From Natronomonas gomsonensis (GTDB taxonomy: Archaea > Halobacteriota > Halobacteria > Halobacteriales > Haloarculaceae): a stretch of DNA of 64,000 bases. Below the pieces are notes generated by a model. That model had not been told where the DNA came from. It worked only from the letters and a program-made list of their open reading frames with translations, and did no database searches. The DNA lies in NCBI RefSeq assembly GCF_024300825.1, contig NZ_CP101323.1, positions 1,674,001 to 1,738,000 on the forward strand. The letters are read 5' to 3'. Shown here piece by piece: positions 1-64,000 of this stretch. The position numbers and the translations under genes were made by a program. The first letter of the stretch is position 1. Each line of letters begins with the position of its first letter.

Positions 1-1361
1 AGCCGAACGGTCGCAACTGACTTGTTTTGCTGCAGCACTGCCGCCGAGAGATTCGTTTCACGGAGTGGGCGTTCTCCCTCGGCGGGTGGCAGTCGGGGCT
101 CGGTTTCGACGCCGTTGACGATGCCGTGGACAGTGACTGCCTCACGGTCGACACGTCGTGTCCGGACGGCGATTCCATACGTCGTCTCGTAACGTCTCTC
201 GACGATGTCGACGGTGACGTTTTCGTGGAGATCGGCTTTCGGACTACGGCGTGTCTGTCCCCACTGATCCAGAATTGTGGGACCATCGTACTCCGGTTTG
301 GTCTGTGGTCCAAGGCGTGACGGATATGCATGGACGTACACCGGCAGAGCGGTCGAGTCGACACGCTCGGAATCCGTTGCGGTGGCCCGAACGAGGTCGT
401 CCCACTCGGTCTCGCGAGCGGTGAAGAACCGCCAGATGCCGCGGACTCGAACGCGATCATCCTCGGTGAGTCGATACCCCTGCCACGGCGCCGTCTGGTA
501 GACTGAAACGCCCGTCTCACCGTTCGGATATTCGGTGTAGTGGACCGTCGCCTGAAGATCGTACACGTCGACACTGCGGCTATCGGTTACGGTCACCGAG
601 TCGGTGAGGTGCGTCCACGTGATGGATTCGTGAATGCTCCCGTCGTCAAGCCGAGTCCGCGTGATTTTCGTGCGGTTGATGCTCGCGTTGATGTCGGCTT
701 CTATCCGTAATTGTTCGACATCGTCGTCAAGTTGATAGCCGATTTCGGGACGGTGTGTTCCGTCTGTGCGAGCGATTTCTTCATCGTCTGCATAGAGACG
801 GATTTCCGAAATTCTGTGCGTCTCCAGTTCCCACTTCGTCGTCGTGTTTCCAACCGTCTCGTCGGCTGGGAGTGCGACGCGGTAATCGATCGTTCCGAAC
901 ACCTCTCCCTCGGGTGCGACGTAGAACCAGCTATCGCCAGATGCAAGGTACGTTTTCGTCGCCGGCGAGAGGGCAAACAGCGTCGCGTGTGCGTCCTTGA
1001 TGTACGTCGAGTTGGTGCGATTCGCTGTCGGCGGGAATACCGACGTACTGCTATCGCCTGGCTCGTATTGGCTGTGGGCATACCGCGTCCACTGGCCAGC
1101 CGTATCCGGGGGTCGACGGAACGTCATGTCCGTCCCGTTGGCAATTTGATGGACCGTCGTCCGGTTTTCACCGTAAGCGGCTTCGTACGCCGATTCGTTG
1201 ACGTACGTTTCGGCAGACTGCTTGGCCCACAGCGTCGCTTCCTCACTTTCGTTGAGGCCACTATCTGTGGTCTCTGGCCGTGGTGGATCTGCACTTGCGA
1301 CGGTCGTGAAACCGATGACTAACAGCATGGCAAATCCCAGGCTGAGTCCTTGGGAGGCCAT
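1..1361 (-). CDS. Secreted protein of the conjugation module, 3' end outside window
   Basis: The minus frame is open from the ATG at 1361 to the left edge, so the C-terminus is missing. The N-terminus (MASQGLSLGFAMLLVIGF) is a hydrophobic signal segment followed by an acidic, Thr/Ser-rich extracellular-type sequence with several N-x-S/T sites. I do not recognise a domain. Its start lies 3 bases after the stop of the pilin-like gene at 1365, so both are probably one transcriptional unit. Haloarchaeal conjugative elements often carry such secreted proteins beside small two-helix membrane proteins. That role is inferred from position only. Confidence 0.7.
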   Translation of the reverse strand, partial: MASQGLSLGFAMLLVIGFTTVASADPPRPETTDSGLNESEEATLWAKQSAETYVNESAYEAAYGENRTTVHQIANGTDMTFRRPPDTAGQWTRYAHSQYEPGDSSTSVFPPTANRTNSTYIKDAHATLFALSPATKTYLASGDSWFYVAPEGEVFGTIDYRVALPADETVGNTTTKWELETHRISEIRLYADDEEIARTDGTHRPEIGYQLDDDVEQLRIEADINASINRTKITRTRLDDGSIHESITWTHLTDSVTVTDSRSVDVYDLQATVHYTEYPNGETGVSVYQTAPWQGYRLTEDDRVRVRGIWRFFTARETEWDDLVRATATDSERVDSTALPVYVHAYPSRLGPQTKPEYDGPTILDQWGQTRRSPKADLHENVTVDIVERRYETTYGIAVRTRRVDREAVTVHGIVNGVETEPRLPPAEGERPLRETNLSAAVLQQNKSVATVR

Positions 1362-1364
1362 CGG

Positions 1365-1787
1365 TTAGAACGGCGTCAGATCCACACACTGAGCAACTGG
1401 GAGGTCCATGGTTCTGCCGGCCAAAGCGAACAGCGGGCCGAGAAGCACGAGAATGACGGCGGATTTCAGAGCCGTTATTTTGTGCTGTTTGATTCTCGAT
1501 AGCTGGTCCCGACTCAGCGTAAACATCTCCGCGACGGACTCGCCTTGCCAGACGACGAGCAACCCCATCAGTCCGAGGGCTGTCGTTAATTGGAGGAAGC
1601 CTTCGATCATTGAGGCGAGCGTCCCTGAGTCTTCTTGACAAACTGGGTTCGCTGATTCTTGAGCAGCAGCAGGTTGTGCGGCAACGACGCCGACAACCAG
1701 GAAGGTGATCAAGAGGAACTGGAGAAGTCGCACTACTTTACCGCTCTCTTGCGTCGGGATCCAAAAGCATGGATTTGCGTTCATATT
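1365..1787 (-). CDS. Small two-helix membrane protein, VirB2/TrbC pilin-like topology
   Basis: A Lys/Arg-containing start is followed by a signal-like hydrophobic stretch (LLQFLLITFLVVGVVAA), an AAA-Q cleavage-like site, and two further membrane segments around the phrases TTALGLMGLLVVW and AVILVLLGPLFALAG. Signal peptide plus two helices separated by a short basic loop is the layout of VirB2/TrbC pilins of type IV secretion. No sequence identity to them could be tested. An ATG at 1844 in the same frame would add a Cys/Arg-rich lead that looks untranslated. The ATG at 1787 or a GTG just before RLLQF is more likely. It lies immediately upstream of the secreted protein gene. Confidence 0.6.
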   Translation of the reverse strand, partial: NMNANPCFWIPTQESGKVVRLLQFLLITFLVVGVVAAQPAAAQESANPVCQEDSGTLASMIEGFLQLTTALGLMGLLVVWQGESVAEMFTLSRDQLSRIKQHKITALKSAVILVLLGPLFALAGRTMDLPVAQCVDLTPF

Positions 1788-1844
1788 TGGAGGTGGGGCT
1801 TGCTTTCGGCAGCATGCTCGAATCGACATTACCATCGTCGACAA

Positions 1845-1957
1845 CTGCCATCGTATCCAACACTTTAGGGCGTGTAAGAAAGAGGTAAAAACTATGCGAA
1901 TTATCGGGTAAATATTGACCCTGTTAGTTGTTTCTAGTCCTTAAACAGAGTAAATTA
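1845..1957. other. Intergenic, AT-rich promoter-like stretch
   Basis: About 110 bases are AT-rich (around 1895-1945) and lie between two minus-strand units. The position suits the promoter of the pilin-like/secreted unit, but no single box can be assigned with certainty. Confidence 0.3.
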
Positions 1958-2272
1958 CTAGAATGGATCGTTGTAATCGAGGATTCGAATCTCCTCCAGT
2001 GTCCGGATAGCGTGTTCGCTGTCGATGACCGCCTCGAATTGTGCCTCTTGGGCCCCCAGTGTCGGGTGAGCCACCGTCCGGCGGCTACAGTCATGGCAGT
2101 ACAAACGGGCGATTCGCCATTCGGACTCGTCAGTGAACTTGTAAGCATAACCCGTCGGTTCGGCGGCATCAAAGAGATACGCGCCACACGTCGTACACGG
2201 AAGTGCGCTCGGGTGCTCACCGAGAGTAACGCCACTGATTGCGTCGATGAGTTCGCTGTAGGGTGCTGTCAT
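1958..2272 (-). CDS. Small zinc-ribbon protein
   Basis: The 104-residue acidic protein has two Cys pairs, LPCTTCGAYLF near the N-terminus and LYCHDCSRR in the middle, forming a likely four-Cys zinc site. I chose the ATG at 2272 because it overlaps the TGA of the SWIM gene upstream (ATGA), indicating translational coupling. The in-frame ATG at 2293 would extend further into the SWIM gene. The product is probably a nucleic-acid-binding or partner protein of the SWIM protein. The exact function is unknown. Confidence 0.7.
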   Translation of the reverse strand: MTAPYSELIDAISGVTLGEHPSALPCTTCGAYLFDAAEPTGYAYKFTDESEWRIARLYCHDCSRRTVAHPTLGAQEAQFEAVIDSEHAIRTLEEIRILDYNDPF

Positions 2273-2754
2273 TGCTCCACCACCGGACAACAATCGTCGA
2301 GATCGCTCTCACGCATGGCTTCCCGCCCGCAGGCAGTACACCGGAAGTAGGTCATTCCGGTCGGCTCGCCATGTCTGTCGAACTCCGGTAGTGGGCCCTC
2401 TACTCGGGTCGGCGTCTCGCTTTCATCGGGCTGGGTACTGGACGCAGCTGCTCCGCCGTCTGCAACCGGCCGTTCCGGCAGACGGCCGTCCGGAGTTGGG
2501 ACCGTTCGATTCCGGATTTCCATATCGACTCGCCGGAGGTGCTTGCAACGCTCCGTCCCCGATTTCTGTTGGTCCGGACACGTACACTCGTTTCGCGTGA
2601 TATCGACACGGTAGGTGTTCTCGGATTCCGAGTGGACAGTGTAAATGCCACCTGCCTGCCGCAGACTGACTTCCATCGCTTCGTTTCGGGCTCGCTTCGT
2701 CCGTGGGTCAACTGCCGATACATCGCTGTCGCTGTTGGATTCACTCGTCGTCAT
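2269..2754 (-). CDS. SWIM zinc-finger protein
   Basis: The 161-residue protein shows the SWIM pattern C-x-C-x(n)-C-x-H (NECTCPDQQKSGTERCKHL, residues roughly 53-73). A second Cys set near the C-terminus (YFRCTACGREA then DDCC) forms another zinc site. SWIM domains bind DNA or proteins and occur in many haloarchaeal mobile elements. The middle is Pro/Asp/Glu-rich and probably disordered. It is coupled by a 4-base overlap to the zinc-ribbon gene at 1958 and preceded by the hairpin leader at 2785. Confidence 0.85.
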   Translation of the reverse strand: MTTSESNSDSDVSAVDPRTKRARNEAMEVSLRQAGGIYTVHSESENTYRVDITRNECTCPDQQKSGTERCKHLRRVDMEIRNRTVPTPDGRLPERPVADGGAAASSTQPDESETPTRVEGPLPEFDRHGEPTGMTYFRCTACGREAMRESDLDDCCPVVEQ

Positions 2755-2784
2755 TCAATCACGGGTGCAGGTGCTTACTCGCCT

Positions 2785-2803
2785 GCGCCCGCCCGTCGGG
2801 CGC
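2785..2803 (-). promoter_or_regulatory. GACGG-loop hairpin leader upstream of the SWIM gene
   Basis: A perfect 7-bp stem (GCGCCCG/CGGGCGC) with a 5-base loop lies about 30 bases upstream of the SWIM start. On the minus strand it is preceded by a T-rich run. The same structure recurs near 20843, 25241, 27505 and 28366, each upstream of a minus-strand gene. Confidence 0.5.
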
Positions 2804-2884
2804 ACAAGAAAACCCACGATACTGTGTGGCCCGGCTCTGTCGTTAGCCGAAGGGTTAATGAATATGAATACGGTATGAATATGT

Positions 2885-3151
2885 ATGGGTAAGGGAGAAC
2901 GTCGGAAAATCGGCAAACGAGGGCAAGTGACGATCCCTAAAGAGCTCCGAGAACGGTTCGGAATGAAGGGAGGCGACGACGTCGTGATTCACGAAGAGGG
3001 GGGAAAGCTCGTGATCGAACGATCGGTAACCCGTGAGGAGTTGGCTGAGGGGTACCGCCAGCGTGCCCACCGAACCCGCGAACTCGCTGACGAACTGGAG
3101 GGCGTCTCGGCGGAGGCCAATGAACATCTTGGCGATGCTCCAGAGTGGTAG
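2885..3151 (+). CDS. AbrB/MazE-like antitoxin
   Basis: The 88-residue protein starts with a swapped-hairpin AbrB fold: KIGKRGQVTIPKELRERFGM then GDDVVIHEEGGKLVIERS. This is the DNA-binding half typical of antitoxins. The C-terminal helix-rich half would bind the toxin. The toxin gene begins 3 bases after its stop. The start sits in a stretch with two copies of ATGAATATG just upstream (2858-2882), which could be an autoregulatory operator. Confidence 0.88.
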   Translation: MGKGERRKIGKRGQVTIPKELRERFGMKGGDDVVIHEEGGKLVIERSVTREELAEGYRQRAHRTRELADELEGVSAEANEHLGDAPEW

Positions 3152-3154
3152 CAG

Positions 3155-3514
3155 ATGGCTATGTCCGTCCGTCGAGGAGATGTCGTTATTGTTGAACTTG
3201 ATCCGACGCAGGGATCCGAACAACGGGGAACGCGTCCGTGTCTCGTCGTGCAGAACGATGTAGGGAATGCAAACGCACCGACAACGATCGCTGTTCCGTT
3301 CACTACCTCTTTTGACGAGCAGCTCTATCCGTTCGAAGTCCTCGTCCCAGCCGAGGAATGTGCGCTTCGGGAAGACTCAGTCGCGCTCTGTAGCCAGATT
3401 CGAACCCTCTCTATCGAGCACCGCATCAACGAGAACCTCGGTTCGATTCCACAAGAGCGGATGGACGAGGTCGATACCGCACTCGAGTACAGTCTCGGCC
3501 TCACCGAAATTTGA
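3155..3514 (+). CDS. MazF/PemK-family endoribonuclease toxin
   Basis: The 119-residue protein matches the MazF/PemK family: the opening VRRGDVVIVELDPTQGSEQR, then GTRPCLVVQND, then a strand ending VPFTTSF, and the VALCSQIRTLS block. The RGDVV and TRP/CLV motifs line the RNA cleavage site in characterised members. Either the ATG at 3155 or the one at 3161 could be the start. The pair with the AbrB protein is a complete type II toxin-antitoxin module, plausibly for maintenance of the element. Confidence 0.9.
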   Translation: MAMSVRRGDVVIVELDPTQGSEQRGTRPCLVVQNDVGNANAPTTIAVPFTTSFDEQLYPFEVLVPAEECALREDSVALCSQIRTLSIEHRINENLGSIPQERMDEVDTALEYSLGLTEI

Positions 3515-3724
3515 TACGAATTGACAAAAATAGCTTACTGCTCTCTCAGAGAGCCTCGGGAGCAGATACGGTAAGTACACCGAAGAAAGCGATTCAGAGT
3601 AGGCTTGGCGTTCGGCGTGACTAACTCGCGCGCTCAATTCAGCATGACTGCTGAAACCTACCATTAGCTGAGGGCTTCAACCCTAACCAGTAAACGTGAA
3701 CGTTCTTCATCGTTGGTGTAAGAG
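3515..3724. other. Intergenic region after the MazF gene
   Basis: About 210 bases without a convincing gene. The sequence just before 3725 would hold the promoter of the small membrane protein. Confidence 0.3.
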
Positions 3725-3973
3725 ATGAATATTGAGCCGACTAGTTTAGCTCGTTTCGGTGCGTGGGGGCAACTCGGCGTGATCTGCTCGGCTATCCTCT
3801 TCTGGTCGCTTGGAGTCACTGCGGCCTTTGTAGCCAGTCTGGCCGCTTACCTCGTTGTCACGATAACTGGCATTGTCGGAATTTCTCGAACTGAGTCGGG
3901 ACTTGTCGGTGCCGTCATCTATCCGTTCATACTCCCTGGATTCGTCCCACTCTACTACTTCGCAACCCGGTAG
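3725..3973 (+). CDS. Small membrane protein, two to three helices
   Basis: The 82-residue protein is mostly hydrophobic, with helices around GVICSAILFWSLGVTAAFVA, AAYLVVTITGIVGI and GAVIYPFILPGFVPLYYFA. No family is recognised. It is convergent with the polymerase operon and separated from it by about 50 bases. Confidence 0.6.
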   Translation: MNIEPTSLARFGAWGQLGVICSAILFWSLGVTAAFVASLAAYLVVTITGIVGISRTESGLVGAVIYPFILPGFVPLYYFATR

Positions 3974-4023
3974 ATGCCCTACGTAGACTCGGTATTTCGT
4001 AAACCGCTGACTGAGTACCGGAG

Positions 4024-6120
4024 TTACTCGAATTGAACGAGACTTGCATCCGTTCTGTCTGCCAAATACTGCTGGATGTCCCTTTCATCCCAGCCAAGCG
4101 GCGCGAGAATGCTTTCGGCAGCTCGTCGAAGCTGTCTCGCGTAGTACGCCGTATCGTAGGCATCGTGTGTTTCGTGGGCTAACCGAACGCGGTCTATCGA
4201 GTCTGCTTCGTCGTCAACAACGACATACGAAACCGTCTGTCCGGGGTGTCTCGCGATGCCCTGTCTGTTTGCTCGCGTGAGTGCGGCAACCGTCCGTGTC
4301 TTTCGGTCGTACTCTGCCAACGGCTTCGAGATGCGTATCGTCTCAACCAGTCGGTCGGTGTCGACTGCGCCTCGTTTGAGGTCTGTAAGATAGCCCTCAA
4401 GGACATCACAGACGCGCTCTGGGTCGCGGTACTCGTCGAGTGATTCAATCAGCGCTCGCTGGGCGTCCGTCACGTATTCCGGCGTACTCCGTTGCCGGCA
4501 TTCGATACCGCGATACTTGTACTCGCCATCGAGACGCTTTCCGAAATACTTCGTCAACGCCCCCGCCTCGCTGTTTCGCTGTGGGACGAACGCGATCCAG
4601 TCGTATTCCGCTTCGTACTCCAATCGGATGTCGAGGTCGTCGGTAATCCGACTCGATAGTTCCGGAAGTGGCGTCTGGTCCGCCTCCTGCCGAGGCGTCA
4701 CCCACAGGCTGTCGACGATGCCGTGGACGACCCGCCAGCCGTGTTCCTCCAGTGTTATCTTCGCATCAAGTAGTATCTCTCGGGCGAATGCGTTGATTGC
4801 CTCGTGGCACTCGATGCGGCCGAACTTGGCGTTCGAGAAACCCTGATAGCCGAAACAGGAGACGAGAATCCACTTGATGGCACTGGAGCGCCCTTCGAGT
4901 TCACGCCGTCGCTCGGCATCGTCAACGGAGCGGAGCTCGGCCTTGATTTCGTCACGATCCTCAATGAGCGGCTCCAGTACGTCGGGAAGGTAGCCCCGGT
5001 CGTCACAGATACTGTAGCCGATTCCCGGAACGTCTGCGCGGTCAGAATGGCAGTCACAGCAGACAGTTTCGGGGCTCACGTTCCGGGTGACGATGATATT
5101 CGGATACAGGGATGAGAAATCGAGTTCGTGGACATCCTCGTGGAAGCCAACTTCTGGAGAGAAGGTGAACCCCCCACGGTCGGCGTCATGGAGTCGCCGC
5201 ATCGATTTGAAGAACTCGTGACGCCAGGAGTGCCACGGGACGAGGACGTTCCGGTTGCGGGCCTCTCGAATCTGAATCGCTGTCAGAATGCGACCGATAC
5301 TCGACCACGCCAACTCCTGTAGGGGCAGTCCGGAGCGCTCGACGAGGTCAAGACAGCCATCGAGGTTCGTCTGGTTCCACATGAACGTATTCGAGCGGTC
5401 GATGATAGCCCGACCGGGCACGTTGTATCGAGCCGGTGAGTGTCCGGTTTGGCCGTAGCTGTGGTACGTTGACTCGCCGGCGAGTTGGTCGTATCCCGCC
5501 CGTCGACCGAGGTCGAATCGGTCGACACCGTTCCGCTCTGCCAGCGCGTATAGGTCTGGCACGAGGTCGCTCGATTCGAGGACGAGAACGTCCGGGTCGA
5601 TTGTATCGAGGCGTTCGATAACCGTTTCGAGAATCGCTGTTGGCCCGATGACTGTCTCACCGTCGACGGAGAGATGGGTCAGTTCGTTCGCTCCGAGTTG
5701 TTCAGGTGGCGTCTCCAAGTGGACCGTTCGCAGCTCCCTCTCTGGAAGCGGTACGCAGTCGGTCTCCAGACAAAACCGGAACTCACGCGTGAAATCGACG
5801 TTGTACAGCCGATAGGTGCCCGGTGACTCCCACCCAGCAACCGTACCTGCTACATCTGATACTTGTTCGATGCTGTCGATATCGAGTCGGAGCACGGGTT
5901 CGGCATCGTGTCGGAATCCAGTCCGCCACCGCTTGATTGCTGTTGTGTCGATGGCCGGAAACCCGCTGAGATGTCTTTGTGCCCGGCCGAGTAACTCCTC
6001 GCGGTCTGCAGAGACGTAGATGGTCGGCGTGTAGTCGGTGATACGGTCCACAGTCGCCCCGTCGTCGGTCAGCGACCACGCGAGAACATTCCCATCGTGG
6101 TAGTCGAATTTGTACGGCAC
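4024..6120 (-). CDS. Family B DNA polymerase with divergent motif C
   Basis: The 698-residue protein belongs to family B. Motif A is ELDFSSLYPNII (Asp334). Motif B is SAIKWILVSCFGYQGFSNAKFG. Motif C reads HGIVDSLWV, so the usual YGDTDS first Asp is replaced (Ile468) and only Asp470 remains. The thumb signature TKYFGKRLDGEYKYRGIE follows. The N-terminal exonuclease region does not show clean ExoI-III motifs, so proofreading is probably lost. The protein is last in an operon, three bases after the small gene at 6123, downstream of a RecA-fold gene. It likely replicates or repairs the mobile element. Whether it is catalytically active cannot be told from sequence. Confidence 0.9.
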   Translation of the reverse strand: MPYKFDYHDGNVLAWSLTDDGATVDRITDYTPTIYVSADREELLGRAQRHLSGFPAIDTTAIKRWRTGFRHDAEPVLRLDIDSIEQVSDVAGTVAGWESPGTYRLYNVDFTREFRFCLETDCVPLPERELRTVHLETPPEQLGANELTHLSVDGETVIGPTAILETVIERLDTIDPDVLVLESSDLVPDLYALAERNGVDRFDLGRRAGYDQLAGESTYHSYGQTGHSPARYNVPGRAIIDRSNTFMWNQTNLDGCLDLVERSGLPLQELAWSSIGRILTAIQIREARNRNVLVPWHSWRHEFFKSMRRLHDADRGGFTFSPEVGFHEDVHELDFSSLYPNIIVTRNVSPETVCCDCHSDRADVPGIGYSICDDRGYLPDVLEPLIEDRDEIKAELRSVDDAERRRELEGRSSAIKWILVSCFGYQGFSNAKFGRIECHEAINAFAREILLDAKITLEEHGWRVVHGIVDSLWVTPRQEADQTPLPELSSRITDDLDIRLEYEAEYDWIAFVPQRNSEAGALTKYFGKRLDGEYKYRGIECRQRSTPEYVTDAQRALIESLDEYRDPERVCDVLEGYLTDLKRGAVDTDRLVETIRISKPLAEYDRKTRTVAALTRANRQGIARHPGQTVSYVVVDDEADSIDRVRLAHETHDAYDTAYYARQLRRAAESILAPLGWDERDIQQYLADRTDASLVQFE

Positions 6121-6122
6121 GG

Positions 6123-6401
6123 CTATTCAGTTGCTTCCGGTTCTGTTTCCGATTCCAGTTCGCCGACCCGAGCTTCGAGTTGGTGGATGCGTCGCTCCTG
6201 TTCAAGCGCAATCGAGATGAGAATCGGAAACATTGGCTCATCACAGTTCAGGTATCCACCAGCGTCGGCGTGGCTTCGTGCGTGTTCGAACAGTCGATCG
6301 AATGCGGGCTGGTCACGCTGTCTGAGTGCCCGCTGGAACGGCTGCCAACGGTCGCGTATCGCACGGACTGTGTCGCGGTACGTCGGGTTAGTTCGCCCCA
6401 T
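6123..6401 (-). CDS. Small coiled-coil protein between RecA-like and PolB genes
   Basis: The 92-residue protein has an N-terminal helical part (MGRTNPTYRDTVRAIRDRW) and a C-terminal heptad-rich acidic helix (IALEQERRIHQLEARVGELE) that should form a coiled coil. I chose the ATG at 6401, which lies inside the end of the RecA-like gene (14-base overlap). Longer upstream starts would translate the RecA-like gene's shadow. Its constant position between a RecA-fold protein and a polymerase suggests an accessory subunit, but no known family is recognised. Confidence 0.75.
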   Translation of the reverse strand: MGRTNPTYRDTVRAIRDRWQPFQRALRQRDQPAFDRLFEHARSHADAGGYLNCDEPMFPILISIALEQERRIHQLEARVGELESETEPEATE

Positions 6402-7059
6402 GTGCCACCTCCACGATCGCTCCATTGGTCTCCGCCCGCGTCGTGAGGACGTGCTTCCAGAACGCAAGCGTCGTCTGGACATAGCCGTCACCAGTCGGAT
6501 ACACGAGCGTCTCGAAGCCGTCGCCGACGAAGCGAGGCCCGAACTGCGTACTCTCACAGCGAATGACGTCCTCGACGTGTTCTGCGACCGGGGCGCTCAA
6601 TTCGTCTCGCTGTCGGCACGTCAGAACGACAGGGAGGTCGTGGATTCGACACAGCGCACTGAGCTGTTCAACGGTCGCCCGAAGCATTGCCTCGGCGTCG
6701 GGGCCACGAATATCGTCGCTGCGGTACATCGCGTCCACAGCCGGTGCGACGATGATGCTCGTTCCGACGTCGACAAGGTCGGTGACGCGATTGAGGAGTG
6801 CGGCGTGTTGGTAGGCCGTGAAGCCGCGAGCGACATTGATACGTTCGAGGAGGCGGTTACTCGGCGCGATTCGAGCGAGCGTATCCGCCTGGGCGTGGCC
6901 GGCTGCATCAACCCAGTATGCGTCACCCTCGTTGAGTAGCAGGTGGTCAAGGACGAGCGACTGGAGCGGTCCAGTCGTCGCCTCTCCAGTTTCCAGCAGG
7001 TAACACTGGTCACCAAGGGTCGGAAGCGACGGTGTCGCTTGGCTTTCGGCGTATTGCAT
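6388..7059 (-). CDS. RecA/RadA-fold protein with degenerate Walker A
   Basis: The 223-residue protein follows the RadA/RadB core layout: a loop at the P-loop position (ETGEATTGPLQS) lacking the GK[T/S] residues, then NEGDAYWVDAAGHA, RINVARGFTAYQH, a Walker B-like strand SIIVAPAVDAMYR, and LPVVLTCRQRDEL. It therefore resembles a RecA-family ATPase that has lost ATP binding, comparable to RadA paralogues acting as mediators. It is first in an operon with the coiled-coil protein and PolB, so a role in element replication or repair is inferred. Confidence 0.7.
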   Translation of the reverse strand: MQYAESQATPSLPTLGDQCYLLETGEATTGPLQSLVLDHLLLNEGDAYWVDAAGHAQADTLARIAPSNRLLERINVARGFTAYQHAALLNRVTDLVDVGTSIIVAPAVDAMYRSDDIRGPDAEAMLRATVEQLSALCRIHDLPVVLTCRQRDELSAPVAEHVEDVIRCESTQFGPRFVGDGFETLVYPTGDGYVQTTLAFWKHVLTTRAETNGAIVEVAHGAN

Positions 7060-7129
7060 ACGCCAGTATTCGTCGATGTCTGAGATAAGCCGTGGCGGGG
7101 GACTTCCGGAACTTCCGATACGATTGAGT

Positions 7130-7287
7130 TCACTTGGTGATGTAGTCGAGCAATTGCTTCGCTACATCTTCTGTGCGCTCGTCGACGAGAGTGGTCAAAT
7201 ACTGTTCGACATCTGCAGCAGTATTGAGGGTCGCAAGGGACCACGGGAGGACGTAACTCCGTTTCCCGAGTGGCTCGCCATCGTATT
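7130..7287 (-). pseudogene. C-terminal gene fragment cut by the IS
   Basis: In the minus frame the DNA reads about 50 residues beginning QYDGEPLGKRSYVLPWS, passing VEQYLTTLVDERTEDVAKQL and ending in a TGA at 7130. It is acidic and gene-like, but has no start: the open frame runs into the right end of the IS200/IS605 element. It does not look like the missing part of the methyltransferase on the other side of the IS. The family is not recognised. Confidence 0.55.
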
Positions 7288-7360
7288 GACCTCCTCCCGC
7301 ACCTGAAGACGCGGGAATCCCGCCACGGGATTTCAGGCCGAGTGCAACGGCCCTGTGGTT

Positions 7361-8599
7361 TCAAGACGCATACGTTCCAAGCGTCCATTGCTGGGTTTCA
7401 GCATCGGCTTGGCTGTCTTGTGGCGCGGTCAAACGCGCCCCATCCTCAGCCGAGTCATCGTCGTTCTCGTGTTCTCTGGAACGACTCTCTCCGCTGAGGT
7501 AGCGGTCTGCGATATTTATTGCCCCATTCACGTCCGCTTGGTACTCGCCCATCCAGCAATCGTCGTTCCTACACTTGAACGTCGCCTGCTTCGGGCGATA
7601 CCCCACCTCGCCGCACGCATGGCACTCCTTCGACGTGTTACGCGGATTCACCGTCTCGACGGGGATTCCCTTCTCGACGGCCTTGTACAGTATCTGCGCG
7701 TGGAGTTTAGCGAATCCCCACCCGTGGAGACGGCGGTTCATGTACTCGCCGTAGTCCATCGACTCCCGTATGTACGTCAGGTCTTCCAGAACCAGTACGG
7801 GATTCTCGACGGATTCGGCGTACTCCACGACTTCGCGGGTGACACTATGGAACACGTCGTCTATCTGGCTCCACACGTCGCCCCCGAAGGACTCAGCGAT
7901 ACGCTCGCTTCCGCGCGTCTGAAGTCGCCTCTTGGCGGTGAAGTAGGTCTTGCGGAGCCGACGAACGGTCTTGCCCTCGTCGGCCCACACTTCGGGAGCG
8001 GTCGGAGAACCGTGCCTGTCGCGGTGACACACCGTGACGAGCGACGCTTCCCCAATGTCCACTCCGATAGGCGTTCGTTCTTGGTCGGACACCTCAGAAC
8101 CGTCCTTTACGTCGCGGGTTGCGGTGATGTGAAGATACCACGTTCCGTCCCGCTCGAACAGCCGACTCTCACCCATCGTGGCGTCTCCCGCGTTCAACGC
8201 TTCCAACCAGCTCCGCTGTTCGGGGTTCGGCTGTGCTGGTATCCAGAGGTTGTAATCCTCGTGGTGTGGGATTTTGACGTACCACTCGATTGCGTTCTCG
8301 GGCTTGTGGTCGAGCCGTAGTCCCTCGTTGGTGAACCGAACAGGGTGGTCGTCGTGAAGTTCGCCCGCATTGTACGTCGTCGTCAACTGCGGGACGTACT
8401 TTTTGAGGGCGTTCTTCGCGTATCCCGACAGATCGTAGTTGACCACCACGTCGTTCGCTTCGGTCTGGGCGGTGCAACCAGCGTCGAAGGCGTCTTTGAG
8501 GGCGTGCTGGTACGCCTCTCGCGTCTCACGGAGTTTCCTCCGCTTGTGGGCGTTCGGGTTGACCAGTTTCAATTCCAGCGTCTTCGTGAGTTCGGTCAC
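7361..8599 (-). CDS. tnpB: TnpB RNA-guided nuclease of IS200/IS605
   Basis: The 412-residue protein carries an intact RuvC-like site: Asp in IGVDIGEASLVTV, Glu in LVLEDLTYIRES and the last Asp in YQADVNGAINIA. The zinc ribbon between them is CHACGEVGYRPKQATFKC followed by another Cys. A GTG at 8599 overlaps the tnpA stop and begins VTELTKTLELKL, which fits other TnpB starts. TnpB acts with a guide RNA from the element's right end to cut the empty donor site. All catalytic residues are present, so it may be active. Confidence 0.92.
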   Translation of the reverse strand: MTELTKTLELKLVNPNAHKRRKLRETREAYQHALKDAFDAGCTAQTEANDVVVNYDLSGYAKNALKKYVPQLTTTYNAGELHDDHPVRFTNEGLRLDHKPENAIEWYVKIPHHEDYNLWIPAQPNPEQRSWLEALNAGDATMGESRLFERDGTWYLHITATRDVKDGSEVSDQERTPIGVDIGEASLVTVCHRDRHGSPTAPEVWADEGKTVRRLRKTYFTAKRRLQTRGSERIAESFGGDVWSQIDDVFHSVTREVVEYAESVENPVLVLEDLTYIRESMDYGEYMNRRLHGWGFAKLHAQILYKAVEKGIPVETVNPRNTSKECHACGEVGYRPKQATFKCRNDDCWMGEYQADVNGAINIADRYLSGESRSREHENDDDSAEDGARLTAPQDSQADAETQQWTLGTYAS

Positions 8600-8985
8600 G
8601 AATCGCCCTCCTTGTGTTCTTGAATGTAGTCCTGTACCGTTTCGCTGGAAACGTGGCCCGCTGTTCCTGCGTAGTAGCCCCGTGCCCATCGAATCTTCTC
8701 GCCCTCGTTGTCGGCATAGCGGTGGTTGTATTTCCGCGAGGAGATCCCCTTGAACCAGTTGGCGAGAAGTGAGGGCGCGTGCTTCGGTGGACTACTGACG
8801 AACAGATGGATGTGGTCGGGTTGAACGGTCAGGTCAATAATCTCTAAGCCTTTGTCGTCGGCGATTTCGTGGAGGATGGTTCCCACACGGTTGGCGACCT
8901 CGTTGTCGAGTACCGACTGGCGGTACTTCGGCAACCACACTATGTGGTAGTTGAGGTTGTAGGTCGCGTGCCGTGTGGTCTTCAT
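8596..8985 (-). CDS. tnpA: TnpA, Y1 HUH transposase
   Basis: The 129-residue single-domain protein shows the HUH metal-binding pair (PDHIHLFVSS) and the catalytic Tyr near the C-terminus (ETVQDYIQEH). Its opening YNLNYHIVWLPKYRQ is typical of IS200/IS605 TnpA. The length is normal, and no disruption is seen. It excises and inserts single-stranded element DNA using the hairpins at the ends. It overlaps tnpB by 4 bases. Confidence 0.93.
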   Translation of the reverse strand: MKTTRHATYNLNYHIVWLPKYRQSVLDNEVANRVGTILHEIADDKGLEIIDLTVQPDHIHLFVSSPPKHAPSLLANWFKGISSRKYNHRYADNEGEKIRWARGYYAGTAGHVSSETVQDYIQEHKEGDS

Positions 8986-9080
8986 CCGTGTTACACACTA
9001 TAGTTCGTTGGCGTCTTAATACTGTCGTTGAAGCGTGGGAAATCCAGTGATGGCGTGACTTGTGGATTGACGCACTATGC

Positions 9081-9692
9081 CTATCGCTTGACCTCCGCCT
9101 GAAGACGGAGGTATGCGCTATCGATCTGTATCAGTTCGATGACTTCCCGCGGCGTGAAGTGTTCGCCAGCCGTCTCGTTGCTCAGCTCGTTGAACTTCCG
9201 GATGAGCTCCTCGTAGATGTAGCCCATCTCCTCGTTTGGGACCTCCTCGGGGTGGAGGTCGATTTCGGCGAACTGCCGGACGACCTTATACAAAAGATCG
9301 GCATCGGCAAGTCGGTCGATCTGGTGGTCGAACGCGAATTTCTCGAAAATCTCCTTCGTCTCCTCGTCGTACTGGTTGATGTAGTACTGGAGGTTTTCTG
9401 CGATATCGTCGGGGTCGTTACACAGAGATTCGAAGGTGTACTCACTGGTATTGTACACCTGTGCATCGGCTGCCTTCTTCAACGAGGGTGCGACGTTCTC
9501 GATACCTTGTTCCTGAAGCTGTTCGTAGCGCTCCAATACCTCGTCCTTGTTCCGCTCAGTCACGCAATCGAGACGTCGAAGAACAGTCAGCGGCAAGATG
9601 ACCTTCTGGTATTCCGACTGCTTGTAGTCCCCTCGGAGAAGATCTGCAATAGACCAGATAAAGTCCGACTTCTCGTTGAAGTTATCGACCAT
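9081..9692 (-). pseudogene. hsdM: Type I restriction methyltransferase HsdM, truncated
   Basis: The frame begins MVDNFNEKSDFIWSIADLLR and proceeds through YQKVILPLTVLRRLDCV to GEHFTPREVIELIQ, the N-terminal helical domain of HsdM up to the edge of the catalytic domain. The next residues (IDSAYLRLQAEVKR) come from the IS end, then a stop. The SAM-binding and NPPY-containing catalytic part is missing, so the gene is dead. No hsdR or hsdS remains in the window. The ATG at 9692 is chosen because upstream residues look untranslated. Confidence 0.85.
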
Positions 9693-9740
9693 TGTACGGT
9701 GGAAGGTAAGTGTGTATGATAAACGCCACGGAGTGCACAC

Positions 9741-9919
9741 CGAGAAAGCCTGTTATCGACGCCGATTCACTGCACACAATTCGGCTACACTACCCCCCTC
9801 GAAGCGAAGATCTGTGACTCGGTGAGAGATCTCATCTCTTTTTTGCTATCTCGCGGAATGGTGACCACTGTTCCGACCTGTTTCATTACCCCTCGGTCCA
9901 CAGACTGAGTTACGCACGA
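9741..9919. other. Divergent promoter region
   Basis: About 180 bases separate the truncated hsdM from the plus-strand gene at 9920. No repeat or RNA is obvious. It should contain promoters for both directions. Confidence 0.3.
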
Positions 9920-10747
9920 ATGCAGGATTTCATTGTGGATGAGGACTCGCGGCCTCGGTCTATCGGGTTTGACGCCACAGACCGGCAGGGTCTCGTGGTG
10001 ACTGTCGGTGTTCTTCTCAACCGGACGCAGGAAGCCACACTGCTCGATGATCTCTATCAGACGATATACGATGACGGCTATCGGCCGTTCCGGACGAAAA
10101 GCCGTGACCTTTCACTCCCACCTGCAAAGGTTCAAGAGCTCCTTCTGCGGTGTAACGGGGAGGTCGGTATTTGCGTTCATCAGGACGACGTCAAGCTGCC
10201 ATTTGCTGAGGCAGTCCACTCTGCGATCCTCCTCGACGAGTTGAGTGTGACAACCGACGATACGATAGCCATCGTTGACGGTGATCAAGGTCGAGCAGAC
10301 AAGCTGTATCAGACTGCCGGTGCAATCGACGTGGTTCCGCCATCGATCACAAACTGCGCCCAGTCAGAGCTCTACTATCCCCATCTCCTGTTGGCGGACC
10401 TCGTTGCCGGTGTTGTCGCGGATACCCTTGCGGCGGATCCTACAGCTCTCTCTTCAGCCTCGGTCGCCGGACCAGTTGAGATGATACTGGAGACGACACC
10501 GGAATCTCGGAAAGGTCGATGGGGACGTGGATACTCTGCTGCTGCGCGTGGCGAAGGAGAAGTTCGACGAGCGAAATTCGAACAACGGTATGCAGATTCC
10601 GTTCGAGAACGCGTCAGCTGTTGGTTCCACGGGACATTTGGGAAGACACATGCCCCACCTCCGGAGAGTGATGGCGTTCAGCCTGTTGTAGGGCGGCTCG
10701 AGGCAATGGGGTGTAGCGATGTCGCTACGTGGCTTGCTGAGCAGTAG
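9920..10747 (+). CDS. Uncharacterised protein, possible DUF3800-like RNase H fold
   Basis: The 275-residue protein opens with FIVDEDSRPRSIGFDATD, has a central strand DTIAIVDGDQGRADKLYQ, and a helix SELYYPHLLLADLVAGVVAD. DUF3800 proteins have an early Asp/Glu-rich strand (IDESG) and a late 'LQLADLIAG'-like helix, so the layout is reminiscent. Identity is too low to claim by eye. The C-terminal third is Arg/Glu-rich. It stands alone next to the IS and the broken restriction gene. Confidence 0.55.
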   Translation: MQDFIVDEDSRPRSIGFDATDRQGLVVTVGVLLNRTQEATLLDDLYQTIYDDGYRPFRTKSRDLSLPPAKVQELLLRCNGEVGICVHQDDVKLPFAEAVHSAILLDELSVTTDDTIAIVDGDQGRADKLYQTAGAIDVVPPSITNCAQSELYYPHLLLADLVAGVVADTLAADPTALSSASVAGPVEMILETTPESRKGRWGRGYSAAARGEGEVRRAKFEQRYADSVRERVSCWFHGTFGKTHAPPPESDGVQPVVGRLEAMGCSDVATWLAEQ

Positions 10748-11004
10748 TGAAAGGGCACTGATTCCCGCCTCCACCCCCGTTTCCACGCGGGACCTCTCCG
10801 AGGACGCAATTGTGATGTGATGCGTCCCCGTTCGGACCGCGTCTTACCGGGATGGCAGGAGCGGTGCGACGGGCTTCAAACGCCGGTGCCTGCGGCGCTC
10901 CATCTAGTATGTGTGAGGACATCCTATTAGATGTTGTCCTTCATTTTCTGCGCTTTACAGTGTATCGGTCAGTGATGCCGATTTGTCGTGATCGACGGGT
11001 AGGA
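10748..11004. other. Gene-free stretch with GC hairpins, probable IS relic
   Basis: About 250 bases contain an inverted pair CCCGC...GCGGG (near 10772-10800) and a GC-rich stretch (10830-10910) ending GAGGACATCC. The minus-strand complement ends like the GGATGTC ends of the IS1341 copies elsewhere in this window. I see no credible gene. A degraded IS1341 right end is the best guess. Confidence 0.35.
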
Positions 11005-11253
11005 CTATTGAGTGAGGAGAGCGAGTAACCCCACCCCAACGACCACGCCAACGCCAACGCCAGCACCCGAGGCGGCGGCTCGACGTACTTCGAAGTCCTC
11101 ATGGAGCTCTTCAGCGAGTGCGGTACCGACCCGTTTTCCTGTTGCCTTCCCGAACTCTTGGGCAAATTCATCTAGTGGGTCAGCCTCTTGATTGCTCTTC
11201 TGTACCTGATTCTTCGTCTGTGCTGTCGGGACTGTGGTAGTCGTGTTGTTCAT
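11005..11253 (-). CDS. Small tail-anchored membrane protein
   Basis: The 82-residue protein has a soluble Thr/Gln-rich N-terminus, a helical middle (ADPLDEFAQEFGKATGKRVG) and one C-terminal hydrophobic glycine-rich helix (GVGVGVVVGVGLLALLTQ). It lies 15 bases downstream of the gene at 11269 in the same direction and is probably co-transcribed. The function is unknown. Confidence 0.65.
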   Translation of the reverse strand: MNNTTTTVPTAQTKNQVQKSNQEADPLDEFAQEFGKATGKRVGTALAEELHEDFEVRRAAASGAGVGVGVVVGVGLLALLTQ

Positions 11254-11268
11254 GGTGTTTTAGCCTGA

Positions 11269-11874
11269 TTAGAGCTCTTCGTCTGTCTTCTCAATTGAGA
11301 AATCGATATCTTTGGAATCGGATCCCACTATGTCGTCCTGCTGCTGGGGTGATTCGCTTTCTTCGAGGCCAGTCTTCTTCGATGTTCGCTGGCGCTCTGC
11401 CGTTGTCCGCTCGGCCGTAGCAGTGTCGGTTTCAGCAAAGAGACCCCGAGCGATTTCCGCAGCCGGACTCTCGTGATCTCGAGCACCTTCCGTCTCTATT
11501 ACCATACGTGCGAGCAGCCGATCTCCCTCATTGATTTCAGCATCGCCTTTCGCTTTATCGATGAGGTGCTCGACAATCTCTTGATTCTGTGCTAACATCC
11601 CCTGCTGGCCAAGAGCCGTGATGATTTCGACGACCTCGTCCACCATGTCGGCCTCATTGAGGGCTTCTAAGACGCCAACAATGGTCGAACGTGTCTGCTC
11701 GACACGTTCATGCTGCTCAACTGTGTACTCGTCTAAGTCCTCGGGCGCAATATCGAGGTTCTCCGCTACGAGGTCATCCATGAACTCGTCCCACGAACTC
11801 GCGTCGTGTTCGTCCTTGACTGGTTCAAGACGGTCCTTTACTTCTCTTGAGAGTCCGATGCTTGTATCTGACAT
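11269..11874 (-). CDS. Acidic RHH-like protein of unknown function
   Basis: The 201-residue protein begins with a ribbon-helix-helix-like stretch (TSIGLSREVKDRLEPVKDEH, then SSWDEFMDDLVAENL). It continues with a helical region including DMVDEVVEIITALGQQG and a disordered acidic tail ending KTDEEL. The start suggests a DNA-binding or ParD/CopG-like module. Large uncharacterised versions are common in haloarchaeal plasmids. It forms a pair with the tail-anchored protein. Confidence 0.65.
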   Translation of the reverse strand: MSDTSIGLSREVKDRLEPVKDEHDASSWDEFMDDLVAENLDIAPEDLDEYTVEQHERVEQTRSTIVGVLEALNEADMVDEVVEIITALGQQGMLAQNQEIVEHLIDKAKGDAEINEGDRLLARMVIETEGARDHESPAAEIARGLFAETDTATAERTTAERQRTSKKTGLEESESPQQQDDIVGSDSKDIDFSIEKTDEEL

Positions 11875-12220
11875 CTCTACCTTACTCTTGTGGGTATGAG
11901 TCCCTCAACCTTGCCGTATGACCATACCATACAGTCAGTATTATGCTGCTTCAAGATGGACCTGTTCTCGCAACGCCACGGTCTAGTGAGAACAGGCCGC
12001 AATTCGTTTGGTGGGTGAGTGCTGTTTGTATGAATTGTCGTGGAGTGACAATGAGAAACCGATCCGAATCCTTGCTGTCGGCGTTGATGCCGTCGCTCAT
12101 TTCGGCGGAGGCCGTGTTCTCATCTGGTCTTACCAAACTTCTCTCCCTACTCCCGCTCCGTTATTTGATAAAACAACCGCAGATATACATCACAGAACCG
12201 ACTACACACCGTTAGATCAG
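11875..12220. other. Intergenic, divergent control region
   Basis: About 345 bases lie between divergent genes. A CATACCATACAG-like AT/CA stretch (11920-11940) lies near the minus-strand start. Open frames here lack acidic character and are not called. Confidence 0.3.
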
Positions 12221-13699
12221 ATGGCTTCACCGGCGGCACAGGCGTATCCTCGGATCCGAGAGGCGGTTGAATCCTTTGTCGCGGACGTTCAGGACTACAC
12301 GGAGGATGCCTACGAGCAACTCCCCACGACGACGATCACCGAATCCAATACGTTTCGCGACCGAAAACACGAATACACCGTCGAACAGCCGTCGAAAACC
12401 GTCCGTGATACGAACCGCTTCAAACACTTCTATTTCAGTGACCTAGCCGAATCCCTCATTGACGACGGCCTCTCATTCTGTCCGCACCGGACCGACGATG
12501 TCGAACAAAGCCTCCACGGCAAACGCATCCTCAAACTCGCGAAGCTCACTCTCGATTACGCCGGCGCCGTGGTGTTTGACGAAGACGCATTTGACACCGC
12601 CTACGAGGATCACTTCGCACCCCTATACGCAAGCACTCACGTCCACCGAGTCGTGTTCCCCCTCCCGCGAGTGATCCTGCGGCCAGACGATTTCGAAGAG
12701 GGATTTCAGCTAGCGCTTGAGCCCCTCGAAGACTCGGTCGATAATGGCGAGTATGTGTCGTCTCTCACGGACGATCTACTGATATCACGGATTCCTGACT
12801 TTGAGATGACGGCGATGCAGACGTACGGCACGCCCGGTATGATCACTGAACCGGATCAAACCCAGAAACGACTCGGGTGGGCGACGACTCTCGAAGTCGA
12901 GTTCGAGGTCACCTGCCGTCCCACGAAACACAACTCACAGCATACAGGTCTCGACCTCAGCTGGACTGAGAATCAAGCGCTTCCCGAAGCGGCTGCAATC
13001 GCGAAGCAGGTCGTCACGGCACTCCGGCTTTGGGCCCCTGAAGAGTACGCTGGGCTTGGCCCGGGATATCTTCTCCGTGACTCTTGGAAGACGTATCGCG
13101 GTATCAGCGCCGACGTCGACCGGGTAATCATTCCGGAGTTCGGGCAGCGCGGGAAATCCTTCCACCGGGACCCAGTTGAACTCCCGGAGTCCGACCAAGA
13201 CGCCCTCCGTGAGCACTGGCAACGAATCGGGCCGTACTGCTCGTTGGAAGATGAGATGTCGAATACGCTCTATCGGTGCCTCACTCGGTTCAATCGAATG
13301 TACGAGCGGTCGACGTCCGAAGATCAAATTGTAGATGCCTTTCTCGGTTTCGAAACCACGCTTATCCGTGGTGATCCTGGATCAACGCTCCCAAACCGTG
13401 CTGCAGCTCTCCTCCGCGACCAGCATAAGTGTGACCTTGATGAGGTGCGGACGTTCTTAGAGGGAGTCCGACGCATCCGGAACCGAATTGTCCACAACGA
13501 TGCGAGTCTCTCTGAGGAGCTGTCTGGCGACTATCATGGCCCGAATGAGACTCAAGCGTATCTCAAAGAGGTTCGCTGGTACTTGGCGCAGGTTGTCATC
13601 GCTTATTCGGTGTTACTGGACACACCTAGTGATTCGATTCAAGCTGTCAATCAAACGATAGTCGATTCGAAGGTTGACGAAATAGCGGATGAGAGTTAG
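12221..13699 (+). CDS. ApeA-HEPN-like protein, candidate RNase/defence gene
   Basis: The 492-residue protein has a long unrecognised N-terminal part and a C-terminal helical domain with FLGFETTLIRGDP, NRAAALL and the motif RRIRNRIVHND. The last contains R-x(4)-H, the ribonuclease motif of HEPN domains. The order matches ApeA-type HEPN proteins (sensor region then HEPN). The start is set at the ATG at 12221 because the upstream in-frame part (from 12008) is basic and mixed. It stands alone. Such genes often act as abortive-infection or anti-element proteins, which here is inference. Confidence 0.6.
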   Translation: MASPAAQAYPRIREAVESFVADVQDYTEDAYEQLPTTTITESNTFRDRKHEYTVEQPSKTVRDTNRFKHFYFSDLAESLIDDGLSFCPHRTDDVEQSLHGKRILKLAKLTLDYAGAVVFDEDAFDTAYEDHFAPLYASTHVHRVVFPLPRVILRPDDFEEGFQLALEPLEDSVDNGEYVSSLTDDLLISRIPDFEMTAMQTYGTPGMITEPDQTQKRLGWATTLEVEFEVTCRPTKHNSQHTGLDLSWTENQALPEAAAIAKQVVTALRLWAPEEYAGLGPGYLLRDSWKTYRGISADVDRVIIPEFGQRGKSFHRDPVELPESDQDALREHWQRIGPYCSLEDEMSNTLYRCLTRFNRMYERSTSEDQIVDAFLGFETTLIRGDPGSTLPNRAAALLRDQHKCDLDEVRTFLEGVRRIRNRIVHNDASLSEELSGDYHGPNETQAYLKEVRWYLAQVVIAYSVLLDTPSDSIQAVNQTIVDSKVDEIADES

Positions 13700-14188
13700 A
13701 AATCGAGATTTCGTACATCTCTTCACACGTTGACCGACAGCTAAGAATACCAGTAGTTCAGAATTTAACACCGCGGTCTGGGGTTACGGAATCTTCTTGT
13801 CTTACCATACAACCAGGAACTTCTCCGCATTCCACGCCCAAACCGTGCTGAACGGTCATGCGTTTCTCAGATGACGATTACCTGTTGCTGGCCATCATCG
13901 ATGACCGCGAGCGCGATCTCATGAGGTGAAATGAGCCTTTGTCAATTATTGAGCCAGTGACTTCCAGCGTACCAGATACGAGTTCATCGTGGGCGAAATA
14001 GTTGCGTGGAATCACTATTCTCTGCTTTTCTGTTGGTCTCGAATCGATTTGATCTGGCTGGTGGCCTTAGGAGCCTCTACACAGAGGTCGTGGCTGCGCG
14101 CGCAGCGAAGCGAGCACGGAGCGGTGGGTGGGGGGGGTGGTTGGTGGGTGGAGGCCAAAATAAAAAAGAAAGGGAGCGGCCTACGCGC
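13700..14188. other. Gene-poor stretch with a 23-codon remnant
   Basis: About 490 bases. The only coding-looking piece is a 23-codon acidic ORF at 13858-13929 (MRFSDDDYLLLAIIDDRERD). It may be the N-terminus of a lost gene. A G-run (14124-14160) precedes the OB-fold gene terminus and reads as a T-rich/C-rich tract on the minus strand. Confidence 0.35.
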
Positions 14189-15004
14189 TCACCACCAGTC
14201 GTCTCGGTCCGGGAACTCGATGTTGGTACGCCCGACGAACGCGACCGAACACCGACCCTGATACCAGTTCTTGGCGGCATCCCGAATGCGCACGCGCTGT
14301 CCTTCGGCGACGACTGTGGCCTGCGATCGGGTCCAGCTGGTGAATTTTGTCGTCCCCGTCTCGTCCTCTAACAGCCCGACTTGGGCCATCTTCGGACTCG
14401 ACGGCTCCCAGAGGGTCTTCACCGTCGCCTCGATATCCACGTACTTCGCTGGCACTTTCTCCAACTCACCGAGCGCCACAATCGCCCCCGGCGCCGCCTG
14501 CACGTCCTCGACCATGTCCAACACGGCATCCTGCATCGACCGACCGCTCTCGACCCGGGCGGCCAACTCACGTTCGATGGCTTCGACACCGAGGCCACCG
14601 CGACACTTCCCGTCCAACCGAATAGCCTGCTTCTTGACTTCCCGCCGCGTCTCGACATCCAACTGCTCACGTGGATCTGCCTCGCTGGGCAGCCCACAGT
14701 GCTTCGCTCGCGTCATCTCCCGGCACAGTTCCTCACGCCGACTTGTCTGCTCTCGATCCGCACGGTCACGAGTCCGCCGCTTTTCGGCTTCTCGCGCTTC
14801 CCACTTCTCTTGAGCTTCGAGCGTCATCCCGTAGGGGTGGTCCTGTTCGTCAGCCGCCGCAATCGCATCACGAACGTCCGAGTCGATCTTCGCCTGGGTC
14901 TGCAACTCTACCGTGGGTCGCAGCTCCGGGGTGTCCTCAGTTGCTTCTTGTTCTGTGTCCTGTTCGACCGAGACCTTTTCACGAATTGGGTTGTTACGTT
15001 GCAT
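14189..15004 (-). CDS. RPA-like single-stranded DNA-binding protein (OB fold)
   Basis: The 271-residue protein has an N-terminal charged, coiled-coil-like region (LEAQEKWEAREAEKRRTRDR), then a helix-rich zone and a C-terminal OB fold: YVDIEATVKTLWEPSSPKMA, QVGLLEDETGTTKFTSWTRS, VRIRDAAKNWYQGRCSVAF. The OB part matches haloarchaeal RPA41-like proteins found on plasmids. I chose the ATG at 15004 (MQRNNPIREKV). The longer start at 15124 would translate a GC hairpin leader. It likely serves replication of the element together with PolB and PrimPol. Confidence 0.82.
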   Translation of the reverse strand: MQRNNPIREKVSVEQDTEQEATEDTPELRPTVELQTQAKIDSDVRDAIAAADEQDHPYGMTLEAQEKWEAREAEKRRTRDRADREQTSRREELCREMTRAKHCGLPSEADPREQLDVETRREVKKQAIRLDGKCRGGLGVEAIERELAARVESGRSMQDAVLDMVEDVQAAPGAIVALGELEKVPAKYVDIEATVKTLWEPSSPKMAQVGLLEDETGTTKFTSWTRSQATVVAEGQRVRIRDAAKNWYQGRCSVAFVGRTNIEFPDRDDWW

Positions 15005-15035
15005 TGGTCTACACCAGACCTGAAGGCGCTCTTCG

Positions 15036-15080
15036 AGCGTCCGACACCCGCGTCTCCACCGCGGGTTTTCCACAGAATCG
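15036..15080 (-). promoter_or_regulatory. Hairpin leader upstream of the RPA-like gene
   Basis: On the minus strand ACCCGCG and CGCGGGT are separated by seven bases (plus strand about 15046-15068), preceded by an A-run. It lies 40-65 bases upstream of the start. It differs in sequence from the GACGG hairpins of other genes but sits in a similar place. Confidence 0.35.
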
Positions 15081-15129
15081 ACCCAACCAGCCATGGCTCC
15101 GACGTCACCGACTGACGCCGTCACCGAGG

Positions 15130-16130
15130 TGCCCGCGCCGCGCCTTCACGCCGGACTCTGTCCGGCGCGGCGCGGCACCGACGGCCATCCCACACAGACG
15201 AGTTCGGGGGTGAACCTCGAGGTGAGCGCGCGCTCACCGCCGTATACCCAGCCGGTCACCGCGGGTCGTCGCCGCAAGCCCCGTCCGTCATCGACGCAAC
15301 GGAAGCGCCGCGGCGACGAGACGGCACGGCCGGGGGGTATACGGTGGTGAACGGCCTCGCATACGGCCACAGCGACGGAGCAGAGGGCGAGCCCCGCCGG
15401 ACCCGTTCGGGGCCGGACCCGCGCGAGCCTGTCCCGTCCGTCGCCAGACGCAACGGAAACGCCTCGCGCGGCACGCCGGCCGCGGACGGCATGCCCGCGG
15501 CAGCGATGCCCGTCGCGACGGAGTTCGAGCGCACGCCCGGCCGGCAGCGCAGCCGATCCCGAGGAACTCCCGGACCCGGGGCGACCGAAGGTGAGCACGG
15601 CGAACCGCCGGTCGCCGCGGCAGCCCGGAGGCCACTCGGGACGAGGGCAATTGCCCGAGCGGCAAGCAGCCCGTCCCGGACCGCGCAGGCGGCCACGTCT
15701 GAACCGCCGTCCGTCGGCGCGACCGCATTCAGGGAGCGCCGACGCAACGGCCGGTGAAGATGCAGTCGTCCCGGCGCCGGTCGAATCCGGTTGCGGGCCG
15801 AGCGCTCGCAGGCCCGCTCTCGGGTGCGGCCGGTATCGGGCGACTGCACTCGGCCCGACCCGGCCCCGTGACCGTGTCCCGTCCGTCGCCAGACGCAACG
15901 GAAACGCGAAAGCCCGGGCCCGGCAGGAACGGACTGCCGGCCGGAGCGCGCACAACCCGAGGAGTCACCCCCGAACGTACGCTGGGACACACCGAGTTCT
16001 GACACACTGACACGAGCCCGAACCGCTACTGGGTGGCGCGTGCTGAATCGGCGTGCCGAGAACGCGCGAGGCGGGCGGGGTGGGCGGTGGCCACCCCGTC
16101 GGGTTGGGGCGGGACTGAACGACGGTCCCA
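15130..16130. repeat. Very GC-rich non-coding island with repeats and palindromes
   Basis: About 1 kb is far richer in G+C than its surroundings. Frames in it encode Arg/Pro/Ala-rich, non-acidic sequence, unlike any haloarchaeal gene here, so it is probably non-coding. A repeat with the core TCCGTTGCGTC (minus strand) followed by GACGGACGGG occurs three times (near 15278-15305, 15428-15464, 15872-15903). Two of the copies extend identically for over 30 bases. A perfect 18-bp palindrome lies at 15221-15238 (GGTGAGCGC/GCGCTCACC) and a 7-bp stem at 15146-15162. The role is unknown. Confidence 0.6.
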
Positions 16131-16138
16131 CGCGGTTT

Positions 16139-16651
16139 TTAGGATTTCTCGAGTAGCGAGCGAGCGCGTTGCACGTAGCTGTTCGCGTCCCAGCTGCGAG
16201 CGTCACTAATCCCCTCAAGGAGCCTCCGAGCAGTGGTTGCTGACAACTGCTCGGTTCGAACGAATACAGACAAAAGCGTTGGCGTCGTCACGAGCCGAGT
16301 GTCGGCGAGTGACGCATGAATCAAGCCGAGGTGGTTAAATTCGTCACAGAGCAATAGCGCGGCATCGAGGTCGTTCGCGAGCGTGACAGCTGCGTTCTCG
16401 CCATCATCGATGGGGAATTCGGCGTCGAGATCGACGGCCCGTGTTTCGAAGGAATCCCTTCGGTCGAGGACGGTTGTTGCTCCGCGGCCGTGAATATCAT
16501 CGTAGGAGGCAATCTCTTCGAGTTCTGCGATGACTGCCGCCGGGATGATGACGTCATATCTAGCTAGACAGATTGAAAGTGGGTCGGGGTCGTTGTCAGC
16601 AACGACGCCGAGACTGACGAGCGCGGAGGCGTCTGCGACGAGCGTCGACAT
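16139..16651 (-). CDS. PIN-domain toxin (VapC-like)
   Basis: The 170-residue PIN domain has acidic residues at the expected places: Asp in STLVADASALVSL, Glu in AVIAELEEIA, Glu in DDGENAAVTLA and Asp in ALLLCDEFNHL. PIN domains cut RNA. The gene begins directly at the base after the RHH antitoxin stop (16652), so the two are coupled. Confidence 0.85.
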   Translation of the reverse strand: MSTLVADASALVSLGVVADNDPDPLSICLARYDVIIPAAVIAELEEIASYDDIHGRGATTVLDRRDSFETRAVDLDAEFPIDDGENAAVTLANDLDAALLLCDEFNHLGLIHASLADTRLVTTPTLLSVFVRTEQLSATTARRLLEGISDARSWDANSYVQRARSLLEKS

Positions 16652-16957
16652 CTATGCGTCGGCGACCTCGTCGAGGAAGTCCTCGTTCAGCTGCTGTTTC
16701 AACACGCGGAGGTTCGCTGCCTCCTCCGCGCCGACGAGGGCTTTGAGTTGCTCGAAGGTGATTTCGTCGTCGTAGTAGGCGGCCGCGATTTCTTGGAGAA
16801 GTGCGTCGTCGTGAGTGGCGTCTTGGAGGTATTCCCGGAGTGCCGTCAGGAGGATATCAGTCCGGTCCTCTCCGAGTACGTCAGCAAGGGCATCAGTCCG
16901 GTCGATGAGCCGGTGTGGCGCCCGAAATTGGACGCGCTTCTTGTCGCTACTCATCAT
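16652..16957 (-). CDS. Ribbon-helix-helix antitoxin for the PIN toxin
   Basis: The 101-residue protein has an RHH-like start (KKRVQFRAPHRLIDRTDALA) and an acidic C-terminal toxin-binding part. Two adjacent ATGs (16957, 16954) are possible. A 16-base direct repeat (TGTGTACAGTGTGAGC) begins at its start codon (16957-16972) and recurs at 16994-17009, fitting a self-operator. Confidence 0.8.
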   Translation of the reverse strand: MMSSDKKRVQFRAPHRLIDRTDALADVLGEDRTDILLTALREYLQDATHDDALLQEIAAAYYDDEITFEQLKALVGAEEAANLRVLKQQLNEDFLDEVADA

Positions 16958-17009
16958 GTGTACAGTGTGAGCCAGCCCACTTAGCCCTTGTCGTGTGTAC
17001 AGTGTGAGC
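16957..17009. promoter_or_regulatory. 16-bp direct repeat over the antitoxin start, candidate operator
   Basis: TGTGTACAGTGTGAGC occurs at 16957-16972 and again at 16994-17009, 37 bases start to start. Each copy contains the palindrome TGTACA. The position upstream of an RHH antitoxin suggests an autoregulatory site. It could also be a duplication linked to the adjacent transposase relic. Confidence 0.5.
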
Positions 17010-17305
17010 TACTCTACGAAGATAAAGGATACGACTGGGAGCATCTTCGCACGAAGCTACGTGCTGAAGGTGTCACACCGCTGATTCCGCAACGCGATCC
17101 GGGTTTTCGAGGCTGGGCGAGGAATTTACTCATCCGCGATCGGGAGTATAATCAGCGTTCGAACGCTGAATCGGTGTTTTTCGGACTGCGACAGCGATAC
17201 GGTGAGACGCTGTGGGCGAGAACGTGGTTCGGACAGTTCCGAGAACTTGTCATGAAATCAGCGGTGCGAAACATCGAACGCGCAATCGAGGGGTCAACCT
17301 ACTGA
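17010..17305 (+). pseudogene. C-terminal relic of an IS5/IS4-type transposase
   Basis: The frame reads YEDKGYDWEHLRTKLRAEG then REYNQRSNAESVFFGLRQRYG and ARTWFGQFRELVMKSAVRNI, the last third of a DDE transposase common in haloarchaea. The catalytic Glu lies in the NAESVF block. The N-terminal two thirds are absent and no IS ends were found, so it is a relic. Confidence 0.75.
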
Positions 17306-17419
17306 ATTCAGGCGTCTAAACAAGGCCCAGAGGATGTAGTCAGCGGTCGGCGATCGTTTGGTTCACGCCCATTCTCATGAATTAGTCGGTCAGTAAGCCT
17401 GCGTATTGACCGCAGGGAA

Positions 17420-17827
17420 TTACTGTACTTCATGGGGGCCACATGCGGTCTGTCTGACTCGAATTGTGACCCCTCCCCACTCGCTGGGAATATATTTTCG
17501 CGCCCGAGGCACACAGGTCACATCCACTACGATGATGAGCTCCCCATCCGCTGTCTTTTGTCCCATCGAACATCGCCACGGATGACCGTCTACAGCGTGC
17601 CAAAGCGCATCTTGGATTTCATCAGCCCGGTCCCAGTGTTCGTCTTCAGTAGCCGCCTCAGTCTCGTAATCGGGGAGAGCATCACGGATTTCGGAAGCCG
17701 AGTTCGCGCCTTCCGGCACTGATGAGACGCACCCCGATACTGTATTCGATGCAACTTCAACGCAGCCGGAAAGACAGACCAAACCCCCTCCAATCGCCCC
17801 CAATACAGTCCGCCGACGGAGAGCCAT
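17420..17827 (-). CDS. Small lipoprotein
   Basis: The 135-residue protein begins MALRRRTVLGAIGGGLVCLS then GC, a Tat-type signal with a lipobox Cys. The mature part is acidic with a Cys pair (WRCSMGQ, VDVTCVP) and no recognised domain. The ATG at 17827 puts the RRR pair right after the start. The in-frame 17878 start is less likely. Confidence 0.7.
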   Translation of the reverse strand: MALRRRTVLGAIGGGLVCLSGCVEVASNTVSGCVSSVPEGANSASEIRDALPDYETEAATEDEHWDRADEIQDALWHAVDGHPWRCSMGQKTADGELIIVVDVTCVPRARKYIPSEWGGVTIRVRQTACGPHEVQ

Positions 17828-18212
17828 AGCTATCTCCACGTCAACGGATATGTTAAGTCCTGTGACAGAATCAATCACAAATGAAGGCCATACTCTCCTG
17901 ATTTCGGACTGCTACTCTCGAAAAGCCATTTTAACCTGTACTCCCAATCTGTACTTCGTCTGTATTGACCGCACCGGGGCAGAACTTGTCACCTTCTGAT
18001 GAGTTCAACAGAGCCGGTATTCGTTATAAGCGGTCCAACACACCAACTCCGTCTCTGGATTTGGTGTTTCAATCCGGTTTGGGGTCTCACATACAGCCCA
18101 TTTCACGCATTATTGCTCACGATCCTTGCGCGGATCGACTGCGTGCTCCATCCAACTATCGTAGTCGAAGGATTCCGAATCGTGACGCCCAGCAGCGGCC
18201 GTACTATCTTCT
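17828..18212. other. Gene-free stretch before the IS1341 copy
   Basis: About 385 bases. ORFs present are short and non-acidic. Nothing else is recognised. Confidence 0.3.
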
Positions 18213-18407
18213 AACAGCGAGAGAATCCCGCCCTTCCCGCCAAGGACGAGTGTTCCGACAGAGCGTCGGAACCGAGGACTGAGCAGGGCGGGAGTGAATC
18301 GCGTAAGCTCCGTGCCACAATCTCCGTGACTGTTGCCTGACTGAATACCCAACGTAAGTATTTAGTGAAGTAAAAACGTACAAATTCTTGTGCGAACGGA
18401 GATTGAT

Positions 18408-18533
18408 ATGGAGCGCGGTGGCGACCTGCACGAGCGGGTCAAAGAGTACGCTCGTGAGAATGGCATCCGCCATCCGCGTGCTTACCGCGAGTTAATCGAA
18501 CAAGGGTTAGAGACGGATGGAAACGACGACTAA
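18408..18533 (+). CDS. 41-residue companion protein overlapping tnpB
   Basis: ATG at 18408 gives MERGGDLHERVKEYARENGI, continuing HPRAYRELIEQGLETDGNDD and stop at 18533. It overlaps the tnpB start by 17 bases in another frame. It is charged and helical, and reads like a short helix-turn or RHH half (EYARENGIRHPRAYRELIEQ). The overlap implies translational coupling to tnpB. I recall similar tiny ORFs before haloarchaeal TnpB genes, but cannot confirm here. Confidence 0.6.
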   Translation: MERGGDLHERVKEYARENGIRHPRAYRELIEQGLETDGNDD

Positions 18534-19788
18534 GACGCTCGAAGCGACTCTCGCGCCGCCGACAGCACACAAGGAGCGGAAACTCTGTGACCTGCTCGAA
18601 ACCTACCGCGAGGGACTACACGAGGCGTTCGACGCCGGGTGCGACACGATGAGCGCAACCAGTGACGTGGTGACGCCCTACGACCTGCCGTATCAGGCGA
18701 AAGCGGCCCTGTGCAACTACGTTCCACAACTTCACGACACCTACAACGCACAGGAGTTGGACGACGACCACCCGGTTCGGCTCACCAACCAAGCCGCCGA
18801 GTTTGACCACTCTCCGGCACGAGAATACGAGTTTACGTGGTGGGCACCCCAACCCGGTCGGGGAACGAATTTCTGGATACCGCTTCGTATCAACCCCGAA
18901 CAAGAGGGACTGTGGCACGACCTCGTAGACGGGGACGCTTCGGCGGGACAACTCCGACTGCAACAGAATCGCACATCGTGGACGCTACACGTCACTGTCG
19001 AATTTCCGGTCGAAGCCCCCGACTACGCGACAGACGGCGACGACGTGACGCACATCGGTCTGGACATTGGTGAAACCGCCCTGATAACGGGCTGTGCCCT
19101 CAAGGACGGTTCACCAACTGGCCCGTTCGTGTGTGACGGGAGCCGTGCGAAGCATCTTCGCAAAGAGATGCACACGACTCTGAAACGCCTCCAAGATCGA
19201 GACGCCGCCGAGTGGCGGATGGACGAGCGATTCGACCACTACCAGAACGCACTCACCGATATTGTCGAGAAGGCGTCCCGGCAGGCCGTCGAGTACGCCC
19301 GGCAATTCGAGAAGCCGGTTCTGGTGATGGAGAATCTGACGTACATCCGTGAAGAATTGGACTACGGCTCGTACATGAACCGGCGACTCCATGCGTTGGC
19401 GTTCGCTCGGTTACAGAACCGCGTCGAGGACAAAGCACGAGAGGCTGGTATCCCGGTCGAGTACGTCCGACCGGAGTACACCAGCCAGACGTGCCACGCT
19501 TGCGGTCATATCGGAAACAGAGCCGCACAAGCCACGTTCCGGTGTACCAACGACGAGTGCCACATCACGGAGTTTCAGGGCGATATAAACGGCGCAATCA
19601 ACATTGCACAACGGGCTGACCCGTGGGGAGAGAGCGTGCCGCTGAAACCGGCAGGCAATGACTCGCCTCGGGATGGGAGTGCCTGTGACAGCACCACGAC
19701 CCACCGAGAGACGAGCGAGAAACACTCGCAAATGACTCTCTCGGCGTTCCACGGGTCGGAACCCTCTACCAGCGATAGCCGCACTTAG
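18517..19788 (+). CDS. tnpB: TnpB RNA-guided nuclease, IS1341 type
   Basis: The 423-residue protein has complete RuvC residues: Asp in IGLDIGETALITG, Glu in LVMENLTYIREE and Asp in FQGDINGAINIA. The zinc ribbon is CHACGHIGNRAAQATFRC with a further Cys pair. It is similar in layout to the TnpB at 7361. The C-terminal tail after the ribbon is long and disordered. It is likely an active endonuclease guided by RNA from the downstream end. Confidence 0.92.
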   Translation: METTTKTLEATLAPPTAHKERKLCDLLETYREGLHEAFDAGCDTMSATSDVVTPYDLPYQAKAALCNYVPQLHDTYNAQELDDDHPVRLTNQAAEFDHSPAREYEFTWWAPQPGRGTNFWIPLRINPEQEGLWHDLVDGDASAGQLRLQQNRTSWTLHVTVEFPVEAPDYATDGDDVTHIGLDIGETALITGCALKDGSPTGPFVCDGSRAKHLRKEMHTTLKRLQDRDAAEWRMDERFDHYQNALTDIVEKASRQAVEYARQFEKPVLVMENLTYIREELDYGSYMNRRLHALAFARLQNRVEDKAREAGIPVEYVRPEYTSQTCHACGHIGNRAAQATFRCTNDECHITEFQGDINGAINIAQRADPWGESVPLKPAGNDSPRDGSACDSTTTHRETSEKHSQMTLSAFHGSEPSTSDSRT

Positions 19789-19877
19789 CTGGTATTCCCC
19801 ATGCGTGGGAAGCCGCGCCGTTCACGGCGCGGAGGATGTCACGTTTTCTCCACGACTGGCCAGTGGATCGGCCCCCG

Positions 19878-20804
19878 TTAGTCCTCTAGGACGTCGATAA
19901 GCTGTTCTGCCGTCCGACTGATTCGTCCAAGCCGGTCCCGGACGACCGATGCGTCGTCCGACTCCCAGGCGGCCAGATAGAACGCGGACCCACTCGTGTC
20001 CAGTCCGACGTAGCGACCGACGACGTAGGCGATGCTCTCGGCTTCGACTTCTCGCTTCGCCCGTTCCGTCTCGTCGTCGACATCGCTGTGCAACAGAGCG
20101 TGGGCGTACTCGTGGATGAGCGTCCGAGCGAGGTCAGCCTCGTTCGACCGATCACGCACCTTCACCTGTGCGTTCCCGTCTGGATGCTCTGGATACGTAC
20201 AGACGCCGTTTGCGTCCGGATGCGGCCACGCCGAGTCGTCGACCACGTGAACCGTTACATCCAGCGCGGCAGCAGCGTCGGTGAGTTGACTGACGAGCGT
20301 TCCGGCGTCGCCCGTCGCAGCCGTCTCTAGCTCGGGCAGGGGCTCACCGTCTGTCTGCGAGATGTCGAAGACAGGTGCGGGATTGAAGCCGACGAGACCG
20401 CGCGACCACTCTTCGGGGTCGGTCTCATCGTAGTCACAGTCAATCTGCTCGTGGTAGGATGGCGAGTTCTCGCATTCGGGACACCGCTGAGCAATGATTG
20501 GCGCCCAGATCCAGATGGCTGACTCGCCCTCTGTGACGTGCCGATCGAATTCTTCCTGCCAGGTCCGATAGCCCGCGACGCGTGTCGCCTCCGGACATTG
20601 CTGTTTGATGAGCAGCGTGTTTCGATACGAGTAGTCGTGGAACTGAATCTGGGCATCAAGCCACGCTTGGAACGCTTCACTGGCCTGTGCGTCGTTGACG
20701 GCCGCGACGAGGTCCTCGACCCACTGTTCGATCGTGCTATGCATCTCCTCGGATCGTGTGTCGGACTCGGTGAATGAGACCGACGCATCACTGGTCGTAG
20801 CCAT
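19878..20804 (-). CDS. ArdC-like ssDNA-binding protein with ImmA/IrrE metallopeptidase domain
   Basis: The 308-residue protein has an N-terminal ArdC-type ssDNA-binding domain (VAGYRTWQEEFDRHVTEGES then AIWIWAP), a Cys pair (RCPECENS) and a C-terminal zinc peptidase with HEYAHALLH (about residue 231) and a downstream Glu (EVEAESIAYVVGRYV). ArdC proteins protect incoming conjugative DNA from restriction. The ATG at 20804 is chosen (MATTSDASVSF). A hairpin leader lies 39-62 bases upstream. Confidence 0.88.
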   Translation of the reverse strand: MATTSDASVSFTESDTRSEEMHSTIEQWVEDLVAAVNDAQASEAFQAWLDAQIQFHDYSYRNTLLIKQQCPEATRVAGYRTWQEEFDRHVTEGESAIWIWAPIIAQRCPECENSPSYHEQIDCDYDETDPEEWSRGLVGFNPAPVFDISQTDGEPLPELETAATGDAGTLVSQLTDAAAALDVTVHVVDDSAWPHPDANGVCTYPEHPDGNAQVKVRDRSNEADLARTLIHEYAHALLHSDVDDETERAKREVEAESIAYVVGRYVGLDTSGSAFYLAAWESDDASVVRDRLGRISRTAEQLIDVLED

Positions 20805-20842
20805 GAAAATCATCGAAACAACGGCACGCGGGCCGATTCGAA

Positions 20843-20866
20843 TCGCCCCGCACCCGTCGGGGGCGA
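20843..20866 (-). promoter_or_regulatory. GACGG-loop hairpin leader upstream of ardC-like gene
   Basis: A 7-bp stem (TCGCCCC/GGGGCGA) encloses a loop containing GACGG on the minus strand. It is preceded on that strand by GTTTGTA. It is the second copy of the leader family noted at 2785. Confidence 0.5.
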
Positions 20867-20880
20867 TACAAACTGACTAA

Positions 20881-21600
20881 TCGACAACGAGGGGCTGGCG
20901 ATTCAGTTCCTCACCGATGCTCAAGAGAGACTCCTCGATAGGACCTCACCGGACAAACAACGCGTACTCTGTAGCAACGAACACACGGGTGAACGAACTT
21001 CCAGCCCAGTCCCGAGGATGTCCTCGCAGGCGATTGCAGCAGTCCCACCGGCAGCGAGTGGTGTTGCCGGTCGGGAGTAAGTCCGACTGACGGTCACGTC
21101 TGCATCAGTCGCAGGCCGAGAATAATCGAAGCTTGCTGATTTAACCCTGTGGAAACGTCTGTTCCGCTTCGACCCCACAAGGTCCTTCTAACAGACTGTT
21201 GGAGTAGTTAACCTACACTAGGCGGATAGTGTTGGTTAAGCGGTTGCCGGCGGAGTCTTCTGAGGCTTACGCTGTTGTGGGCCGATTGAAAGGTCGCGAA
21301 TGAATTATATGGCTTGCTATGGTAATTCTTCACGCGGGCATACACCTTCCGTTGCCTGGTTGGTGCACCTGTCACTGTCTCCCGCTGATTTGGTCGTCCG
21401 GGAGCGTAGGTAGACCCACGCTGCATCACAGCGTGGGGACTCACATCTCCTGCTGCCACTGCCTCCCGTGGTTGCGACGCTGCCTGTGGGTCTTAACCAA
21501 CAACTACGCCGAGATGTAGATTGAATGCATACTCTGATATTATTGAAATGCCAACACGAACAGCCATACTTTGAAATCGGTTCTCTTCCCATAGCCACAC
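20881..21600. repeat. Gene-free region with IS/MITE-like relics
   Basis: About 720 bases hold no convincing gene. TTAACCTACACTA and TAGTGTTGGTTAA form a near-perfect inverted repeat at 21208-21239. CTTAACCAAC recurs inverted at 21492-21501, making a 270-bp segment with matching ends. Inside is an 8-bp stem CCACGCTG/CAGCGTGG at 21416-21436, like an IS200/IS605 end. A minus frame (about 20921-21178) is not acidic and not called. Confidence 0.45.
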
Positions 21601-21601
21601 A

Positions 21602-22678
21602 ATGGGACAACAGGGTGGGATGCAGTCGCGGATATGGATAACTCGACTTGTTGACAGGATACAGCACCGGCTCGGATTGCCGCCGCTCGTAAGTGGGACG
21701 ATTACTCTCGGGATGGTCCCAGTCTTCCTGACGGGATTGGTTTTCGTGTTGGCGGACGGCCGACTGCCGAGAGAGTTCCTCGTTGCTCACCTGTTGGCGA
21801 TGGGTGTTCCCGTCGTCGGCCCTGCCGCGATTTGGTACTGGGACGTGCGTGTCTTCCCGACGTTCATCGAGGAGAGTACCGAGTTAGCGACGAATCCGAC
21901 GGCCGTCCAACGCGTCGGCGAGCAGTACAAGCGTCTCTTCAGCACGCGCTCGTGGTACTTCGTCGTGCCGTGGACGGCCTTGGTCGTCGGCTTGATTGGA
22001 TTGAATATTGGCTACTTCGAGACGGTCGGCATCGCAGGGTTCGGTGACCCGGCGTTTTGGGCGTATCTCCTGTTTGCGGTCTGGTGGGGGCTGATTACGG
22101 GCATCGGGTTCCACGGTGCGATAACTGCGGTTCGGGCGATTCGTGCGGTGGGGGATTTGGACTTACAAATCGAACCGCTCCACCCGGACGGCCTCGGGGG
22201 CTTAAGCATGATTGGTCGCCTCGCAATCTGGACGACGATGCTAATCTCGATTGGCTCGTTGGCCCTTCCATTGGCGTTTTTGCTCGGTACCGAGGGTGGC
22301 TACCGAGCCGTCGTGTATTTCGCGACCGGTCTCTACATCGTCCTTATTGCGGTGTCGTTCGGGTACCCGACCGTGTACGTGAACCGGCGTGCACGAGCCA
22401 TCCAAGAGCAGGAACTCGAGACACGTCGGCAGAAAATCAGACAGCTACAGCGGCAAGCCGCCAACCTTGAGGAAGCGGACGAGACGGCAGACGACACCGC
22501 GACGCTTGCGGAGGTGGCAACTCGGCTTGAGATGCAGCGGCTCCGTGACGAATTCAACGAGTACGACAGCGTGAGCCTCTATCCGCTTTCGGTGGGCATC
22601 ATCATCCGGCTAATCTCGTCGCTTCTGCTCCCGCTGTTTTTCATCTTCGTCGATCTCTTTCTCGGTCGGCTTCTCTAA
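21602..22678 (+). CDS. Multi-pass membrane protein of unknown function
   Basis: The 358-residue protein has about six hydrophobic helices (for example TLGMVPVFLTGLVFVLA, VPWTALVVGLIGLNIGYF, FAVWWGLITGIGFHGAI). A charged coiled-coil follows the fifth (QELETRRQKIRQLQRQAANL) and a last helix ends the protein (IIIRLISSLLLPLFFIFVDL). No family is recognised. The coiled-coil would lie in the cytoplasm and could mediate assembly. Confidence 0.75.
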   Translation: MGQQGGMQSRIWITRLVDRIQHRLGLPPLVSGTITLGMVPVFLTGLVFVLADGRLPREFLVAHLLAMGVPVVGPAAIWYWDVRVFPTFIEESTELATNPTAVQRVGEQYKRLFSTRSWYFVVPWTALVVGLIGLNIGYFETVGIAGFGDPAFWAYLLFAVWWGLITGIGFHGAITAVRAIRAVGDLDLQIEPLHPDGLGGLSMIGRLAIWTTMLISIGSLALPLAFLLGTEGGYRAVVYFATGLYIVLIAVSFGYPTVYVNRRARAIQEQELETRRQKIRQLQRQAANLEEADETADDTATLAEVATRLEMQRLRDEFNEYDSVSLYPLSVGIIIRLISSLLLPLFFIFVDLFLGRLL

Positions 22679-23139
22679 TCGTACCAGGTGAATGACTGCG
22701 GACTCTCGTTAGTGGCGTTGCCCAACTCCCTTGGCCCAACCGCAGCTATCGGCTGGTCGCATTGGCGTTTAGATTTTGCACACCCTCGGTACACCTCTAT
22801 GTTCGGTGGATGTATCGGCTGTTTTCGAAAACAGGGGCGGACGTTTCTGATCGATTCTTGCTTCCCTTTCACTGCAGCGTCGGCATCGGTATTCTGGTAT
22901 AATCGCCTGCTGTCCCGGATTTTAGCGGTATTGAACAGTTGGGGTCGCGATGTGAGACGAACTCTGCCTGCGCTGGCCGGCGTGTCCCTGCACACACAGT
23001 TGTTTCACACGCTTACCTTTCGGAGACGAAAATGAATGTACAACCCTCTAATCGGATACGAGAGCGAACTTACTCCACGAACCGGATTCTCAAGAGGTGT
23101 GCAATCCTCTCGAAGAGAGGTCCTAGTTTTGCTCCGTAC
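22679..23139. other. Gene-free intergenic stretch
   Basis: About 460 bases between convergent genes. I see no acidic ORF, repeat or RNA. The frames present are basic and Cys-rich and look like chance. Confidence 0.3.
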
Positions 23140-24174
23140 TCACTGGATTTCGACATTGCTAAACTCGAATCTTGCTCCCCCGGTTTCGCTGTCAGTCAGA
23201 GTGATGTTCCATCCGTGTGCTTCAGCGAGCCGTTGCACAATCGCCAATCCAAATCCAGTTCCATCGCTCTTGGATGAATATCCGGGAGTAAAGACCGCAT
23301 CCCGTTCGGCGTCAGGAACTCCCGGCCCGTCATCTTCAATGTAGATTGTATTTTCGTCTGCTTGACCGACCCTGATGGTGATGTCGTCTCCACCGTGTTC
23401 GATGGCATTGCGAAGCAAGTTCTCGAAGGTGTGTCGGAGCCGGTCGGGATCTGCGCGGATTGTGGCGTCGCCATCGATCTCCAACGTGGCTGCGTCGGTC
23501 TCAACCATCTCCCAACAGTTGCCGATTGTACTGACGACGTTGACCGGTTCCATCTCGCTCACTTGTTGCCCGTTGCGGGCGAGTGTCAGCGTGTCATCGA
23601 TGATTTCGGACATGCGATTTAATGCGGTCTGTAGTGGCTCGATATGCTCGCTTTCTCGCTCCTCCTCGAGGAGCGTTGCTCGGCCCTGTGCAACGGCCAG
23701 CGGATTCCGCAAATCGTGCGAGATGACGCCAGCAAATTCATCGAGCCGTTCGTTCTGGCGCTGCAGTTCACGTTGCCGCCGGAGTCGCTCCGAGATATCA
23801 CGGAAGACACCCTGGAAGAGCGGCTGGTCGTAATCCGTGTCTTCGATGACCCAGGCGTTGATTTCGACAGGGAACCGTTCGCCATCTGCTGTGACTGCGA
23901 ACACGGGGGATCCGTCGTCGAATTGGGAGATAACAGCTGGTTGTTGCTCAAAATGTGTCTCGAAGAGCCGTCTGTACCGCTCTTGTTCCTCGGCGGGATG
24001 GAGGGAACCCACATGCATCGAGCGTAACTCCTCGCGCGTATATCCGAACAACTCTTCAGCCGCCTGACTTACCTCAAATATTTCAGTCGTCTCTGGGTTA
24101 GCAATTACAATCGCATCCGGTGAGCTCTGGATAAGTCCTTTGAGATCTGTGTCACCACCAGACTCAGGAGACAT
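23140..24174 (-). CDS. PAS-domain sensor histidine kinase
   Basis: The 344-residue protein has a PAS domain (IQSSPDAIVIANPETTEIFE to about residue 120), an H-box (GVISHDLRNPLAVAQ) and a HATPase domain with NLLRNAIEHGG, EDDGPGVP and GTGFGLAIVQRLAEAHGW. No transmembrane segment is seen, so it is cytoplasmic. The start at 24174 (MSPESGGD) is chosen. No response regulator is adjacent. It resembles the second kinase at 61801. Confidence 0.92.
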   Translation of the reverse strand: MSPESGGDTDLKGLIQSSPDAIVIANPETTEIFEVSQAAEELFGYTREELRSMHVGSLHPAEEQERYRRLFETHFEQQPAVISQFDDGSPVFAVTADGERFPVEINAWVIEDTDYDQPLFQGVFRDISERLRRQRELQRQNERLDEFAGVISHDLRNPLAVAQGRATLLEEERESEHIEPLQTALNRMSEIIDDTLTLARNGQQVSEMEPVNVVSTIGNCWEMVETDAATLEIDGDATIRADPDRLRHTFENLLRNAIEHGGDDITIRVGQADENTIYIEDDGPGVPDAERDAVFTPGYSSKSDGTGFGLAIVQRLAEAHGWNITLTDSETGGARFEFSNVEIQ

Positions 24175-24382
24175 TGAATACATCGCTGTAGAATGCAAGG
24201 CCGTATAAAATGTCGAATCGACCTCGCGACTGTCCGCCACATCGCTGAACCTGCGTTATATAACCAGCACGATTGCCAAAACCTATCGACTGCGAAAGGG
24301 GTCAATGGGGCCGAATACCCAGATTCTGCTACGGCCGTTATCCACCCCTCTATCGATGTGTTCTGATAGCTAGTATACGCTG

Positions 24383-24556
24383 TCACTGATTGTCCGTGTA
24401 CACCTCGGTCCACAGGTATGCAACGCCAATGAGGGCATAGAGAAATCCGAAGACTGCGAACGGGAAGTTGTCTTGCACAACGCCCGACACGGTTTGTACG
24501 AGACCGAGACTGACCATCGCGATTCCAATCAGGGTTCGAAGCCGCTCTTTCTCCAT
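24383..24556 (-). CDS. 57-residue two-helix membrane protein
   Basis: ATG at 24556 gives MEKERLRTLIGIAMVSLGLV, then AVFGFLYALIGVAYLWTEVY and TDNQ-stop. Two hydrophobic helices with a charged start are typical of small haloarchaeal membrane proteins. No function is known. Confidence 0.6.
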   Translation of the reverse strand: MEKERLRTLIGIAMVSLGLVQTVSGVVQDNFPFAVFGFLYALIGVAYLWTEVYTDNQ

Positions 24557-24629
24557 CGCTTCGAACTAATCTCCACAATGGGCCGGTACGGGACGTTTTG
24601 AACACCGGGCTTGGATGATGCGTGAGCGG

Positions 24630-24800
24630 TCACTCGTTTTCGAGTGCAGCGTAAACCTCCGCATGACGGCGTCCGTCAAGCTCGCCCATCTCGAGGGCGA
24701 TTTCGCGGCGTTCGGCGTCGCTATCGGCCGCCTGATACCGCTCATACAACTGGCGGACCTCATCATCGACTGCCGTTGAGGAATCGGTGCTTGACGCCAT
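24630..24800 (-). CDS. 56-residue acidic protein
   Basis: ATG at 24800 gives MASSTDSSTAVDDEVRQLYE, then RREIALEMGELDGRRHAEVY and AALENE-stop. The acidic composition and helical pattern support translation. It lies just downstream of the TFS paralogue in the same direction. No family is recognised. Confidence 0.55.
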   Translation of the reverse strand: MASSTDSSTAVDDEVRQLYERYQAADSDAERREIALEMGELDGRRHAEVYAALENE

Positions 24801-24848
24801 TGCTTTGTTGAGGATACTCGGTGGGTCCTTTTATTGATTCCGTCCCGT

Positions 24849-25214
24849 TTAGTCCCGCCGCCACCTGTGCCCGCAGTCGGTACAGATGTACAACTCTGTC
24901 GGCGCTTCGTCACTCGAGCGGAGTTGCTTGATATCCCAGTACGCCTTGTCGTGGTCGCAGTCTGGACACGTCGCGTCGGTCGTCGGCAAGCCACGTTCGG
25001 TGTTGTCACCGCGGATGGTGAGTGTCCGTTTCTGCTGGGCATGGGTCGTCACAAAGGCGTCTGTCTCCGATTTCGGCGAGGAGTTCCCACAGTTGCGACA
25101 ATGCCACCCCATGTCCTTCGGATACCGGAGCGACCCACAGAAGTCACACAGCGGGCCGCTGATACAGCTACTTGACGTCGATTCGACTGCTCTGGAATGT
25201 TCGACTCGAGACAT
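24849..25214 (-). CDS. TFS (TFIIS/RPB9-like) transcription factor paralogue
   Basis: The 121-residue protein has an N-terminal zinc ribbon (CDFCGSLRYPKDMGWHCRNC) and a C-terminal TFIIS-type ribbon (CPDCDHDKAYWDIKQLRSSD then EAPTELYICTDCGHRW). The acidic DE pair at the tip (SSDEAPTE) that drives RNA polymerase transcript cleavage is kept, unlike in inhibitory archaeal TFS variants. The N-terminal extension is longer than in the housekeeping TFS. Its location on a mobile element makes it an extra copy. A hairpin leader lies 27-48 bases upstream. Confidence 0.88.
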   Translation of the reverse strand: MSRVEHSRAVESTSSSCISGPLCDFCGSLRYPKDMGWHCRNCGNSSPKSETDAFVTTHAQQKRTLTIRGDNTERGLPTTDATCPDCDHDKAYWDIKQLRSSDEAPTELYICTDCGHRWRRD

Positions 25215-25240
25215 CGGTTTCAACCACGGGCACGACGGTG

Positions 25241-25262
25241 CGCCCGCAGCCGTCAGGGCGCG
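25241..25262 (-). promoter_or_regulatory. Hairpin leader upstream of the TFS paralogue
   Basis: Stem GCGCCC/GGGCGC with a GACGG-containing loop, preceded on the minus strand by ATGTTTTTG. It is the third copy of the leader family. Confidence 0.5.
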
Positions 25263-25580
25263 GCAAAAACATCACGCTCGAAGCTCTGTTGAAATATTCA
25301 TTGACTGATAGGTGAGGTGTGGTAAATACAGAGCGTGTAGTCAGCACGAAGGACTCGTTCGGTTTGATCCTCTCGGGCCGAACGAATACAATAGGTTGGT
25401 TACCCCCAGATCAAAACGTAGGGCCAGAGAGGGTATCTAGTGCGGTCTCCGTAAGCAGCGCTTATCCGGATAATCCGAGAGGCCGATTCTCGGTGGTGGC
25501 GTGGGGAAAATCAGCTACACCGCCAATGCATGCTGTGACTAGCCAAAGATATTTGTTTCCCCTATTATCATCTCCTAATA
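25263..25580. other. Intergenic, upstream of the Tat-exported gene
   Basis: About 320 bases with no convincing ORF. The AT-rich segment near 25550-25580 just before the ATG could be a promoter for the plus-strand gene. Confidence 0.3.
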
Positions 25581-27095
25581 ATGACAAACGAAGAGAGTGG
25601 AGCGTTCTTCAAGGGCGACTGGCAAATACATCGCCGACGATTCCTCACTGGGACCACCGCCGTCGCCATTGGCGGTGCCGCCGGGTGCAGCAGTGTGAGT
25701 AACCAGGAGTTCAAGGCCCAGCCAGTTGTTCTCCCCGAGGACGCCCGTGGAGAGGTTGTCCTCGGCGAGACCGCCCGGGACTCCTCAACGGTGACCCGTG
25801 AGATCGATGCTATCGACGGCGAGATCTCCATCACCAGCTTCTCGGCCGCCTACTCGCGCGGAAAAGCCTACGATCTTGAGGGGGCCGACTACGCCCCCCG
25901 GCTCTCGCTGCTTGGGCGGTATCTCCAGCAGGTCAATGGAACGGACGGCCCGGGGGCGGCTGCGGTGACCACCGCCAGCGATGTCGGCCTCGACGAGGTG
26001 ACCATCGGGGACTTCGCCGTGGAAGGCGACCGTGTGAGTCTGGTCGCGCCGGCAGGTCTGCGAGACGGACAGCCAGAGTCGGGCGCTCCCAGCATCTTTT
26101 CCCTGATGTATCCGCCCGAAGTCTCTCCTGAGGGGTTAAACGAGGTGATGAACCCTGAAAACGGGACGAACGGAGCGTACCTCGTCGACGCGAAGGACTT
26201 CTTCCCGGGGTTGGTGTACGATCCTATAGATCGAGGGTGGGCCTTAGACCCAATGGATCGAGGGTGGCTGCCGGCGGGATACACCGGAGCGGACGACCTG
26301 ATCAACGAGGGCAAGGTGATGATTGCCCTCGATCCTGCCCTCACTCCCGAGCAGGTGTTCGGGGTCTCGGCTGAAGGGATGCCCGGCGAACGCGTTGAGA
26401 GTGGGGAGGCGCTCGCCCGTGCGACTGGGAACAATCCGTTCCTGATTGCGGCAGTTGACGAGGTCGCAGTCGGCGGTCAATCGCCATTTACCGTAGGTGG
26501 TCAATCGCCGTTCACCATAGAGGACGTGTTCGATGTCGGCGTTCCGTCCTGGACGGGCGGCGCGACCTACGGGATCGGCGTGCTCTCGACGCCGGCGGCG
26601 AAGGTGGCGGGGCAGTCGGTCAATCCGGTCGCGGGGATGAGTTTCGAGGAGTTGCTGACCGGCAAGCGGTTCGGCCATCTCATTGGCCCGAACCGCTTGC
26701 AGAAGACCGATGAGGGCGACTGGCTCGCCGGGCCGGCACCGGTCGCTGAGATCACCCTGGGGCCCTCATTGGACGAAGGAATGCAGGACAGCACGACCAT
26801 CCTCGACGACGAAACCGAGCTGAAGAGCTTCCTCGGCGTCCTCAGCGGCGAGGACGGCCCGTGGGGCGTCGGTGTCCACATGGCTCGCGTCGAAAACGAA
26901 CACGACGACGGGACAGATGTCGTCGTCACCGCTGCCGTCCATCGCTGGCCCGTTGGATCTGCGGATTACGTGGACTGGATTGACGGCGATGCCAGCGAGC
27001 GGTTCACAGGCATCCTCGGATCGATTATTACCGAGGCTCGGGCGCTAACCGCGGCGGCGGGCAAGCAGTTTGCGCCTGGTGCTTGGGTTGCTTGA
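25581..27095 (+). CDS. Tat-exported protein, DUF6517-like, with internal repeats
   Basis: The 504-residue protein starts with a Tat signal and lipobox (HRRRFLTGTTAVAIGGAAGC). The mature part resembles the exported haloarchaeal DUF6517 group in its first 120 residues (TREIDAIDGEISITSFSAAY). Two short internal duplications are visible: DPIDRGW then DPMDRGW, and GGQSPFTVGGQSPFT. The function is unknown. Repeats may reflect a binding surface. Confidence 0.6.
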   Translation: MTNEESGAFFKGDWQIHRRRFLTGTTAVAIGGAAGCSSVSNQEFKAQPVVLPEDARGEVVLGETARDSSTVTREIDAIDGEISITSFSAAYSRGKAYDLEGADYAPRLSLLGRYLQQVNGTDGPGAAAVTTASDVGLDEVTIGDFAVEGDRVSLVAPAGLRDGQPESGAPSIFSLMYPPEVSPEGLNEVMNPENGTNGAYLVDAKDFFPGLVYDPIDRGWALDPMDRGWLPAGYTGADDLINEGKVMIALDPALTPEQVFGVSAEGMPGERVESGEALARATGNNPFLIAAVDEVAVGGQSPFTVGGQSPFTIEDVFDVGVPSWTGGATYGIGVLSTPAAKVAGQSVNPVAGMSFEELLTGKRFGHLIGPNRLQKTDEGDWLAGPAPVAEITLGPSLDEGMQDSTTILDDETELKSFLGVLSGEDGPWGVGVHMARVENEHDDGTDVVVTAAVHRWPVGSADYVDWIDGDASERFTGILGSIITEARALTAAAGKQFAPGAWVA

Positions 27096-27344
27096 CTGAG
27101 TTAGCTGGCGGGCGAACACTGGCCTTGATAGGGGACCGGCCACGTACTCTGTGTCGATTCATTCCGAGTCCTTTCGGTCGATACCCAGTTCAAGAATCGT
27201 GGACGATTTGCCAAGACCAAACAGTGTATTTCGTTGGAGGGGCAGGCTCCGAATCAAGCACACCAAATGCTGAATATGCGCCTTCTATTCAGCACGGCTC
27301 CGACAAACTATCAACATCCAAGGATTTCACCAGAACCAGCTCGA
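27096..27344. other. Intergenic stretch without a supported gene
   Basis: About 250 bases. The only long frame in it is basic and non-acidic. Nothing is recognised. Confidence 0.3.
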
Positions 27345-27485
27345 CTATATCGTATCGTCACAGCAATCGCCATACTCCGGAGGGAGGCGATGTCCACACG
27401 GCTGGGCGTAGTGATCTGTTGGCCCGACGCTCAGTACCCCCTTGACTGGCACACCACATCGGGGACACATCTCTTGCCCGGTCAT
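27345..27485 (-). CDS. 46-residue CPxCG zinc-finger protein
   Basis: ATG at 27485 gives MTGQEMCPRCGVPVKGVLSV, then HYAQPCGHRLPPEYGDCCDD and TI-stop. The CPxCG pair with a later PCGH pair is the pattern of small haloarchaeal zinc-finger (ZBRD/CPxCG) proteins, some of which are regulators. The in-frame extension to 27554 would cover the leader hairpin and is less likely. Confidence 0.65.
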   Translation of the reverse strand: MTGQEMCPRCGVPVKGVLSVGPTDHYAQPCGHRLPPEYGDCCDDTI

Positions 27486-27504
27486 TGACGCCGCTCCCCA
27501 CTGA

Positions 27505-27530
27505 TTCGGGACGGCTGTGCGGGCGATACA
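27505..27530 (-). promoter_or_regulatory. Leader motif upstream of the CPxCG gene
   Basis: The minus strand reads GTTGTATCGCCCGCACAGCC followed by GTCCCGA. It shares the GTTTGTATCGCCC start of the ardC leader. The stem is imperfect here, so it is a weaker fourth copy. Confidence 0.35.
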
Positions 27531-27610
27531 ACTTGAACGAACTTCGAATTCCAAAACATCAGAATATCGAGGCTGAGCGCCTCGCTCGTCGAGGCGCAGA
27601 AAAACCGCGG

Positions 27611-27946
27611 CTACTCCATCAGATAACCGACGAACTGCTCAACGGCCTCGTTGACCACTTCATCTTCTAATCGGCCGAACCAGTCTCTAATGTCGTCGTG
27701 TGCTGGCGAGGAGACACCCCACGGCACAATCGAACTCTCCGCCGGAACACCTCCCGCCCCGAAATCATCGGGTGATACAGGCAGCGTCTCTTCGTACCAC
27801 GTTCGGGTCGTCAGCGTGAGTGCAACGTATTGCTCTCCGTCGAAGGGATGTGATTCGGTATTGATGATGACGAACGGCCTGGAAGCCGGCTCTTGAGTGA
27901 ACGGGTCACCAGCCTCAATAACATCGCCGCGTTCGTACTCGGTCAT
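27611..27946 (-). CDS. MazF/PemK-like toxin, second pair
   Basis: The 111-residue protein reads YERGDVIEAGDPFTQEPASR then PFVIINTESHPFDGEQYVAL and TLTTRTWYEETL, matching a divergent MazF/PemK fold used by haloarchaeal two-gene modules. Its ATG overlaps the upstream antitoxin stop by 4 bases (ATGA, 27943-27946). Confidence 0.75.
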   Translation of the reverse strand: MTEYERGDVIEAGDPFTQEPASRPFVIINTESHPFDGEQYVALTLTTRTWYEETLPVSPDDFGAGGVPAESSIVPWGVSSPAHDDIRDWFGRLEDEVVNEAVEQFVGYLME

Positions 27947-28308
27947 TTGTTGCGTTCGTCGCTCGGATGCGCTTCGTCGTTGCCAGCACTACGCCATGCC
28001 TCCATCTCTTCTTCGCCGAATTGTTCATCGAACGTCCGGATGTCTTGAGACAGGTCGAACGCTGCTGTTACGCGATCGCGGTCGCCAATGGCCCAGTACG
28101 GTGGCTTGTGTCGGACGAGATTACGATCCTTCAGCCGTGAAAGGACGGAACTGACCGTGTTGGGATCGATTCCGGTCGCATCAGCGATCTCACCGCGCTG
28201 GAAGGCTTGGTCGCTGTTCGCGGCTAGAAACGCCACGATCTGCTTGGCGTGGGGTGGCGACTCGTCGAACTGATCCTCGTGTTCGAAGGTGTCGATATCG
28301 ATAGGCAT
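27943..28308 (-). CDS. Winged-helix antitoxin-like regulator
   Basis: The 121-residue protein has a MarR/wHTH core (PHAKQIVAFLAANSDQAFQR, EIADATGIDPNTVSSVLSRL) and a wing (LVRHKPPYWAIGD). The C-terminal acidic helix likely binds the toxin. ATG at 28308 is chosen. The 28446 in-frame extension is basic leader sequence. A hairpin leader lies upstream. Confidence 0.78.
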   Translation of the reverse strand: MPIDIDTFEHEDQFDESPPHAKQIVAFLAANSDQAFQRGEIADATGIDPNTVSSVLSRLKDRNLVRHKPPYWAIGDRDRVTAAFDLSQDIRTFDEQFGEEEMEAWRSAGNDEAHPSDERNK

Positions 28309-28365
28309 GGTTACTACTTCTTGTTTGGATGTTTGCCTGTATGTATGTTTGCCTGCTTGAATCAT

Positions 28366-28386
28366 GCGCCCCGCCCGTCGGGGCGC
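28366..28386 (-). promoter_or_regulatory. GACGG-loop hairpin leader upstream of the wHTH antitoxin
   Basis: A perfect 8-bp stem GCGCCCCG/CGGGGCGC encloses the loop ACGGG on the minus strand, preceded there by GGTTTCTGC. Between it and the start lies a run of near repeats of CAGGCAAACAT (plus strand 28327-28355). Confidence 0.5.
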
Positions 28387-28465
28387 GCAGAAACCTCTGC
28401 CTGCTGGAAATATCGCGTGAATCAACGTTCTTATTTTCACTCTCATTGGGGAGTATCAATAGCGA

Positions 28466-31400
28466 ATGGCGACGGAATCTGTTCCCGCCGAATCCCCTGA
28501 CAAACCGTGGTCGTACCTCCAAATCCAGCCAAGTACGGACCGACTCGACACGAACGCCCTCACCGATACGTTCCAGCGACTCCACGCCCTTGCTCCATCG
28601 CTCGAAATCGAAGTCCGACTCGTCGCTGACGACGATGGTCTTCAGTTCTACGTCGGCGCCGCGAGCGAACACGCGTCCACACTCCGCCAAACGCTCCGCC
28701 GACTCTTCCCGAGTGAGGCGAAGATCACTGACACATCCCCACCACCAACACCGCCAGAGGCGCCCGATACGGCGCTCGAACTGCTTGGCCGAGGAGAGCG
28801 TCACGACGACTGGCAAACACGATTACAGCCGGTCCTTCGCGACGACGAGACGCCACAGTTCCCGCTGGCAGCCGTCGTCGACACGCTCGCTACTACGGAC
28901 AGCACGGTCGTCTATCAGGCACTGCTCACGCCGAAACGGGATTGGCGGGCGACCGCCGACGTTCGCATCGACCAACTCGAACGCGACCGCGACACGCTCG
29001 GCCAGCGACTGTTCGCGTTCCTCGAAAATGATGTCGACGTCGACCCGAACCCCACAACTGAGGATCCGAAACACCGCGAACGCATCGAGTCGATTCGAGC
29101 CGCCGACAAGCGGCGGTCCTTCGTCGTCAACGCGCGTGCTGTCGCAAAGGGCCCCGACGCCAGGATGACGCTTCGGGAACTCGCCAACGCCTTCACGCCT
29201 GCCAGCGGGTCGTTCTACGAGATTCGCCATCGACTCCATACCGACGAAGAAGCCACAGCGAACGTCGCCGAGCAAATCGAGAGCCGTGACTGCGTCACCG
29301 AACAGTCGCTCACGACCCGATTGCGCCAGCGACTACCGTTGACGGACAACCGAAGCCCGGCTATCGTCGCGGATCCCTCGACTGTCCCGAACTTTTGTCT
29401 GCTCGATGGCGACGCGCTCACCGAAGCAGGGCGACGAGCGATGGAGGCCACACCTGACGAACGAACGGGCGTCCCCATCCCGGAAGACGATCTTCTCAAC
29501 CAGTACAACGAGGGGATGCTACTCGGCTATCCGCTGACGACCGACGACGAACCCATCGATACACCGGTTGCCCTTCCACCGTCGCTCCAACCACTCCACG
29601 CGGCGTGGTTCGGAAAAACCGGCTCGGGGAAATCGACCGCGCTCATCAACGCGATGTTGGAAAACACACGGGCGACTGAGGGCGCGGATATCCTCATCGA
29701 CCCGAAAGGCGATGGGATGCCAGTCGAGTACCTTCGGGCCCACTACGCGGAGTACGGCGATCTTGACGACGTGTACTACTTCGACTGCACGGAGGTGCTG
29801 CCAGCGATTTCGTTTTTCGACATCCGCGATCAACTCGAAGACGGCATCGACCGAACCACCGCTGTCGAGGACGTCGTTGACCACTACATCGAGATTCTCG
29901 TCGGCATCATGGGCCGAGACCGCTTCGAGCAGGCGGTCCGGTCGCCGGACATCATCAAGTACCTCGTGAAGGCGATGTTCGACCCCGTCCACGGCGATGA
30001 CGCCTTCTCACACCGGGAACTGCAGGACGCCACGCGGCGAATGCACGATACGCGGGACGCCCCGCCCGTCGTTGATGCGGACCTCCAACAGTTGCTCAGC
30101 GGCGTCGCGGCCAACAGCAAGCGGTCCTTCGATGAACTGATGCAGGGCGTCGCCAACCGCATCGAGAAGATTCCGCTCGACGACCGCCTCGCACAACTGT
30201 TCAACAACGTCCCCGAAGGCGATGACCCACACTTCGACTTCCGGGAGGTAGTCGACGAGAATTCGGTCGTTATCATCGACACAGGCGGCCTTCGAACGGA
30301 GAGTCAGCGGGCGATCACGCTGGTCGTCCTCTCACAGCTGTGGACCGCCCTCCAGCGCCGCGCCCAAACGACCGACGATGACGACCCACCGCTCGTGAAC
30401 CTGTATCTCGAAGAGGCGGCAAGCGTGGGCACCTCTGGATTGTTGACCGACCTCCTCGCACAGTCGCGGTCCTTCGGCCTCTCGATGACGCTCGCAATGC
30501 AGTTCCCAGCCCAGCTCCGACAGGCCGACCAGGAAGCCTACGCCGAACTGCTGAACAACGTCTCAACGATCGTCACGGGCAACGTCGCTATTGACGACGA
30601 CCTCGCGAAGCGCCTGGCCACCGAGGAGATGCCACCCAGCGAAGTAGCGAACCGGCTACGTGCGCTCCGACGCGGCCAGTGGATGGCGTCGTTGCCGTCA
30701 CGGTTCGGCGTTGACGAACCTCGGCCGTTTCTCTTGGAGAGTGCGCCCATTCCATCGGGCCATCCTGAGAGCGATGAACTGTTCTCGGATGCGAAAGGAA
30801 CAGCGTTTGAGGCAGCCTTCGACGTTGTCCAAGACCGTAGTCGACTGGAACACGGTCTTGATATCGCGCTCAACACACGCCAGTCGACGATGCAGCGCCA
30901 CGCTGCGACGACTGACTCCGTTGCTACATCTTCTGAGCCTAATCTCGAGACAGTTGAAGCCGAGACCGTTGACGAAGATGCCCGCGTTGATTCCGCGCTT
31001 CCCTACACGAATCGCCTGCCCAATCCCGTCGAATACGACGACGAAAGACACGCTCTCGTCTGTACGAGTTGTGAGACGAGATTCGACCCCACCTCAGAGG
31101 GGATGCGAAACACGATTCGTTGTTGTCACACGCTCGACGATGTTGCTCGAGACGAGGTGCCAGTCTGTGAGTTGAATCTGAAACTCTCGGTTGCTGAGCG
31201 TCGACAGAGCGCCTACACAGACGCGCAGTTACGGTTCCTGCAGGCGGTGTATTCGGCGCACCAACGACGGTTCGACCCGGACGTTGAATACGACCTCCTG
31301 TACGACAGCATGGTGCGATTGCAAGAGTACACGGATGTCGGGCAAGCGGAGGTGCAGGAACTCCTCGATGCAGGACTGTTGGCAGAGGACTGTACGTATC

Positions 31401-31945
31401 CCCACAAGCTGTACACGGTCACGCCGGAAGGCCGTGAGGAAGCGAAGATTCGACATCGTGAGGGCATCGCCCACGGTGACGGGAAGGGCGATTTGAGTGA
31501 ATCGAGTTTCCACGTTGCGATGGTAGAACTGCTTCGCCGCTACATCGAAGAAGCGTTCGTCAAGGACGATGACTCGGCTGCTGTTGAGGCCGTTTCGTAT
31601 CACGAGGTTGGCTCTCACCGCCTTGATGTCGCGGGATTAGATTCTGACGGCGAGGTGGTTGTCACGGGTGAGGCCGAACGGTCGAACCATGATACGCTCC
31701 GTGCTGTTCCCGAGGATTACGACAAAATGGCGTCTCACGACCCCGAGGCGGCGATTTGGCTCGTCAAGAACCGGGATGGGGGCCACGATGTCTTGGACGC
31801 GTTGAATGACCCACCGGAGGGTGAGGTTCGCGTCGAAAAGGAATACAGTCGAAGTTCACCACCGCAACGATTCAAAATCGACGAACCGGGGTTCACGGAG
31901 ATGTTCACGTTCCAGTATCTTCGTGACTCCGTCTTAGATTCTTGA
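28466..31945 (+). CDS. Conjugation ATPase (VirD4/TraC/HerA-like) with C-terminal extension
   Basis: The 1159-residue protein has a Walker A (AAWFGKTGSGKSTALINAM, about residues 378-395), a later LVNLYLEEAAS Walker B-like block (about 645) and a strand VVIIDTGG before it. This is the architecture of coupling-protein or VirB4-like DNA-transfer ATPases of haloarchaeal elements. Towards the C-terminus are a zinc-like CTSCETRF site, a winged-helix region and a terminal domain with HRLDVAGLDSDGEVVVTGEA, which has a PD-(D/E)xK-like D...ExE arrangement. It is encoded away from the pilin-like genes. Confidence 0.82.
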   Translation: MATESVPAESPDKPWSYLQIQPSTDRLDTNALTDTFQRLHALAPSLEIEVRLVADDDGLQFYVGAASEHASTLRQTLRRLFPSEAKITDTSPPPTPPEAPDTALELLGRGERHDDWQTRLQPVLRDDETPQFPLAAVVDTLATTDSTVVYQALLTPKRDWRATADVRIDQLERDRDTLGQRLFAFLENDVDVDPNPTTEDPKHRERIESIRAADKRRSFVVNARAVAKGPDARMTLRELANAFTPASGSFYEIRHRLHTDEEATANVAEQIESRDCVTEQSLTTRLRQRLPLTDNRSPAIVADPSTVPNFCLLDGDALTEAGRRAMEATPDERTGVPIPEDDLLNQYNEGMLLGYPLTTDDEPIDTPVALPPSLQPLHAAWFGKTGSGKSTALINAMLENTRATEGADILIDPKGDGMPVEYLRAHYAEYGDLDDVYYFDCTEVLPAISFFDIRDQLEDGIDRTTAVEDVVDHYIEILVGIMGRDRFEQAVRSPDIIKYLVKAMFDPVHGDDAFSHRELQDATRRMHDTRDAPPVVDADLQQLLSGVAANSKRSFDELMQGVANRIEKIPLDDRLAQLFNNVPEGDDPHFDFREVVDENSVVIIDTGGLRTESQRAITLVVLSQLWTALQRRAQTTDDDDPPLVNLYLEEAASVGTSGLLTDLLAQSRSFGLSMTLAMQFPAQLRQADQEAYAELLNNVSTIVTGNVAIDDDLAKRLATEEMPPSEVANRLRALRRGQWMASLPSRFGVDEPRPFLLESAPIPSGHPESDELFSDAKGTAFEAAFDVVQDRSRLEHGLDIALNTRQSTMQRHAATTDSVATSSEPNLETVEAETVDEDARVDSALPYTNRLPNPVEYDDERHALVCTSCETRFDPTSEGMRNTIRCCHTLDDVARDEVPVCELNLKLSVAERRQSAYTDAQLRFLQAVYSAHQRRFDPDVEYDLLYDSMVRLQEYTDVGQAEVQELLDAGLLAEDCTYPHKLYTVTPEGREEAKIRHREGIAHGDGKGDLSESSFHVAMVELLRRYIEEAFVKDDDSAAVEAVSYHEVGSHRLDVAGLDSDGEVVVTGEAERSNHDTLRAVPEDYDKMASHDPEAAIWLVKNRDGGHDVLDALNDPPEGEVRVEKEYSRSSPPQRFKIDEPGFTEMFTFQYLRDSVLDS

Positions 31946-31999
31946 ACCGCTCCTTGGGATGCTACGCTTTTGATTACAATCGGAAGTGGATACTCGAGA

Positions 32000-34240
32000 C
32001 TACCGGGCAGCCCGTCGGCCCAGAACGAATACGAGTAGGGCGATTAGTACCGCCCCAAATGCCGTATTAGCCGTTGCCAGCACCTGCCCAAAGCCGAGTG
32101 GAATGTAGTCTCCCATCCCGAGCGTAGTGAACGTTAGCGTACTGAAATAGAGCGATTCTAAGAATAGCTCTGGCTGTTCGGCTATCCGTGCGTATGTTAT
32201 CGGGCGGTCTCCAACTGGCTGAAGCCATTCGCCGAGCGGATAGAGCAAGGCGATGAATACAATGAAGCTCGTGCTACCAGCGATAACACGCCAGGGACTT
32301 TCACCGTACAGAAGCGTCGCTCGTGCGACCTTTGCTCGACTCCAGCGCGCTCCTGCAATCACGCGTTCTTCGACGGTGTCTGCAGACTGTGTGGCATCGC
32401 TCCAGTACTCTCGCTTCTGAAGGTCTTGTCGACGGACGAAACACTGTGACTGCAACCGAGGACGAGCAGCCCTTCCTGCGAGTTCTTCAAGCGCCCGATA
32501 GACGCTTTTTGCTTTGTCTATATCCACCGCATCGGAATCGTCCCCGTAGCTCGGGTCGTAGATACAGACCGGTTGTGAGCGGATTGCGGATACCGTGTGA
32601 GGAGACGAATCAATCGCTGTGGAGGGCCGCCCAAGAAATTGCGTGTTATCGTCGATTTGGACATCTCCGAGAACCGCACCGAAGAGCTTCGACCCACGCA
32701 AATCCGCGCCGAATAGCATCGCTCGACTCAAAAACGTGGATTCGAGATTTGAGTCTTGAAGCACGGTGTTCTGGAGTGCTGCCTCGGTCAAGTCGGCGTG
32801 TTCAAAATCAGAGTTGGAAAGCTCCGCATCTTCAGCGAGGAAATCAGCAAAGGTACCCTCTTGCAACTGAACCCCTTCTGAGACCGCTGCTGCATTGAGG
32901 TTGATTTCTTCCCTGACGGTTGAGTGTTCTAACGAGAGCGCCTCCCGTATGGTAGCGTTGTCAAATCTGAGGGACCCATCGACTCGTGTCTGATCCATAT
33001 CGAAGTATTTGGCTGTCGCATCTGAGAACACTGCCTCGTCACCAAATGAAGCGTCTGTGAAGGTGGCCCCGTGCTCAAATACGGCCCCTTCGAACCAACT
33101 GTCTGATTCGAAGACGGTATCGGTGAATCCAGCGTGGCTCTCAAATCGTGCGGGCCGATCGCTTTCATCTAACGCACTCGTCTCATCACGACCGAAAATG
33201 ACTCGCTCTTCAAACACCGCTTCCTCGAATGTTATCGGTCGAGAACGCTCTTGACGACGAAATACGGCGGCCAAAAATATCGCTACGCCTGTAATTCGGG
33301 CCTGCTCAAAGGTGATACGGTCATTACAAATTGTTTCATTGAACGACACTGCGACTCTTCCAAGATACATTCCGCCAGCATATCCGTACTGTCGTGCCCG
33401 TGAACTGGCTCGAGATGGGAGAGGTGGAGCCTCCGTTTCGAACACTGCTTTACTGAAAATCGCTTGGTTCTGGAAAACTGTACGCCCAAACCCGACTCCC
33501 GCTTCGAATTTTGCCCTCGTAAACCGCGTGATTCCTCCGATTTCGGCTCCTGAAAACAGCGTTGTGTGCTCGAAGACTGCCCCCGTGAAATTGAGCGCCC
33601 CCTCGCAGGTTATCTCCCTGAAGAGCGCATGTCGCTCAAACCGCGATTCCTTGCCGTATATCCCGGAGGCAATCAGTCCGTCAAAATACGCTTCTTTCTC
33701 GAAAGTTGCCTCGGAAACACTAATTGACCCATCGACACGGGCACCTTGGAGCCTAACGTGAGCCTTGATTGTTCCCTCGGTTAAACTGACATCCCCATCG
33801 ACCTGTATGTGTGAGAGGTAAATATCTGCATCTGGTCCATCTCCAAGTTGTTCTTCACTAAGAGAAAGCTCCGAAAACCGAGCCCCAATGAACTGCCGCG
33901 CTGGAAACCGTCCAGCTTCATCCCGCTGTGCCACCTTCTCGTTAAGCCCTTTGTGCGCTTCACCTGATTCTTCCTCAGTATCTGGTGCAGTTACGCTGTT
34001 CACTTGACCGACGAGTTCTTCGCTGAGGTCGAGATCTCTGGGCTTCTCTCCCAGTGGGAGATGAAATACACACAACTCGGCATCTTCCGCTTGGTCATGT
34101 GGACAGCTCCAGACGCCGTCTTCGTTCAAGATGTCTTCATCAATATGACATTCGTCTCCATCTTCTCCTCCCCATGTCTGTGGCTTGTCTGGGTCGAACA
34201 CGTACTCACAGGTCCCCTCACTCTCGTTCATTGAAACCAT
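32000..34240 (-). CDS. Pentapeptide-repeat protein with a C-terminal K+-channel-like pore
   Basis: The 746-residue protein has an N-terminal Cys/acidic region, about 450 residues of A(D/N)LxX-like pentapeptide repeats (for example FEKEAYFDGLIASG, AVFEHTTLFSGAEIG, LRGSKLFGAVLG) forming a beta-helix, and two membrane helices at the C-terminus. Between them is the pore sequence TLTFTTLGMGDYIPLG: T-x-G-x-G-D of K+ channels with Met instead of Tyr. The second helix is GAVLIALLVFVLGR. A soluble repeat sensor controlling a pore is a plausible reading. Start at 34240 or 34231 (both ATG). Confidence 0.85.
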   Translation of the reverse strand: MVSMNESEGTCEYVFDPDKPQTWGGEDGDECHIDEDILNEDGVWSCPHDQAEDAELCVFHLPLGEKPRDLDLSEELVGQVNSVTAPDTEEESGEAHKGLNEKVAQRDEAGRFPARQFIGARFSELSLSEEQLGDGPDADIYLSHIQVDGDVSLTEGTIKAHVRLQGARVDGSISVSEATFEKEAYFDGLIASGIYGKESRFERHALFREITCEGALNFTGAVFEHTTLFSGAEIGGITRFTRAKFEAGVGFGRTVFQNQAIFSKAVFETEAPPLPSRASSRARQYGYAGGMYLGRVAVSFNETICNDRITFEQARITGVAIFLAAVFRRQERSRPITFEEAVFEERVIFGRDETSALDESDRPARFESHAGFTDTVFESDSWFEGAVFEHGATFTDASFGDEAVFSDATAKYFDMDQTRVDGSLRFDNATIREALSLEHSTVREEINLNAAAVSEGVQLQEGTFADFLAEDAELSNSDFEHADLTEAALQNTVLQDSNLESTFLSRAMLFGADLRGSKLFGAVLGDVQIDDNTQFLGRPSTAIDSSPHTVSAIRSQPVCIYDPSYGDDSDAVDIDKAKSVYRALEELAGRAARPRLQSQCFVRRQDLQKREYWSDATQSADTVEERVIAGARWSRAKVARATLLYGESPWRVIAGSTSFIVFIALLYPLGEWLQPVGDRPITYARIAEQPELFLESLYFSTLTFTTLGMGDYIPLGFGQVLATANTAFGAVLIALLVFVLGRRAAR

Positions 34241-34400
34241 GTATTACTCGGCCGTCCTTCAAATTGAGTAACAGAGGTTACAATTACCAAAACGCTATCA
34301 CAACCCCAAGATTGTGAGATACCCTCCGATTCCATTCTCTTTAGGTACGACTGATTGGGGAACGCATCACTGAGTTCTGACTCGCCCGTGTATCGTACTA

Positions 34401-35525
34401 TTATCGCCACCCGAACAGGGAGGATTCATTCTCCTCTTGCAGACTCTCTAGTTCCTCCTCCAAGGCTTGTCGTCGCTCGCGTTCTGCCTCCAGTTCTGCT
34501 TTGAGCTCCTCGTTGGTTTCCATTAACTCGGTTAATCGAGCTTCGAGTGCTTCGATTCGCTCCAATCGTTTCGTTTCTCGCTCACGGAGTTCCGTAGTGG
34601 TAACTCCTGTCTCAACTTCCGGTGGCTCATCTGCTGTTCCAGCGGGGTCATAGAACTCACTTGTCCCCTCAATCGCCCGCTCGATGGTCTTTTCACCGTA
34701 CGTACTCCCATCAGCGAAATGCTGTTCGTCCCACTTCTCACGCATCAGCCCCGAATCACGGAACAACTGATCCATCTGTCGGGAATCACCACCGGTCCAG
34801 AAGGCGAGTAGTGAACACAGCGCCATGTCAGCCTCCGACTGGCTTTCGTAGCCGCTCGTCGATCCTTTCCACAGCGACTGGAATTTTTCGCCGTTGGCTG
34901 CATTCTTCGCTTTCTGAAGGAGTTCGTCGTCTTCGAGACTGCGAGTTGGCGTTGACTTTGGGGTGTCGTTGGTTGAGTCATCCTCCCGCTTCGGCTCGAC
35001 GTACTCTTCGTACACCGACCGAAGCGCCTGTGTACGCGGCTGAATCGTAGTTGGCGTCTCCGCAACGTGGTCGGCTGTGACGGTAAAAAAGCGGGCCGTC
35101 TCGTACAGCTCGAGGTCGTCTTTGCGGTTCCGACCGTCTGGAAGGTCGCCTTCGACGAGCACGTGGAACCCAGTTCCGGACGGGCTGATTTCGGTGAAGG
35201 AATCGAGCGTCTCGATGACGTCGTCGGCCCACTCCTGCGTCGTTTCAGTTTCGGGCACGCGGCAGTCGTCGAGGTCGACACCGACGAAGGGGTCGTCGTC
35301 GGTGAACACGAAGCCGAGCCCGTCTTCGAATGTGGCTCGCTCGCGAGCCGTTTCGAACCCTGCCCAGGTTTCAGGATCCGTCGTCGAGGCGAACTCACCA
35401 GTGCTGGGATTGATCGGAATTTTCGTCGATTTCCCGTCTCGATTTTCCTCTCGCCAACAGAGCCACTGCTCGTGGTCCAACAGGGAGGGTGGGATCTCCT
35501 CACGCGCCGGGAGTGCTTCGGGCAC
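34401..35525 (-). CDS. PrimPol-type primase/polymerase, NrS-1-like
   Basis: The 374-residue protein shows the PrimPol core: an early WLCWREENRDGKSTKIPINP block, the metal site DDPFVGVDLDDC, and the later SPSGTGFHVLVEG His motif. A helical domain (LLQKAKNAANGEKFQSLWKG) resembling phage NrS-1 polymerase helix-bundle follows. The last 80 residues are a strong coiled coil (LEALEARLTELMETNEEL). It would prime replication of the element. It lies next to the TGTAC-rich region, the likely origin. Confidence 0.85.
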   Translation of the reverse strand: MPEALPAREEIPPSLLDHEQWLCWREENRDGKSTKIPINPSTGEFASTTDPETWAGFETARERATFEDGLGFVFTDDDPFVGVDLDDCRVPETETTQEWADDVIETLDSFTEISPSGTGFHVLVEGDLPDGRNRKDDLELYETARFFTVTADHVAETPTTIQPRTQALRSVYEEYVEPKREDDSTNDTPKSTPTRSLEDDELLQKAKNAANGEKFQSLWKGSTSGYESQSEADMALCSLLAFWTGGDSRQMDQLFRDSGLMREKWDEQHFADGSTYGEKTIERAIEGTSEFYDPAGTADEPPEVETGVTTTELRERETKRLERIEALEARLTELMETNEELKAELEAERERRQALEEELESLQEENESSLFGWR

Positions 35526-36372
35526 GGTTATTTGATTTCACGTCGTCTATCTATGACTAAATGATTCCGTTTCGAGCAGTTTGTGGCGATTATAGCAGGA
35601 CTGTCTGCTCTGTACGTACACCCTTTTGAAACGGTGTACGGTCGTGTATGCTTAGTGTACGGGCTGATTTCGGCGGTGTACATTCATTTGAATCCCCGCA
35701 ATGTGGGATACGGGGGAATGCTGTACGCGGTCTGTTGTTAGCGAGTCGGCTTTGATTTGCTTGGATAGCATGCTGGTTGGTTTCTGTTACCCCGCTGTTT
35801 CATGTCGAACGAGGCGTCAACGGCCATCGTTCGCTGGATACTCCAACACCGTGTAGGTGGGGTGTACACCCACTGTACGCAGACTGATGCATCGGTTTAC
35901 GAGTCTCTGAAACCCGCGTACACCCCCCGAAGTATGGGGGTGTATCCGCTGATTTCCAAATCTGAGATACGTCTGGATGGGGTTGTTCTGATTGCTCTTG
36001 GTTTTCTATCTCCTCGGTTGAGGCGCTCTATCCGCTTGTTGGCTGGCTTCAGCTTATTTGGCTTCTATTCGAATCGTTTCTCTCGGGGTTGCCACTACCG
36101 CAGGTTCTCACCGTACTCACACTGCGGATGTCCGAATGAGTGTACACTCCTGTACAATTGGCGTAGAATCCCTGTATCAACTGATTCTTGGTTAGCAAGA
36201 CTGTACAACAGCCACGCTATTGAGCCGTATGACCGTCCTGTGAGCGATTCTGAAGCGACTCTCACCACATAGGTTGAGCGACCCGTTTGGGCGATTCAAC
36301 ATTTTTTCACCGATTACGAAGCGAGTCACCCTCGGCTTCCACCCGTTGGTCACCTCCGAGCCCCCGTCTCGT
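35526..36372. repeat. TGTAC-rich, origin-like region beside the PrimPol gene
   Basis: About 850 bases without a credible gene. GTAC occurs at least 12 times between 35613 and 36206, often within TGTACA or GTGTACG. The phrase GCTGATTTC recurs near 35665 and 35948. The ORF at 35802-36272 is not acidic and is rejected. Iteron-like clusters beside replication genes are typical of origins, which is the inference here. Confidence 0.5.
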
Positions 36373-36873
36373 TCACAATCCGTCCAATTGCCAGATTCCT
36401 TCGTGAGCCAGCTCAAAGGTCTCCAAAGCGATGCCAGATTCACCAGCGACAAGTGTCGGACCAACCCAGCGTACTGGCTTGGCGCCTCGACACTCCCAGC
36501 CGCGGGCCTCTATTCCATGTTCGTCAAGCAGTATTAAGCGGATGTTCCGCTTCTCACCTGAGCCATTGAGCCACTCTTCGTACCACGTCCACAGCGCCTT
36601 CTCTTCGGTCAGCCCGCGGCGCAGTTCAAGTGTCGGTGAGGTCGTCGCGAACTGGCGATCATCATTACTCTTTTTCGTGGAATCAAGCTCACCACTTCGG
36701 CCCAGTCCGAACAGTCGCTGCCAGAAGGAACGGTCGTCGGCATCATCCTCCTTGCGCTCGGCGATGGACATCGACAGACCGCGAACTTCACTAAACCCTC
36801 CAACGACCATCGTATCTATCTCGACTCGAAAGCGGAACTTCGGGAGCGGATCGTCACGCTCGATTCCCGACAT
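36373..36873 (-). CDS. Phage-tail-tube-like protein (T4 gp19/eCIS tube family)
   Basis: The 166-residue protein begins FRFRVEIDTMVVGGFSEVRG then LSMSI, and ends GPTLVAGESGIALETFELAH EG. This is the tail-tube fold signature (F-V-I-D-G...GF-S-E-V-G-L and the terminal LVL..EG). The middle contains a Lys/Asp-rich insertion. It is the second of two tube-like genes in tandem. Confidence 0.78.
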   Translation of the reverse strand: MSGIERDDPLPKFRFRVEIDTMVVGGFSEVRGLSMSIAERKEDDADDRSFWQRLFGLGRSGELDSTKKSNDDRQFATTSPTLELRRGLTEEKALWTWYEEWLNGSGEKRNIRLILLDEHGIEARGWECRGAKPVRWVGPTLVAGESGIALETFELAHEGIWQLDGL

Positions 36874-36915
36874 TAGCAGTCCCCCTCGAACAGATTGGTA
36901 GTACTCGCTGCCATC

Positions 36916-37596
36916 TCATCCAGAACGCTCTGTCTTCCCATCACCAGATCGATTTTCCTTGCGAGAAGTGTGCTCGGATTTTTTCTTTGGGTCCCCCTCA
37001 GTATCCTGTTGGTTTCGACGGGGTTTCTCCACCTCCTCAGCGGTTTCCGTCCGAGATTTTTCGACGGAATCAGCCCTCGTATCTGCCTCGAACACGGTCG
37101 CACTCTCGGGTTTAGTCTTCGTTGATTTCGTCTGTGTCGTTCCGCCGTCTTCTTTGGGGGAATCTCGTTGCATCCCTTCGTGAGCGATAACGAGTCGTTC
37201 GATAGCAACTGCGTCGCGGTTCGCGTCGAGTTGGGGACCATGGTAGCGAGCCGGCCAAGCTTGCTTGAACTCCCATCGAGGCCCCGGATTGCCCTCCTCA
37301 TCAAGGAGCACGATGGCGACATTGCCTCGGGCTTCGTCGACTTGACCCTGTTCAACCTTCTTACGCCACTCGTAGAGGACGACAGAGTCGTCGGTCACCC
37401 CGCTTTCCAGTACGAGTGGCCCGTACTCGTTTAATCCCCACAGCTTTCGGCGGGTGGGCGGGTCGTTACCTTCCCGGTATTTGACAACGTTCGTTCGATT
37501 CTCGGGGATGTGACAGCGGCTAAAGCCCGCTTTCACGATGCCGTCGAGTTCAAGGATGAACCGCATTTGCCGGTAGGGGCCGTGTCTATCGGGCAT
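36916..37596 (-). CDS. Phage-tail-tube-like protein with charged disordered tail
   Basis: The 226-residue protein has a tube-fold start (MRFILELDGIVKAGFSRCHI) and RLVIAHEGMQRD end of the folded part (about residue 140). The last 85 residues are a Lys/Glu/Thr/Arg-rich disordered tail (KKKSEHTSRKENRSGDGKTE). The second tube gene follows about 40 bases later. ATG at 37596 is used. The GTG at 37602 is also possible. Confidence 0.78.
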   Translation of the reverse strand: MPDRHGPYRQMRFILELDGIVKAGFSRCHIPENRTNVVKYREGNDPPTRRKLWGLNEYGPLVLESGVTDDSVVLYEWRKKVEQGQVDEARGNVAIVLLDEEGNPGPRWEFKQAWPARYHGPQLDANRDAVAIERLVIAHEGMQRDSPKEDGGTTQTKSTKTKPESATVFEADTRADSVEKSRTETAEEVEKPRRNQQDTEGDPKKKSEHTSRKENRSGDGKTERSG

Positions 37597-37922
37597 CGTC
37601 ACACTACCTGCATGCGAACCTTCATTGCTCGCGTAGTATTCTCTAGCATGGTTCGTCTACAATATGACCGTTAGTGATAAGAACCCATGTATTTGACACC
37701 TGTGCTGAGTCGATTCACCAGCCACATTGAATCTGCCCGTTGTAGGTTGGAACACCACACACTAGTGAGTGTTGAGCCGTCGCCGCACAACACCTAGTTA
37801 GTGACAATTCCATCTCCATCGAATTCGAGTCGGTCAACGCTCCAAAGGAAGCAGCGGCCCGGAATCTATATGTTCACGAATTGATACACCGTTCCTGACT
37901 CGGTGATGATTTCATTCCTCTC
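37597..37922. other. Gene-free stretch upstream of the tube gene
   Basis: About 325 bases between two minus-strand genes. No ORF, RNA or strong repeat seen. It should hold the promoter of the tube genes. Confidence 0.3.
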
Positions 37923-38399
37923 TCACGCCGCCGTACACTCGTTTTCGAGATGCGTCGGTAGTTGGCCCTCAATTACTTCGCCACACATTGGACACGTCTG
38001 TTCGCCCTGCTCAACCCATCCGCCTTGTTGAAGTCGTTCCGGTCGGTCGAAGTAGTCGTCACTCACAGCTCTGGCGGCTTCCAGCCATGAGGTTCCGTGG
38101 GACCGAACTGACCTGTGGAAACCTGCTTTGTCTTTGGCCTCGACGAGTTGTGGGTTCAACTCCAGAAATCGCCTGATGATCACTCGCTTGTCGTGTTCAT
38201 CGAGATGATAGACCATGGTGGGGGAACCGCCCATCGCCGTCTGAGCGTTCGATCCACGAAGTGTCCACCGACAGACGCCTGCCTTACGATCGTCGATCGT
38301 AACTTCACTTGGTAGTTCCGTGGCAGGCTGTGGACCGTGCTTGCGAAGGTACTGTGCGTTGAGCGTCACGGGTTCGTACCACTTCGTGTGCCTCCTCAA
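37923..38399 (-). CDS. Uncharacterised protein with C-terminal zinc finger
   Basis: The 158-residue protein has an N-terminal TKWYEPVTLNAQYLRKHG block and a C-terminal CxxC...H..C finger (CPMCGEVIEGQLPTHLENEC). The middle holds a charged helical region with HDKRVIIRRFLELNPQ. No family is recognised. It is upstream of and co-directional with the tube genes. Confidence 0.6.
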   Translation of the reverse strand: MRRHTKWYEPVTLNAQYLRKHGPQPATELPSEVTIDDRKAGVCRWTLRGSNAQTAMGGSPTMVYHLDEHDKRVIIRRFLELNPQLVEAKDKAGFHRSVRSHGTSWLEAARAVSDDYFDRPERLQQGGWVEQGEQTCPMCGEVIEGQLPTHLENECTAA

Positions 38400-38429
38400 A
38401 GTCAGTATCGCCGACCAATCAAGATGGGT

Positions 38430-38580
38430 TTAGCCTAACTGGGTTCTTCTCCAGAACTCGTGTGAGAACAACGCATCGCAGGCTGCTGGGATCTCCGGGT
38501 CAAGTGTATCTTTACTGACGAACTCAATAGGGTAGTAAATTAACTCCCTGAGTGTTCGGCCAATTCTCGCCTCTTTTGTT
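38430..38580 (-). pseudogene. C-terminal gene fragment without start
   Basis: The minus frame reads SETKEARIGRTLRELIYYPI then EFVSKDTLDPEIPAACDALF and SHEFWRRTQLG-stop. It is gene-like, but upstream it runs into the CocE-like gene's stop area with no ATG. It may be a relic at the edge of the mobile element. Confidence 0.3.
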
Positions 38581-40203
38581 TCAGACAACCGACCCGTCCA
38601 GAACTGTCACGCCGGGAATCCGGAGCGTCGAGTCGTGTTCGACGATGGCGCCGGCGGATTCGCGGGCGCTGTTGAAGCCGGAGTCAGTCGAGTCGATAAC
38701 GAGTCGGAGCGTATCCCCAGACGAGACGTACCGCTGGAAGGCAATCAACTCCAGCGTCTCGGTGTGGACCGCCTCTGGAGTGTCCTCGATTCGGAGTGGG
38801 GTCACGTTGTCGTTGATGTGAGTCTCCTCGCCGTCTTCGGAGACGTGGGTGACACGGAAGAACAGCGTCGCTTCGGTACCGAGCGTTCGAACCTGGAGGT
38901 CGATTTCGGGCACCGTAAGCAGGTCGGCCTGCTGGCCGTCGTCGAGTCCGAACGCGTCGCTGGCGTCGAACTCGAAGGCGACGCTGGTTGCGCCGTCGAA
39001 CGATTCGGAGACGACGTAACTGTTGGCGGTCGGTGCGACGGTGTTGCCGACCAACGAGGCGCCGACGGCGTCCTCGGGGATTGACGCACCCTCGGAGAGG
39101 TCGAGTTCGACGGTCTCGGCGTTTCGCTGGGGAATCGCGTTCGCGCCGCGCATGCGCTCGGTCTGGGATTCGTAGACGAGGACATCGTGGTCGTCGAAGA
39201 CAGCGTCGACGCTGGCGTCGTCGCGACTGTCGAGGTGTTCGGCGAGCCATGCACGTGTCGCTTCGTCACGGGCGGATTCGGCCTGCTGTGGGTCGGAATC
39301 GACCGGTATCTGGGCGTGGCCGCCGTTGTACATGATGAGTTTCGCATCCCGCCCGCGGTTGCGGAATGCCTCGAAGTTCCAAATCGCCTCGTTGGGGACG
39401 AAGAGGTGGTCGGTCCACCCTTGGACGAACAGCGCTGGCACGTCGAGTTCGTCCATCTTGTGATACGGCGAGCGTGCAGCGAAGAATGCCTGTGAGGGCT
39501 GAGAGTACCCATTGAGAGCGATGCCTTCTGCGTAGGAGCGATGCACTGCCGGATCGATGCCGCGCGAAGCGTCGTTGACTCGTGTTTCCGTCGAACTATC
39601 CTCGGCCACGACGCGGGTTCGCGAGCCAGCGATTCCGACTCCGTAGAGGCCGGTCCCCCAGACAGTTTTGACGACGCCGTTCGGTTGCAGCGAGTAGTTG
39701 AGGTCGTGCCACGCGATGCGGGGGACGATGGCCTCAATGCGGTCGTCGACCGCCGCGGCGTTCAACTGGATGCCGCCGGCGTAGGAACCGCCAATCATAC
39801 CGACTGAGGCGCCGTTTTCCCCCTCGACGCGTACCTTCTCGCGGCCTTCGAGCCAGTCGATGAGTGCCGACACGTCGGCAACCTCTTTCGGACCGTCAAC
39901 GCCGACTTCGCCTTCGGATTCGCCGAACCCGCGGGAATCGTACGAGAGGACGACATAGCCGCGCGGGGCGTAGTTCCGTCCGATGCTGGCGCTGCGTGAG
40001 CCACCCCAGCCGTGGGTTCCCAACACAACAGGGTAGCGCCCCGGCTTGGCTGGTTCGAACAGCGTCGCCGCGATTTCCGTCCCGTCGAAGGACTCGATTC
40101 GGACGTCCGTTTCCGTGTATTCCAGTTCCGCCGTCGCTGGTGTGGCGGCAGCCAGTCCTAGTGTGCCGGCTCCGAGCACGCCCAGAAATCGGCGTCGTTG
40201 CAT
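38581..40203 (-). CDS. Tat-exported CocE/X-Pro dipeptidyl-peptidase-like hydrolase
   Basis: The 540-residue protein starts MQRRRFLGVLGAGTLGLAAA, a Tat signal. An alpha/beta-hydrolase core follows, with the nucleophile motif MIGGSYAGGIQ, then VQGWTDHLF (acid region) and YNGGHAQIP (His). The C-terminal 180 residues form a jelly-roll-like beta domain (VVSESFDGATSVAFEFD), as in CocE/XPDP enzymes. Expected substrates are esters or Xaa-Pro peptides; the actual one is unknown. Confidence 0.85.
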   Translation of the reverse strand: MQRRRFLGVLGAGTLGLAAATPATAELEYTETDVRIESFDGTEIAATLFEPAKPGRYPVVLGTHGWGGSRSASIGRNYAPRGYVVLSYDSRGFGESEGEVGVDGPKEVADVSALIDWLEGREKVRVEGENGASVGMIGGSYAGGIQLNAAAVDDRIEAIVPRIAWHDLNYSLQPNGVVKTVWGTGLYGVGIAGSRTRVVAEDSSTETRVNDASRGIDPAVHRSYAEGIALNGYSQPSQAFFAARSPYHKMDELDVPALFVQGWTDHLFVPNEAIWNFEAFRNRGRDAKLIMYNGGHAQIPVDSDPQQAESARDEATRAWLAEHLDSRDDASVDAVFDDHDVLVYESQTERMRGANAIPQRNAETVELDLSEGASIPEDAVGASLVGNTVAPTANSYVVSESFDGATSVAFEFDASDAFGLDDGQQADLLTVPEIDLQVRTLGTEATLFFRVTHVSEDGEETHINDNVTPLRIEDTPEAVHTETLELIAFQRYVSSGDTLRLVIDSTDSGFNSARESAGAIVEHDSTLRIPGVTVLDGSVV

Positions 40204-40367
40204 ACGCCTTCCTACCGATTGGGACGGTTAGGGCTATCTCCGTCAATACGGGGCAGTTTTTGTCCGCCAGCCTATCTCTTCAGGACCGCTTCGATACTCT
40301 TACTGATTGACCACCATCGCACAGCAGTGGTCTCTGCTATGCTGACAATACTTACTGAAGCAAGAAC

Positions 40368-41828
40368 TCACAATCTTTCTTTGACGTGTTGCAGACCGAG
40401 CCGGGCCACGAGATGTGCTGGTCCCCGTTTCGGGAGGTCACGGGCAGTCTGGAGATGGCTCGGTGGCTTACTCCCTCCGACATCCATCTCCCAGCCCAGT
40501 TCGTCGCCGAACCGTTCGACAGCGGCTTCTACACGCTCACACACTGCATCGGCGTTCATCGACCGGACTTCGTTGTCGTGCATGAGTAGTTCTCCATCGA
40601 CGATTGTCGATTCGACATCTCCAGTCGTCGCAGTGTTGGCGACTAAGGCAGGGATGTTCGTCTTCGGTGCGAACTTGGGGTCCGACAAATCCAGCATGAT
40701 GAGGTCGGCCCGTTTACCGGGTTCGATACTACCGAGTTCGTCGCCGACGCCGAGCGCCCTTGCGCCCTCGATGGTGAGCATTCGGACCAGTTCCATCGAG
40801 TGAAACTGATTCGTCCCAAAGGAGAGGTTGGCTGCCAGTCGGGCCTGTCTGGCCTCTCCCAACAGGTCGCTGGAGTCGTGCCAGTAGTGGTCATCGAGAC
40901 CGAGTCCAACTGTTGTGCCTGCCTCTCGTAGCGTCGGTACTGGTGTCCATTCGGTCTCCCCGTCTGGCTCCCAGTAGCAGAAGATAGATGGACAGTGGGC
41001 GACGGACGCGTCGTTTGCTGCCATCCGTTCGATGTCGTCTTCGTCGGTGACGCGAAAGTGTGCGGCCACGAGGCGGTCATCGAGAAGGCCGACCTCGTCT
41101 AGAAGCGCAAGCGAGTCATCGGCGTCGTTCGCTCGGGCCATCGTGTTGCTTGCGTCCAACTCGAGTAGGTGCGTGTGGACCGGTAGGTCGGGATAGTCGG
41201 CCGCAAGCTCGGCTGTGCGCTCCCAGACGTCCCGAGAGCACGACCAGTCGTCGTGGGGACAAACGGTCGCCTGAATTCGTCCGTCGTAGGTGTCGTGATA
41301 ATCCTCGATAAACGAACGGGCGCGCTCAAACTGTTCGTCTTCGGGAATATCCCAAAACAGATCACTAATCCAGGGGCCGAAAAAGCCTCTCAACCCTGCC
41401 TCGCCGAATGCATCGGCGCCTCGACTTGGGAGTGCCTCCATCGCGTTGGTCGTCGTGATACCCCCTCGGATGAAATTCAATGCGGCGAGGTCACAGCCTG
41501 CCTCGACGAGATACTCGTATTTGCCACGTCCAAGTTGCTCACAGAAGGCAGTCATTTCGACGAACAATTCGCCAACGCTCAGCTCGCTGAACGCGCCCGT
41601 GAGCGCTGTCAGTTCGAGGTGGGCGTGGGCGTTGACCAACCCTGGCATGACGAGCCGACCGCTTCCGTCGATGACGGTTTCGGCGACTGCATCGGCGTCG
41701 TCCGGTTCCGAGCGCCGAACCGCCTGAATTCTCCCGTCGTCGACGACGACTGTCCCGTTTCGATACAGGTGATTGTTCTCGTCGACAGTCAACACCGTCG
41801 CGTCGTGAATCAGGATATCTGGCGACAT
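40368..41828 (-). CDS. Amidohydrolase (TRZ/ATZ, adenosine-deaminase-like group)
   Basis: The 486-residue protein has the metal site LVMPGLVNAHAHLE, then PVHTHLLELD, VAAHFRVTDE and GLGLDDHYWHD, matching TRZ/ATZ-type aminohydrolases (including S-adenosylhomocysteine and adenosine-type deaminases). The end IEPGKRADLIMLDLS is the family's second beta-domain. The substrate is not determined. The C-terminal 50 residues are extra. Confidence 0.88.
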   Translation of the reverse strand: MSPDILIHDATVLTVDENNHLYRNGTVVVDDGRIQAVRRSEPDDADAVAETVIDGSGRLVMPGLVNAHAHLELTALTGAFSELSVGELFVEMTAFCEQLGRGKYEYLVEAGCDLAALNFIRGGITTTNAMEALPSRGADAFGEAGLRGFFGPWISDLFWDIPEDEQFERARSFIEDYHDTYDGRIQATVCPHDDWSCSRDVWERTAELAADYPDLPVHTHLLELDASNTMARANDADDSLALLDEVGLLDDRLVAAHFRVTDEDDIERMAANDASVAHCPSIFCYWEPDGETEWTPVPTLREAGTTVGLGLDDHYWHDSSDLLGEARQARLAANLSFGTNQFHSMELVRMLTIEGARALGVGDELGSIEPGKRADLIMLDLSDPKFAPKTNIPALVANTATTGDVESTIVDGELLMHDNEVRSMNADAVCERVEAAVERFGDELGWEMDVGGSKPPSHLQTARDLPKRGPAHLVARLGLQHVKERL

Positions 41829-42082
41829 GGGTGGGGGGCTGAGCTATCCGCAGCGTTCGATTTTGCTCGACTCGCCGGGTTTGAGGTTCGTGCTGGCAAT
41901 CAAACCTGGGGTCCGGTCGGGCGTGCGTTGACCCGATATGACGAGGGTCCCCCCGAACGGGACGGAGGCGTACTCTAGGGGTCGTCGTCGGCAAACCGCA
42001 GGCGGTGGACCGTTTCCGCGTCGCTCCCCCACGCAGGGTCACGATGGAGGGTCCTCTGGGATAACACCGTACGGACTCGGGG
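41829..42082. other. Intergenic stretch
   Basis: About 250 bases between two minus-strand genes; no convincing ORF or structure seen. Confidence 0.3.
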
Positions 42083-42889
42083 TTAGATACCGTGCTCCGC
42101 GACTGGCGTTTCCTTCTCGTCGATGAAATCACGGACCGTCGCCGTGATGCGGTCCGGTGCTTCTGTTGGACCGCCGTGGCCGACGCCCTCGAACTCGACG
42201 AGTTGGCTGTCCGAGAGGGCCGCATCCACCGCACGGATACCGTCTCGGAGGTGGGGTGGTCCCTCGGTGCCAGTCAGCAAAAGCACGGGCGCGTCGATGT
42301 CGAGTGAGTCCGGGAGCTGGTACTGTTCGATAGCACGGTTGATTCGTGCGATGTTCTCGGTTAGCGCGACGATATCCGGCCACGGCGGCCACTCGGCGAG
42401 CCAGCCATCCAAATCGTCGATTTGGCCACCGTGCATCACCTCGCTGATGTAGAACTTCATCGCCTCGCGTCGGTCGCCCTCATCGATTCGTTCTTGCATC
42501 TGTGCGGCGAGGTCGGCCTGCTCTCGATATTCGCCGATGAGGACTGCAGGCTCGTATGCGATGACCTTCGTTACTGACGCCGTTCGTGCAGTCTCGATTG
42601 CCAACAAACCGCCGAAGGAATGCCCGAACAGAACTGGCGTTCCCTCGACTGCGTCAATGACGGCACGAACGTCCTCGACGCCGCGGCCGAGGTGATACTC
42701 CTCGGAGTCGCCGCTTTCTCCAACCCCACGTCGATGCGGAATCGTGACCGTGTAGTCTTCGGCGAAGTGAGGAACTAACGGCTTCCAATACTGAGGAGAT
42801 GACCCTCCGTGAAGGAGAACGAGCGGTGGTCCCTCTCCGTGTTGTTCGAATGCGATACTGGTTCCATCTGCTGAAGTCACTGCCTGCAT
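42083..42889 (-). CDS. Alpha/beta hydrolase
   Basis: The 268-residue protein has LVLLHGGSSPQYW (oxyanion site), the nucleophile VLFGHSFGGLLAIE, and a C-terminal GVGHGGPTEAPDR containing the catalytic His. It is clearly paralogous to the plus-strand hydrolase at 46052 (shared IDDLDxWLAxWPxWPD and RYQLPE/QYQLPD stretches). No signal peptide. Confidence 0.88.
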   Translation of the reverse strand: MQAVTSADGTSIAFEQHGEGPPLVLLHGGSSPQYWKPLVPHFAEDYTVTIPHRRGVGESGDSEEYHLGRGVEDVRAVIDAVEGTPVLFGHSFGGLLAIETARTASVTKVIAYEPAVLIGEYREQADLAAQMQERIDEGDRREAMKFYISEVMHGGQIDDLDGWLAEWPPWPDIVALTENIARINRAIEQYQLPDSLDIDAPVLLLTGTEGPPHLRDGIRAVDAALSDSQLVEFEGVGHGGPTEAPDRITATVRDFIDEKETPVAEHGI

Positions 42890-43095
42890 GGGTACGTCTC
42901 GTCGTTATCGTGGGCGTGGAGAATGCCTGTCTCTCAGTCATTCGGCCGTTTAAGACTGGAGGGGTATACTGCGACACTCGATTTGAGGAGTCCTCGCGCA
43001 GTCTCACCGTTCGTCGATTAGTTCGGTCTACGCCGACGCAGTCTCCAAAACCACTGCAATTCGAGAGTGAACTGCCAAGAACGAGAGATGAGACG

Positions 43096-44010
43096 TTACT
43101 GAACGTCAGCCTTGGAGGCTCGTTTGAGCAGACCGACAGCAATGCCACCCAGGACGATGTTGAACGCCAGTAGAACGCCAATCGCGGGAATGACCGTGTT
43201 CCAGAATCCAGTGAACGAAGTTATCTCGAAGACCGACATCACGTTCTGTCCGAGCATGAGCGCTCGGATGCCGTCGACGCCGTAGGTGATGGGGTTGAGG
43301 ACTGCGACCGCTTGAATCCAGTCTGGGAGGACCTCGAGCGGCAGAAACGCACTGGAGATAAACAGTAGCGGGAACGTCAGCAGATTCGCAATCATCACCG
43401 TGGCTTCTCGGTCGCGGGTGACGAGCGCGACGATGTTCGAGTACGCCATGAACACGCCACCGAAGACGATTGCGACAACGAAGATACCCACGACGCCGAA
43501 CAGCCCTGTCTGGAGGTAGTGGTCGACGGACGCCCCAGACTTTACACTCAACAGCAGGTAGCCGAGCGCGAGGATGATGCCCGTCTGGACGGTAATCCGA
43601 ACCACCTCGGACAGCATTTTACCGACGAACATCGCGCTCCGATGCATCGGGGAGATGAGCGTCTTGTCGAACATCCCCGTCTCCATATCGTCGACCAAAC
43701 CGATACCGGAGACGGCAGCGGCGGCCAGTGCTGATTGAATGATAATCGCGGGGGTGAGATACGTCACGTAGGAAACGTCACTACTGACGGATTGGGAGAT
43801 GGCGCCTCCCGCGATGGCGCCGAGGACTTCGGCCATGAGGACGAAGAAGATAATCGGCTGGACTAGGGAGGTGAACGTCACGTAGGGGTTGCGCGAGGTC
43901 TTGACGAGCCATCGCTTGAAACTGATTCGTGCGTCCGTTAGGGAACTGTTCCCCGATGCTCGCGTTGCTGAATCGCTCTCGATACCCGACTCGTCGGTAG
44001 CGCCGCTCAT
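43096..44010 (-). CDS. ABC-2 type transporter permease
   Basis: The 304-residue protein has about six membrane helices (LVQPIIFFVLMAEVLGAIAG, ITVQTGIILALGYLLLSV, LLTFPLLFISSAFLPLEVLP and others). This is the layout of DrrB-like ABC-2 permeases, with the ...SSAFLPLE...P.W.. block. It overlaps the ATPase gene stop by 4 bases and is an exporter with it. Confidence 0.9.
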   Translation of the reverse strand: MSGATDESGIESDSATRASGNSSLTDARISFKRWLVKTSRNPYVTFTSLVQPIIFFVLMAEVLGAIAGGAISQSVSSDVSYVTYLTPAIIIQSALAAAAVSGIGLVDDMETGMFDKTLISPMHRSAMFVGKMLSEVVRITVQTGIILALGYLLLSVKSGASVDHYLQTGLFGVVGIFVVAIVFGGVFMAYSNIVALVTRDREATVMIANLLTFPLLFISSAFLPLEVLPDWIQAVAVLNPITYGVDGIRALMLGQNVMSVFEITSFTGFWNTVIPAIGVLLAFNIVLGGIAVGLLKRASKADVQ

Positions 44011-45080
44011 CGAGTCACCTCCTGAACGGTCACCGTTTCTGTGGCGATGCCGTTTTCTCCACCCCTAGACCCAGCCAGCGTGAGGAAGACATCGTCAAGC
44101 GTCGGTGATTGAACGTCGAAATCGGCGATTGTGATATCCGCCGCGGCCAATTCGGTGAACAGGTCGCCCACGGCAGAGCGCACGTTGTCGGCTTCGATAA
44201 TCAAGCCCTCGGCGGTCTGTTCGACGGTTGCCGCCTCGAGGGCGTCGAGTTGACGGACGACATGCACAGCTCGGCGGCGTTTCTGGTCCGACGGGTCTTT
44301 CAGTGACAGTGTGAGGGTATCCGTCGCGATAGCTGATTTGAGTTCGTCAGGTGTCCCTGTGTGCGTGATTTGGCCGTCTTGGAGGATGGCGAGTCGGTCA
44401 CACAGTTCGTTCGCTTCTTCGAGATACTGCGTCGTGAGAAACACCGTCGTTCCTCGGTCGTTGATTTCCTCGAAGTAATTCCAGACTCGGAGTCGTGCCT
44501 CGGGGTCGAGACCGGTCGTCGGTTCGTCGAGGAAGACCACCGGGGGACGATGGACGAGCACGGTCGCAGTATCGAGTCGCTTCTGCATCCCGCCCGAGAA
44601 CGTCTCTGCTCGCTTGTCGGCGACGTCTCGCAAATCGACGAGTTCGAGGAGGCTTTCGATACGCTCTTCTCGTTCGTCGCTCGGAACGCCGTACATCTGA
44701 CACGCGACGCGCAAATTCTCACGCGGTGTCAGTTCGAAGTCGATACTCGTCTCTTGGGCCATGTAGCCGATGGATTCGCGCACAGCCTGTGGGTCGGTTT
44801 TCGTATCGTAGCCGTTGATTCGCACCGACCCCTGTGTCGGGGCCAGAAGCGTCACGAGGGTTTTGATAGTGGTCGTCTTGCCAGCCCCGTTTGGGCCGAG
44901 GAATCCGAAGAACTCGCCTTCGTCGACGTCGAGGGAGACGCCTTGGACGGCTTCGGTTCCATCGTCGTACGTCACGTGGACGTCCTCTGCGTCGATAGCG
45001 GTTCGACACGTCGAACTACCAACCCGGTCTACGGATTGGTCTCGTCTCTGTTGCAATGCCATGGGCGAGTAAGAACTCAC
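44007..45080 (-). CDS. ABC transporter ATPase, DrrA-like
   Basis: The 357-residue protein has Walker A GPNGAGKTTTIK, signature FSGGMQKRLDTATVLVHRP, Walker B VVFLDEPTTGLDP and the switch FLTTQYLEEANEL. This is the drug-resistance/DrrA group. The C-terminal extension of about 90 residues is typical. It is upstream of and coupled with the permease (ATGA overlap). A shorter start at 45062 (ATG) is possible. Substrate unknown. Confidence 0.93.
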   Translation of the reverse strand: MSSYSPMALQQRRDQSVDRVGSSTCRTAIDAEDVHVTYDDGTEAVQGVSLDVDEGEFFGFLGPNGAGKTTTIKTLVTLLAPTQGSVRINGYDTKTDPQAVRESIGYMAQETSIDFELTPRENLRVACQMYGVPSDEREERIESLLELVDLRDVADKRAETFSGGMQKRLDTATVLVHRPPVVFLDEPTTGLDPEARLRVWNYFEEINDRGTTVFLTTQYLEEANELCDRLAILQDGQITHTGTPDELKSAIATDTLTLSLKDPSDQKRRRAVHVVRQLDALEAATVEQTAEGLIIEADNVRSAVGDLFTELAAADITIADFDVQSPTLDDVFLTLAGSRGGENGIATETVTVQEVTR

Positions 45081-45157
45081 GACGAAGCTGGGTAGGCCGT
45101 TCTCGAATTCGTACGGTTGTTTAAGTGCCCCTCAATCAGCGAGCGTGCCGTGCACAG

Positions 45158-45844
45158 TCAGTCGGGGAGTGGTGGCCAGGTCGTTGCCACGGTTTCCTCG
45201 ATGAGTTGGGTTTGTGCCCGGCGCAGTCGTTCGGAGGCCGAGGACGGTGAGATATCCAATTCCATGGCAACGTCTTCGAGGGCGGCCTGCCTCGGAATAT
45301 CGAAATACCCCCGTTCGTAGGCGATTCGAAGCGCCTCGTGTTGACGGTCGGTCAGTCCATCCCCTGCTGGTTCAGACTCCCCATCTTGGGTGAGGCGGTG
45401 CAACCGGAAGTGAGCGTTCTGCTGCCAAAACGAGGAGAACTTGCTGAACGCATCCCGGTCGGCGAACCAGCCGGTTTGTCGCCATCCGTCTGGCACCACA
45501 TCGATTCGCTCGATAATCGCGTCGGCCGTGGCGAGGGCTTCGAGTCCTGCGAGGTCGTCGAGTTCCTCCCCGAGTTGCTCCTCCAGACTGAGCGCCGGGA
45601 TAACCTGGTATCGTCGAGTTTCGCTGGCCCGGCCGACGAGTGTCCACTCCCCCACGTCGTATGCCTCGGTCAATGCGTCTTCGATGTCCGACTGCGGACC
45701 GTCTTGTACGGTGACGAGAAACAACGGACGGGCGCCGTGATTGAACTGCATCTCGAGAATCACTGTCGCTTCGGGAACATCAGTCGCCACATCCGTGAGC
45801 GGTAACGCCTCACAGTCGATATCGAACTCCGCGACGAGTCCCAT
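45158..45844 (-). CDS. HTH_10 (bacterio-opsin activator family) regulator
   Basis: The 228-residue protein has an N-terminal BAT-type sensory part and a C-terminal HTH_10 domain: GLTDRQHEALRIAYERGYFD, then ALEDVAMELDISPSSASERL RRAQ. It is upstream of the ABC exporter genes in the same direction, so it probably regulates them. No receiver or PAS is present. Confidence 0.88.
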   Translation of the reverse strand: MGLVAEFDIDCEALPLTDVATDVPEATVILEMQFNHGARPLFLVTVQDGPQSDIEDALTEAYDVGEWTLVGRASETRRYQVIPALSLEEQLGEELDDLAGLEALATADAIIERIDVVPDGWRQTGWFADRDAFSKFSSFWQQNAHFRLHRLTQDGESEPAGDGLTDRQHEALRIAYERGYFDIPRQAALEDVAMELDISPSSASERLRRAQTQLIEETVATTWPPLPD

Positions 45845-46051
45845 GTGTCGTTGTTTCTACCGATGATAATGGTGCTGTCGAAAGCGTCGACGAAATCCAA
45901 ACGGCTGGTCGAGAATCGACTGTTCGGACGCCATCTCACTGCGCCGGCTCTTTTCCGGAAAACGTGGCACCACGGCTGTCCTCCTCTCGTAATAAATACC
46001 CCAATGACTGAGAGAACGGCTTAGCCGACTCGTCCACGAAACCAGCGTTGT
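45845..46051. promoter_or_regulatory. Divergent promoter region, HTH_10 gene and hydrolase
   Basis: About 205 bases between the divergent HTH_10 regulator and the alpha/beta hydrolase. The regulator could act on both sides from here. No specific operator could be defined by eye. Confidence 0.35.
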
Positions 46052-46843
46052 ATGGTGACGACTCATTCCACCGATGGCACCGAGATAGCTTACGAACGAC
46101 ACGGCGACGGCCAACCACTGGTATTGCTTCACGGCGGCATGGCACCTCGACAGTACTGGCACCCGGTCGTCCCACACTTCGAGGAGTATGCCGCGGTGAT
46201 TCCTCAACGGCCGGGGTTCGGCACGTGTCTCGATGACCACGACGAGACGAGCGCCGATGAGATATTGACCCGTGAGGCGCAGTACGTTCGGGGGCTCGTC
46301 GAGGCCGTCGATGGCGACCCGATTCTGTTCGGTCACTCCTACGGTGCGCTGACGGCTATCCAGTCCGCGACGGATTCGCCGGTCGATGCGGTCCTCGCAT
46401 ACGAACCGGCGGTTCTCCCCGACGAGTTCCGTGCGGAGGCCGACCTCGCCGACAGAATGGCGGCGCTCATAGAGGATGGGGAACGCCGGGAAGCGGTGAA
46501 ACGCTACATCGAGCAGGTCCTCCATCCCGACGGAATCGATGACCTCGATGAGTGGTTGGCAGATTGGCCGGTCTGGCCCGATTGTGTGGAACTCGCCGAG
46601 GAAGTCGTCCGAATGAATCGTGCCGTCGAACGGTATCAGCTTCCGGAGACACTCGACGTCACAGCGCCCGTGCTCGTAATGACGGGGACTGATGGACCGA
46701 AATTCCTCCGCGAGAGCGCTCGCGACGTTCATGAGGCACTTCCACACAGTCGTCTCGTCGAATTCGACGGCGTCAGCCACAGCGGTCCCGGAGAAGCTCC
46801 GAAACGAATCGCAGCGGAAGTCGATTCGTTCCTCCGTGGATAG
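46052..46843 (+). CDS. Alpha/beta hydrolase, paralogue of the one at 42083
   Basis: The 263-residue protein has LVLLHGGMAPRQYW, nucleophile ILFGHSYGALTAIQ and C-terminal GVSHSGPGEAPKR. It shares EPAVL..E.R..ADLA, GERREAVKRYI, IDDLDEWLADWPVWPD and NRAVERYQLPE with the other hydrolase. Both flank the ABC exporter, suggesting a detoxification or resistance cluster. Confidence 0.9.
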   Translation: MVTTHSTDGTEIAYERHGDGQPLVLLHGGMAPRQYWHPVVPHFEEYAAVIPQRPGFGTCLDDHDETSADEILTREAQYVRGLVEAVDGDPILFGHSYGALTAIQSATDSPVDAVLAYEPAVLPDEFRAEADLADRMAALIEDGERREAVKRYIEQVLHPDGIDDLDEWLADWPVWPDCVELAEEVVRMNRAVERYQLPETLDVTAPVLVMTGTDGPKFLRESARDVHEALPHSRLVEFDGVSHSGPGEAPKRIAAEVDSFLRG

Positions 46844-46953
46844 TCACGAACCGGAGATACAAGCCATAGACTACCTCCATTTTACCGAACTCCGAGTAAC
46901 GGCGGCAACCGACTTGACCGGCTAAGGTGGCTCCCAATCGCGAATCACCGAGG

Positions 46954-48033
46954 CTACTGTTCGGGTGCGATTCCCCCTTCGTTTCTGGTCAGCAGGTACA
47001 GTACGAACGAGGTGAGCCAGTGTGCGCCCGCGTAATCCTCGGTGAACGCCAACTCTAGACTGTGTTCGACGTGATGCCGTGCACTTTCTTCGAGCGGTTC
47101 GGCGACAGTATGGTCGCCGAGTGCGCTGGCGATGCCAGCCATCGACCACGCCTTTGAGAGATTGAGACCGACGAAATGCAGTTCGAGGCCGTCATCGCTG
47201 TCTGTTTTGACATCGACTGGTTCGAGGATGGAGTCGTAGGGAGAGTCGGTAATCGCGGGTACGAAGCCATCGAACCACTGTTGGAACTCCGCTCGTTCGA
47301 GTACTCGCCGCATCAAGTCCGCTTCCGTGAGTGCTGGTGAGAGGAAGTCCCATCCGAGTGGCTCGTATTCGACAGGATACGCTTTGTCATCGAGAAAAAA
47401 CCGACGAGAGGTCTCTACGACGGCTGTTTCGAGTGCGTCGTCGTCGACGACTCGGGCGTAGTCGAGGGCAAACGAGAGCGCGAACGCGGAATTGTCGTGT
47501 GTGCCGACTCGAAACGGACGGTCTTGGGTGAGAAATTCACGTTCGAAAAGCTCGACGACACGTTGTTCGAGGGGGCCAAACATCTCTCGCCACTTTTCGG
47601 CACGGTCAGCGTCCCAAAGGGATAGCTCCGAAACGAGGCGCAGGAGCCACGCCCAGCCGTACGGTTTCTCGAAGGACTCGTTGTCAGCCAGATACGCTGC
47701 CTCTTGCTCGATTTTCTCGGCTGTAAACCGCTCTTCGAGCGTCGAGACAATGGCTGACTCTTCAGGATGGTCATCAAAGAGACGGAGTTGTCGAACGAGA
47801 CACCAGTGATTGTGTACCGCGGAGTGCCAGTCAAAACACCCGTAGAAGACGGGGTGGTCCTCGCTTGGCTGAATCGAGTCGTCGGCGCTTTCGACCACTC
47901 GTGCAAAGTGCGGATACTCCGTGCCGACTGAGTCGAGTGGGTACTCGGACAGGGCGGTCCACAACTCGGGCGTAATCCAGTTGCCGTGCCCTGACAGAAT
48001 CGTAGGCACGTCGTTGTTCTGAAGGGCGTTCAT
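46954..48033 (-). CDS. DUF2891-family protein
   Basis: The 359-residue protein has the DUF2891 signature CFDWHSAVHNHWCLVR near residue 65, then helical alpha-toroid-like repeats. It is similar to glycoside-hydrolase-like or beta-L-arabinofuranosidase-related proteins of unknown function. The ATG at 48033 (MNALQNNDVP) is chosen. An upstream ATG at 48075 adds a Cys/Lys lead in an AT-rich promoter stretch. Confidence 0.8.
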   Translation of the reverse strand: MNALQNNDVPTILSGHGNWITPELWTALSEYPLDSVGTEYPHFARVVESADDSIQPSEDHPVFYGCFDWHSAVHNHWCLVRQLRLFDDHPEESAIVSTLEERFTAEKIEQEAAYLADNESFEKPYGWAWLLRLVSELSLWDADRAEKWREMFGPLEQRVVELFEREFLTQDRPFRVGTHDNSAFALSFALDYARVVDDDALETAVVETSRRFFLDDKAYPVEYEPLGWDFLSPALTEADLMRRVLERAEFQQWFDGFVPAITDSPYDSILEPVDVKTDSDDGLELHFVGLNLSKAWSMAGIASALGDHTVAEPLEESARHHVEHSLELAFTEDYAGAHWLTSFVLYLLTRNEGGIAPEQ

Positions 48034-48084
48034 GGGATGTGTGTCTTTGGCACAACTGTTAGATTTGTTGTTCATTGGTCCGTC

Positions 48085-48489
48085 TTACACCGGGAGAAAT
48101 CCCAATGTGGCGAGTTGCCAGCTAAACCCGACTCCGAGAACCGCTAACACTGTTTGATGGAGTCGGATTCGCAGTGACCAGTAACTGTGCCACCACGCGA
48201 GGATTGCCCCACCTGCCGTCACGGCAGCGAGAATCGCAATCACTGGTGGCAGTGCGAGTGCGATTTGCATCGGGAGTGGTCGCGTGATGAGCGTGAGGTC
48301 GCCACCGGTTTCCAAGACGAAGACGAAGAGCACGACGAACCCGATTGAGACACTGCACAGGCCGACGCCTGCTGCACGGCTGAGCCAAGATGGACTCGTC
48401 ACTCGCCGTGTAATGCCGTGGACGAATCCGCTAGTGGCATCTCGATTCTGCTGCTGTTCGGTTTGTCGGGGGCAGTGTTGGTCTGTCAT
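48085..48489 (-). CDS. Four-helix membrane protein coupled to the serine hydrolase
   Basis: The 134-residue protein has three to four hydrophobic helices (GVGLCSVSIGFVVLFVFVL, ALALPPVIAILAAVTAGGAI, VLAVLGVGFSWQLATLGFL). Its ATG at 48489 overlaps the TGA of the upstream hydrolase (ATGA). Some serine hydrolases of this type carry a C-terminal membrane domain, so this could be a split-off half. Confidence 0.7.
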   Translation of the reverse strand: MTDQHCPRQTEQQQNRDATSGFVHGITRRVTSPSWLSRAAGVGLCSVSIGFVVLFVFVLETGGDLTLITRPLPMQIALALPPVIAILAAVTAGGAILAWWHSYWSLRIRLHQTVLAVLGVGFSWQLATLGFLPV

Positions 48490-50183
48490 TCTGAGTCGTT
48501 CATATCCCGTCCGTTGTTCGTGCCATGCTTCGTCCACCGCTGCCAGGCACTGTGTCCGCCCCAGCCAGCCAGCGACACGCCGAAGCCCGACAGTGCCGTC
48601 CCGAGGACACCACCCGTGACTTCCTGACGACGGTGGTGCCGAACAGGCTGGTAGACGCCAGTGGGTTCGCTGTTCATGTTCAGCACGGCCACCTCACCAT
48701 CCGTGACCTCGAAGGCGAGGACGTCGTGACCGCCAACTTCCTCGTATACGTACGGTACTGTCTCGACCCACTTTCGGGTGTCTCCGTCGAGAGTCGTCGT
48801 GCGGAGGCGACCGTTGGCTGCCGGTTCGACGGTCAGGTGTTCGAGCAGATTGGCGACTTGGAGTGGACCGCTCTGGGGGAGATACGAGAGCCTGTACTCG
48901 CCTGCGACGATTTCAGCACGCTCCTGACCGTTCGCTTTCGAAGTCGGTGTCGGCGTGGTCGGTGCTGGCTGGAGAGTATACGCTTCGATGAGTTCGTCAA
49001 CGACGGCTTTCGGACGTTCACTCGGATTGCTGTTGTAGGCGACGAAGATTCCAACGTCGTGGTTCGGGGCGAGCAGCAGGTGGCTGGTGAAGTTAACCGT
49101 TGCCCCCGAGTGGGCGATGAGGTTGGCATCCGGGCTCCCGTACTCGTGGAAGCCGTACCGCCAGTTGGTGACTGCTGGATGGCGCACGTGGTGGCGTCTG
49201 TGCATCGTCTCGGCAGTCTTCGTGTCGAGCACTCGTCTATCTCCGACTGCACCGCCGCCGAGGTGTGCGCTCATGAACGCCGCCATATCCGTCGCCGTCG
49301 CACTCAGAGAGCCCGCTGGACGCATGTTGATGTACACGTCATCGGCTACCGTGAACGACGCATCGTCGCGGACGTGTGGTGCGGCGAGGTCACCAGATAG
49401 GTCACCGGTGATGGGTTGGGCGAACGTGCTGTTGGACATCCCAAGCGGGTCGAATATCTCCGAGTGGATGTACTCCTCGAACGTTGTATTGTGCGTTTCG
49501 GCGACAACGTGGCCTGCGAGTGCTGCACCGTAGTTGGAGTAGCCAACGAGTTCACCGGGTGGACGGATACGTTGACGCTGGTTATTGGCGAGAACGGTCT
49601 CTAAGGGGTCAATGGCAGCCGGATCGGCGACGATATCGGGATCGAGCGTGGACTCGAATCCGGCGGTGTGTGTACCGAGATGTCGGAGTGTTACTGGGTT
49701 GTCATACGTGTCTGGGACGGTGACTGCGGAGTTATCGAGATACGTGTTCACGTCGGCATCGAGGTCAAGCACGCCTCGTTCGACACCCTGCATGACGGCG
49801 GTGTACGTCACGAGCTTCCCAACCGACCCGACCCGGAACACCGTCTCGTCTGCTCGAACCGAATCGTCGCCATCGATATCGGCCACACCGTACCCTTTGG
49901 TGAGGACGGGAGTGTCACCGGAGACGACGGCGACGGTTGCGCCGGGAGTCGTCGCTCCGACCCGTCCGGCCATCACCTTGTCGACGACCGCTTCGAGTTC
50001 GCTCGAATTTCCGAAGGGCTCGTCACGGTGCTGTGTGGCGTTGGCGTCGGTCGGGGCGCTCGTTCGACCGATCGTGATCCCGGTGCCACCGAGGATTCCA
50101 ATACTACCGAGGCCGGTGAGAAACGACCGTCTCGTCGTTTCATCGGTCCTGCCGTTCGTCGGAGAGCGTTGTGGTCCTGTCAT
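48486..50183 (-). CDS. Tat-exported serine beta-lactamase-like hydrolase
   Basis: The 565-residue protein has a Tat signal (TRRSFLTGLGSIGILGGTGI), the SxxK nucleophile motif in RVGSVGKLVTYTAV and a Tyr motif YSNYGAALAGHVV, matching class C beta-lactamase/PBP4*-type serine hydrolases (Pfam beta-lactamase). A later HSGATVNF block fits the third motif. The C-terminal 150 residues form an extra domain and a hydrophobic patch. Likely an esterase or D-Ala peptidase-like enzyme outside the cell, not resistance in archaea. Confidence 0.87.
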   Translation of the reverse strand: MTGPQRSPTNGRTDETTRRSFLTGLGSIGILGGTGITIGRTSAPTDANATQHRDEPFGNSSELEAVVDKVMAGRVGATTPGATVAVVSGDTPVLTKGYGVADIDGDDSVRADETVFRVGSVGKLVTYTAVMQGVERGVLDLDADVNTYLDNSAVTVPDTYDNPVTLRHLGTHTAGFESTLDPDIVADPAAIDPLETVLANNQRQRIRPPGELVGYSNYGAALAGHVVAETHNTTFEEYIHSEIFDPLGMSNSTFAQPITGDLSGDLAAPHVRDDASFTVADDVYINMRPAGSLSATATDMAAFMSAHLGGGAVGDRRVLDTKTAETMHRRHHVRHPAVTNWRYGFHEYGSPDANLIAHSGATVNFTSHLLLAPNHDVGIFVAYNSNPSERPKAVVDELIEAYTLQPAPTTPTPTSKANGQERAEIVAGEYRLSYLPQSGPLQVANLLEHLTVEPAANGRLRTTTLDGDTRKWVETVPYVYEEVGGHDVLAFEVTDGEVAVLNMNSEPTGVYQPVRHHRRQEVTGGVLGTALSGFGVSLAGWGGHSAWQRWTKHGTNNGRDMNDSE

Positions 50184-50302
50184 GAGTCGGAACGGTTGTG
50201 GGGGTTATGTGACGGTCGTGGTGTGGTTACAGTGGTTCTGTGGGGTGTGGCGAGGTGGCTGAGTCGATGGGTAAAAACGTCGGGTACGGTGCACATCGGT
50301 GC

Positions 50303-51049
50303 TCACCTCGGAGTAATCTCGATGGCGCTGATGAGACCGAAAAACGCGGTCGAGGTGGTCTCGACGTTGAGGTCGGCCTGCTCAACAGTTTTCAATGGGT
50401 CGTGATTCAGTCGGCAGCCGTTCTTCTCGTAGTGTGACTCGGCACGCCAGTCTTGGAGCCAGGCAAGCGGTGCGGCGTCGCTGTGGCGGTGTTCGAGTAG
50501 CAAAATTTCGCCGTCAGGTGTACAGACCCGCTCCATCTCGTGAAGTACGGCAATCGGATCAGGGAACGTGCACGTAGAAAACGACGAGATGACAGTGTCG
50601 AAGCTGTCGTCGTCGAAATCGAGTGCTTGGGCATCCATCTGGTGGACAGTGCCGTCCAAATCGAGCCGATCGAGTTCAGTACGAGCGTGGGCGAGCATTG
50701 CCTCACTGATGTCGATGCCAACGACCTCGCTCGACGACGAGAGATAGCGAAAGTTCTGCCCAGTGCCACAGGCTACATCGAGCACTCGCCCATTCGCGTC
50801 GCTGAACTGCCGACGACGATACCGACCGGCGAACAACCGGTCGAGTCGCTGCCATCGAGCGAGCTTGTCGGCCACGCTTGCGTACGCGTCGGCGATTTCC
50901 TCGGCCGATTTCGAGCGTTTCTGTGCCGGATGCAGTCGCTCCGTATTTTCGTTTTGTGTTCGATTCTCCTGGTTTGTCGGTTCGTAGGGATTACTCGATT
51001 GCACGGTTGGGCCTCCGTAATCTGCAATTACGGGTCCGGCCATCGACAC
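50303..51049 (-). CDS. Class I SAM-dependent methyltransferase
   Basis: The 248-residue protein has motif I VLDVACGTGQNFRYL, then EVVGIDISEAMLAHA, a DFDDDSFDTVISSFSTCTF post-I and LLLEHRHSD. It resembles small UbiE/Methyltransf_11-type enzymes. The N-terminal 50 residues are disordered. The substrate is unknown. AT-rich inverted repeat just upstream (51051-51081) may control it. Confidence 0.88.
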   Translation of the reverse strand: MSMAGPVIADYGGPTVQSSNPYEPTNQENRTQNENTERLHPAQKRSKSAEEIADAYASVADKLARWQRLDRLFAGRYRRRQFSDANGRVLDVACGTGQNFRYLSSSSEVVGIDISEAMLAHARTELDRLDLDGTVHQMDAQALDFDDDSFDTVISSFSTCTFPDPIAVLHEMERVCTPDGEILLLEHRHSDAAPLAWLQDWRAESHYEKNGCRLNHDPLKTVEQADLNVETTSTAFFGLISAIEITPR

Positions 51050-51050
51050 C

Positions 51051-51081
51051 GATAAATATATTGGATATTTGATAATTTATC
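51051..51081. promoter_or_regulatory. AT-rich inverted repeat, candidate operator/promoter
   Basis: GATAAAT (51051-51057) and ATTTATC (51075-51081) are inverted around an AT-rich centre containing ATATTGGATATTTG. It lies directly at the start of the methyltransferase gene and could overlap its TATA box. Confidence 0.4.
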
Positions 51082-51201
51082 GAATAAGCTTCAAAACTGG
51101 AGTTGAGCAAAAAGCCGGGTAATTGCGCTCCTGATACCGAAATTTAGCGACTCACTCGAATTGAGCGCCATTTGCTCAATGGAGGTTTCGTAAAGAGTCT
51201 G

Positions 51202-52125
51202 TCAAGAACGGTGAAATTCACCGTTTTCGCGTCGCACGCGCTCGGTCCGTATCACCGTCGCGGTTGAATCAAGAACCAGTCGAACCGCATCACTCTCGTG
51301 ACGCAACACGACCTCGTATTCGTCGGGATTGGACTCGATTTGCTCGGATGTCCAGTCCCCCTTGTAGAGATGTTCGTTGAACTCCCAGATGCCCTGTGAA
51401 CTCACATCGACACCCCGGTCCCAGTGGAACGCTATCGACGCTGGATGGTGGACGACACTGTACGTCAGTGGGCTGTTGTACTCCCGAAGACACTCCTCAC
51501 ACGCACTCGTCACGAGAAACGAGTCAGCGTCGGGCAACGGATTCCCTGACACTTCGATTATGCCGGCGGAGAGGTGAGCCCCACATTCTGGGCACATCCC
51601 GATTCGAAGTTGCTTGGCGACCTCCGCACTTTGTCGTTTGACGCTCCGAATCAGTGCATCATCGTCGTGGGTCTTCACTTGGGCAGGAGTTATCGGCTGC
51701 CCCGTAACTGGTTTCTCACACGCCGAACAGTCGATACGGAAAAACTGGTGTGAGAGAAATGCTTCAAGCGCCTCTTCTCCACAGAAGACGCACACACCCT
51801 CAACCGGTTTTGGGCCGAAGGAATCCGGTTGCTGGTAATTTCCGGATAAGATGAACCGGACGATGCGTTCGCCAGCGTGCGTAAGCGAGTACCCGTCGTC
51901 GCTTTTCCGTAGGTACGTCCCTGTCAGCTCGCCCAAGTGGTACGACAGCTTCGACGTATTCTCGACCTCCACGTAGTCATAGATTTCAGAAAACGCGAGT
52001 TCAGTAGATCCTGACCCAACTTCATCGAGTTCATACTGGGCAACTGCGACAGCGCGAAGGATGTCGACTCGAGTGTCGTCAGCAAGAAGCCGAAAAATGT
52101 CCGTAACCGAGTGGTTTTCCGTCAT
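51202..52125 (-). CDS. ArsR-type HTH regulator with zinc ribbons
   Basis: The 307-residue protein has an N-terminal winged helix (SVTDIFRLLADDTRVDILRA, SKLSYHLGELTGTYLRKS) and four Cys pairs (CVFCGEE, CSACEKP, CPECGAH, CEECLRE) forming two zinc ribbons. It belongs to a haloarchaeal regulator group with unknown signals. It is divergent from the PQQ-propeller gene. Confidence 0.83.
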   Translation of the reverse strand: MTENHSVTDIFRLLADDTRVDILRAVAVAQYELDEVGSGSTELAFSEIYDYVEVENTSKLSYHLGELTGTYLRKSDDGYSLTHAGERIVRFILSGNYQQPDSFGPKPVEGVCVFCGEEALEAFLSHQFFRIDCSACEKPVTGQPITPAQVKTHDDDALIRSVKRQSAEVAKQLRIGMCPECGAHLSAGIIEVSGNPLPDADSFLVTSACEECLREYNSPLTYSVVHHPASIAFHWDRGVDVSSQGIWEFNEHLYKGDWTSEQIESNPDEYEVVLRHESDAVRLVLDSTATVIRTERVRRENGEFHRS

Positions 52126-52340
52126 TGTCCTCCGTATTTACTCTCTGTTCAGCGGCAATATTGAAACCCGGGTCGTCCTCACCGGAGCAACGCCGAAAAC
52201 GAAGCAGGCAAATCGTTCACACCGTACTGCGGCAGAATTGGGGGTGGCCTCACCGCCCCAACAATCCCTCTCGCCTCGTGACTCAAACTCACGTTTCACC
52301 CTCGAAAATCGTTAACACCCGAACCGTCGAACGGAGAGGC
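52126..52340. promoter_or_regulatory. Divergent intergenic region
   Basis: About 215 bases separate the regulator from the lipoprotein. It could contain an operator of the regulator, but none is definable by eye. The frame from 52125 is basic here, so the propeller gene start is not upstream. Confidence 0.3.
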
Positions 52341-53627
52341 ATGCCGCCTTCCAGACGACGACTCCTCGAACTCGGTGCGCTCTCGATGACGGCACTCGGT
52401 GGGTGTTCAGGACTCGGTGACCCACCGCCGGACGGGACGCCTACGGAGACACCCGACGGAACTGAGACGCCCGACCCGACGGCAACACCGACCGACGAGG
52501 TGGCCCCGGAACTCGTCTGTGGTACCGGACCGCTCCCCGATGCGGGGTGGCCGCTGTCGGAGCGCTCGGTCGGGCGGACGAACTACGCACCCGACGGCGA
52601 CGGGCCGACGGAGAAACCGAGCGCGGAATGGTCGGTGACGGCGACGGCGCCGGAACAGGGCGAGGTTCGCTTCACCCGCCCCATCGTCACCGACGACCGC
52701 ATCTACGTCGGCCGACGGGTTGTCGTCGGAACCTCCGTTCCGAAACCGGACAAGCAGTATCTGCAGGCGTACGACGCCGCGACAGGCGACCGCCTGTGGG
52801 AGTACGCGATAGCGGGGACGCCCCGAGCGGTTGCGGCCACCGACGAGGCGGTGTTGGTGGCCGACCGGGGGACACTCCACGCCGTCGAATCCGGTGGCGA
52901 GTCGGCACGGTGGACGCACGAACCCGACGGTGGCGTCGACGACGTACTCCCGATTCCGGACGGCGTGTTGGTCGCCTCGACGCGGGCCGACAGCGACGAC
53001 ACGGTCGTCGCGCTACTCTCCGATGGCGAGGTCGAGTGGGACGTGACTGTCGACGCGTGGCTGGATTCCTCGCTCGGGTGGACCGACGGTCGGGCGTATC
53101 TCGCGACAAACGACGCGGAACTCGTGGCGATAGACACCGACGAAGGCGAACAGCTGTGGACCCGCAACCTCCACGACCGCGAGGACAGGAACCCGGCGAC
53201 GCTGCTCGTGACGCCGTGTGCGGTGTTCGTCGCGGTCGACGAGGCGCTGTACGCCGCCGACCGCGACGGAGAGGTCGCGTGGTCGGTCAACAAGTCGTTC
53301 CGGGATTTGGCGACCGACGGCGAGTACATATACGGCGTCGACGGTGACGGCTACGCCCGTTCGCTGTCCATCGAAGACGGCGACGAAGACTGGGAAGAGT
53401 TCCGTGGCGCCGTGAACGAACGCTACACTGACGGGTTCTTCGACGGGCTGGCAATCGACGACGAGACGCTGTACGCGGGAACGCTGGAGGATGGCCTCCT
53501 CGCCATCTCGACGGACTCCGGCGACGTACGATGGGTACTCGAACGCGACCTCGACGGGGTTAGCGTGTCGGTCGTCGACGACACGCTGTACGCCGCGTGG
53601 GGGAATCGACTGCTCGCGTTCGAATAG
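52341..53627 (+). CDS. PQQ-like beta-propeller lipoprotein
   Basis: The 428-residue protein begins MPPSRRRLLELGALSMTALG then GC, a Tat-lipobox signal. The mature part is a Pro/Thr-rich linker (PTETPDGTETPDPTATPTDE) and a propeller with blades marked by YDAATGDRLWEY, DTDEGEQLWTRNL and STDSGDVRWVLE, typical of PQQ-binding-like (BamB/PQQ_2) domains. It probably sits outside the membrane. The ligand is unknown. ATG at 52341 fits the signal peptide. Confidence 0.9.
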   Translation: MPPSRRRLLELGALSMTALGGCSGLGDPPPDGTPTETPDGTETPDPTATPTDEVAPELVCGTGPLPDAGWPLSERSVGRTNYAPDGDGPTEKPSAEWSVTATAPEQGEVRFTRPIVTDDRIYVGRRVVVGTSVPKPDKQYLQAYDAATGDRLWEYAIAGTPRAVAATDEAVLVADRGTLHAVESGGESARWTHEPDGGVDDVLPIPDGVLVASTRADSDDTVVALLSDGEVEWDVTVDAWLDSSLGWTDGRAYLATNDAELVAIDTDEGEQLWTRNLHDREDRNPATLLVTPCAVFVAVDEALYAADRDGEVAWSVNKSFRDLATDGEYIYGVDGDGYARSLSIEDGDEDWEEFRGAVNERYTDGFFDGLAIDDETLYAGTLEDGLLAISTDSGDVRWVLERDLDGVSVSVVDDTLYAAWGNRLLAFE

Positions 53628-53757
53628 CGGTTGACCATTGACTGCCCGTTCTGAATGTCACGGAACCGGAACAGTCGCGCTGTTCAAGCCGCTTGAATTC
53701 GAGCCGCTCGAAAAAGATGACGTGTTCGCCCTCGCAGCGAGGTGGGGCCACGAGGAT

Positions 53758-54243
53758 TCAGCGCAGGTAGTGGAAGCTCACGCCGAGAACTACCCCGAAC
53801 ACGAGGTGTGCGAACAGTCCCATCAGTCCGAGGTTCGGCAGCGGTGGCGGACTGGGGAAGCCAACGGCCGACAGCCACAGCGGCATGACAACGCCCGCGG
53901 CGACCACCCACAGGAGAACGCCGTAGGCGAGGCCGAGACTGACGACGCCGCCCAGCGACTCCCCGACGGCTGCCAGCCGAGGTTGCGTCGACGCCGCGAC
54001 GAAGACGATACCGAACACCGCACTAATCGACATGTGGACGACCCAGCCAGCGATTCCACCGGACAGCCCGATGAGCGCCGGAATCGCGTTCTCGATGACG
54101 GGTGTCATCAGCACCGAAAACAGCACACCCATCACGAGTCCGCCGATCAATCCCGCTCCCACGCCGTGTTGCCACGACGAACCGTCTCGTACCGCTATGG
54201 GCTGTCCGAGGCCCTGTGTTTCCTGTTGTGTTTCTTGTGCCAT
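53758..54243 (-). CDS. Four-helix membrane protein
   Basis: The 161-residue protein begins MAQETQQETQGLGQPIAVRD, then has four hydrophobic helices (GAGLIGGLVMGVLFSVLMTP, MSISAVFGIVFVAAS, GLAYGVLLWVVAAGVVMPLW, LFAHLVFGVVLGVSFHYL). I recognise no family. It resembles small haloarchaeal membrane proteins sometimes misnamed histidine kinases. ATG at 54243. Confidence 0.75.
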   Translation of the reverse strand: MAQETQQETQGLGQPIAVRDGSSWQHGVGAGLIGGLVMGVLFSVLMTPVIENAIPALIGLSGGIAGWVVHMSISAVFGIVFVAASTQPRLAAVGESLGGVVSLGLAYGVLLWVVAAGVVMPLWLSAVGFPSPPPLPNLGLMGLFAHLVFGVVLGVSFHYLR

Positions 54244-54359
54244 CACAATCACGGGGTACCGGAGGCATTCGACTCGCATAAGGCGTACAGATATTTCACG
54301 AAACGCCGTCTCTGCTCGTCTCGGCTTACCGATGTGGTCTCCCCAGCGCACTACCTTTC

Positions 54360-55915
54360 AACAGCGAGAGAGTCCCGCCGTTCACGGCGGATGTGAACCT
54401 CGTACACTCGGTTAACACACCACCACGGTACTGCTAATCCTAGGTCTCCAACGAGCCGGAGCTCTTTACTTTCACTACGGATGGCTGACGTTCAAACCCG
54501 AAGCCGACGGATGAAAAAACGGATGAAGCGTACCAACACGTTCACCGTGCGACCGCTCACCGGTACCGGAGAGCAACTGCTACGGGACTTGTTGGACGCT
54601 TCCGCCGCTCTCTGGAACGAAGTCAATTACCAGCGTCTCATGCGGTACAACGACGAAGCGGGCTTCGAGGGCGACGTGTGGACCGCCGATACAGGCCAAC
54701 TCGAAGGCCGGTACAAAGGCGTTCTCGGTGCATCCACCGCCCAACAAGTGATACGGAAGAACAGCGAAGCGTGGCGTGGGTTCTTCCGGCTGAAAGATCA
54801 GTATCACGACGAGTCGAATACGTCGGTCACGGACCACCCGGAACCACCGGGCTTCCGTGGCAACGAGGACGATGGACGCCAACTTAAGACCGTCATTCGC
54901 AACACGTCGTACACCGTCGAATGGGGCGACCGCTCCCGGCTTGAGATACTGGTTGGGCATGAGTTGAAAGACCGATACGACCACACCGGGCGTCTCCGGC
55001 TGGAGATCGCTGGCGACCCGAATTGGCCCAATTACGAGAAACAGGGCCGGTTGGATCTGTGGTACGATGAGACTGATAGCATCTTCCGAGCTTCCCAACC
55101 CGTGACTGTGTCTGACGATACACGGGATACTCCACTGGCCGAGGAAACGGCCGCTCTGGACATTGGTGCGAACAATCTCGTCGCCTGTACCACCACGACC
55201 GGCGAGCAATATCTGTACGAGGGCCGCGAGTTGTTCCAGCGATTTCGCGATACGACGCGGGAGATTGCCCGATTGCAGTCCAAGCTACGGGAAGGCCGAT
55301 TCAGTAGCGAGCGTATCCGACGGCTATACCGGAAGCGAACCCGTCGCCGTGACCACGCACAAGAGGCATTGTGTCGTGACCTGCTGGAACGGCTGTACAC
55401 CGGGGGCGTGGACACGGTGTATATCGGTTGCCTGACCGACGTACTCGAAACACACGGGTCGGTCGAAACCAACGCGAAGACCCACAACTTTTGGGCGTTC
55501 AAAAAATTCACCAAACGCTTCGCTTGCACCGCCGAGGAATACGGTATCTCGGTCGAGATTCGGTCGGAAGCGTGGACGAGCCAAGAGTGCCCAAAGTGTG
55601 GTTCGACCGACAGGACGACACGGCACCAGGACACGCTCAACTGCCCGTGTGGATTCGAGGGGCACGCCGATCTTACAGCATCAGAAACGTTCCTGAAGCG
55701 GCACACACAGAAGGCAGTCAGGCCGATGGCACGGCCCGTGCGGTTCGAGTGGGACGACCACACCTGGTCGGAGTCACCACACTCTCACCGTCCCAAAGAA
55801 CAGCGCGCAGACCCGAGTACCGTCCTCCAAAACGGGAATGTTGCCTCCGGGGACTCGTAGATCGGCTGAGACGCCCACGGAGGAAACCCCGTCGTTCACG
55901 GGGGGGAGGATGTCA
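54360..55915 (+). mobile_element. IS1341-type element, second plus-strand copy
   Basis: The left end has AACAGCGAGAGAGTCCCGCC (from 54360) and a hairpin CCGCCG-TTCA-CGGCGG (54375-54390). The right end has a CCCCGT...ACGGGG hairpin near 55887-55902 followed by GAGGATGTCA (55906-55915). Only tnpB is present. Limits are approximate. The left-end motif matches that of the copy at 18213. Confidence 0.65.
54481..55860 (+). CDS. tnpB: TnpB, IS1341 type, divergent clade
   Basis: The 459-residue protein has RuvC Asp in [15 protein letters not shown], the central motif [14 protein letters not shown] and the last Asp in [14 protein letters not shown], with zinc ribbon [14 protein letters not shown] then CPCGFEGH. 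The central block in related IS1341 proteins usually reads [11 protein letters not shown]. Here the Asp is Cys and the Trp is Gly, so activity is uncertain. Starts at 54481 or the later ATG before KRTNTF (54523). Confidence 0.85.
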
Positions 55916-56081
55916 TAGCGTAGGAATCGCCACGGGAGTTATACTATGTGTTAAGATGCGTTGATTCACAGAGATGCAAGGAGGACAACATCGGCGGCGT
56001 TTTTGAGTATTCAACGAGCGGACTCACCGAATCTATCGAGGGTCTCGACTCCTCTTTCTGTGCCGATAGCGGACGTAACCG
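55916..56081. other. Intergenic between the IS and arsM
   Basis: About 165 bases with no gene seen. Confidence 0.3.
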
Positions 56082-56930
56082 TCAGGCCCGTTCTGCCGTT
56101 GGTTTTCGAGCCTCGATGGTCGCCGAGACGACGTACTCGCTCAGGTCGCGCTCGTCGTCCCACTCACTGATGAACTCGGCGCTGTCGTCTTTCGGCGCGA
56201 CGCGAACGTCGACGAATCCGGCGTCGTCGAGCAGCCGCTCGATTGCCTCGATGGGCGACGCACCGGCGACACAGGCCGCCAGTGAGTCCGGGTCCTCCCG
56301 GACGGCGTCGGGAAGCGACGCGGTCAGTACTACGTCGGAGATGGCCAGCCGTCCACCGGGGACCAGCACGCGGAACGCCTCCCTGAACACCTGCGCTTTG
56401 GCCGGCGAGAGGTTGACGACGCAGTTCGAGATGACGACGTCGACGCTTCGGTCGGCTACGGGGAGGTGTTCGATTTCGCCGAGTCGGAACTCCACGTTCG
56501 TCGCGTCGTTTTTCGCGACGTTCGCTCGAGCTTTTCCGACCATCTCGGGTGTCATGTCGACGCCGATGACGTGGCCTTCGTCACCGACTTCACGTGCGGC
56601 GAGGAAGCAGTCGAAACCGGCCCCCGAACCCAAATCGAGAACCGTCTCGCCCGCCTCGAGGTCGGCGATGGCCTTGGGATTCCCGCACCCGAGGCCGAGG
56701 TCCGCACCCTCGGCGACCGCCTCGATATCGTCGGCGGCGTATCCGAGTCGTTCGCTGTCCGTCCCCATCGAATCGTCACAGCAGGCGTCCGCGCTGCCTG
56801 CCGTGTCAGAACAGCAGGAACTCTCACCGTCGTCGATGGCGATGTCGGCGTACCGTTCCCGGACGAGGCGGCGCTGTGCGTCGGCGTCGCGGTCGGGCGA
56901 GGCGTCCTCGGAGGATGGTGTCTCACTCAT
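56082..56930 (-). CDS. arsM: Arsenite methyltransferase ArsM
   Basis: The 282-residue protein has the SAM motifs VLDLGSGAGFDCFLAA and VIGVDMTPEMVGKAR, conserved ISNCVVNLSP containing the arsenic-binding Cys, and LAACVAGASP with the second conserved Cys. An N-terminal Cys cluster (GESSCCSDTAGSADACC) is extra. It methylates As(III). Its start at 56930 (MSETPSSEDA) overlaps the arsR stop by 8 bases, giving an arsR-arsM operon. Confidence 0.93.
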   Translation of the reverse strand: MSETPSSEDASPDRDADAQRRLVRERYADIAIDDGESSCCSDTAGSADACCDDSMGTDSERLGYAADDIEAVAEGADLGLGCGNPKAIADLEAGETVLDLGSGAGFDCFLAAREVGDEGHVIGVDMTPEMVGKARANVAKNDATNVEFRLGEIEHLPVADRSVDVVISNCVVNLSPAKAQVFREAFRVLVPGGRLAISDVVLTASLPDAVREDPDSLAACVAGASPIEAIERLLDDAGFVDVRVAPKDDSAEFISEWDDERDLSEYVVSATIEARKPTAERA

Positions 56931-57300
56931 CGTCGGTCCTGAGTGCGTCAAGCGTCTCGACGAGTTGTTCGGCGTCGTCGGTCAGGCCGTAGTATCGCCA
57001 GGACCCCTCCTTCCGGCGAGTCACCAGCCCCGCCGAGTAGAGGCGTGAGAGGGCCTGACTGACCGCGCTCTGACTGAGGCCGACCGCGGCTTCGAGGTCG
57101 CAGACGCAGACGTCGCTCTCGGCAGCGCGGATGCGACGAACCAGTTCGTACCGGGTGTCGTTGCCTAGCGCCGACAGCAACTGCACGTCAGCGACGACTG
57201 TGTCCTCCTCGACTTCGGGTACTTCAGCACAGCAGGCAGTCCCGGCTGTTCCCTCGGACTGCTCGGCCCGTGAGATAGGGTCGGTCTCATCTCGACTCAT
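56923..57300 (-). CDS. arsR: ArsR-type repressor
   Basis: The 125-residue winged helix has an N-terminal ALGNDTRYELVRRIRAA and the metal site VCVCDLEAAVGLSQSAVSQA with the CVC pair, then WRYYGLTDDAEQL. An extra Cys pair (TACCAEVPE) is near the N-terminus. It is the likely autoregulator of the arsR-arsM operon. ATG at 57300 is chosen over an upstream in-frame start at 57324. Confidence 0.92.
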   Translation of the reverse strand: MSRDETDPISRAEQSEGTAGTACCAEVPEVEEDTVVADVQLLSALGNDTRYELVRRIRAAESDVCVCDLEAAVGLSQSAVSQALSRLYSAGLVTRRKEGSWRYYGLTDDAEQLVETLDALRTDDE

Positions 57301-57307
57301 AGTAGTA

Positions 57308-57340
57308 AGTGCTAATATAAGCATATTCTAATATAGTAGT
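57308..57340 (-). promoter_or_regulatory. Promoter with direct repeats upstream of arsR
   Basis: CTAATATA occurs at 57312-57319 and 57328-57335 on the plus strand. The minus strand reads a TATA-like CTTATATTAG about 20 bases before the ATG. The spacing suggests leaderless transcription and ArsR binding over the TATA box. Confidence 0.5.
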
Positions 57341-57465
57341 TGCGGTACCCCCGACGTGTCGGTAGCTGGACGAGCAGATTCCCCAAGGGCGGTTTTACGC
57401 ATCGACGAGCGTTCCGAAACTGATTCGTGCTCCCCCGAAAAGGTGTGAATGAGATTCTCTACGTA

Positions 57466-58719
57466 ATGGTCGACCCAACAACGGCGCCGCTCAGCGAACT
57501 CCTATTACATCTTCTCCTCGCGGGTGGCCTCGGGGCGCTCATCGGTCTGGAACGGGAACAAAGCGAGTCGGGTGGGTCCTTCGCCGGGAGTCGGACGTTC
57601 CCGCTGATCGCACTCTACGGGGCGCTCGTTCAGGCCTTCTTCCCGGCGGTGCTGTCCGTCGCACTCGGGATACTCGTCGTGCCACTCGCCGTCGCGTACG
57701 TCGGGAAAATCTGGTATGAAGGCGATATCGGCTTGACGACGCTCGTGGCGGCCCTCCTGACGGCCGTTCTCGGTGCAATGGTGATGCATTCCGACCGCGG
57801 TGCGCTCATCGCTATCATCGTCGGCGGCGCCGTCACGGTACTGCTTTCGGTGAAAGACCCGATACACGAATTCGCCGGTCAAATCAAAGAAAGCGAACGG
57901 CGGGCGTCGGCGAAGTTCATCCTCGTCGTCCTCGTCGTGTTGCCGGCACTCCCCGACCGGTCGCTCGACGCACTCTATGGCCTCAATCCGAGATTCATCT
58001 GGTTGATGGTCGTCTTCGTCACTGGGCTCGGGTTCGTGGCGTACGTACTCGGACAAACGCTCGGTCCCGAGCGAGGGATCGCCCTCACGGGAATCGTCGG
58101 AGGATTCGTCTCGTCGACTGCAACGACGGTCTCGATGGCGGAGAAGACGACCCAGAACGCGACGCTGTATCACGTCTGTGCCTTCGCGGTCGTCACCGCC
58201 TCCATCGTAATGTTCCCCAGAGCACTCATCGAAATCGCGGTGGTCAACCCCGACTTGCTTCCGAGCGTTGCACTGCCGTTGGGGGCGATGACTATCGTCG
58301 GCGCTGTCGCCGCCGGGGTGTTGTACTGGCGGACCGCATCCGACGAGACGGTCGAACCGGAGGAACTCAAGAACCCGTTTCGACTGCGGCCTGCTCTGCT
58401 CTTCGGGGCCATCTTCGCGGTCGTGTTGCTCGTCTCCGAATACGCCAACGAGTGGTTCGGGGCATCGGGCGTGTACGCGACGGCGTTTTTCTCCGGGCTC
58501 GCCGATGTTGATGCGATGACGATTACGTTGAGTCAACTCGCAGCCGAAGGGACAGTCTCGACGGAGGTCGCCACGACGGGAATCATCATCGCGGCTATCG
58601 CAAACACCTTCGTCAAGGCCGTGTTGGCGTGGGTTCTCGGTTCCTACAGGTTGGGCATGCTCGTGTCAATCGTACTCGGCGTCGTCGTCCTGAGCGGGCT
58701 GGCTTTTCTCGTCGTTTGA
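57466..58719 (+). CDS. MgtC/SapB plus DUF4010 membrane protein
   Basis: The 417-residue protein has an N-terminal MgtC/SapB-like part (LLAGGLGALIGLEREQS, GSRTFPLIALYGALV) and C-terminal DUF4010-like helices. About 11 to 12 hydrophobic segments are present. MgtC/DUF4010 members are inner-membrane proteins of unclear transport role. ATG at 57466 (MVDPTTAPLSELL) fits the family. An upstream GTG at 57427 is less likely. It is divergent from arsR. Confidence 0.9.
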   Translation: MVDPTTAPLSELLLHLLLAGGLGALIGLEREQSESGGSFAGSRTFPLIALYGALVQAFFPAVLSVALGILVVPLAVAYVGKIWYEGDIGLTTLVAALLTAVLGAMVMHSDRGALIAIIVGGAVTVLLSVKDPIHEFAGQIKESERRASAKFILVVLVVLPALPDRSLDALYGLNPRFIWLMVVFVTGLGFVAYVLGQTLGPERGIALTGIVGGFVSSTATTVSMAEKTTQNATLYHVCAFAVVTASIVMFPRALIEIAVVNPDLLPSVALPLGAMTIVGAVAAGVLYWRTASDETVEPEELKNPFRLRPALLFGAIFAVVLLVSEYANEWFGASGVYATAFFSGLADVDAMTITLSQLAAEGTVSTEVATTGIIIAAIANTFVKAVLAWVLGSYRLGMLVSIVLGVVVLSGLAFLVV

Positions 58720-58819
58720 ACTCTCCTGTACCCACGGACCCACGTGGAACGTCGTTTCACAAAGTCGGGGGCACAATAAATATAAGCACATCTACACTAC
58801 CCATCTAGAAGGAATATTT

Positions 58820-61276
58820 GTGACGAATACTACAACGAGGTCACGTCACCTCGTCTTCGTCGACGGGCCCGGAGACGAGCGTTCGTCCACGCGGGCGGCG
58901 CTTTCGGAGGCGGGGTTCGATGTCGATTCCGCCGACACCGCCGCGGCGTGTCTCGACGCTCTCGCGGAGGGGTCGGTCGATGCAGTCGTTACTGCGCACG
59001 AACTCCCAGAATCGACCGGAATCGAACTCATCCGGTCGATTCGAGAGCGGTTCGCTACCATCCCGGTGGTGCTGTCTCCGGAGGGTGGCTCGGAGCGAAT
59101 CGCCGGCAAGGCCCTCGCCGAAGGCGCAAGCGGCTACGTCGGGAGCGACCAATCGCCGGCGGAACTCGTCAGTCGTCTGGAGGCGTGTCTGGCCGAGCGT
59201 GACTCCATCGACGAGGAGACCGGCCGGTATCGGAACCTCATCCAGACATCGCCGACGCCGATAAACATCTTCGACGAGAATGGCACTACGCTCTGGGGCA
59301 ACGACGCCGTCGTCGAATTGCTCGGGCTTTCGAGTCGGTCGGAACTCATCGGCCGGTCGATATTCGATTTTATCCATCCCGAGGACCAAGCGGTCGCCGA
59401 ATCCGAACTCGCCGAAATCGTCAGAGAGGAAATCGCCACCGGCCCGACGTACATGCGACTCGTTCGTGACGACGGGGAGATTCGGCGCGTCCGCATCGCT
59501 ACGGCACCGGGCCGCTTTCGCGGTGAACGAATCGGGCAGGCCGTCGCCGTCGACGTGACGGCGCTGCGGACCCAAGAGCAACGCCTCGAACGGCTCAACG
59601 AACTCCTCGCGGAGTGGATTGACGGTGAGACGAAGGCATCGATTACTGAGAGCCTCGTCGGTGCGGCCGAAGCGGAACTGGATCTCCCGATAGTTACGGC
59701 TCTGCTCCTCGACGATGATACCGGGGAGCTACGGCCGGTTTCGCAAACGGACGGCGCTCAAACGTACGTCGACGAAGCGGCGCTCCTCGCCAGAGAGGGG
59801 GGCCTCGCGTGGGAGGTGTTCCTCGCCGGGGACCCGAAAGTCGTCGACGACCCCGGAGATGGGATACTAGAGGGGTCGGCGCCCGTCGAGCAGGCGTATC
59901 TCGAACCGCTGGGTCGCCACGGCGTCCTCGTCGTCGGGGCAGACAGTGGGAACCGCGATTTTATCGAAATCATCACCGAGAACCTACGAGCGATGTTCGA
60001 CCGCATCGAGCGGGAGTCGCTTCTCAGCCAGCGTGAGACGCTGCTGGCGGAGCAAAACGAGCGCCTCGGTCGACTCGAACGGATAAACGGCGTCGTCCGA
60101 AACGTCGCCGAGGCGGTGGTGGGAGCGTCGACGCGGGCGGAAATCGAGGCGGCCCTCTGTCGGGAGCTCGTCGACACCGACCTCTACATGTTGGCGTGGG
60201 TCGGCGAGCACGAACCGTCGACGGGGGCGGTCCACCCGCGGGCGTCCGCCGGCGACGAACGGAACTATCTCGATGCGGTTACGATTACGGCTGACGACAG
60301 CGCGACGGGGTGGGGGCCGGCGGGCCGAGCGGTTCGGACCCGAGAGTCACAGGTAGTGAACGACATCCTCACCGATCCGCCGTTCGAACCGTGGCGTGAG
60401 GCCGCACTCGAACGCGGCTATCGGGCGGGCATCTCGCTACCATTGGCGTATCGCGATAGCCTCTACGGCGTTCTCAACATCTATGCGACGGAGTCTGGGG
60501 TGTTCGACGACCTCGAGCGGGCGGTTCTCGAGGAGTTGAGCGACCTCGTCGCCCACGCCATCAACGCAATCGAGAGCAAACGGGCGCTTGTCAGCGACTC
60601 CGTCGTCGAACTGGAGTTGGAAATCGAGTGGGAGGACTCGGAGTACCCGCTCGTCGAGTTCCTCGAAGCCGAGTCGGGCCGTACCTTCGAACTCGAGGCG
60701 ACCATTCCCGCGGAGGAGGACACCTACCGGATTATCTCGACGTTCGAGGGCGTCTCGCCGGACGCCGTCGAGACCTTCGTCGAGCGAACCCGAACAGCCC
60801 ACAGCGTCCAACTGCTCGGTCGACGCGAGAACGCGTGTACCGTCGAGTGTGTCGTCGCTGATGACAACGTCGTGTTCTGGCTCATCGACCACGGTGCCGT
60901 CCCCCAGACGTTTACGCTCTCTCAGGGAGGCGGGCGACTCGTCGTCGAACTGCCGGGCGACGCCGACGTCAGGCAGTTCATCGAGATGCTAGCCTCGGAG
61001 TTCGGCGACGTCGAGTTGCGCGGTCGACGCGACCACGAACGGAGCGTCCGCCCCCGGCAGACGTTCCTGACGACCGTCGAGGACCGCCTCACCGACCGCC
61101 AGCGAGAAATCCTCGAAACGGCGTACTTCAGCGGGTACTTCGAGAAGCCCCGACGGCGGACGGGGGGCGAAATCGCCGAGTCCATCGGCATCTCACAACC
61201 AACGTTCAGCGACCACCTCCGAGCAAGCCAGCGAAACCTACTGGAGTTGCTCTACGAGGACCGGACTGTGGAGTGA
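58820..61276 (+). CDS. HTH_10 sensor-regulator with pseudo-receiver, PAS and GAF domains
   Basis: The 818-residue protein has, in order, a receiver-like domain (1-125), PAS (130-250, RYRNLIQTSPTPINIFDENG), GAF (265-400), second GAF (430-580), a BAT-type domain (595-750) and HTH_10 (755-810, LTDRQREILETAYFSGYFEK). The receiver lacks the phosphoacceptor: the strand reads AVVTAHELPES with Ala59 in place of Asp, and the acidic pair is disrupted (VDGPGDER). Start is GTG at 58820. It should be a bacterio-opsin-activator-like transcription factor sensing small ligands. Confidence 0.92.
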   Translation: MTNTTTRSRHLVFVDGPGDERSSTRAALSEAGFDVDSADTAAACLDALAEGSVDAVVTAHELPESTGIELIRSIRERFATIPVVLSPEGGSERIAGKALAEGASGYVGSDQSPAELVSRLEACLAERDSIDEETGRYRNLIQTSPTPINIFDENGTTLWGNDAVVELLGLSSRSELIGRSIFDFIHPEDQAVAESELAEIVREEIATGPTYMRLVRDDGEIRRVRIATAPGRFRGERIGQAVAVDVTALRTQEQRLERLNELLAEWIDGETKASITESLVGAAEAELDLPIVTALLLDDDTGELRPVSQTDGAQTYVDEAALLAREGGLAWEVFLAGDPKVVDDPGDGILEGSAPVEQAYLEPLGRHGVLVVGADSGNRDFIEIITENLRAMFDRIERESLLSQRETLLAEQNERLGRLERINGVVRNVAEAVVGASTRAEIEAALCRELVDTDLYMLAWVGEHEPSTGAVHPRASAGDERNYLDAVTITADDSATGWGPAGRAVRTRESQVVNDILTDPPFEPWREAALERGYRAGISLPLAYRDSLYGVLNIYATESGVFDDLERAVLEELSDLVAHAINAIESKRALVSDSVVELELEIEWEDSEYPLVEFLEAESGRTFELEATIPAEEDTYRIISTFEGVSPDAVETFVERTRTAHSVQLLGRRENACTVECVVADDNVVFWLIDHGAVPQTFTLSQGGGRLVVELPGDADVRQFIEMLASEFGDVELRGRRDHERSVRPRQTFLTTVEDRLTDRQREILETAYFSGYFEKPRRRTGGEIAESIGISQPTFSDHLRASQRNLLELLYEDRTVE

Positions 61277-61372
61277 AACTGCGGTTCACGACACGGACGA
61301 ACGTCGGTGAAGGGTCGTGGTACCTCGACTCTCGGAAGGGTTATCCGTCACTGAACCCTCCGTTTGTTTGTA
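61277..61372 (+). promoter_or_regulatory. Promoter region of the cold-shock gene
   Basis: TTATCC-like box near 61341 lies about 30 bases upstream of the ATG at 61373, fitting a leaderless haloarchaeal promoter. Confidence 0.4.
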
Positions 61373-61579
61373 ATGGCAAACGGTAAGGTTGACTTCTTCA
61401 ACGACACAGGCGGCTACGGTTTCATCTCGACTGACGACGGCGACCTCGACGACGACGAAGACGTGTTCTTCCACATGGAGGATGTCGGCGGCGAAGACCT
61501 CACGGAAGGTACTGAGGTCGAGTTCGACATCGAGTCCTCGCCCAAGGGGCCTCGCGCAGCGAACGTCGTTCGGCAGTAA
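61373..61579 (+). CDS. cspA: Cold-shock domain protein
   Basis: The 68-residue protein has RNP1-like GGYGFISTDDG and RNP2-like VFFHM motifs of the CspA fold (the K-V-D-F-F-N start and A-A-N-V end also match). It binds single-stranded nucleic acids. The length is normal. It is close to the HTH_10 gene but independently promoted. Confidence 0.95.
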   Translation: MANGKVDFFNDTGGYGFISTDDGDLDDDEDVFFHMEDVGGEDLTEGTEVEFDIESSPKGPRAANVVRQ

Positions 61580-61800
61580 TAACACACACCCGTCGCTGTA
61601 AGCGACGGACAACAATCTCGATTCTTTGGACGGTTACACCCCGTAGCTGACGCTCTCTGTACACTGACCGCAACACAGTAGTGCTTCCTCGGACCCCTTC
61701 GACGCCACTACCTATATTCAAAGCCCCACGTTCGGAGTGATGGCATCAATTTAGTAACTAATGGTATCCGCCGAGCATGCTTCCGTTCACGTACGGACAG
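61580..61800. other. Intergenic stretch with possible small hairpin terminator
   Basis: About 220 bases. CCCGTCGCTGTAAGCGACGG (61589-61608) is a 7-bp stem just after cspA and may terminate it. A T-rich/AT stretch (61745-61770) precedes the kinase gene. Confidence 0.45.
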
Positions 61801-63285
61801 ATGAGCGAAACGGAATCCAGTCGGGTGGGCGGGGCTCCCGGCGAGAGTGGCGTGAGTACGCGAGCGGCTACTGGCGAGACGACTGAACCGCGGTCGGACG
61901 AGCACACCCCGCGAATCGGCATCGTCATGACCGACGAGCGAAATCGAACGCTTCTGAGCAAGTGGCTCGCACGGACCTACGACGTCGCAACGCTTCGACT
62001 CGACAGCGTTTCGCCGACGAAGACGGCCGAGAACATCGACCTCCTGATTCTCGACGGCGCCTCATACGCGAGACACGAGGAGTGGCTCGCCGACTACAAG
62101 AGCGACCCCCGGCGGTCGTTTCAGCCCGTGTTGTTGTTCGTCCCCGAGACGACCAGCACCGTTCCGGACGTTCACGAACGGGTCGACGATGTCGTCTCGA
62201 TGCCGACCCAGAAGGAGGTGCTTCAGGCCCGGATTCACGGGCTGTTGGACCGACAGCGACTCTCCCGAGCGGTCGCCGAACGCGAAGACCGGTTTCGAAC
62301 GCTGTTCGAGACCGGGCCGGACCCGGCGTTGGTCGTCACCGCCGACGGCACGGTCACCGACTCCAACGTGGCCTTCAGGGAATCCCTCGGCGTTTCGCGG
62401 GAGGCGGCCAACGGCCGACGACTCGACGACTTCGAGGCGTTCGACGACGCCGCGGTCGACGCGATGACCGCTCTTTCCGACGACGACGACCGACGAACCA
62501 TCTCCTACCAGTCGGCGGACGGGACGCGCCACGCCGAGTGTCGTCTCAGCGGTACGCTCGACGACGGCATCACCGCCGACACCTGCGCAGAACACATCGT
62601 GATTCTGCGGGACATCACCGACGAACTCGCCTACAAGCGCGACCTCGAACGACAGGTCGACCGATTGGACGAGTTCGCGTCCATGTTGGCCCACGAACTG
62701 CGGAACCCGCTCGGCATCGCCAACGGCTGGCTGGAGGAAGCCGAGGCCTCCGGCGACTCGATTGCGTTCGAGCGCGTCGATTCGGCTCACGACCGGATGC
62801 GCTGTATGATAGACGACCTCCTCGCACTCGCGCAAATGGGCGAGGTCATCAGCGACCCAACTGTCGTCTCGGTGCCGGCGGTCGTCGCCGAAGCGTGGGA
62901 TAGCGTGGCGACGGCCGAAGCAACGCTGCGCGTCGACGACGACCTCGATGCCGCCATCGTCGACGCGGATGCCGACCGACTGCAGGACGTTTTCGCCAAT
63001 CTGTTCCGCAATGCCGTGGAACACGGCGGAGACGACGTTACCGTGGACGTAGGCCGTTGCTCCGAGAGCTTCTACGTCGAAGACGACGGTCCGGGGTTCG
63101 AATCGACCGACCCCACCCGGCTGTTCGAGTCGGGGTACACGACTAACGCCGACGGCACCGGGTTCGGTCTCGCCATCGTGAAACAGGTCGTCGAGGCCCA
63201 CGGCTGGACCGTCCGGGCGACCGACGGCGACGCCGACGGCGCGCGGTTCGAGGTGACTGATGTCGAAACCCTCCGAGTTGCCTGA
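61801..63285 (+). CDS. Hybrid-type sensor histidine kinase (REC-PAS-HisKA-HATPase)
   Basis: The 494-residue protein has an N-terminal receiver-like part (IGIVMTDERNRTLLSKWLAR then LLILDGASY with a candidate Asp), a PAS (REDRFRTLFETGPDPALVVT), H-box (SMLAHELRNPLGIANGW) and a HATPase (NLFRNAVEHGG, EDDGPGF, GTGFGLAIVKQVVEAHGW). No membrane helix is seen. ATG at 61801 (MSETESS) is chosen over 61777. It resembles the kinase at 23140. Confidence 0.92.
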   Translation: MSETESSRVGGAPGESGVSTRAATGETTEPRSDEHTPRIGIVMTDERNRTLLSKWLARTYDVATLRLDSVSPTKTAENIDLLILDGASYARHEEWLADYKSDPRRSFQPVLLFVPETTSTVPDVHERVDDVVSMPTQKEVLQARIHGLLDRQRLSRAVAEREDRFRTLFETGPDPALVVTADGTVTDSNVAFRESLGVSREAANGRRLDDFEAFDDAAVDAMTALSDDDDRRTISYQSADGTRHAECRLSGTLDDGITADTCAEHIVILRDITDELAYKRDLERQVDRLDEFASMLAHELRNPLGIANGWLEEAEASGDSIAFERVDSAHDRMRCMIDDLLALAQMGEVISDPTVVSVPAVVAEAWDSVATAEATLRVDDDLDAAIVDADADRLQDVFANLFRNAVEHGGDDVTVDVGRCSESFYVEDDGPGFESTDPTRLFESGYTTNADGTGFGLAIVKQVVEAHGWTVRATDGDADGARFEVTDVETLRVA

Positions 63286-63306
63286 GATGGCTGGCGGTCT
63301 CGGAGC

Positions 63307-63402
63307 GTGTCGATGATTCTCCAACGCGCTCTCCTGTGGCTGTACTCGGTCGCCGTTGCGATGCTCGTGCTCGGGTTGCTGGCGTCGCTGTTGGTCCTCT
63401 GA
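63307..63402 (+). CDS. 31-residue membrane micro-ORF
   Basis: GTG at 63307 or ATG at 63313 reads MILQRALLWLYSVAVAMLVL then GLLASLLVL-stop. It is a single hydrophobic helix directly after the kinase. The reading frame is short, so chance cannot be excluded. Confidence 0.35.
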   Translation: MSMILQRALLWLYSVAVAMLVLGLLASLLVL

Positions 63403-63594
63403 ATCCGCGTCTCACTTTCCGCGGCGTCGACCCGAGCCCGATAATCGGGGTTCATTCCTCGGAATATCTCGTTCGCTACGCTTCTGTAGGGTCGGTTCGC
63501 GCAAACTGATGATGCCTATATGAAACGTATCCGTATCCTGATGGCCCTATACAGCGAACGGTGGCAGTAAGCGAAAATCGGGATACAGAGATGC
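63403..63594. other. Intergenic stretch
   Basis: About 190 bases without gene or repeat seen. Confidence 0.3.
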
Positions 63595-63794
63595 TTACTC
63601 GTCCGGTGAGACGACCACGGTTGCGGTGTGTTTTACATCACCCGTCTGGTAGGTGTAGGCAACGGTCGCGGTGCCGATGGCGTATGTCGCTCGGGGCGAC
63701 CCCGTCTCGGCGTGATACTGCCCGTTATCGACTCGATTCGACGTGAGAACGGTGAGGTCGTAGTCCCCGCGGGCGTGCTCGCCGTTTTCGTACT
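63595..63794 (-). pseudogene. 3' end of a gene split by the IS1341 element
   Basis: The minus frame reads YENGEHARGDYDLTVLTSN then GQYHAETGSPRATYAIGTAT and ends in VVVSPDE-stop at 63595. It is beta-rich and looks like the end of an exported protein. Upstream it runs into the right end of the IS at 63795. The missing 5' part would lie beyond the window. Confidence 0.55.
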
Positions 63795-64000
63795 TGACAT
63801 CCTCCCACGGCTTCAGCCGTGGGATTCCTCCAGTAGGGATGTTGGCTATGCCGTCCCCACGGAGGTAAGTTTCCCGTCGTCGGTACTCCGGTTTGTGCGC
63901 TCCTCGTTGGGACTTGCCCTCACGGGAGAGTGTGGTATCTCCGACCAAGTATGGTCGTCCCACGTGAGGCGCACGGGCCGTGCCATCGACCCGACCTCAG
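63795..64000 (-). mobile_element. Right end of an IS1341-type element, partial
   Basis: The right end has TTGACATCCTCCC on the plus strand and a perfect hairpin CCCACGGCT-TC-AGCCGTGGG at 63804-63823, the standard IS1341 end, followed on the minus strand by the tail of tnpB. The element continues outside the window. Confidence 0.8.
63846..64000 (-). CDS. tnpB: TnpB C-terminus, partial
   Basis: The minus frame reads [20 protein letters not shown] and ends SVGTA-stop at 63846. The start matches the C-terminal tail of the TnpB at 54481 ([20 protein letters not shown]), so this is the end of a related IS1341 TnpB. Most of the gene is outside the window. Confidence 0.85.

Follow-up and report, generated by a model that had tools for sequence, protein, structure and literature searches.

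Organization of the channel gene

At 32000-34240 the minus strand of the window, by which we mean the 64,000-nucleotide stretch of Natronomonas gomsonensis contig NZ_CP101323.1 analysed here (positions 1,674,001 to 1,738,000), holds a single uninterrupted open reading frame of 746 codons (746 aa) that encodes pentapeptide repeats followed by a two-helix, K+-channel-like pore. Because its relatives start at the second Met, which is the fourth codon (34231), the true protein is probably the 743 aa product of that start, from which all residue numbers given below are counted. Read from the N-terminus, and always on the minus strand, an alignment of relatives delimits a Cys/His motif (C8, C28, C43-P-H45 and C54-x-x-H57; 34061-34210), and Pfam, AlphaFold and Foldseek delimit a right-handed pentapeptide-repeat β-helix of ~430 residues (approximately residues 113-540; 32612-33895). 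The β-helix is followed by a basic helical linker (residues 571-645; 32297-32521), TM1 (residues 646-667; 32231-32296, from AlphaFold), a pore helix (residues 688-702; 32126-32170, from AlphaFold and superposition), the selectivity filter TLGMGD (32108-32125) and TM2 (residues 715-742; 32006-32089, from AlphaFold), just past which the protein terminates.

The Pfam matches to Pentapeptide_3 (E 1e-22), Pentapeptide (E 1.4e-8) and Ion_trans_2 (PF07885; E 3.4e-8 over residues 692-743, 33.7 bits against a cut-off of 22.5) all exceed the curated cut-offs, and the domain calls therefore lie far beyond chance. At least eight tandem pentapeptides forming a β-helix (PF00805, PF13576) are present according to Pfam, the structure model and PDB matches to pentapeptide proteins, as are the TM1, pore helix, filter and TM2 of a PF07885 channel. 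Structure was predicted for the monomer. The full AlphaFold model, made with 41 aligned members, has a mean pLDDT of 84.8 (>90 in the pore) and arranges the chain as β-helix (~113-540), helices (571-640), TM1, pore helix (688-701) and TM2. The linker and pore modelled alone reach a pLDDT of 88.0, and their superposition on KirBac3.1 gives Z 11.4 (88 residues, 2.3 Å). A profile of the linker and pore run against the PDB finds K+ channels, namely TOK1 (2.5e-10), KirBac (6.7e-9) and KcsA (2.8e-7). Structural alignment of the full model, which is swamped by unrelated β-helices, pairs it with HetL (Z 16.8, 219 residues, 2.5 Å). The first-pass annotation, which had described about 450 residues of pentapeptide-like repeats ahead of a two-helix pore and had asked whether a structural model would contain that pore, is borne out on both counts; to it we add the N-terminal Cys/His motif, the basic linker and a very wide family distribution.

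The Cys/His motif occupies the first 60 residues with the spacing C8-x19-C28-x14-CPH-x8-CxxH. All 41 aligned members have C54 and H57, and a similar motif is found in most of the bacterial members displayed, Vibrio included; judged from its residues the motif is zinc-like and may bind metal. The linker carries a net charge of +5 while the rest of the protein is acidic, is more basic than the remaining N-terminal part in all 105 of 105 archaeal members, and ends in a conserved YGE(S)PWR segment directly before TM1. Basic charge on both sides of the pore, in the linker ahead of TM1 and in the tail behind TM2, set against an acidic N-terminal part, suggests that the long N-terminal part lies on the cytoplasmic side.

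Filter variation across the family

The filter codons ACG CTC GGG ATG GGA GAC (32125-32108, minus strand) encode TLGMGD in place of the canonical TxGYG, and the Met for Tyr exchange reported by the first-pass annotation is real in the sequence, since an ATG codon is read there and Met recurs at five other loci. With Met at the place of the filter Tyr, K+ selectivity may be lost. The filters of 123 archaeal members, which are sampled sequences and not independent of one another, divide into GYG[D/N] (72), Phe (13), Leu (11), Met (6) and eroded or other forms (21), so that GYG[D/N] is missing in 51 of 123 archaeal members compared with none of 36 bacterial ones, all of which keep Tyr. On a tree of 153 rows that includes the filter columns (a filter-free tree retained 63 rows), a minimum of 19 changes is needed between Tyr and non-Tyr, 15 to account for the eroded state and 2 for Met, which would have arisen about twice. 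The window protein sits in a four-row Met clade (SH-aLRT 99) nested in a twelve-row clade whose members include ALGFGD, AFGFGG, TGNYGG and GYGD filters. As the filter is eroded in 18 of the 153 relatives on the tree, conduction is not obligatory in every member.

A second family member in the same genome (locus L183, 6985-8922; C1 ~490984-492921) has pentapeptide repeats and the filter TFVVGP without an Ion_trans_2 match; its relatives in other haloarchaea are ~700 aa long and mostly have GYG-type filters. Two genomes encode tandem giant pentapeptide channels of 1,230-1,353 aa (L064, 4128-8150 and 8995-12687; L196, 3380-7306 and 8047-12108), in each of which one copy has GYGD and the other TLEYV at the filter place. 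The eroded TLEYV-type copies group together with support, which hints at heteromers.

Distribution of the family

At E <= 1e-10, 97 of 293 genomes in the order, from 42 of 87 genera, contain relatives, among which hits confined to the N-terminus may be channel-less pentapeptide proteins. A looser linker-pore profile has matches in 134 of 393 genomes across the phylum, the weakest of these possibly being other channels. When a genome collection was scanned with the single channel sequence no matches were returned; the profile query did find relatives, with members in Vibrio, Endozoicomonas, Pseudoalteromonas, Colwellia and Planctomycetota, and in the bacterial proteins displayed the linker and pore follow a pentapeptide domain that is short. 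Given relatives in archaea, Vibrio, Endozoicomonas and Planctomycetota, the architecture is common and not unique. Phage records gave no match to the window channel protein.

Annotations as 'potassium channel family protein' and 'pentapeptide repeat-containing protein' already exist for stretches of this kind in some NCBI records. Our literature search found no paper measuring or studying any family member, and a 2021 review of pentapeptide-repeat proteins nowhere mentions the terms ion channel or potassium (PMC8145042). The form, of which the first-pass annotation knew no described haloarchaeal system, is also bacterial, and both domains are already annotated in some records. The gene is a member of a widespread, apparently unstudied family in which Met in the pore signature is rare.

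Genomic setting of this copy and of its relatives

To the left of the channel gene lies a TraD/VirD4/HerA-like ATPase identified by Pfam (1159 aa; 28466-31945, plus strand), which carries a long C-terminal extension, and to the right an NrS-1 type primase-polymerase-like protein, likewise from Pfam (374 aa; 34401-35525, minus strand). Relatives of the ATPase are present in 8 of the 20 genus genomes searched, its own included, and in five congeneric genomes the ATPase and NrS-1-type genes adjoin with no channel between them. One of these slots measures only ~250 bp (L209), another holds an enzyme resembling a Cys/Met-metabolism lyase by sequence together with a small ORF (L210), and in the three other congeners the gap contains no convincing gene. 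Because the flanking genes pair up without the channel and the slot is empty in L209, the likeliest reading is that the channel gene was inserted into a variable slot as an accessory gene. Its GC3 of 0.52, compared with ~0.6-0.75 in most larger genes of the window, is among the window's lower values. A variable, mobile-looking setting for this copy is thus supported.

Elsewhere in the window we observed a truncated HsdM with only the N-terminal domain and the start of the methylase, that is, a broken type I restriction gene (9081-9740), a protein with an anti-restriction ArdC N-terminal domain as a further sign of mobile-element content (19878-20813), and a segment whose GC of 0.73 is well over that of the rest of the window (15001-16000). 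Two adjacent T4 gp19-like tail tube genes (36373-37602) lie 2-3 kb upstream of the channel gene; a link to a contractile injection system was dropped, the genome having no match to the PF04984 sheath family, and the pair may be an orphan remnant or an unusual tube.

In L094 an ATPase relative stands next to a channel relative, in divergent orientation and 450 bp away, and in L073 the two are ~4 kb apart; L114 has a weak match. We roughly estimate such co-occurrence at a few times the chance level and read it as shared mobile elements. An AEP-type partner, with the NrS-1-type neighbour supplying the channel with a DNA ligand in the manner of the Hailong protein HalB, was rejected because that gene accompanies the ATPase in five channel-less congeners and is near no other channel locus fetched.

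Across the loci compared, no partner gene is common to the relatives. The commonest Pfam family among 130 immediate neighbours of archaeal members is the Na+/H+ exchanger, at 5 of 130, and four of these five cases were checked and all come from one clade. In those four (L060, L062, L123 and L132), whose channels have GLGD or GYGD filters, the exchanger gene is convergent with the channel gene and within ~15 bp of it. Eight Vibrio members have one common chromosomal setting, many relatives stand amid housekeeping genes, and some have integrases or a nuclease domain of type I restriction type next to them. The 130 neighbouring proteins show no enrichment of defence families, and PADLOC matches there are scattered, with one or two members per family. 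The neighbourhood search proposed in the first-pass annotation thus finds the combination of pentapeptide repeats and channel pore widespread in haloarchaea, with no enrichment for defence.

A probable cytoplasmically gated cation channel

We consider it probable (roughly 0.6) that the gene encodes a cytoplasmically gated, K+-type cation channel of this widespread pentapeptide-repeat family, for which a role in ion or osmotic homeostasis or in stress is likely. This reading is supported by the Pfam matches, the structure model and its superposition on KirBac3.1, the profile matches to K+ channels in the PDB, the charge pattern, the conservation between archaea and bacteria, the ion-transport and housekeeping contexts of relatives, and the slot. 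Against it, Met stands in for the filter Tyr, the filter is eroded in some relatives, and the neighbours of the window gene itself carry no homeostasis signal. In the putative mechanism four subunits would form a two-helix membrane pore of the K+-channel type, with the Cys/His motif, β-helix and basic linker placed in the cytoplasm. A ligand or partner would bind to, or leave, the β-helix or the linker, and this binding or release would act on TM1 via the conserved YGESPWR segment to open the pore, so that K+, and with the Met filter perhaps other cations too, would flow.

A sub-case of this reading, not exclusive of it, is an unselective cation leak channel in which the Met filter passes Na+ plus K+. 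In 30 of 123 archaeal members the filter Tyr gives way to Met, Phe or Leu, and TWIK-1 (KCNK1), to which a phmmer match spans the filter stretch of the window protein, carries Leu at the corresponding position of one repeat and is able to switch selectivity. Phe and Leu at this place are nevertheless tolerated in known K+-selective channels, and we regard the leak as possible but doubtful.

Comparison with HalA and the defence question

The first-pass annotation proposed a defence effector, a membrane pore opened on infection or DNA invasion, and held that wide chromosomal distribution with housekeeping neighbours would refute it. That pattern is largely what we find, with no enrichment of defence families and no match for the channel protein in PADLOC 2023, but a structural match supplies a precedent. 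With the linker-pore model as query, Foldseek places first the PDB entry 9nyi, a complex of HalA with oligodeoxyadenylate, at probability 1.00 and E 0.014 over 197 alignment columns; other K+ channels, KirBac among them, follow closely at E 0.02. When the full model is the query, HalA comes eighth in a list of pentapeptide-repeat proteins (409 columns, E 1.1e-4), and since inclusion of the β-helix lengthens the alignment to 409 columns and improves the E-value ~100-fold, the match probably reaches into the β-helix. According to papers citing Tan et al. 2025, DNA oligomers suppress the HalA ion channel of the Hailong system until phage exonuclease activity relieves the suppression (PMC12265719, PMC12657230, PMC13275509).

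HalA is missing from the complete list of PDB matches to the linker profile at E up to 10, in a PDB sequence set that may not contain HalA, and is not among the best 60 PDB matches for each of three other profile or phmmer queries. Hailong membership by sequence found no support in these PDB profile and phmmer searches. No HalB-like nucleotidyltransferase was recognised near the channel gene by models that a divergent enzyme would escape, and the genome's only PF01909 match is ~870 kb away. As neither a sequence match nor a HalB-like neighbour was found, we treat HalA as a possible functional likeness and not as family. The two would share the linker and pore fold, apparently part of the β-helix, and an ion channel controlled from the cytoplasm; they differ in that the window channel gene has no HalB partner beside it.

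The structural match to HalA is the sole serious lead for a defence role. An anti-phage effector working like HalA would sense with its cytoplasmic part a nucleic-acid or other guard molecule, whose loss or arrival on infection would open the pore and halt the cell. The rank of HalA, the longer and better match with the β-helix, a conserved basic linker that could bind an anionic ligand, the accessory insertion in a mobile-looking region, and the integrases and restriction-type nuclease domain beside some relatives all fit such an effector. The lack of a recognised HalB-like gene, the absence of HalA from sequence results, the blank in PADLOC, the lack of defence enrichment and the housekeeping or ion-transport settings of many relatives do not; nor does the slot in congeners, which is empty, without a convincing gene or filled by the lyase-like enzyme and small ORF, never by defence genes. 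We therefore judge the effector unlikely, and ion homeostasis or stress likelier than defence for this gene. Longer odds still apply to a broader scheme in which haloarchaea hold a large set of β-helix-gated channels with a repeatedly relaxed or lost K+ filter, and some accessory members, the window protein included, would be HalA-like guard channels that infection opens and whose partner would not be recognisable as HalB.

A membrane-anchored pentapeptide-repeat protein whose two helices are no longer a channel and whose β-helix does the work, for instance as a protein-binding or DNA-mimic surface, is improbable, for although eroded-filter relatives with an intact frame arose many times (the 15 parsimony changes above, the TFVVGP member among them) and some pentapeptide-repeat proteins act via their surface, for example on DNA gyrase (PMC8145042), the window protein retains TFTTL ahead of the filter as well as its two glycines and Asp, and its Met is common to a supported clade.

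Known relatives and significance

The closest counterparts of this putative cation channel are annotated pentapeptide-repeat ion-channel proteins (PF00805/PF13576 plus PF07885) on Halalkalicoccus jeotgali plasmids and Vibrio chromosomes, which have the same domain order, Cys/His motif, YGE-motif linker and two-helix pore. Most of the bacterial members sampled are proteins of 305-350 aa whose β-helix is short, and all of those sampled have GYGD, whereas the window protein has a far longer β-helix and GMGD. KirBac3.1 and KcsA share its pore fold, filter position and two helices per subunit, but have Tyr in the filter where the window protein has Met, and the cytoplasmic part of the latter would be N-terminal; in KirBac the main cytoplasmic part is C-terminal and there is no β-helix. 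HetL (3du1), MfpA and Qnr share the quadrilateral β-helix but are soluble, without membrane helices.

An N-terminal β-helix that varies widely in length, mounted on one conserved linker and pore in whole proteins of ~310 to 1,400 aa, would gate in a way that sets it apart from the RCK, cyclic-nucleotide and voltage sensors known in those prokaryotic K+ channels that have been studied. The likeness to HalA in structure suggests a possible origin of a defence channel. With natural filters that carry Tyr, Phe, Leu, Met or none of these within one family, the role of the filter Tyr becomes directly testable.
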